Origin: a virus
Direction: 5' to 3' (one strand)
IMG/VR virus record: IMGVR_UViG_3300030389_000640
Location: 1-25,072 of that record
DNA length: 25,072 nucleotides
The stretch's first letter is position 1. Every line of letters starts with the position of its first letter. Positions 1 through 25,072 of this stretch are shown one piece after another. The notes beneath the pieces were generated by a model. The model saw only the letters and a list, made by a program, of their open reading frames with translations, had not been told where the DNA came from and did not search any database. Both the position numbers and the translations under genes were made by a program.

Positions 1-55
1 TTTTGGGGGTTGCCCTCAGTTTTAGACTCTAAACAAAACAAAAGTGCATGAGGTT

Positions 56-85
56 TGGTAGTTTCCTCTTGAAATAAAACTACCA
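56..85 (+). terminator. Hairpin, possible terminator of an upstream gene
   Basis: TGGTAGTTT (56-64) pairs perfectly with AAACTACCA (77-85) over a 12-base loop. Only a weak T/A-rich tail follows, so termination is uncertain. The same GGTAG/CTACC core forms the strong terminator near 2222-2252. An alternative GAGG/CCTC pairing overlaps the 5' arm. The rest of 1-103 shows no gene. Confidence 0.35.
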
Positions 86-103
86 TTTAAAATTATACAA
101 AAC

Positions 104-117
104 CGAACAATTGTTCG
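104..117. promoter_or_regulatory. Perfect 14-bp palindrome, operator candidate (site 1)
   Basis: CGAACAATTGTTCG is a perfect inverted repeat ending 43 bases before the -35 box of the first promoter. A near-identical site (886-899) lies 40 bases before the proposed promoter of the amidoligase gene. The GAAC-N4-GTTC layout resembles the Gram-positive LexA box, but that is only a resemblance. A phage HTH regulator (2706-2927) or the winged-helix part of the amidoligase protein are possible binders. Confidence 0.6.
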
Positions 118-160
118 AAAGCCTCCAAATATATTTAGCCTCAAAAAATATTTTATACTA

Positions 161-189
161 TTGACTTATAAGCAATTATTACCTATAAT
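161..189 (+). promoter_or_regulatory. Sigma70-type promoter for the first unit
   Basis: TTGACT (161-166), a 17-base spacer and TATAAT (184-189) form a near-consensus promoter. Transcription should start near 196. The leader is then about 23 bases, with AAGGAG at 205-210 and ATG at 219. Confidence 0.8.
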
Positions 190-218
190 ATAATTATTAA
201 TATTAAGGAGAATCAAAA

Positions 219-512
219 ATGAGACAATACCCCATTTGGAATGAAATCAATAGTTGTATCTACTCTAACTATAACAAAAGGTCTGGTAATAAAAGTTATG
301 GAGTGCGAGAACATTCAGAAATCAAAATGAAAGTTGGAACATCAAGACAAAATTCATTTGATTTTGCTACAATAAAACAATCAGTTAAAAAAAATGACGA
401 TGGTTCACTAACATTTAGATTAAAAGTAAACGACCAAGTAATCCTAGAAGGAGATTACAATACAAAAGATAAAACAATAAAAGTAACACCTAAAGTTGTT
501 GAAATGCTTTAA
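219..512 (+). CDS. Small hypothetical protein, first gene of unit 1
   Basis: A 97-residue protein of unknown function. The start is well supported: AAGGAG lies 8 bases before the ATG and a near-consensus promoter precedes it. The second half has a conserved-looking stretch (GTSRQNSFDF at about residues 41-50) followed by alternating hydrophobic and charged residues (SLTFRLKVNDQVILEGDY), which look like beta strands of a small beta-rich domain. There is no signal peptide or membrane segment. The 12 bases AGGAGAATCAAA before its start recur before the amidoligase gene, so the two leaders may share ancestry or control. It is followed after 15 bases by another small gene and then a terminator. 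The neighbourhood suggests an early or accessory phage protein; no function can be assigned. Confidence 0.75.
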   Translation: MRQYPIWNEINSCIYSNYNKRSGNKSYGVREHSEIKMKVGTSRQNSFDFATIKQSVKKNDDGSLTFRLKVNDQVILEGDYNTKDKTIKVTPKVVEML

Positions 513-527
513 GAGAGGAGAATGAAA

Positions 528-719
528 ATGACTAATGATGGTTGGAGCGACAGCCTACATAAAGAGTTTAATGATTGGGGTAAAAAAAATAATTTAGAAT
601 TAGAGAGTGCCAATTTAATGCTTACAATGGGCATTGATAACAATGGTAAAAAATTAACTATAAATCAATTAAAATGGTTAGAAAATTTTTGTCAAGAATG
701 GGATAAAGAAACTAATTAA
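528..719 (+). CDS. Small acidic hypothetical protein
   Basis: A 63-residue protein. Two in-frame ATGs exist, at 522 and 528. The ribosome binding site AGGAG (516-520) is only one base from the first but 7 bases from the second, so 528 is preferred. The product is hydrophilic, probably helical, and Trp-rich for its size (four Trp), with no membrane segment. It is the second and last gene of the unit, which ends in a strong terminator 17 bases downstream. I do not recognise its family. Confidence 0.65.
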   Translation: MTNDGWSDSLHKEFNDWGKKNNLELESANLMLTMGIDNNGKKLTINQLKWLENFCQEWDKETN

Positions 720-735
720 AAAAAATCATGTAATT

Positions 736-760
736 AAAGACTCTTCGGAGTCTTTTTTTA
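736..760 (+). terminator. Rho-independent terminator of unit 1
   Basis: AAAGACTC (736-743) pairs with GAGTCTTT (748-755) around a TTCG loop closed by C-G, the extra-stable UUCG tetraloop. A T run follows. Confidence 0.93.
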
Positions 761-770
761 CTTTACTAAT

Positions 771-793
771 CGGGTCGGGTCGGGTCGGGTCGG
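771..793. repeat. CGGGT pentamer tandem repeat (G-quadruplex motif)
   Basis: (CGGGT)4 followed by CGG gives four GGG runs separated by two-base TC loops, which fits the canonical G3 quadruplex pattern. It stands in an otherwise A/T-dominated spacer between the terminator of unit 1 and the promoter region of the amidoligase gene. The remainder of 794-885 is A-rich with no gene visible. Confidence 0.9.
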
Positions 794-885
794 AATTAAA
801 AAAAAATAAGCCGAAAAAAATAAAAAAAAATCACTAAAATTTTCAAAAAATTTAAAAAAAAATTAAAAAAATATTATTTTAAACC

Positions 886-899
886 CGAACAATTGTTTG
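886..899. promoter_or_regulatory. Palindrome copy, operator candidate (site 2)
   Basis: CGAACAATTGTTTG differs from site 1 at one base. It lies about 110 bases before the ATG of the amidoligase gene, as site 1 lies about 100 bases before the first gene. Confidence 0.55.
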
Positions 900-939
900 T
901 TTTTATATTAAAAAACTTATAAATATAAGCATTTAATGC

Positions 940-968
940 TTTACACGCCTAAGTAAAAAGTGTAATTA
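940..968 (+). promoter_or_regulatory. Possible promoter of the amidoligase gene
   Basis: TTTACA (940-945), a 17-base spacer and TAATTA (963-968) are a plausible but weak promoter. A hairpin AAGCAT/ATGCTT (927-941) touches the -35 box. TATAAA (918-923) or TATAAG (924-929) downstream of the palindrome are alternative -10 boxes; in that case the palindrome would overlap the promoter and suggest repression. Confidence 0.35.
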
Positions 969-978
969 AGTATTAATG

Positions 979-990
979 CGAACAATTATT
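979..990. promoter_or_regulatory. Half-site of the CGAACAATT palindrome (site 3)
   Basis: CGAACAATTATT carries a complete left arm but a degenerate right arm. It lies just upstream of the ribosome binding site (AGGAG, 996-1000) of the amidoligase gene. Confidence 0.35.
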
Positions 991-1008
991 TTATTAGGAG
1001 AATCAAAA

Positions 1009-2190
1009 ATGTCTATATTTACACAAGGTCTAGAAATAGAGTTTCAAGGTATTAGTAAAAGATTTGTAGATGATTTATTTCATGTGACTCGTTTTAATGA
1101 TATACCATTATCAAATCTATTAAGAATTGAATTAGAACACGCCGAGTCAATAGAAGTAATTTTTCCACCGTTAGTATACTATGCAAATGGATTTAAAATA
1201 GGCAATTCGCATGATTTAATCAAAACGGTTGTTGATTTATTAATTGAGAATGGAGCAACTACATCTAATGCAAATGGTATTCATGTACATCAATCAATAT
1301 TACCTATTAAAAATATACATCCATTTGATTTAAATAATCATATTATTAAAAATTTTAATTTAAATATGAGACCTAGTAGTATAACTAAAAATTCTTTTTA
1401 TAAATTAGAAGTTTCAAGAGTTATGTTAAAATATTTAGATTTAGAAAATGAAGTTAACTACAAGGTTTTTAAAGATGTAGTTAAGAGATATACTAAATCA
1501 ATAGGTACTTTAAATTTATTTTTTAATCATAGTAGAACGAATAATAGGTTTGCTCAAACTTACAGTTATAGTCAATTAGTTAGTATTTCAAATTCTAATA
1601 ATTTTCAAGATTTGATAAATGTACAAAATGGAGAAAAGTTTTATAATATTAATTTTTTATCAATTACAACTATTAAAACTGTAGAGTTTAGACAATGTCA
1701 TTCAATATTAGATTATAATTTTATTCATAATTGGATGGGTTTTATTGATAATTTAATTAATCATTCAATTAACAGATTTATTGAAATTAAAGGCAAAATA
1801 GAAAAAATTGACTCTCCTAAAGAATATCCATCTTCAAGAGCTAAAAGCAAGGCTACAGTGTATAAGCTTTGCAGAACTCCTGATGGAGCTTCTACACGTA
1901 ATTTGATGGCTTTATGTGAAAATACTGAACAAAGAATTAGGGCTATTATTTCAGAATTAAGACATGAATTTGGACAAGAATTGATTGAAACAGTTGATGC
2001 TATAAATCAGGGTATTCGTTATGGTTCTGGAACTGATAATACTATTTATAAAATAAAAGAATCATATATTAAAACTACACAAGATTCATTTGAACTTAAA
2101 AATATTACCACTAGACCTACAGCAAATATATTTGGCTCTTTAAATGATGATACTTTGCTTTATTTTACTAGAATTATAAATGGTATTTAA
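1009..2190 (+). CDS. Amidoligase-family (COOH-NH2 ligase) protein with C-terminal winged-helix-like domain
   Basis: A 393-residue protein. ATG 1009 is chosen because AGGAG lies 8 bases upstream; the in-frame ATG at 976 has no such site. Residues 1-260 carry motifs I associate with the Amidoligase_2 family (GS-like COOH-NH2 ligases): GLEIEF (7-12), a SIEVIFPPL element (47-55), GIHVH (90-94), and TVEFRQ (224-229) followed by a D...HNW segment (235-242). In that family these acids, histidines and arginine bind Mg-ATP and substrate; members form amide bonds between a carboxylate and an amine on peptides or small molecules. Residues about 281-350 (KATVYKLCRTPDGAS, then NTEQRIRAIISELRHEFG, ending in IYKIK) resemble the DUF3489-type winged helix. 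The gene is monocistronic, with its own terminator and operator-like palindromes on both sides. The substrate is unknown. Confidence 0.75.
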   Translation: MSIFTQGLEIEFQGISKRFVDDLFHVTRFNDIPLSNLLRIELEHAESIEVIFPPLVYYANGFKIGNSHDLIKTVVDLLIENGATTSNANGIHVHQSILPIKNIHPFDLNNHIIKNFNLNMRPSSITKNSFYKLEVSRVMLKYLDLENEVNYKVFKDVVKRYTKSIGTLNLFFNHSRTNNRFAQTYSYSQLVSISNSNNFQDLINVQNGEKFYNINFLSITTIKTVEFRQCHSILDYNFIHNWMGFIDNLINHSINRFIEIKGKIEKIDSPKEYPSSRAKSKATVYKLCRTPDGASTRNLMALCENTEQRIRAIISELRHEFGQELIETVDAINQGIRYGSGTDNTIYKIKESYIKTTQDSFELKNITTRPTANIFGSLNDDTLLYFTRIINGI

Positions 2191-2205
2191 TACCATTTAT
2201 AAAAG

Positions 2206-2216
2206 ACAATTGTTCG
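2206..2216. promoter_or_regulatory. Partial palindrome copy downstream of the amidoligase gene (site 4)
   Basis: ACAATTGTTCG keeps the core and right arm of the 14-bp palindrome, with a degraded left arm. It lies 15 bases after the stop codon, just before the terminator. Immediately upstream, AATGGTAT/ATACCATT (2179-2197) forms a hairpin that includes the stop codon. Confidence 0.35.
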
Positions 2217-2221
2217 TTTTT

Positions 2222-2252
2222 AAAAAGGTAGTTTTTAAGCTACCTTTTTTTT
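2222..2252 (+). terminator. Rho-independent terminator of the amidoligase gene
   Basis: AAAAAGGTAG (2222-2231) pairs with CTACCTTTTT (2240-2249) over an 8-base loop and is followed by more T. The symmetrical A/T flanks mean it could work on both strands. Confidence 0.9.
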
Positions 2253-2275
2253 ATGTAATAAAATCAATGTTTTAA

Positions 2276-2335
2276 GGTACCCTAACAATATATACTAAAA
2301 AGAATCGGAACGGATTCCAAAATATAGGGGACCCC
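2276..2335. other. Noncoding stretch with clustered GC palindromes
   Basis: The 204-base gap 2253-2456 contains no gene. It has GGTACC (2276-2281), GGAACGGATTCC (2307-2318, imperfect) and GGGGACCCC (2327-2335) in an AT-rich background. Protein-binding, packaging or attachment roles are possible, but nothing decides between them. Confidence 0.35.
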
Positions 2336-2398
2336 ATTTTTGCAAGTGTTTATATAACGTCAGTTGCACCATGTTCCCCACAAATAAAAACTAATAAT

Positions 2399-2427
2399 TT
2401 GACATAATAGGCATTAAGTGCTATCTA
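2399..2427 (+). promoter_or_regulatory. Probable promoter of the HTH unit
   Basis: A consensus TTGACA (2399-2404) is followed after 17 bases by TATCTA (2422-2427), a weak -10 box. It lies 29 bases before the first gene of the unit. Confidence 0.5.
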
Positions 2428-2456
2428 TAGTTATATTAATTAAAAGAGAGGAATAA

Positions 2457-2702
2457 ATGAATAAATATAAAGTAAACGTGGGGGAAGTTTTTACTTTTGA
2501 AGCTGACGATCCTTCAGGAGTTGTTGATTTTTTAAAAAGTGTTAGTCCTGTGGTGGCTGCTGAGAATGATGAAAAAAAGGTATTAAGATTTTTTGCAAAC
2601 TCGATGGCAAATTACGATCATCAATCGTATCGTTTTACAAATAAGAAAGATTTTTCTGAAGATATGATGAAATACGGACATTTAACAAGAGAGGAAGATT
2701 AA
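2457..2702 (+). CDS. Small hypothetical protein upstream of the HTH regulator
   Basis: An 81-residue protein with AGAGGA just upstream of its ATG. The N-terminal part (MNKYKVNVGEVFTFEADDP) looks beta-rich; the C-terminal part is charged and probably helical. There is no membrane segment and no recognisable family. It lies 3 bases before an HTH-protein gene and both share the promoter at 2399, so it may act with that regulator (antirepressor, partner or co-regulated early protein). This role is a guess from position alone. Confidence 0.7.
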   Translation: MNKYKVNVGEVFTFEADDPSGVVDFLKSVSPVVAAENDEKKVLRFFANSMANYDHQSYRFTNKKDFSEDMMKYGHLTREED

Positions 2703-2705
2703 GTT

Positions 2706-2927
2706 ATGGCAAAAAGATCTATGTATAGTGATATGAATCGTAAAGAATTGTTTAATTATAGAAATGAGAAGGGTTGGTCACAACAAAGGATGTCTGAGGA
2801 GTTAGGATTATCGTTACGTCAGTATCGTTATTACGAAACAGGAGATAAAAAAATACCTTTAACTGTTGAGAAGGCTTTTTGGTATATTAAACATTACGAT
2901 ATTTCTAGATATGACGTTCAACTGTAG
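2706..2927 (+). CDS. Small helix-turn-helix (Xre/Cro-like) DNA-binding protein
   Basis: A 73-residue protein, almost entirely one HTH domain. Residues about 13-50 show the Xre pattern: an N-terminal helix (ELFNYRNEKG), WSQQRMSEELGLS as helix 2 and turn, LRQYRYYETGDKKIP as recognition helix and loop. The length is typical of phage Cro/Xre regulators. It most likely controls transcription, and the CGAACAATTGTTCG sites in the same accessory region are obvious candidate targets, although no experiment links them. It stands on the head side of the packaging genes, so a small-terminase role (these also carry HTHs) cannot be excluded, but the protein is shorter than usual for TerS. The ribosome binding site is weak, suggesting translational coupling to the upstream gene. 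Confidence 0.8.
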   Translation: MAKRSMYSDMNRKELFNYRNEKGWSQQRMSEELGLSLRQYRYYETGDKKIPLTVEKAFWYIKHYDISRYDVQL

Positions 2928-2934
2928 ATATTTG

Positions 2935-2963
2935 TTGACAAATTTATTAGATTCGTTTACTAA
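2935..2963 (+). promoter_or_regulatory. Possible promoter of a short noncoding transcript
   Basis: A consensus TTGACA (2935-2940) is followed after 17 bases by TACTAA (2958-2963), a poor -10 box. It begins 7 bases after the HTH gene and faces a terminator with no gene between. Confidence 0.35.
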
Positions 2964-2969
2964 TTAATT

Positions 2970-3100
2970 TCCTTTTATAGATTTTTTGTAGGCATTTAAA
3001 AGTTGTGCAAGATCGTTTAAATGTCTTTGCATTGATAAAAATAGTTCAGGATAATGTGGGGAGAGTTTTTTTCATTTGATTTCTCTCCCCATTTTTTTTT
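2970..3100 (+). ncRNA. Candidate small RNA
   Basis: Between the possible promoter at 2935 and the terminator at 3057-3100 there is no ORF of note. The predicted transcript of about 130 bases would fold: CATTTAAA (2993-3000) pairs with TTTAAATG (3016-3023), and TGCAAGA can alternatively pair with TCTTTGCA nearby. It may equally be only the 3' trailer of the HTH unit. No known RNA family is recognised. Confidence 0.28.
3057..3100 (+). terminator. Strong rho-independent terminator
   Basis: TGGGGAGAG (3057-3065) pairs with CTCTCCCCA (3083-3091) and is followed by nine T. It separates the accessory region from the packaging and structural genes. The following 96 bases hold the leader of the next gene. 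Confidence 0.92.
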
Positions 3101-3196
3101 AAAAGTCTTCTTTTATTAATTTCAAGAAAATGTTTGTAAAAAATAAAATTTTGTTTTATCTTCTGAAGAATTATATCTTAATTTGGAGATAAATTC

Positions 3197-6151
3197 ATGG
3201 TAACACCGACAGATCCCAACATAACGAGTAACAAATCGCAAGTTCCGATGGCTACGGACATGAATAGACGTATGGGTTTTAATAATTTTATGAGGGAGGT
3301 TCAAGGAGCAGTACCAACGATGCCATATGTTGCTCCAGAGATGCCGAATGTGTTGCCAGAAGTGAATATGATGGCACAAAGTCCGTTTTTACCGATGAAT
3401 GTACCGATGCAACCACCGATGCAAACGGCTGTTTTACCTCCTTTAGGTTCACTGCCTTCATCGAGGGGGATGGGAAGTGGGTTAGGTTCGCAGCCGATGG
3501 CGACACCCATGCAACCGATGATGATGCAGAATGGTGGAGGTGTATACAAAGGAGCACAATTAACTGAAGAGGAATTAAATTTTGCAAAGGCTTTAAATGA
3601 AGCGAGAAATATTACAGGTGATCAATCAACATATACCTATGGTGCTGGTAATAAAAAAGGACAAATAATTACTTTTGACGATGGAACTCAATTAACGCAA
3701 AGAGGTAGGAATATTTCGATAACTAATCCAGAGGGAGAAGTGATTGATACCTATAAGGCTGATAATGTGGGTGAGGCATTAGATGATTTTCAACAAGGAA
3801 AAGCTCAAGATGTGATTGAGCAGTATGGTGGTGTTGACGATTCAACAGTGAGTGCTGTTTTAGATGCTGAAGCTGCTGCGAGGCAGAGGGCAAAATCAAG
3901 AGGAGATGCTTTTGATAAGATTGTAGCTGATCGAAATAGATTAAATGTTGCTTTGGGTAGACCAGAAAACATAATTGATAGGGAAGATCTCATATCACAG
4001 GTTCAAGACAGTAAAACTGGTAGTTTTCTTGGTGATTTAAAAGCAGCTGGTCAAGATATTTTTGATTTAGTGACCACTGGAGATCCGTTAGGAACAACAA
4101 GAGTACCAAGTGGAGCAATATCCTCTGCAACTATGCCACCATCTAGACCATCTGATGAAACTACTGTGACAACAACCATAAATCCATTTTCTGGTCCATA
4201 CCAAGATGAAATTTTAAGGCAAATAACTAAAACACCAAATGAAATAATTACTACTCCATTTGGAGAGAATCAATTAAGTTTTACAGATCCTTCTTTTTTC
4301 CCACCCACAGGTGCGATGAGTCCTTTTCCTAGCGGTACAGCAAATTTTGCAGAGGGATCTCCATTTGCACAACCTAATTTTGGAGAGGGGATAACATATA
4401 CAGAACCTTTTGGATATCCATCTAATTTTAATCAATTAGCTGATTTTCTTAATATTATTACTGAACCTCCTAAAGCTCCTTTATCTGATGAGGACAAAAG
4501 AAAAGTTGAACTATTAACTGGTGATGCTCTACAAAATGCCACGACTTTAGAGGATATTGAAAAAGTTCAAACAATAATTGATAATCTTGAAGGTCCAAAA
4601 GTGCCTAATTTTTTTAATACACCTGGTAATGTTGTTACATCAGGGGGAGGAATGTTTCCTAATTTTGACAATATAATTAACACACAAGTTTCAAGTCCTC
4701 CTGGATCTCAAGGAAGTCCAAGTTTTTTTGGTAATTTAGGTAAACAAATTTCAGACGCATTTAAAGACTCTAGATTGCCAACTGTGATAGATGACATTGG
4801 TGATGCCTTTGGAAATATAGTTCCCCAAGCAGGAGCATCAGCAGTTGCTGTTCCATCAACAGCAGTGGGAGGCATAGGAGTATCACCTCCTTCTCAATCA
4901 GTTAGTGCTCCTAGCACTCCATCTCTTACAAATATTACAGGTGCATTAAATATTCCCACTAATATTTTAAGTGGATTAGGGCAATTTGTAAAAAGATTAC
5001 CTGGTGTAAATGTACTTAGCACTGCTTTAAGTCCAACTCAAATGGGTGATGCAACTTTACCAGATGCTTTATTTGAAAATTTTGCAACTACAGCAGGATC
5101 TGTTCCTGGAGCTATATCTTTAGCACCAACTACCGATGTAACTGCACCGAATTTACCGATTAACATTGATACACCATTTACTGGTGTTCAAACGCAAGAT
5201 TTAACTAACGTTGGTTTGCCTAATTTATCAATAACTAATTTATTAGCTAATCAGTTGTCAGATACTCTTCCTAATGTGGGTAAAACGACAACATCATTTG
5301 CTTCTACATTTCCAACAGTAACTGATATAGGGGTTGCTCAACCAAGTTCTTTTGTTGCTCCATTTCCCTCAGTAGATGACATAGGAATAGCACCACCAAA
5401 ATCTTTTGTTGATACCACTAAAACTGGCACTGGAACTGATTTAATTACAGATACTGGATTACAAACAGGTACAAAAGAAGCTACTAAAACTGGTACAGGA
5501 ACAATAACTGATACGCAAACTGGATTACAAACTGCAACAGGTACAGATCAAGCAACAAAAGATCAAACGATGGAGAATCTTTTAAAAGCAAATGCTTCAA
5601 CTTTAAGTTCTTCAGAAATACAAGCTTTAATTGATGCTTTCTATGCAGCTAATCCTAACTTAAATCCAGCAAAAACAGGATTGTCAACTGTTCCAGGTGG
5701 TACCACAATTACTGGTGATCCAGATGGACCACCACTAGGACCACCATCAGGACCACCACCAGGACCACCAGCAGGAGGAGGAGGAGATGGACCTCCACCA
5801 CCACCAGGAGGAGGATTTCAAGTAGATCCATTTCCACCACCAGCAGGACCACCACAACCACCACAACAACCACCACCAGGAGGAGGAGAAACACCACCAC
5901 CCCCACCATCTGATGATGGTGATCCTCTTGTTCCGTTTTATGATCCAGAGCCATCAACTTCTCCAACAGATCCAGAAACTGAGAAAGTTGTTCAAACTGT
6001 TGGAGGAAGTGCTTCGCAACCAGTTTTTGAAGATCCATTTTTTAATAGAAGATTAAGTGGTGAGGTAGAGGGATTAAGATTTAATCCAATCGCAGGTGTT
6101 TCAAATACATTAAATCGAGCTGCAGATGATTTTTTAAGTTCATTCGTGTAA
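3197..6151 (+). CDS. Large low-complexity Pro/Gly/Thr-rich protein before TerL
   Basis: A 984-residue protein with GGAG 8 bases before its ATG. I recognise no enzyme domain. The N-terminus (about 1-110) is Met/Pro-rich and ends in MMMQNGGGVYKG, an NGGxV motif also seen in other proteins of this window. Residues about 110-220 are mixed and could fold. The middle is Pro/Phe/Ser-rich. Around 700-738 an element of the form FPxVxDIGxAxPxSFV occurs twice, then a Thr/Gly region with repeated TGLQT (about 741-790), then a Pro/Gly tract (about 841-905). The C-terminus becomes ordinary again (NRRLSGEVEGLRFNPIAG). It is a probable virion or assembly protein. It sits where TerS is normally encoded, one base before TerL, but shows no TerS features. 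Confidence 0.7.
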   Translation: MVTPTDPNITSNKSQVPMATDMNRRMGFNNFMREVQGAVPTMPYVAPEMPNVLPEVNMMAQSPFLPMNVPMQPPMQTAVLPPLGSLPSSRGMGSGLGSQPMATPMQPMMMQNGGGVYKGAQLTEEELNFAKALNEARNITGDQSTYTYGAGNKKGQIITFDDGTQLTQRGRNISITNPEGEVIDTYKADNVGEALDDFQQGKAQDVIEQYGGVDDSTVSAVLDAEAAARQRAKSRGDAFDKIVADRNRLNVALGRPENIIDREDLISQVQDSKTGSFLGDLKAAGQDIFDLVTTGDPLGTTRVPSGAISSATMPPSRPSDETTVTTTINPFSGPYQDEILRQITKTPNEIITTPFGENQLSFTDPSFFPPTGAMSPFPSGTANFAEGSPFAQPNFGEGITYTEPFGYPSNFNQLADFLNIITEPPKAPLSDEDKRKVELLTGDALQNATTLEDIEKVQTIIDNLEGPKVPNFFNTPGNVVTSGGGMFPNFDNIINTQVSSPPGSQGSPSFFGNLGKQISDAFKDSRLPTVIDDIGDAFGNIVPQAGASAVAVPSTAVGGIGVSPPSQSVSAPSTPSLTNITGALNIPTNILSGLGQFVKRLPGVNVLSTALSPTQMGDATLPDALFENFATTAGSVPGAISLAPTTDVTAPNLPINIDTPFTGVQTQDLTNVGLPNLSITNLLANQLSDTLPNVGKTTTSFASTFPTVTDIGVAQPSSFVAPFPSVDDIGIAPPKSFVDTTKTGTGTDLITDTGLQTGTKEATKTGTGTITDTQTGLQTATGTDQATKDQTMENLLKANASTLSSSEIQALIDAFYAANPNLNPAKTGLSTVPGGTTITGDPDGPPLGPPSGPPPGPPAGGGGDGPPPPPGGGFQVDPFPPPAGPPQPPQQPPPGGGETPPPPPSDDGDPLVPFYDPEPSTSPTDPETEKVVQTVGGSASQPVFEDPFFNRRLSGEVEGLRFNPIAGVSNTLNRAADDFLSSFV
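5718..5910 (+). repeat. Pro/Gly-rich coding microrepeat
   Basis: The stretch is built from iterated CCA and GGA codons and encodes a Pro/Gly tract. The composition is much more GC-rich than the flanks. Slippage may change its length between relatives. Confidence 0.75.
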
Positions 6152-6152
6152 A

Positions 6153-7628
6153 ATGGAAGATATAAGTGAATTTGCTGAATATTTAACAAATGAGGAGCTT
6201 CAAAAAATAGCTCCGATGATTGATAGGTTAACTTTATTAGAGAATCGAAAGAAAAGAGAAGATAATTTTTTAGAGTTCGTAAAGTTTGTTTGGCCGCAGT
6301 TTATTCAAGGGAATCATCATAAAATTTACGCACAAAAACTTCAAGACGTTGCAGATGGTAAGATTAATCGTCTTATTATTAATATGCCTCCAAGACATAC
6401 GAAGTCTGAATTTGCGTCTTATTTATTTCCCGCATGGCTTATGGGTAAAAACCCCAATAAAAAAATTATTCAAGCTACTCACACGGCAGAATTGGCTGTT
6501 GGGTTTGGTCGAAAGGTTAAAAACCTTATTGATGATGAGCAATTCCGTGATGTTTTTCCTCATGTTAAACTCGCAACTGATGCGAAAGCGTCTGGTAGAT
6601 GGTCTACTTCAAGTGGTGGGGAGTATTATGCAGTGGGTGTTGGTGGTGCTCTTGCTGGGCGTGGTGCTGATTTGTGTATTATTGATGACCCTGTTTCCGA
6701 ACAGGACGCATTAAGTCCAACAGCATTAGATAATATTTATGAATGGTACACTTCTGGACCTCGACAGCGTTTACAACCTGGTGGTGCATTAATTATTGTT
6801 ATGACACGTTGGAGTATTCGTGATCTAACGGCAAAAGTTTTACACAAACAAAGCGAAGTTGGAGCTGATAAGTGGGAAGTTGTAGAGTTTCCAGCCGTTA
6901 TGCCTTCTGGTAATCCATTATGGGGTGAATTTTGGAGTTTAGAAGAATTAGATAGTGTTAAAGCTTCTATTCCTATTTCTAAATGGAACGCTCAGTATAT
7001 GCAAAACCCTACAGCAGAAGAGGGAGCAATTATTAAACGTGAATGGTGGAATATGTGGGAACATGATGATCCACCTCATTGTAGTTATGTCATTCAAAGT
7101 TATGATACTGCATTTAGCAAATCAGATCGAGCTGACTATAGTGCGATTACAACATGGGGTGTTTTTTCACCAGTTGAGGGTGAAGCTGAAGCGATTATTT
7201 TACTTGATTCTATTCGAGGTCGTTGGGATTTTCCAGAATTAAAGGAAAAAGCATATGAATTAAATGAGCAATATGATCCAGATATGATCTTGATTGAACA
7301 GAAGGCAAGTGGTATGCCTTTAACACAGGAGCTAAGAAGGATGGGTATTCCTGTTACACCTTTTACACCGAGTAGAGGTGCTGACAAATACACTCGTATG
7401 AACGCTTGTGCTCCTATATTTGAGAGTGGTATGGTTTGGCGACCAGATACTAATTTTGCTGATGAAGTTGTGGAAGAGTGTGCTTCATTTCCTAACGGAG
7501 AACACGATGACTTAGCTGATAGTATGACCCAAGCGATACTAAGATTTAGACAGGGAGGTTTCTTGATAACACCATCAGATTATGACGATGATTATCAATG
7601 GAAGTCTAGAAAAAAGGAGTATTATTAG
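6153..7628 (+). CDS. terL: Terminase large subunit (TerL)
   Basis: A 491-residue packaging motor that translocates DNA into the prohead and cuts it. The N-terminal ATPase shows a Walker A-like MPPRHTKS (78-85), Walker B with catalytic acid LCIIDDP (174-180) and the coupling motif VMTRWS (216-221). The C-terminal RNase H-like nuclease has its acidic residues in SYDTAFS (Asp318), LIEQKASG (Glu382) and HDDLADS (Asp452/453). The length and motif order are complete, so it should be functional. The ATG lies one base after the upstream stop, suggesting translational coupling. The portal gene follows three genes later. The style is close to the terminases of marine podoviruses and alphaproteobacterial prophages. 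Confidence 0.97.
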   Translation: MEDISEFAEYLTNEELQKIAPMIDRLTLLENRKKREDNFLEFVKFVWPQFIQGNHHKIYAQKLQDVADGKINRLIINMPPRHTKSEFASYLFPAWLMGKNPNKKIIQATHTAELAVGFGRKVKNLIDDEQFRDVFPHVKLATDAKASGRWSTSSGGEYYAVGVGGALAGRGADLCIIDDPVSEQDALSPTALDNIYEWYTSGPRQRLQPGGALIIVMTRWSIRDLTAKVLHKQSEVGADKWEVVEFPAVMPSGNPLWGEFWSLEELDSVKASIPISKWNAQYMQNPTAEEGAIIKREWWNMWEHDDPPHCSYVIQSYDTAFSKSDRADYSAITTWGVFSPVEGEAEAIILLDSIRGRWDFPELKEKAYELNEQYDPDMILIEQKASGMPLTQELRRMGIPVTPFTPSRGADKYTRMNACAPIFESGMVWRPDTNFADEVVEECASFPNGEHDDLADSMTQAILRFRQGGFLITPSDYDDDYQWKSRKKEYY

Positions 7629-7632
7629 AGAG

Positions 7633-8310
7633 ATGTCTTATTTAATTAGCGATATACCTCATTTTAAATGTTGGGTTAGAAAAGAATTTACTTGTAATCA
7701 TTTAGATTATCATGGAGAATACCTCCATGCGTTAGCCATAGCTGTAAATACAATACCTGATCGTTCTTTAAGTTTTCAAGTTGTGTTTACAGGGTGCGAA
7801 CCAGATGGAGAACCAGAGGATACTGTTCATGGTGGAGCAATGTGGGCGAGGATGCCGATAAGTGCTTTAGTTGCAGATATCCCATTAGAGGAGTGGCCGC
7901 AAAGAATGGAAACACATTTAGTACAACCTTGGGATTGTAGTTCTCACAATCACTCAGTTATTGTCATGGAGAGGGTAAGCTCAAGTCCTTGGATTTGCAA
8001 GATAGACGGAGAGTTTTACGAGGGCAAATATTTATTTACTGTAGATTACACAGAAAGTCATATCGCAGACGATCCTGCACAACACAAGCAGAGTCATGTA
8101 ATACAACTGACAGATGCAGGAGAGTGGACAGGCAACATTGTTGCTCTGCCAAATAATAGAGTTAGGGCAACAAGTCCTGCTTTATGGGTAACAGGTGAGG
8201 GTGCTCCAGACTTTAAGCCAAGTCAACATCTTCATGCTGCCGAATCAGACAGTAGTTATCTAGACCCAGAAATTACTTTTAACAATCTATACGCTCAAGA
8301 GGAGGATTAA
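7633..8310 (+). CDS. Conserved-looking hypothetical protein between terminase and portal
   Basis: A 225-residue protein. The start at 7633 is 4 bases after the TerL stop; an in-frame ATG at 7582 would lie inside TerL. The product is rich in aromatic, His and Cys residues (FKCWVRKEFTCNHLDYHGEY near 9-28), with an acidic C-terminus. There is no membrane segment or signal peptide. A compact beta-rich fold is likely (VVFTGCEPDGEPEDTVHGG, then VDYTESHIADDP). It is embedded in the packaging block, so a head, packaging or virion role is likely. I do not recognise a named family. The several Cys/His residues are not arranged as a classical zinc finger. Confidence 0.75.
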   Translation: MSYLISDIPHFKCWVRKEFTCNHLDYHGEYLHALAIAVNTIPDRSLSFQVVFTGCEPDGEPEDTVHGGAMWARMPISALVADIPLEEWPQRMETHLVQPWDCSSHNHSVIVMERVSSSPWICKIDGEFYEGKYLFTVDYTESHIADDPAQHKQSHVIQLTDAGEWTGNIVALPNNRVRATSPALWVTGEGAPDFKPSQHLHAAESDSSYLDPEITFNNLYAQEED

Positions 8311-8312
8311 TC

Positions 8313-8759
8313 ATGGCAAAAACAACTAAAAAAGGATTAACAGCTGCACAAAAAAAGCTACCTAAAAAATTACAAGAAGCGATTTTAAAAAAACAAGGCA
8401 CAAAAGGCATGAAAAATGGTGGTAAAGTGACTACTAAAGGTATGCGTAATGGTGGTCGTGTAAAAGCTAAAGGTATGAAGAATGGTGGTAAAGTTGGCAC
8501 TAAGGGCATGAAAAATGGTGGTAGAGTTGGCACTAAAGGAATGAAAAATGGTGGCAAGGTTACAACCAAAGGCATGAAAAATGGTGGTAAAGTAAGAAAA
8601 ATGAGTAAAGGTGGTGCTACTGGAGGAGTTCGTAAGATGAGCAAAGGTGGTGCTATGGGAGGTAAAGTCAAAAGGATGAGTAAAGGTGGTGCTATGGGTG
8701 GTAAATCTAGAGGTGGTAGAGCTGCTTTAAGAGGCACTAAGTTTACTGGTGTAAAATGA
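8313..8759 (+). CDS. Lys/Gly repeat protein with NGGKV units
   Basis: A 148-residue, extremely basic protein. After a Lys-rich N-terminus it has six 11-residue units of the form KGMKNGGKVTT (residues 31-94) and then three units of RKMSKGGAMGG type (95-131), ending in a Gly/Arg/Lys tail. No hydrophobic core is apparent, so it is probably disordered until bound. The charge suggests contact with DNA or RNA, perhaps as an internal or packaged protein, and its place between terminase and portal fits. The NGGxV unit recurs singly in two other proteins of this window. It starts 2 bases after the upstream stop and overlaps the next gene by ATGA. Confidence 0.8.
   Translation: MAKTTKKGLTAAQKKLPKKLQEAILKKQGTKGMKNGGKVTTKGMRNGGRVKAKGMKNGGKVGTKGMKNGGRVGTKGMKNGGKVTTKGMKNGGKVRKMSKGGATGGVRKMSKGGAMGGKVKRMSKGGAMGGKSRGGRAALRGTKFTGVK
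8403..8594 (+). repeat. Six 33-bp tandem coding repeats
   Basis: Six in-frame 33-bp units encode the KGM[KR]NGG[KR]V segments; the last is truncated. The units differ at silent positions, so they are old enough to have diverged. A second, three-unit repeat (RKMSKGGA) continues to about 8705. Confidence 0.9.
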
Positions 8760-8959
8760 TGAGAAAGAATGTTGGAACAGGTGGCTTAGGTGATGAACCC
8801 ACCTCTCTAGACTCATCACCTACTTTGTCCACACAGCCATCTGTTTCAACGCCTAGTGATGAATATCTCATGGCGTTGAATAAAGTTAGTAAAGCAAAAA
8901 GTCCAAGAGCTAAATTACATTATATGCAACAAGCAGAAATGATTAGAATGAAGGGATAA
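8756..8959 (+). CDS. Small protein sharing an N-terminal motif with the portal
   Basis: A 67-residue protein starting in an ATGA overlap with the repeat-protein gene. The N-terminus (RKNVGTGGLGDEP) matches the N-terminus of the portal protein encoded next (EKDLGSGGLPEDI). The middle is Ser/Thr/Pro-rich and the C-terminus is an amphipathic helix (SPRAKLHYMQQAEMIRMK). It may be a small portal-associated or head protein; no named family is recognised. Confidence 0.72.
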   Translation: MMRKNVGTGGLGDEPTSLDSSPTLSTQPSVSTPSDEYLMALNKVSKAKSPRAKLHYMQQAEMIRMKG

Positions 8960-8962
8960 ATT

Positions 8963-11413
8963 GTGGCTATTGAAAAAGATCTGGGTTCTGGTGGTTTGCC
9001 AGAAGATATTAACTTACCATCACCAGAATTAGAACAAGCTGAAATTGATGTTATTGAATTTAATAAAAAACCTAACATAACAGAATTTGATGACGGAAGT
9101 GCGATTGTTGGTGAATTTACTGAAGAAACAGAGGTACAAGTTGAAATACCCTTTGATGGTAACTTAGCTCAAGTTATTGATGAAGCTGAATTAGGTCGTA
9201 TTTCTAATGATCTAACTGGTAGTGTTCAAGATGATATGTCGTCTAGAGAAGAGTGGGAGGGCACATATAAAAAAGGTTTAGAACTTTTAGGAATGAAATA
9301 CGAAGAAAGATCACAACCTTTTGAAGGTGCAACAGGTGTAATTCATCCTTTATTAGGTGAAGCTGTTACACAATTTCAAGCACAAGCGTATAGAGAGATG
9401 TTACCTGCAAGTGGTCCAGTTAGAACACAAGTAATTGGTGAAAATAATTCTGAAACAACACAACAAGCAGAACGTGTAAAGAATTATATGAATTATCAAA
9501 TAACACATGAAATGGAGGAATACGATCCAGAATTAGATCAGATGTTGTTTTATTTGCCAGTTGTAGGCTCTACGTTTAAAAAAGTTTATTTTGATCCTAT
9601 TTTGCAAAGAGCTGTTAGTAAGTTTATTCATGCAGAAGATTTGGTTGTTCCGTATACAGCAACTGATTTACTTACTTCACCAAGAATTACACATATCATT
9701 AAAATGGATTCTAATGAGGTAAGAAAGTTACAACTTGCTGGTTTTTACAAAAATATTGATCTTCCTTCTTCTGGATATGGAGATGCAGAATATAGCCAAG
9801 TTGAAGAAACTATTAATGAAATTGAGGGTGTTTATCCAACAAAAGGATCTGAAGAGCTTACAATTTATGAAATACATACAGATTTAGATATTGAAGGCTA
9901 TGAGGACATGGGTGAAGATGGAGAACCCTCTGGTTTAAAACTTCCTTATGTAGTTACGATTTTAGAAGAAAATGGTGAAATATTAGCAATTCGTAGAAAT
10001 TACGAAGAGCAAGATATGTTTCGAAAGAAAAAACCATATTTTGTTCATTATAAATTTATGCCTGGTTTAGGCTTTTATGGTTTAGGTCTAACACATATGA
10101 TAGGTGGTTTGGCTCAAGCATCAACATCTATTCTTAGACAACTCATTGATTCTGGTACACTATCTAATTTACCTGCTGGTTTTAAAGCCAGAGGTGCAAG
10201 AATTAGGGATGAAGACACAGCATTACAGCCTGGTGAATTTAGAGATATTGATGTTGCAGGTGGCGATATAAGAACATCTTTGATGTCCTTACCATTTAAA
10301 GAACCATCTGGAACATTGTATAATTTATTAGGAACTCTTGTCGATGCTGGTAGAAGATTTGCTTCTATGGCAGATATGAAAATAGGTGAAATGGGTGGCG
10401 AAACACCAGTTGGCACAACGATGGCAATTATGGAACGTGGTACAAAAGTTATGTCTGCAATTCATAAAAGACTTCATTATTCACAAAAGACAGAGTTTAA
10501 ATTACTTGCAAACATTTTTGCACAAAATCCAAGTCCTTATCCTTATAATTTAGGAAACGTAAATCCAGCGATTAAAGTACAAGACTTTGATGCAAGGATA
10601 GATATTCTACCAGTAAGTGATCCAAACATATTCTCTATGTCACAAAGAGTTACACTTGCTCAAACAGAACTTCAGTTGGTTCAATCAAATCCACAAATTC
10701 ATGGTGGTCCTCAAGGTTTATATAAAGCATACAGAAATATGTATGAAGCTTTAGGTGTTTCTAATATTGATGCTATTCTACCTCCACCTACAGAGCCACA
10801 GCCTACTAATCCAGCAAAAGAAAATCAAAATGCGATGATGGGTCAATCTTTACAAGCATTTATTGGTCAAGATCATCAAGCACATATTCAATCTCATTTA
10901 GCTGTTTTAGCAACACCAACTGTTCAAACGAGTATGCCAGTAGCAGCTGTTCTTCAAGGACACATACAAGAACATATTGGTATGTTAGCAGAGCAAAAAG
11001 CATCAGAAGAAGTGCTCTCACAAATACCTCCAGAACAACAAATGATGTTGCAACAAGATCCAAATATGCAACAACAAATACAAATACAAATACAAAATTT
11101 AGCTGCACAATTAATTTCTGAAATGATTGAGCAATATGCAGAAGCAGTGACACCATCACAACCACAACAAGATCCTCTTGTTTCAATTAGACAACAAGAA
11201 TTAGCGTTAAAAGGTGCTGACATTCAACGTAAGAAAGAAGAGTTTGATAAAAAGCTTGAATTAGATCAACAAGAGGCTATGAATGATACCATGACAGCAC
11301 AACAAAGAGTTGATATAGCTCAACAAGCATTGAATGATAAAACTCGCATAGCAGAGGAGCGTATTCAAACACAGAGGGATATTGCAACACTTAATTTTAA
11401 TAAGAGGAATTAA
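8963..11413 (+). CDS. Portal protein
   Basis: An 816-residue portal, the dodecameric ring through which DNA enters and leaves the head. The start is GTG at 8963, directly after the upstream gene; no better ATG lies nearby and the N-terminal motif (KDLGSGGL) is mirrored in the preceding protein. The central region has portal-like segments (HPLLGEAVTQFQAQAYREMLP, split here at about residues 127-147; then FVHYKFMPGLGFYGLGLTHM; and a long helix region with LIDSGTLSNLPAG). The C-terminal 200 residues are Gln-rich and helical, with a coiled-coil end (QQRVDIAQQALNDKTRIAEE), like the barrel extension of P22-type portals. The length fits the large portals of podoviruses. The assignment rests on these features plus position after TerL. 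Confidence 0.88.
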   Translation: MAIEKDLGSGGLPEDINLPSPELEQAEIDVIEFNKKPNITEFDDGSAIVGEFTEETEVQVEIPFDGNLAQVIDEAELGRISNDLTGSVQDDMSSREEWEGTYKKGLELLGMKYEERSQPFEGATGVIHPLLGEAVTQFQAQAYREMLPASGPVRTQVIGENNSETTQQAERVKNYMNYQITHEMEEYDPELDQMLFYLPVVGSTFKKVYFDPILQRAVSKFIHAEDLVVPYTATDLLTSPRITHIIKMDSNEVRKLQLAGFYKNIDLPSSGYGDAEYSQVEETINEIEGVYPTKGSEELTIYEIHTDLDIEGYEDMGEDGEPSGLKLPYVVTILEENGEILAIRRNYEEQDMFRKKKPYFVHYKFMPGLGFYGLGLTHMIGGLAQASTSILRQLIDSGTLSNLPAGFKARGARIRDEDTALQPGEFRDIDVAGGDIRTSLMSLPFKEPSGTLYNLLGTLVDAGRRFASMADMKIGEMGGETPVGTTMAIMERGTKVMSAIHKRLHYSQKTEFKLLANIFAQNPSPYPYNLGNVNPAIKVQDFDARIDILPVSDPNIFSMSQRVTLAQTELQLVQSNPQIHGGPQGLYKAYRNMYEALGVSNIDAILPPPTEPQPTNPAKENQNAMMGQSLQAFIGQDHQAHIQSHLAVLATPTVQTSMPVAAVLQGHIQEHIGMLAEQKASEEVLSQIPPEQQMMLQQDPNMQQQIQIQIQNLAAQLISEMIEQYAEAVTPSQPQQDPLVSIRQQELALKGADIQRKKEEFDKKLELDQQEAMNDTMTAQQRVDIAQQALNDKTRIAEERIQTQRDIATLNFNKRN

Positions 11414-11415
11414 TC

Positions 11416-11703
11416 ATGTCATCAGTTAATCAAGAATTTGCACGAAGAGTAAAAGAAGAAAAAGTTTTGCGTAGGAAAAAACTTGAAGGATTAAGTGAAA
11501 AACCTACTGTTAAAACTAAGGAGAGGCTTGTAAGTAAAGAGGAAGTTGTTTTAGTAAGAGCTAGAAATGAAGATGGAAAGTTTATAAAAGATGATCCAAC
11601 AACAGAAAAAAATGAAGCTTGGGTTGAAAAGCCAAAGCCAAAAGTTAAAAAAGCCAAACCAAAAACCACTAAGAAAAAAGTCGGTCGCCCTAAAAAAGTT
11701 TAG
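11416..11703 (+). CDS. Basic protein with AT-hook-like C-terminus
   Basis: A 95-residue Lys-rich protein. Residues 1-60 are charged and probably helical; residues about 71-95 are a Lys/Pro tail ending in KKKVGRPKKV, which contains the GRP core of an AT-hook flanked by basic residues. AT-hooks bind the minor groove of AT-rich DNA, which suits this genome. It may package with DNA or help condense it. It starts 2 bases after the portal stop. The AT-hook call is based on one short motif and is tentative. Confidence 0.65.
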   Translation: MSSVNQEFARRVKEEKVLRRKKLEGLSEKPTVKTKERLVSKEEVVLVRARNEDGKFIKDDPTTEKNEAWVEKPKPKVKKAKPKTTKKKVGRPKKV

Positions 11704-11744
11704 TAAAATAGCTAGACCACAAAAGTTCATGGGGGTTTTTTAAA

Positions 11745-12176
11745 ATGCCAGATCCTTTGACACTTGGGTTAGCAGCATTTGCTGCGATAAAGAAAGGCAT
11801 TGAGATAGGAAAAGACCTTTCTCAAATGTCCAAAGATTTTGGTCAACTCTATGATTTTATTGATCAACAAAAAGAAATAAAACAAAAAGGTAGCAAAAAC
11901 GATGTCTTAGCTAATTACATTGCTTATGAAAAAGCGATGGATATGGAAAGGGAGCTTACTCGTATTATTCAGCAAACAAGAGGAGCTTCAGGTCTTAGAA
12001 AATTTAAACAAATGCAACAACAAGCTAAAGAGCAAGAAAGAAAAAGTAGATATGCAGCGATGCAACGTGCAGAAAATATTAAACAAATATTAGGAATTAC
12101 TTTTGGTGCATTATTATTTATAGGAGCTTTGGCAGCATTAATATATTTCGCAGCTAAATATAGTGATAAGCTATGA
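11745..12176 (+). CDS. Single-span membrane protein with coiled coil
   Basis: A 143-residue protein. The N-terminus (LTLGLAAFAAIKKGIEIG) is amphipathic to weakly hydrophobic, residues about 30-112 form a highly charged helix or coiled coil, and residues about 115-137 (LGITFGALLFIGALAALIYF) are a clear membrane span followed by a short Lys-containing tail. It is likely anchored in the inner membrane with most of the chain on one side. It opens the membrane and lysis block and overlaps a tiny membrane ORF by ATGA. A lysis regulator, holin-like or ejection protein are possible. A GGGGG stretch serves as a poor ribosome binding site. Confidence 0.68.
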   Translation: MPDPLTLGLAAFAAIKKGIEIGKDLSQMSKDFGQLYDFIDQQKEIKQKGSKNDVLANYIAYEKAMDMERELTRIIQQTRGASGLRKFKQMQQQAKEQERKSRYAAMQRAENIKQILGITFGALLFIGALAALIYFAAKYSDKL

Positions 12177-12268
12177 TGAACGACACAAATATAATTTTAC
12201 TTGTTATAATAGCTATGGCGTGGTTAACTACACTATACATAGAGCCAAAGTGGTTGTTTGTAAAATGA
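12173..12268 (+). CDS. 31-residue single-span membrane peptide
   Basis: A short ORF (MMNDTNIILLVIIAMAWLTTLYIEPKW... 31 residues) begins in an ATGA overlap with the upstream membrane gene and ends in another ATGA overlap with the EF-hand gene. This chain of overlaps is typical of translational coupling and argues it is translated. Residues about 6-22 form one hydrophobic span. The size and context fit a lysis accessory or membrane microprotein; no family is recognised. Confidence 0.55.
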   Translation: MMNDTNIILLVIIAMAWLTTLYIEPKWLFVK

Positions 12269-12672
12269 TAGATAGTTTTCATGTTGATAGAAAAAAAAAT
12301 AGAATGAAGAAATTAGATCCTGATAGTGAATTTAATAAAGCAGATAAAAATGGTGATAATTTAATAACTCATCAAGAACTAGAGGATGAAATTCTACGCA
12401 AAAATGCTTCTTTAGACAGAGAAGAACGTAGAATACGCATGGAAAATGCTGATAAGAAAGAAGATCAACAACGATACATGGTTTGGTTTTCTATGCTTAC
12501 AGTAACAATTTTAATTATTGTCGTTCTTATTCCAGGTTTAATACCTGTTGAGCGACTTGATCATATTGGACCAATTCTTAGCACATTTTTAATTTCTAAC
12601 ATGGGTGTTATTGGAACATTCTTTGGTTTAAGTGCGTGGACAAAAAATAAAACGATGGAAAATGGCAAATGA
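12265..12672 (+). CDS. EF-hand protein with two membrane spans
   Basis: A 135-residue protein. ATG 12265, in an ATGA overlap with the micro-ORF, is preferred over the in-frame ATG at 12163, which would overlap two upstream genes and add a Cys/Tyr-rich segment with no family features. Residues 27-38 (DKNGDNLITHQE) are a complete canonical EF-hand calcium loop with Asp, Asn, Asp, Ile and the terminal Glu at the right spacing. A charged linker follows, then two hydrophobic spans (about 72-94 and 102-124). It is probably a membrane protein with a calcium-binding N-terminal domain. Its position in the lysis block makes a calcium-responsive holin or regulator attractive, but this is inference. Confidence 0.8.
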   Translation: MIDSFHVDRKKNRMKKLDPDSEFNKADKNGDNLITHQELEDEILRKNASLDREERRIRMENADKKEDQQRYMVWFSMLTVTILIIVVLIPGLIPVERLDHIGPILSTFLISNMGVIGTFFGLSAWTKNKTMENGK

Positions 12673-12684
12673 GAGGTGAATTAA

Positions 12685-13344
12685 ATGTCAAATATATATA
12701 TTCCAAAAAGCGAAGAGGAGATATTTGCTCCCTTTAGTCCAGTTGTGGGTTATCGTAAAATGTCGCCATCTTTCGTTGATAAGATGAACAGTTCTATGAA
12801 TGAAAAGATGGAAGACTGGTCACATAATTTAGTTGGAAAAGTTAAACAAGAATTAAAATTTACAGAAGAACTTAATAAACTTTGGGGTCGTGAATTGGGT
12901 GATTTTCTCATGCGTTATCAAAGTCATGCAGAACAATATTGTTCTATGGGTAGAACCAACATTAGACCAGATTTATATGAATATAGTGTTGAAGTTACGA
13001 GCGGTTGGTTTGTTAGACAGTTTGAGAATGAATATAATCCAATTCATGTGCATCTTGGAAGTTCACTATCTTGTGTTGGATATTTAAAATTACCAGAAGG
13101 AATTGAAAAAGAGTGGGAAGAAGATTACAAAGATCATCATCCATCACATGGACATATTCAATTTGTTCATGGTCAAGCTGCAAATCATACTGGATCTAAT
13201 TTTTTAGTAAAACCACAAGTTGGAGATTTTTTTGTTTTTCCTGCACACTTGCATCATTGTGTTTATCCATTTAAAACTAAAGGAGAGAGAAGATCATTTA
13301 GTGTAAATTTCACTATCGTTGCTAAACCAAAAGGAGAAAGTTAA
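12685..13344 (+). CDS. 2OG-Fe(II) oxygenase-like protein
   Basis: A 219-residue protein resembling the small 2-oxoglutarate/Fe(II) oxygenases common in marine phages (the PF13759 type). Visible features are NPIHVHLGSSLSCVGYLKLP (119-138), where His121/His123 would bind iron, then VGDFFVFPAHLHHCVYPF (179-196) with the distal His191, and ERRSFSVNF (201-209), whose Arg would hold 2-oxoglutarate. The usual HxD is HxH here, as in this subfamily. Such enzymes hydroxylate a protein, nucleic acid or small molecule; the substrate is unknown. A gap of 12 bases after the EF-hand gene holds GAGGTG as ribosome binding site. It is probably an auxiliary metabolic or virion-modifying enzyme. Confidence 0.78.
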   Translation: MSNIYIPKSEEEIFAPFSPVVGYRKMSPSFVDKMNSSMNEKMEDWSHNLVGKVKQELKFTEELNKLWGRELGDFLMRYQSHAEQYCSMGRTNIRPDLYEYSVEVTSGWFVRQFENEYNPIHVHLGSSLSCVGYLKLPEGIEKEWEEDYKDHHPSHGHIQFVHGQAANHTGSNFLVKPQVGDFFVFPAHLHHCVYPFKTKGERRSFSVNFTIVAKPKGES

Positions 13345-13514
13345 TGCCACACTACACGACAAAACTTACAAAAGTTATAAAAGGCTTAAAAAAAGCTTCT
13401 AAACTTCATGGCAAACAAGCAGAAACATTAACTGGTATTTTAAAAGATCAAAAAACGAGGTATAAAACTCATGTCAAAAAAAGATCCGAAAGTAGGAACA
13501 GGAAAAAAGCCTAA
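13344..13514 (+). CDS. 56-residue basic protein overlapping the next gene
   Basis: The ATG sits in a TAATG overlap with the oxygenase stop and has AAAGGAG (13330-13336) at good distance, so it is likely translated. The product is rich in Lys, helical (KLTKVIKGLKKASKLHGKQA) and has no Cys. Its last 44 bases overlap the start of the next gene in another frame. No family is recognised; nucleic-acid or membrane binding would fit its charge. Confidence 0.6.
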   Translation: MPHYTTKLTKVIKGLKKASKLHGKQAETLTGILKDQKTRYKTHVKKRSESRNRKKA

Positions 13515-13758
13515 AGGCTCAGGTCGTAGATTATACACTGACGAAAATCCAAAAGATACAGTGAGCATTAAATATGCAACTGTTAAGGATGCTAGAGATA
13601 CAGTAAAAAAAGTAAAAAATATTAATAAACCTTTTGCACGAAAAATACAAATCTTAACTGTTTTAGAACAAAGAGCTAAAGTATCTGGTAAAAATGAACA
13701 AGCAAGAATAGCGAAAAAAGCAAAAGATTCATTAAGAGCAAAAAGAAAGACAACATGA
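13471..13758 (+). CDS. Small basic protein with GTGKKPKGSGRRLYTDENP motif
   Basis: A 95-residue, very basic protein. The N-terminus (VGTGKKPKGSGRRLYTDENP, about 8-27) is a motif I recall from a small family of marine phage and large eukaryotic virus proteins, possibly DUF5872; that recollection is uncertain. The rest is helical (KDARDTVKKVKNINKPFARKI), with a Lys/Arg tail. It most likely binds nucleic acid or the virion interior. It overlaps the upstream 56-residue gene and ends in an ATGA overlap with the next. Confidence 0.7.
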   Translation: MSKKDPKVGTGKKPKGSGRRLYTDENPKDTVSIKYATVKDARDTVKKVKNINKPFARKIQILTVLEQRAKVSGKNEQARIAKKAKDSLRAKRKTT

Positions 13759-13955
13759 AAATATATTTATTGTTAATTAGTGTTTGGGGATATAATGGCA
13801 CATATTGGGAATATACTGGTAATCAATATGTAATGAAAGAGTCTTTTACATTTGAAGAGTGTCAAGCATTAATAAATGAGGATAATTGGAAAAGACATGA
13901 GAATAATGTATTTTATACAATGCAATTTGATTGTGTATTAGAAAATTCATATTGA
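13755..13955 (+). CDS. Small hypothetical protein with hydrophobic N-terminus
   Basis: A 66-residue protein starting in an ATGA overlap. The N-terminus (MKIYLLLISVWG) resembles a very short signal or anchor sequence. The remainder is aromatic-rich with two Cys (FEECQAL and FDCVL) that could form a disulfide outside the cytoplasm. The lysis context suggests an envelope role; spanin features such as a lipobox or a long coiled coil are absent. Confidence 0.6.
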   Translation: MKIYLLLISVWGYNGTYWEYTGNQYVMKESFTFEECQALINEDNWKRHENNVFYTMQFDCVLENSY

Positions 13956-13966
13956 GGGGTAATTAA

Positions 13967-14368
13967 ATGAGTATAATAGGACAATTAATAGGACCAGTAA
14001 CTGGTATTCTTGATAAGGTAATTGAGGATAAAGATCAAAAAGCAAAACTTGCACACGAAATAGCAACTATGTCTGATAATCACGCTCAAGAGGCGTTATT
14101 AGCACAATTAGAAATTAATAAAGCTGAAGCACAATCAGGTAGTTTATTTAAGGGAGGTTGGCGGCCAGCAGTTGGTTGGATTTCAGCGTTGGCATTCCTA
14201 TACCATTTTATACTTCAACCTTGTATTATTTTTTTAGCTACTTTATTTGGTGCAGACATACCTGAACTTCCAGAATTTGAAATGGGAACTCTTTTAACTG
14301 TGTTGGGAGGGATGCTAGGTATCGGTGGTTTGAGGACTTATGAAAAACAAAAAAAACTTACAAAGTAA
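13967..14368 (+). CDS. Holin, 3TM gene-transfer-agent type
   Basis: A 133-residue protein. The motif FKGGWRPAVGWISALAFLYHF (split here at about 61-81) and the C-terminal hydrophobic MGTLLTVLGGMLGIGGLRTYEK (about 106-127) are characteristic of the GTA_holin_3TM family (PF11351) of Alphaproteobacteria and their phages. It should form pores in the inner membrane that release the endolysin. Membrane regions are about 67-95 and 106-122; the N-terminal 60 residues are a soluble helix. GAGG precedes the ATG. The endolysin follows 119 bases later, with a tiny CxxC/CxxC gene between them. Confidence 0.88.
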   Translation: MSIIGQLIGPVTGILDKVIEDKDQKAKLAHEIATMSDNHAQEALLAQLEINKAEAQSGSLFKGGWRPAVGWISALAFLYHFILQPCIIFLATLFGADIPELPEFEMGTLLTVLGGMLGIGGLRTYEKQKKLTK

Positions 14369-14504
14369 GAGTGTTTGCGAAGTATGTAAAACAAAAAAAA
14401 ATAAATATTGGGTTTATAAAATAAATAAAACTTGGGTGGAAATGGATGAAGTTTGTTTAAAATGTTTACAAAAAGAGAGAAAAAAAAATGAAGAAAAATT
14501 TTGA
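14340..14504 (+). CDS. 54-residue CxxC...CxxC zinc-ribbon-like protein
   Basis: An ORF with GAGG five bases before its ATG bridges holin and endolysin, overlapping the holin end by 29 bases and the endolysin start by 17. The product is highly basic with two CxxC pairs (Cys13/16 in VCEVCK, Cys39/42 in VCLKCL) about 22 residues apart, flanking an aromatic strand region (KYWVYKINKTWVEM). This is the layout of a small zinc ribbon. It was easily missed because of its size. A role in regulating lysis timing or translation is possible; nothing proves it. Confidence 0.62.
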   Translation: MKNKKNLQSKSVCEVCKTKKNKYWVYKINKTWVEMDEVCLKCLQKERKKNEEKF

Positions 14505-15000
14505 AAAATCTTTAGAATTAGTACTTCACCATGAAGGTGGATACGTAAATCATCCCAAAGACCCTGGTGGTGAAACTAATTTAGGTGTTACTAAAAGAGT
14601 TTGGGAAAAATGGATAGGGAGAAAAGTCCAAGAAGGAGAGATGAAAAATCTAACGCCAGAGGATGTTAAAGATTTATATAAAAAAAGATATTGGGATCGA
14701 GCTAAATGTGATGATCTACCAAGTGGAATTGATTTTTTTACTTTTACTTTTGCCGTTAACTCTGGTCCATCACGTTCTGCAAAAACTTTACAATCTGTTA
14801 TTGGTGCAACAGTAGATGGAGGAATAGGACCTAAAACTTTAGCACAGTTAGCTGAACACAATACAGAAACTGTGTTAAAAAACTTTCATGCTAAACGACA
14901 ATCTTTTTATGAGGGTTTAAGAACTTTTCAAACTTTTGGTAAAGGTTGGACAAGAAGAAACAATGAAGAACTTGACTCTGCAAGAGATTTGTTAGCATAG
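14488..15000 (+). CDS. Endolysin, glycosyl hydrolase family 108 muramidase
   Basis: A 170-residue N-acetylmuramidase that cuts peptidoglycan. The catalytic Glu lies in the N-terminal HHEGGY (Glu16), followed by the family signature DPGGETNLGVT (25-35) and a KRYWDRAKCDDLP segment. The C-terminal half (NSGPSRSAKTLQ through VDGGIGPKTL, about 92-120) matches the PG_binding_3 domain that usually follows in this family. No signal peptide is present, so export depends on the holin. AGAGAG precedes the ATG. The length is normal for family 108 endolysins. Confidence 0.95.
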   Translation: MKKNFEKSLELVLHHEGGYVNHPKDPGGETNLGVTKRVWEKWIGRKVQEGEMKNLTPEDVKDLYKKRYWDRAKCDDLPSGIDFFTFTFAVNSGPSRSAKTLQSVIGATVDGGIGPKTLAQLAEHNTETVLKNFHAKRQSFYEGLRTFQTFGKGWTRRNNEELDSARDLLA

Positions 15001-15069
15001 TAAAATTTTATGGCAATATTTAGTTTGTTATGCTAAATCTTGATATCATGTGGTACTAGGAGTATATAT

Positions 15070-15264
15070 ATGGACGCTATATCACTAGCAGAATATTTAT
15101 TAAAAGACATTAGGCAAAGAAAACAAGATTTTGCAGATTCTTTGGTTAGTGGATCATGCGATACGATTGAAACGTATCGGTTTACAGTAGGTCAAATACG
15201 AGGAATGACTTATGTAGAAGATTTAATTGTTTCCTCGATGAAAGGTATAGAGTTAGATGAATAA
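15070..15264 (+). CDS. Small helical protein preceding the co-chaperonin gene
   Basis: A 64-residue protein. ATG 15070 is preferred over 15040 because AGGAG (15058-15062) lies 7 bases before it. It is acidic and predicted helical (MDAISLAEYLLKDIRQRKQD...), with a central GSCDTIETY element, a layout I recall from small phage proteins encoded near portal or head genes. Function unknown. Its end overlaps the GroES-like gene by 8 bases. Confidence 0.68.
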   Translation: MDAISLAEYLLKDIRQRKQDFADSLVSGSCDTIETYRFTVGQIRGMTYVEDLIVSSMKGIELDE

Positions 15265-15727
15265 AAAAATATTTGTTCCTCAAAAGAAAATTATAGGTGC
15301 AACAAGCCGTATTCCAAAAGCAGTTGAAAAAGCATTTCCAAAAGTAGAAGAGTCTAAAAATTCAGAAGACCCTTCAAAATTTAAACCATCCGTTTTGGAG
15401 AGATTGCCTCAGCCAGTTGGATATAGATTGTTAGTAATTCCTTATTACATGAAACAAACGACAAAAGGTGGAGTGTTTATTCCAGACGCTACAAGAGATA
15501 AAGAGAGCTTTGCTACAGTTGCAGCCTATGTTGTTAAACTAGGACCTGATGCTTATAAAGATTCGGAAAAGTTTCCAAGTGGACCTTGGTGTGTTGAGAA
15601 AAATTGGGTTCTTATGGGAAGATATGCTGGAAATCGTTTTAAAGTGGACGGATTAGAAGTTAGGCTAATAAATGATGATAATATTATAGCAACTATACTT
15701 GACCCATCAGATATTTCGTATGTATAA
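15257..15727 (+). CDS. GroES-like co-chaperonin
   Basis: A 156-residue protein with an extra N-terminal arm of about 48 residues and then a Cpn10-like domain (about 49-150): LPQPVGYRLLVIP, a mobile-loop-like KQTTKGGVFIPDATRDKES (66-84), VVKLGPDAY, and the C-terminal VRLINDDNIIATILDP. In GroES the mobile loop holds a hydrophobic tripeptide that docks on GroEL; VFIP takes that place here. The insert FPSGPWCVEKNWVLMGRYAG is the usual phage version. Like T4 gp31, it probably joins host GroEL to fold the capsid protein, which is encoded four genes downstream after the scaffold. Confidence 0.88.
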   Translation: MNKKIFVPQKKIIGATSRIPKAVEKAFPKVEESKNSEDPSKFKPSVLERLPQPVGYRLLVIPYYMKQTTKGGVFIPDATRDKESFATVAAYVVKLGPDAYKDSEKFPSGPWCVEKNWVLMGRYAGNRFKVDGLEVRLINDDNIIATILDPSDISYV

Positions 15728-15748
15728 GATAAGAGAGGAAAATTAATA

Positions 15749-16675
15749 ATGTCAGTAGAACCACAAAAAGTAGAAGAAGTAACATCTGTTGAAATTGAAC
15801 AGGAAGAAGATAAAACAAATGCAAGTGCAGTTGTTGATATTGATTCTGATGGTCAAACTAAAACACAAATAGTGACTGATGATAATTCAGATGAATTAGA
15901 AAATTATAGCGACAATGTTAAAAAACGTATTAATCAACTTACTGCTAAAAGAAAACAAGCTATTGAAGAAGCTGATGCAGCTTATCAATATGCACAACAA
16001 AAAGAACAAGAAAATACTCAATTAAAAGAGAGATTAAATCAGCTTAATCAAGGTTACAATAATGAGTATGAAAACAGAGTTAAAAGTCAAACAGCACAAG
16101 TAAAAGAAATCTATAAAAAAGCTTATGACGCTGGTGACTCTGAAAAAATGGCTGAAGCACAAAACCTCATGTCTAGATTAGCCGTTGAGGAGGAAAGACT
16201 TCGAGTTCAAAAAGCTCAAGTAGAGCAACAAAAAGCACAACAACAACCACAAGCTCAACAAATACAACAACCACAAGCTCAACAAGTTCAACAGCCTATT
16301 CAACAACAGAGGCGTGATCCTAAATTAGAAAGTTGGCTTGAAAAAAATAATTGGTTTGGTTCAGATCAAATAATGACAAATGTTGCTAAAACAATACATG
16401 AGCAAATAGTTAGAGATGAAGGTTTTGATCCTCTTACAGATGAATATTATCAAGAGATAGATAAGAGAATGAGAGCAGAACTACCTCACAAGTTTCAGGA
16501 TAAACGTGCAAACGTCCAAGCCGTTACTCCTGCGTCTAACGGACGGAATGTTAAATCTGGACGGAAAAAATCTGTGCAACTAACGCCTGGTCAAGTGGCA
16601 TTTGCAAATAAAATGCGAATACCTTTGGAAAGATACGCTAAAGAAGTAGCGAAATTAGAAAATAAAAGGAGCTAA
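15749..16675 (+). CDS. Capsid scaffolding protein
   Basis: A 308-residue, strongly charged protein. The N-terminus is acidic, residues about 55-175 form a long coiled coil (RINQLTAKRKQAIEEADAA and onward), residues about 176-200 are Gln/Pro-rich, and the C-terminus (QLTPGQVAFANKMRIPLERY) is a compact helix. This acidic start, coiled coil and helix-rich end is typical of podovirus scaffolds, which guide prohead assembly and then leave. Its place directly before the head genes and after the co-chaperonin supports this. AGAGAGGA lies upstream of the ATG. Confidence 0.82.
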   Translation: MSVEPQKVEEVTSVEIEQEEDKTNASAVVDIDSDGQTKTQIVTDDNSDELENYSDNVKKRINQLTAKRKQAIEEADAAYQYAQQKEQENTQLKERLNQLNQGYNNEYENRVKSQTAQVKEIYKKAYDAGDSEKMAEAQNLMSRLAVEEERLRVQKAQVEQQKAQQQPQAQQIQQPQAQQVQQPIQQQRRDPKLESWLEKNNWFGSDQIMTNVAKTIHEQIVRDEGFDPLTDEYYQEIDKRMRAELPHKFQDKRANVQAVTPASNGRNVKSGRKKSVQLTPGQVAFANKMRIPLERYAKEVAKLENKRS

Positions 16676-16677
16676 TT

Positions 16678-17139
16678 ATGGCTGATAGAATAAATCGAGA
16701 AACAGTGACTCGTGAAAAAACTGAAAGAGTAGCCGAATGGAAAGCTCCAACTACATTAGAAGCTCCTGAAGCTCCTATTGGTTATAAACATCGTTGGATT
16801 CGTGAAAGTGTTATGGACTTTGATGATCGTAATAATATTCACAAAAAACGGAGAGAAGGATATGAATTGGTTCGTGCCGAAGAATATCCAGACTTTGATG
16901 CACCTGTTATAGATGAAGGTAAAAACGCTGGTTGTATTGGCGTTGGTGGCTTAATATTAGCTAGAATACCAGAGGAAATAGCAGATCAAAGGAATACTTA
17001 TTATAGCCGTAAGGCACAAAATCAAATGGATGCAGTTGATAATGATTGGATGAAAGATAATAATCCAGCTATGCCTAAACTGAATCCACAACGTAAATCC
17101 TCTGTGAGTTTTGGCTCACGGAAAATTAAACAGGAGTAA
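16678..17139 (+). CDS. Conserved-type head-region protein
   Basis: A 153-residue protein between scaffold and head proteins. It is hydrophilic, with a WIRESVMDFDDRNN stretch (about 41-54), a Gly-rich hydrophobic core (CIGVGGLILARIPEEIAD, about 82-99) and a basic tail. No membrane span is convincing. It is probably a head-assembly or minor head protein; the function is unknown. It starts 2 bases after the scaffold stop and has AAAGGAG upstream. Confidence 0.7.
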   Translation: MADRINRETVTREKTERVAEWKAPTTLEAPEAPIGYKHRWIRESVMDFDDRNNIHKKRREGYELVRAEEYPDFDAPVIDEGKNAGCIGVGGLILARIPEEIADQRNTYYSRKAQNQMDAVDNDWMKDNNPAMPKLNPQRKSSVSFGSRKIKQE

Positions 17140-17145
17140 TTTAAA

Positions 17146-17730
17146 ATGGCAAATAAAGATGCAGCCTTTGGTATGCGTCCTATTGGAAGAATCGGTGGTA
17201 CACCTTATACTGGTGGACAAAGCCGATATAGAATAGCAGCCAATTATGGAACTTCTATCTTTCAAGGTGATATGGTAGCACAAGTAACAGGTGGTGGTAT
17301 CGAAGTTCACGCAGATGGAGGAACTGTTCCAATCGTTGGTGTTTTCAATGGATGTCAATTTACCGATCCAACAACTGGAGAACAAAAGTTTCAAAACTTT
17401 TATCCAGCAAGCACAAACGCCTCAGACATTATTGCTTTTATAATTGATGACCCCATGGTTATTTTTGAAATACAAGCAGATGACACTTTTCCAGTTGCTG
17501 ATTTATTTGGTAACTTTGATATTGTGTATACGTCATCTGGAAGCACAGTAACTGGTATTTCTGGTGCTGAGCTAAACGTAACCGATGGTGGTACTGGTAC
17601 AACTTTACCATTAAAAGCAATAGACATATCCGAAGACCCAGAAAATTCTGATGTAGCTTCTGCAAATACAAATGTAAAAGTTGTTATTCAGAATCACATT
17701 TTTGGTGTCAAGGGTGCTGGATTAGCATAA
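17146..17730 (+). CDS. Head structural protein, decoration-like
   Basis: A 194-residue protein, rich in Gly, Thr, Asp and Phe, with beta-strand-like segments (YRIAANYGTSIFQGDMVAQV) and a C-terminus VVIQNHIFGVKGAGLA. It lies directly before the major capsid gene. This size, composition and position fit a head decoration or minor capsid protein of marine podoviruses. No catalytic motif is seen. AGGAG precedes the ATG at suitable distance. Confidence 0.72.
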   Translation: MANKDAAFGMRPIGRIGGTPYTGGQSRYRIAANYGTSIFQGDMVAQVTGGGIEVHADGGTVPIVGVFNGCQFTDPTTGEQKFQNFYPASTNASDIIAFIIDDPMVIFEIQADDTFPVADLFGNFDIVYTSSGSTVTGISGAELNVTDGGTGTTLPLKAIDISEDPENSDVASANTNVKVVIQNHIFGVKGAGLA

Positions 17731-17742
17731 GGAGAATTAGAC

Positions 17743-18651
17743 ATGGCAATATCTAGAGCACAGCTCGCTAAAGAACTAGAACCAGGTCTAAACGCCTTGT
17801 TCGGTATGGAGTATGATCGTTACGAAAACGAACACTCTGAAATATTTGATGCAGAAACTTCTGATCGTGCATTTGAAGAAGAAGTAATGTTATCAGGTTT
17901 TGGAAACGCACCGACTAAATCAGAAGGTGCTGGAGTATCATTTGATGTAGCAAACGAAGCGTTTACTGCAAGATATACTCACGAAACTGTTGCACTTGCT
18001 TTCGCTCTTACAGAGGAAGCAATAGAAGACAATCTTTATGATCGTCTTGGAGCAAGATACACGAAAGCTCTTGCTCGTTCTATGGCACACACTAAGCAGA
18101 TTAAGGCTGCAGCTGTTCTAAACAATGCGTTTAGTTCAAGCTTTACTGGTGGTGATGGTGTAGAGCTATGTGCAACAAATCATCCATTATCTGGTGGTGG
18201 TACTTTTGCAAATGAACCATCAACAGCTGCTGATTTAAACGAAACATCTTTAGAAGATGCTTTAATTAGTATCTCTACATTTGTTGATGAACGTAACATG
18301 ATTGTAGCGATGAGAGGTATGAAACTGATTGTACCACCTCAACTTCAGTTTATTGCTGATAGATTGTTAGAATCAACATTACGTCCAGGAACAGCAGACA
18401 ATGATGTAAATGCTCATCAAAACATGGGAATGTTACCACAAGGGTATACCATCAATCACTTTTTAACAGATACGGATGCGTTTTTTATTAAAACAGACGC
18501 ACCTAATGGTTTTAAAATGTTTGAGCGTTCACCACTTTCAACTTCAATGGAAGCTGATTTTGATACTGGTAATATGAGATTTAAAGCCAGAGAAAGATAT
18601 TCTTTTGGTTTCTCAGACCCAAGATGTGTATTTGGTTCTCCTGGAGCTTAA
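17743..18651 (+). CDS. Major capsid protein
   Basis: A 302-residue protein with features I associate with HK97-fold major capsids of marine podoviruses and Mu-like gpT relatives: a helical N-terminus (LAKELEPGLNALFGMEYDRY), the signature ELCATNHPLSGGGTFANEP (about 143-161), a MRGMKLIVPPQLQFIADRLL spine-helix region and the C-terminal RFKARERYSFGFSDPR. AAGGAG lies at a good distance before the ATG. It follows scaffold and head genes and is immediately followed by a strong terminator, as expected for a very highly expressed gene. Confidence 0.9.
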   Translation: MAISRAQLAKELEPGLNALFGMEYDRYENEHSEIFDAETSDRAFEEEVMLSGFGNAPTKSEGAGVSFDVANEAFTARYTHETVALAFALTEEAIEDNLYDRLGARYTKALARSMAHTKQIKAAAVLNNAFSSSFTGGDGVELCATNHPLSGGGTFANEPSTAADLNETSLEDALISISTFVDERNMIVAMRGMKLIVPPQLQFIADRLLESTLRPGTADNDVNAHQNMGMLPQGYTINHFLTDTDAFFIKTDAPNGFKMFERSPLSTSMEADFDTGNMRFKARERYSFGFSDPRCVFGSPGA

Positions 18652-18677
18652 ATACAAACATTTTTACAATATTATAG

Positions 18678-18710
18678 AGAGGCAATTTATTTGCCTCTTT
18701 ATTTTTTTTT
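18678..18710 (+). terminator. Rho-independent terminator after the capsid gene
   Basis: AGAGGCAA (18678-18685) pairs with TTGCCTCT (18691-18698) over a 5-base loop, followed by TTA and nine T. Confidence 0.93.
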
Positions 18711-18733
18711 AAAACTATATTAGAGTGTAATCG

Positions 18734-18771
18734 TGGACATGATAAACCTTGACAGTTATACAATATAACTG
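18734..18771 (+). promoter_or_regulatory. Promoter with palindrome over the -10 region
   Basis: TGGACA (18734-18739), a 17-base spacer and TATACA (18757-18762) form a plausible promoter for the surface-protein genes. A hyphenated palindrome CAGTTATA-CAA-TATAACTG (18753-18771, 8-bp arms) covers the -10 box. A repressor or activator site is likely; alternatively it is a short hairpin at the start of the leader. Confidence 0.5.
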
Positions 18772-18796
18772 ACGCAGCCAAGACAAGGAGATTAAC

Positions 18797-19435
18797 ATGG
18801 CTAATACAACATTTAGAGGAACAGTAAGATCAGCAGAGGGATTAAAAGTTATATCTATTAATTCAACTACTGGTGCAGAAACAGAAAATCTTGCTATTGA
18901 TTCAAGTTCAAATATACAATCAAAGGGTACATTAATATCTGCTGGTACAAGAAAAATACAAACATTTGTGGGAACTCTTGCTGAAACTAACGCAGCTTCA
19001 ACTGCTTATGCAGATGGTGATGTTCTTGTAGAGCTTGGTGCGTTAGATACCACAGCACCTGCAAGTATTGTAACACCAACAAAATTCTTTATACACAGAG
19101 CTTTAGTAGGTATCACTACGGCAGCTGGTGAAACTTTAGTTGGTAGTCTGCAATTAAGTGCAACTTCTGGTACAGCGACTAATGCAGCCGTATCTTCAGG
19201 AACAGAAATTGTTGGTGCTGGTGTAACTTCATTTAACGAACAATTAAGTGCCACACAATCTATTACTGAAATAGATATTAATTTTAACGATAGTGCTGGA
19301 AATTATCATATATTTGTTCCTAATATTACTGCTGCCATAGCAAGTAAAAACTTGTATGCAGCTGCCACAACCACTGTAAATGCTGATATAACGGCTGGTC
19401 GATTTACTGTCGAACTAGAATATTCAGTATTTTAA
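18797..19435 (+). CDS. Virion surface protein
   Basis: A 212-residue Thr/Ala/Ser-rich protein with an all-beta pattern (SLQLSATSGTATNAAVSSGT), no membrane span and few charged residues. This composition is typical of exposed phage decoration or tail surface proteins. AAGGAG lies just upstream of the ATG. It is the first gene after the capsid terminator and is followed by a terminator-like hairpin, so it may be expressed at higher level than the genes beyond. Confidence 0.72.
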   Translation: MANTTFRGTVRSAEGLKVISINSTTGAETENLAIDSSSNIQSKGTLISAGTRKIQTFVGTLAETNAASTAYADGDVLVELGALDTTAPASIVTPTKFFIHRALVGITTAAGETLVGSLQLSATSGTATNAAVSSGTEIVGAGVTSFNEQLSATQSITEIDINFNDSAGNYHIFVPNITAAIASKNLYAAATTTVNADITAGRFTVELEYSVF

Positions 19436-19440
19436 TGATT

Positions 19441-19461
19441 GGGGGTTTTAAACCCCCTTTT
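19441..19461 (+). terminator. Attenuator-type hairpin
   Basis: GGGGGTT (19441-19447) pairs with AACCCCC (19451-19457) over a TTA loop, followed by only four T. It likely gives partial termination between two surface-protein genes. Confidence 0.7.
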
Positions 19462-19478
19462 AAATAGAGGAGAGAAAG

Positions 19479-20081
19479 ATGGCAGCATCAGACGTAAAAG
19501 CTTTAACAATAGCAGATACAAACGCATCTGACGATGATCGAATTGTTACGGCAGCAAGACCAAATACAACAGCTACATTAGCTAATACAACATTTGCAGG
19601 TGGTGGAGCTAGAAACATAATAGTAACTACAACAGGAACTGGTGATAATGGAAAAACTACCACAATCACTGGTACGGATGTTTTTGGTAATACTTTAAGT
19701 GAAACTATTACATCAACAGGATCAGCAGAGGCAGTTGCAGGAACAAAGTTATTTCTTACTGTTTCAGCAGTGGAGTGTTCAGCACAATATGCAGCAAATA
19801 TTAAAGTTGGTTCTGGAACATCATGTGCTCAAGCAGTTTTAGGTGGAGAAAGAGTAAGAATTAAAGGATTATCTATTGTTTCAGGTGGAACAGCAGGTTC
19901 TGTTTCTTTTATTAATGGAACACCAGAAACTGGTACAACATTATTTTCATCAAGAACTATTGGAACTGCAAATGCTACAGTAGATAGAACTATACCACAA
20001 AATGGTGTTTTGTTTGAAAATGGTGCAACTGTAAGTTACACATTAGATGTTACTGACAATACCACAGTATTTTTTGGATAG
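19479..20081 (+). CDS. Virion surface protein, Thr/Gly-rich
   Basis: A 200-residue, Thr/Gly/Ala-rich beta protein (TTTGTGDNGKTTTITGTDVFGNTL is split here as about 50-73) with no membrane span. It looks like the preceding gene product in style without clear sequence identity, and probably decorates head or tail. A GAGGAGAGA ribosome binding site precedes the ATG. Function beyond a structural role cannot be seen. Confidence 0.72.
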   Translation: MAASDVKALTIADTNASDDDRIVTAARPNTTATLANTTFAGGGARNIIVTTTGTGDNGKTTTITGTDVFGNTLSETITSTGSAEAVAGTKLFLTVSAVECSAQYAANIKVGSGTSCAQAVLGGERVRIKGLSIVSGGTAGSVSFINGTPETGTTLFSSRTIGTANATVDRTIPQNGVLFENGATVSYTLDVTDNTTVFFG

Positions 20082-20089
20082 GATATAAC

Positions 20090-20371
20090 ATGGCTTCTAA
20101 AGGTAAGATGCCAAAAAGAAACAAAAAAAATTTCAGACCTACGAAAAAAGGTGCTGGAATGACAGCAGCTGGTGTTAAAGCTTATCGTAAGCTTAATCCA
20201 GGTTCTAAATTAAAAACTGCTGTAACTAAGAAAAAAAACCTAACTGAGAAAGAAAAAGCGAGAAGAAAATCTTTTTGTGCAAGGTCTGCTGGTCAAATGA
20301 AAAAATTTCCAAAAGCAGCCAAAGATCCAAATAGTCGTTTACGTCAAGCTAGAAAAAGATGGAGATGTTAA
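20090..20371 (+). CDS. Small basic protein with SFCARSAGQMKKFPKA motif
   Basis: A 93-residue, very basic protein. The GAGMTAAGVKAYRKLNPGSKL segment (21-41) and ARRKSFCARSAGQM...SRLRQARKRWRC (57-93) resemble a family I recall from phages and large eukaryotic viruses (possibly DUF6321; the identifier is uncertain). Cys63 and the terminal Cys93 are the two cysteines. A nucleic-acid-associated virion protein is plausible. It is the first of three consecutive basic Cys-containing genes. Confidence 0.72.
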   Translation: MASKGKMPKRNKKNFRPTKKGAGMTAAGVKAYRKLNPGSKLKTAVTKKKNLTEKEKARRKSFCARSAGQMKKFPKAAKDPNSRLRQARKRWRC

Positions 20372-20649
20372 TGGTTATATCACGATCACAAATGTCTGAG
20401 CAAATAGATAAGTCACCAAGTAAGAGGAAAACAAAAATGGATATGCCTAAAGGATTAACATATTATAGAAAAGGTGGTAAAGCTTCTAAAAAAAGTAAAG
20501 GAAGTAAAATTTGTCCAGAAGGCAAAGCATGGGCGAAAAGAACTTTTGATACATACCCATCAGCTTACGCTAATTTAGCTGCTTCAAAATATTGTAAAGA
20601 TCCGAACTATGCTAAAAAAGCAAAAGGTGGTAAAAGAAAAGGTAGATAA
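20371..20649 (+). CDS. Small basic protein with ICPEGKAWAKRTF motif
   Basis: A 92-residue protein. ATG 20371, in a TAATG overlap with the upstream stop, is preferred over the in-frame ATG at 20359 inside the previous gene. Residues 32-47 are Lys/Gly-rich and contain RKGGKA; then ICPEGKAWAKRTFDTYPSAY (47-66) and ASKYCKDP give two Cys at 48 and 75. I recall similar modules in phage and large-virus basic proteins. Probably a packaged or assembly protein. Confidence 0.68.
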   Translation: MVISRSQMSEQIDKSPSKRKTKMDMPKGLTYYRKGGKASKKSKGSKICPEGKAWAKRTFDTYPSAYANLAASKYCKDPNYAKKAKGGKRKGR

Positions 20650-21036
20650 ATGGGTGAATTAAAAAATTGGTTGAAACAAAACTGGGTAAGGATAGGTACA
20701 GATGGTGAAATTAAAGGTCCTTGTGGCACTTCAAAAGATAAGAAAAATCCTGATAGATGTTTACCTAAAGCTAAAGCTCAAAGTCTTAGCAAGTCTGAAC
20801 GTGCCAAAACAGCCAGAAAGAAAAAAAGAGAAGGTGCAAAAGGCAAAACAGTCGTCCAAAACACGAAAAAAGCGAAAGTAAGAAATTTAGAAAATGGTGG
20901 TGAAGTTAAAGCTATGAATAAGCCAAAAAGAAAATTTAATGGAAAAACTAAGCCAAATCAAGCTGTTGCTAGAGGTTGTGGTGCAATCTTAGCAAATAAA
21001 AGAAAAGTAACAAAAGGTGCTGTAACGCAATCATAA
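20650..21036 (+). CDS. Basic Cys-containing protein with NGGEV and GCG motifs
   Basis: A 128-residue protein directly adjoining the upstream stop. The N-terminus (LKNWLKQNWVRIGTDGEIKG, 4-23) is followed by PCGTSKDKKNPDRCLP with Cys25 and Cys37, a Lys/Arg linker, an ENGGEV motif (81-86) and a C-terminal VARGCGAILANKRKVTKG (107-124). The C-terminal GCG...RKVTK pattern is one I recall at the end of many small marine phage proteins. Likely a virion or assembly protein. Confidence 0.7.
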   Translation: MGELKNWLKQNWVRIGTDGEIKGPCGTSKDKKNPDRCLPKAKAQSLSKSERAKTARKKKREGAKGKTVVQNTKKAKVRNLENGGEVKAMNKPKRKFNGKTKPNQAVARGCGAILANKRKVTKGAVTQS

Positions 21037-21045
21037 GGAAAAAAA

Positions 21046-21714
21046 ATGGCAGTTTCTGGATCTACAAATTTTGAATTAGATGTTGTTGAGTATATAGAAG
21101 AGGCTTTTGAACGATGTGGTTTAGAGGTTAAAACTGGTTATGATTTAAAAACTGCTAAAAGGTCATTAAATCTTATGTTAGCTGAGTGGGCGAACAGAGG
21201 TTTAAATCAATGGACAATAGTTCAAAGAACTCAAGCACTAACAAAATCTGATGGAGAGTATAGTTTAGGAGCTGATGTTATTGATGTCTTATCTGTTTCT
21301 ATTTTAAGAAGTGATATATATTATTCATTAGAAAGAATAAGTAGAGATACTTATCTTGCGATACCAAATAAAGCAACAACTGGAAGACCCACACAGTTTT
21401 TTTTAGATAGACAGATTACACCTAATTTAAAGATTTGGCCGCTACCAGAAAATAGTACAGATGTAATATATTATGATGCACTCACTCGAATAGATGATGC
21501 AGATGATTATACTAATACGCTAGATTTACCTTTTAGGTTTTACCCTTGTTTAGCTGCTGGTTTGGCTTATTATATAGCAATTAAAAGAGCACCAGATCGA
21601 ATACAATTATTAAAGTCTGTATATGAAGAGGAGTTTCAAAGAGCAATAGCAGAGGATCGAGATAGAGCCTCAATTAATATTACACCAGAACTAAGGGATT
21701 ATAGAATTGTCTAA
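21046..21714 (+). CDS. Neck/adaptor protein, P22 gp4-like
   Basis: A 222-residue protein. The helical N-terminus with LKTAKRSLNLMLAEWANRGL (about 34-53), a central beta part (IDVLSVSILRSDIYYSLERI) and the C-terminal helix LLKSVYEEEFQRAIAEDR resemble the P22 gp4-type head-completion proteins that bind under the portal in podoviruses. Its order, before another adaptor and the fibres, supports this. AAGGAAAA is the ribosome binding site. A different neck protein cannot be excluded. Confidence 0.7.
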   Translation: MAVSGSTNFELDVVEYIEEAFERCGLEVKTGYDLKTAKRSLNLMLAEWANRGLNQWTIVQRTQALTKSDGEYSLGADVIDVLSVSILRSDIYYSLERISRDTYLAIPNKATTGRPTQFFLDRQITPNLKIWPLPENSTDVIYYDALTRIDDADDYTNTLDLPFRFYPCLAAGLAYYIAIKRAPDRIQLLKSVYEEEFQRAIAEDRDRASINITPELRDYRIV

Positions 21715-22528
21715 GTACGCATCAGGTAAATACGCATATGGAATATCAGATCGTTCTGGTTTTCGATATCGCTTGCGTGACATGAGGCAAGAATGGAATG
21801 GTCTTTTAGTAGGAAAAGATGAGTTTGAACAAAAACACCCACAACTTTTTCCTATTCGAGTTAGACCAGATGGACAAGCACTTAGAAAAGCAAGACCAGA
21901 AATTACATTAGATCAAGAAAGAATCATACAGTATGGTTTTAATCCAGTTGGTTTTTCTGATCCTTTAAATTTATTTGATATTAATAATTTAGTTGCAAAT
22001 GGGTTAGTGGGAAGTGTTACTATTGGTGGAGATGCAACTAGCATAGATACAGAAACTGATACAGATACTGATGCAGATAGTTTACCTACAGCAACATTAA
22101 CTGGTTTTGGTATTGCTGCTTCAGTAGGAACAGTAACTATATCAACATCTTCTGGACTTGCAGCAACATATACTGTCACTGTGGTAGGAGGTAATCCTTC
22201 AAACCATCCATATTATAATTTTGGCTCTTCAAATAAATTTGCAATAAATGGATCTACTGCAACGGCAGACGTTAATTTAAGTTTAAGTGAAGGTAGCACT
22301 TATAGATTTGACCAATCTGATTCTTCTAATATTGGTCATCCATTAAGATTTTCCACAACAGCAAATGGAACGCATGGAGGTGGTAGTGAATATACAACTG
22401 GTGTTACAACCAACGGAACACCAGGTTACGCTGGAGCATATACGCAAATAGAAATTGCATCTGGTGCTCCGACATTATATTATTATTGCACAAATCATAG
22501 TGGCATGGGAGCACAGATAAACACATGA
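21707..22528 (+). CDS. Neck or tail protein with C-terminal cupredoxin-like domain
   Basis: A 273-residue protein. The start is TTG at 21707, overlapping the upstream stop by 8 bases with AAGGGA upstream. Residues 1-95 are a conserved-looking, Arg/Gln-rich module (SDRSGFRYRLRDMRQEWNG). A linker of Thr/Asp repeats (about 112-125) follows. Residues about 160-273 have the spacing of a type 1 copper site: GHPLRF (His211), and YYYCTNHSGMG with Cys261, His264 and Met267. This resembles plastocyanin-like folds, and similar domains end many marine phage fibre proteins. Whether it binds copper is not known. Confidence 0.75.
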   Translation: MSKYASGKYAYGISDRSGFRYRLRDMRQEWNGLLVGKDEFEQKHPQLFPIRVRPDGQALRKARPEITLDQERIIQYGFNPVGFSDPLNLFDINNLVANGLVGSVTIGGDATSIDTETDTDTDADSLPTATLTGFGIAASVGTVTISTSSGLAATYTVTVVGGNPSNHPYYNFGSSNKFAINGSTATADVNLSLSEGSTYRFDQSDSSNIGHPLRFSTTANGTHGGGSEYTTGVTTNGTPGYAGAYTQIEIASGAPTLYYYCTNHSGMGAQINT

Positions 22529-23172
22529 GTTTTACATATGCACAACTTAAATCAGCATTACAAGATTATACACAAAATGATGAAACTTCATTTGTTTCTA
22601 ATTTGCCAAACTTTATTCGATTAGCAGAAGAAAGAATATTACAATCAGTGCAACTTAATATTTTTCAAAAAAATGTTACTGGTAATATGACATCTGATAA
22701 TCAATATTTAGCAGCACCTTCAGATTTTTTAGCACCTTTTTCATTAAGTATAACAAACAGTAGTGCAAAAGAATATTTACAATTTAAAGAATTAGAATTT
22801 ATTTATTCATATAATCCTAATTCGTCCACAACTGGTACACCAAAATATTATGGACAATTTGATGCTGATTACTTCATAATTGCACCAACTCCTAATTCAG
22901 CATTTACAGTGAATTTAAGTTACTTTTATAATCCACCAAGTTTAACCTCTGGAGCAGATTCTGCAACAACTTGGTTAAGTGAAAATGCAGAAAATGCTTT
23001 ACTTTACGGCTCGTTAGTTGAATGTTATACCTACATGAAAGGCGAACAAGATATTATGAATATGTATAATGTTAGATTTGGACAAGCGTTAGGTAGACTT
23101 AAAAATCTTGGTGAAGCACAAGAGGTATCTGATGAATATTATTTAGGACCAATTAGAAAGGCTAAAACATAA
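22525..23172 (+). CDS. Tail/neck adaptor protein
   Basis: A 215-residue protein starting in an ATGA overlap. The N-terminus (YAQLKSALQDYTQNDETSF and FIRLAEERILQSVQL) is the pattern of the phage adaptor family that joins portal or connector to the tail (SU10-type adaptor, by memory). A beta-rich middle (YYGQFDADYFIIAPTPN) follows and the C-terminal part is helical. It is likely a neck component next to the gp4-like protein. Confidence 0.7.
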   Translation: MSFTYAQLKSALQDYTQNDETSFVSNLPNFIRLAEERILQSVQLNIFQKNVTGNMTSDNQYLAAPSDFLAPFSLSITNSSAKEYLQFKELEFIYSYNPNSSTTGTPKYYGQFDADYFIIAPTPNSAFTVNLSYFYNPPSLTSGADSATTWLSENAENALLYGSLVECYTYMKGEQDIMNMYNVRFGQALGRLKNLGEAQEVSDEYYLGPIRKAKT

Positions 23173-23462
23173 TGTTAAACTCATTATCAATGTCAAATGA
23201 TTTTTCTGTAAATGTAGAAACTACAGATAATAGAGGTTTTACTCCAGAGGAAACAGCAGAGAGATGTGTTAACAAATTAATAGGTATTTCGAACAATGCT
23301 CATCCAGCTATTAGAGATCAAGCTCATGCTTATCGAAAAGAAATGGAAAAAATAATTGCAATTTATATGCGTCAGGCTATTAAAAGTGATAGAACTACTG
23401 TATATAATGCGATTAAAGATTCAGGAAACCCCAAACTAGCTGAATATATAAGGAGAATGTGA
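23172..23462 (+). CDS. Small helical phage protein
   Basis: A 96-residue protein starting in a TAATG overlap. It has a Glu/Arg-rich helical core (GFTPEETAERCVNKLIGIS, then AIRDQAHAYRKEMEKII) and no membrane span. It resembles small proteins found near tail genes in marine phages, without a named function that I can support. A chaperone or scaffolding role for the fibres is possible. Confidence 0.7.
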   Translation: MLNSLSMSNDFSVNVETTDNRGFTPEETAERCVNKLIGISNNAHPAIRDQAHAYRKEMEKIIAIYMRQAIKSDRTTVYNAIKDSGNPKLAEYIRRM

Positions 23463-23899
23463 TGGCTTTTACTGGAAACTTTTTGTGTACTTCTTTTAAG
23501 AAAGAACTTATGACAGGCACACATAACTTTACTGCAACGACAGGCAATACATTTAATATTGCCTTATATGATAATAGTGCAAGTTTTACAGCAGCAACAA
23601 CTGCATATACAACAAGTAACGAAATATCAGGTACAAATTACTCTGCAAAAGGACAAGCTCTAAACCCAGTGACACCAACTACAAGTGGTACAACAGCTTT
23701 AGTTGACTTTGCAGATGAGGTTTTTTCAAACGTAACCATATCATCTGTTAGAGGTGGATTAATATTTAATGACACTGCAACTGGCGATCCATCAGTAGCT
23801 GTGTTAGACTTTGGTGCTGATAAAGCAGCAAGTAGTGGAGATTTTACAATAGTGTTTCCAACTGCTGATGCAAGTAACGCAATAATTAGGATAGCTTAA
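23462..23899 (+). CDS. Virion tail/surface protein
   Basis: A 145-residue protein. ATG 23462 in a TGATG overlap with AGGAG 6 bases upstream is preferred over GTG 23459. The N-terminus (CTSFKKELMTGTHNF) and NIALYDNSASFTAATTAYT are a pattern I recall from many marine phage structural genes. It is an all-beta, Thr/Ala-rich chain with no membrane span. It probably forms part of the tail or a fibre base. Confidence 0.72.
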   Translation: MAFTGNFLCTSFKKELMTGTHNFTATTGNTFNIALYDNSASFTAATTAYTTSNEISGTNYSAKGQALNPVTPTTSGTTALVDFADEVFSNVTISSVRGGLIFNDTATGDPSVAVLDFGADKAASSGDFTIVFPTADASNAIIRIA

Positions 23900-24414
23900 T
23901 GACAACAGTTGCCTATAAAGGTTGGGATAATGTACTAACAACTTGGAATACAGGTACATGGGATGGTGAGCAATCTGTCGATAACGCTGCCACAGCTTCT
24001 GTAGGACAAGCTGTTTTAGAGGGTGACGCTATTGTTAATGTCACTGGTGTTTCTGGTACAGCAACACTTAATGATGTATTTACAACTAACAATGGATTAG
24101 GTTCAACTGGTTCTATAGGCACAATATCAATATCTACTGGTACAAGTTTTAGTGTAACTGGTGTATCAGGCACGGCAAGTGTTAGTGATGTATTTACAAC
24201 AAATACAAATACTGCTGTTCAGATGACAGCAAGTATTAACAGTGCAACAGTTTCTGTCACTGGCACAGCAACAATAAATGTAACTGGAGTAAGTGGAACA
24301 GCAAGTGTGGGAGAGCTAGGTGTTATTTGGAGTACAATAGTTCCTAGTCAAACACCTAATTTTAGCACAATATCACCAAGTCAAAGTCCTTCTTGGACAG
24401 ACATAGCAGCATGA
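23899..24414 (+). CDS. Repeat protein of the tail fibre cluster
   Basis: A 171-residue, Thr/Ser/Val-rich protein. The N-terminus (YKGWDNVLTTWNTGTWDGEQ) precedes three copies of a VTGVSGTAS-like unit (about 48-64, 86-102, 128-143); two of them end in DVFTTN. The C-terminus (IVPSQTPNFSTISPSQSPSW) is a Pro/Ser linker. The repeats look like beta hairpins of a fibre. It starts in a TAATG overlap. Confidence 0.75.
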   Translation: MTTVAYKGWDNVLTTWNTGTWDGEQSVDNAATASVGQAVLEGDAIVNVTGVSGTATLNDVFTTNNGLGSTGSIGTISISTGTSFSVTGVSGTASVSDVFTTNTNTAVQMTASINSATVSVTGTATINVTGVSGTASVGELGVIWSTIVPSQTPNFSTISPSQSPSWTDIAA

Positions 24415-24423
24415 GGATAAAAA

Positions 24424-25072
24424 ATGAGTACGTTTGTCAATAACCTTAGATTAGAAGAGATAGGCTCTGGAGAAGCTTCTGGTACATGGGGTACTAAAAC
24501 AAATACAAACTTAGAACTCATAGGTGAGGCACTAGGTTTTGGAACAGAAGCAATTACAACCAACGCAGACACTCATACGAGTACAGTTGCTGACGCTTCT
24601 GCTGATGAAGCAAGAGCTTTATATTTAAAATATACTGGTACACTTGATTCAACTTGCACCATCACGATTGGTCCTAACACAATGAAACGTGTTCATATTA
24701 TCGAAAACGCTACAAGTGGATCACAAAGTATTATTATTAAACAAGGATCTGGTGCAACAGTAACGATAGCAAATGGACAAGTTAAGATTGTTTTCTTAGA
24801 TGGAGCTGGCTCTGGAGCAGCTGTAACTGATGCTTTGCAAGACTTAGCAGTACCAGATTTGTTTGTCGATGATGATTTATCACTTCAATCTGATGGAGCT
24901 ATTGTAAACTTTGGTGCAGATAGTGATGTAACATTAACACACGTTGCAGATACTGGTCTAACGATAACAAATACTAACACTGGTGATAATAAGCCTGTTG
25001 TTTTGCAATTAAAATCCGAAGAAGATGCTATAATCGCTGATGAAGTAATTGCATCGATTGAGATGGCTGCAG
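24424..25072 (+). CDS. Tail fibre protein, incomplete at window end
   Basis: An open frame starts at ATG 24424 and continues for 216 codons without a stop to the window end. The N-terminus (MSTFVNNLRLEEIGSGEASG and TWGTKTNTNLELIGEALGFG) is a module found at the start of many marine phage fibres. It continues with MKRVHIIENATSGSQSIIIK and SDGAIVNFGADSDVTLTHV, as in fibres whose later parts carry receptor-binding and intramolecular-chaperone domains. It is the probable host-recognition fibre. The frame is truncated only by the window. Confidence 0.88.
   Translation, partial: MSTFVNNLRLEEIGSGEASGTWGTKTNTNLELIGEALGFGTEAITTNADTHTSTVADASADEARALYLKYTGTLDSTCTITIGPNTMKRVHIIENATSGSQSIIIKQGSGATVTIANGQVKIVFLDGAGSGAAVTDALQDLAVPDLFVDDDLSLQSDGAIVNFGADSDVTLTHVADTGLTITNTNTGDNKPVVLQLKSEEDAIIADEVIASIEMAA

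Follow-up and report, generated by a model that had tools for sequence, protein, structure and literature searches.

A predicted phage amidoligase with a fused winged helix and an associated palindrome: a candidate self-regulating ligase

In the window analyzed here, a 25,072-base IMG/VR virus fragment that is a contig only and not a whole genome, one gene encodes a predicted amidoligase joined to a winged helix. The gene (1009 to 2190, plus strand, 393 amino acids) was defined by its open reading frame, the family alignment, and an AlphaFold2 model. A short palindrome, with the family motif TAACCCGAACAATTGTTCG, lies around it, and in relatives the ligase, the palindrome, and a gamma-glutamylcyclotransferase (GGACT) occur together. 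We regard it as fairly probable that the protein is both a ligase and an autoregulator, similar in logic to BirA and working with reversible gamma-glutamyl-type chemistry.

The window's large terminase subunit (TerL) is 55 to 61% identical to those of Pelagibacter phages HTVC023P and HTVC027P, phage 023Pt_psg01, and phage DSL-LC04. In marine phages related to HTVC023P and HTVC027P, homologues of the ligase gene are found at the same position, in the terS-terL interval. The first-pass annotation, which had been made from the sequence alone, had put the gene in the "accessory end" of a lytic-type phage. The end is an artifact of the contig, as the window is a 25-kb fragment and relatives carry the gene between the two terminase genes. 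A lytic lifestyle is compatible with the data, with no tyrosine integrase (PF00589) in the eight records searched.

The ligase reading frame is the sole one between two terminator-like hairpins on the plus strand, at 736 to 755 on its 5' side and 2222 to 2249 on its 3' side, so that the gene stands alone between two terminators as had been described. An in-frame ATG is also present at 976, upstream of the start at 1009. The latter is preceded by the ribosome-site context AGGAGAATCAAAAATG, an exact 16-base copy of which precedes the reading frame at 219. The reading frames 219 to 512 and 522 to 719 form a small plus-strand unit (219 to 719) behind a perfect palindrome and a sigma-70-like promoter at 161 to 189, and this unit is proposed to be coregulated with the ligase.

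Ligase domain and winged helix

The window protein alone matched Amidoligase_2 in Pfam at an E value of 0.01 (16.1 bits, against a cut-off of 22) and the PHROG amidoligases at 0.0075 and 0.0083, and it returned nothing when viral contigs were scanned with it directly. Since these matches were weak, relatives were gathered through the neighboring terL. Homologues were then met at the same site upstream of terL, and many more were found later. A family alignment was built from 38 diverse members, with the window protein 20 to 31% identical to its relatives. Amidoligase_2 (PF12224) was matched by all 38 at an E value of 0.1 or lower (best, 4e-22), and relatives scored well over the cut-off, for example 62.3 and 58 bits. 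Because every member matched, the assignment is more than chance.

The EIEF, PPL, HVH, and TVEFRQ motifs that had been recognized in the window protein proved to be largely fixed in the family. E9, E11, H92, H94, R160, R176, K210, E226, and R228 were invariant (38/38), so that all residues of the active-site-type ExE, HxH, and ExR patterns were kept; E49 was conserved in 37 members and the second proline of PPL (P54) in 32. Such invariance is as expected of a working enzyme, and catalysis by the protein would be consistent with it.

AlphaFold2 modeled the whole protein with a mean pLDDT of 85 and a pTM of 0.72, and residues 1 to 262 with a pTM of 0.85. When these residues were compared with the PDB by Foldseek, the first four matches were GshF, YbdK (two chains), and the 1-naphthylamine ligase of the glutamine synthetase (GS) family, all of them weak (E values of 0.008 to 0.18). 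With the whole protein, Foldseek against viral models returned named phage amidoligases at E values down to 3e-8. A sequence search of the PDB with the ligase gave no significant match and was uninformative. By the Pfam family, the conserved residues, AlphaFold2, and Foldseek, residues 1 to 257 (1009 to 1779, plus strand) are assigned as a remote Amidoligase_2 or glutamine-synthetase-like ligase with a GS-like fold, the model of which resembles gamma-glutamyl ligases.

The second domain, at about residues 279 to 350 (1843 to 2058, plus strand), was identified from PF11994, AlphaFold2, and Foldseek as a DUF3489-like winged helix. DUF3489 (PF11994) was matched by 25 of the 38 members (best E value, 1.1e-4), under the curated cut-off where scores were shown, and the window protein itself gave nothing in Pfam against it at an E value of 1 or lower. 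For residues 279 to 349, AlphaFold2 predicted three helices (279 to 288, 296 to 303, and 307 to 321) and two strands (326 to 329 and 346 to 349) with high pLDDT. The Foldseek matches of this domain were of the MarR-type winged helix-turn-helix (wHTH), and the whole protein also matched one DUF3489 protein among the viral models at 3e-3. The two domain assignments of the first-pass annotation are thus supported, and the separate structural comparisons it suggested gave weak matches to GS-like ligases for one domain and MarR-type proteins for the other.

A small stand-alone protein of the DUF3489-like type is encoded directly 5' of the ligase in the relative L042 (3731 to 3970), and the same arrangement occurs in some other relatives. 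It is possibly a copy split off from the ligase's own domain.

The palindrome and its link to the ligase gene

The window contains several copies of the palindrome that we propose as operators. A perfect copy, CGAACAATTGTTCG, lies at 104 to 117, 108 bp 5' of the reading frame at 219. Upstream of the ligase, CGAACAATTGTTTG lies at 886 to 899 with its center 116 bp 5' of the start codon, and AAGACAATTGTTCG lies just past the stop codon at 2203 to 2216. A degenerate copy with three mismatches at 979 to 992, 23 bp 5' of the start codon, is uncertain. In relatives, the most frequent position of the nearest upstream copy is -111; in many others it falls around -276 to -300, and there a small wHTH gene may sit between the site and the ligase (L042). 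A further copy follows about 85 bp 3' of the ligase stop codon. Most relatives also carry a copy within the ligase frame, at the linker between the two domains, and the window gene is without it.

All 43 genes that encode RTIV at the in-frame copy did so with ACA-ATT-GT, for which the expectation from codon usage was 0.185. The threonine and isoleucine codons of the palindrome were, among 129 conserved degenerate columns, the only Thr or Ile codons without synonymous variation, and they made up two of only three invariant codons of any kind. In addition, palindrome density 5' and just 3' of the ligase was 2.4 to 2.7 per kb, compared with about 0.006 for permuted palindromes (approximately 400-fold), and it was close to zero farther 3'. 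Because the sites were gathered with the core ACAATTGT, conservation of this core is circular, which does not apply to the flanks, the positions, or the codon and permutation controls. These sequence comparisons show the palindrome to be under nucleotide-level constraint. Changes in the palindrome arms were uncompensated, which favors a site acting as DNA; the reading as an RNA hairpin was rejected on this ground.

The palindrome was tied closely to the presence of the ligase. At least three copies were found at 64 of 64 ligase-bearing loci and none at any of the four ligase-less loci; this comparison includes only a few ligase-less genomes, and the majority of the ligase-bearing loci had been collected with the ligase itself as the query. 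G003, a ligase-less record of 55 kb, contained no palindrome at up to two mismatches of a 15-base pattern, nor did four further ligase-less terS relatives, whose downstream part is short. Mapped onto the TerL tree, the presence or absence of the ligase requires at least four changes, and sister pairs differ in it: the window and L004, whose TerL proteins are 97% identical, and L144 and L070. The association is thus not the result of a single inherited event, within a set of few ligase-less genomes.

When the genes of the ligase-bearing record G002 were compared across records, only the ligase and GGACT were present in all six other ligase-bearing records (G001, G007, G008, G010, G011, and G004) and absent from the ligase-less set, which consisted of G003, HTVC023P, HTVC027P, psg01, and DSL-LC04. 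For the four named phages in this set, the comparison covered about 25 kb each. In addition, no wHTH of this type other than the C-terminal domain of the ligase was detected in the window, G001, G004, or G010. Because the ligase and GGACT alone track the palindrome and the ligase carries the sole wHTH of this type, the ligase is, on comparative evidence, the leading candidate for the protein that reads it. The suggestion that the gene is self-regulated gained strong indirect support from a palindrome found around and inside the gene only where the ligase is present, with the ligase as a candidate reader.

Proposed mechanism and alternatives

The pairing of the ligase with GGACT was strict. The GGACT (AIG2-like) family, PF06094, was matched over the cut-off by both proteins scanned. 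GGACT was found in all eight other ligase-bearing records and in none of six ligase-less ones, four of which are complete phage genomes; among loci with enough flanking sequence, it was found at 17 of 17 with the ligase and 0 of 3 without. In L009 and L123, a separate copy of the palindrome precedes the GGACT gene by about 153 bp. The window contig stops short of the position where GGACT would be expected. This pairing points to reversible gamma-glutamyl chemistry, which was absent from the roles proposed in the first-pass annotation. A class II glutaminase partner (GATase, PF13522), as reported for OM43 phages (PMC10580990), was absent from the eight records searched.

We propose that the gene product is a carboxylate-amine ligase of the GS superfamily, most likely one forming gamma-glutamyl-type amides, and that its C-terminal winged helix makes it its own transcription factor. 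A ligase dimer would bind TAACCCGAACAATTGTTCG on both sides of its own gene and, in most relatives, also within it, as well as the palindromes before neighboring units of the terS-terL accessory interval. Through several operators, the ligase would control both itself and these accessory units, with a presumed benefit to the phage. GGACT would undo or trim the product formed on the putative substrate, presumably with a gamma-glutamyl donor, and the state of ligation may feed back on operator binding, as in BirA. The upstream palindrome lies about 110 bp 5' of the start and may precede the promoter; therefore, the direction of regulation may be activation, or this copy may have an unrelated role. 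Another regulator, of the phage or the host, could also read the palindrome. A broader version of this proposal, which we put forward only tentatively, is that a GS-fold ligase acts as a transcription factor on a dispersed palindrome and that its ligation state, set by substrate or ATP supply, adjusts an accessory regulon that includes the opposing GGACT.

A rather unlikely alternative is that the protein works as a conventional phage amidoligase and modifies the host cell wall or metabolites, in superinfection exclusion or auxiliary metabolism, while the winged helix only localizes or stabilizes it and a different regulator reads the palindromes. Many phage amidoligases have no described winged helix, and roles of these types have been suggested for them (PMC10580990; PMC10945688). 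Other regulators are also at hand, namely a separate HTH_3 protein at 2706 to 2927 and the small stand-alone wHTH of some relatives. However, kin of the HTH_3 gene were found by tblastn in only some palindrome loci, and one occurs in L004, which has neither ligase nor palindrome; the small wHTH was undetected in several palindrome-bearing records (the window, G001, G004, and G010) and was rejected as the sole reader. Moreover, it is the ligase gene that the palindrome accompanies, down to the copy within its reading frame. An anti-defense cassette, in which the ligase modifies or neutralizes a host defense protein or signal molecule in a slot for the exchange of counter-defense genes, appears unlikely to a greater degree. 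The module switches repeatedly on the TerL tree, and in L004, the close sister of the window, the ligase slot is occupied (5437 to 6369) by an ArdC-like anti-restriction protein (ArdcN, 1.2e-12; MPTase-PolyVal, 2.7e-35). This gene is the sole hint toward the roles of protein modifier, anti-defense factor, or superinfection factor named in the first-pass annotation. However, the interval of other ligase-less relatives is occupied by different genes, most of them unassigned, and neither the ligase nor GGACT matched any model of PADLOC-DB, a database that covers defense and not anti-defense proteins.

It is more improbable still that the palindromes are structural DNA of the terS-terL region, serving packaging, replication, or recombination, or RNA hairpins, with the link to the ligase due to shared inheritance. 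Their location between terS and terL near CGGG-rich repeats would suit such an element, as would the overlap of one window copy with a terminator-like match. Nevertheless, the palindromes are missing where terS and terL are present without the ligase, on separate branches of the tree; they precede several gene starts, and the uncompensated arm changes noted above again speak against RNA hairpins. If the favored bifunctional reading is true, a ligase that controls its own gene would be new for the amidoligase family, and a BirA-like ligase-regulator design would have been reached with an unrelated ligase fold. Binding assays could start directly from the palindrome as a probe, in the form TAACCCGAACAATTGTTCGGGTTA, and mass spectrometry could be used to look for the gamma-glutamyl conjugate expected from the two enzymes.

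Known systems and other features of the region

Annotated Amidoligase_2 (PF12224) enzymes of phages, such as gp98 of Arthrobacter phage Salgado and gp40 of Bacillus phage 031MP004, are like the window protein in ligase domain, motifs, and predicted fold. However, in the annotated phages found, matches end at the ligase domain, whereas here a winged helix is fused to it and palindromes surround the gene. Among 50,697 annotated phages, no record matched at least 80% of the fused protein of L042. In bacterial and archaeal genomes, one near-full-length match was found, on a 6.4-kb contig binned as Rhodobacteraceae, and the others were partial, mostly in the ligase domain. Some unnamed viral models align past the ligase domain, so that sequence databases may already contain the fusion unrecognized. 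Amidoligases are annotated in many phages, but the literature consulted on them reports no substrate for any.

The closest solved folds of the first domain are those of the GS-superfamily enzymes YbdK, GshF, and 1-naphthylamine gamma-glutamyl ligase, from which the window protein differs in its added winged helix and in a sequence match that is not significant. DUF3489 (PF11994) is like the second domain and the small stand-alone proteins of relatives, but here it is fused to a ligase. An amidoligase and a gamma-glutamylcyclotransferase have been reported in one phage genome for Arthrobacter cluster AL phages (PMC5513430) and for Phage-ZRK32 (PMC10945688); the portions of these reports consulted describe neither a fused winged helix nor a palindrome set for the pairs. 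As reported previously, BirA-type (group II) biotin protein ligases combine a ligase and a winged-helix DNA-binding domain in one chain and regulate transcription (PMC4016012). In BirA, the winged helix is N-terminal and the ligase has another fold, whereas the winged helix of the window ligase is C-terminal. Neither the window protein nor its family matched a biotin protein ligase in Pfam, and none was among the PDB folds listed by Foldseek. The protein is therefore not a BirA and only possibly works like one.

Several other features were observed in the region. A TCGGG tandem repeat lies 5' of the ligase at 772 to 793, and CGGG-rich kin of it are found at like positions in many relatives. 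From 2274 to 2284 onward, AAGGTACCCTA and the next bases recur past the ligase terminator in many relatives, and by this recurrence the region is assigned as a conserved noncoding element between the ligase and terL. A small reading frame and the HTH_3 protein follow 3' of the ligase (2457 to 2927), and kin of both occur in part of the family. In the structural region, the window encodes a PHROG "ferredoxin" moron gene (7582 to 8310), a 2OG-Fe(II) oxygenase (12685 to 13344), and a GroES cochaperonin (15257 to 15727). Near the major capsid gene region, an Rfam Mu-gpT-DE RNA (RF03012, 52.7 bits) was found at 18747 to 18799.
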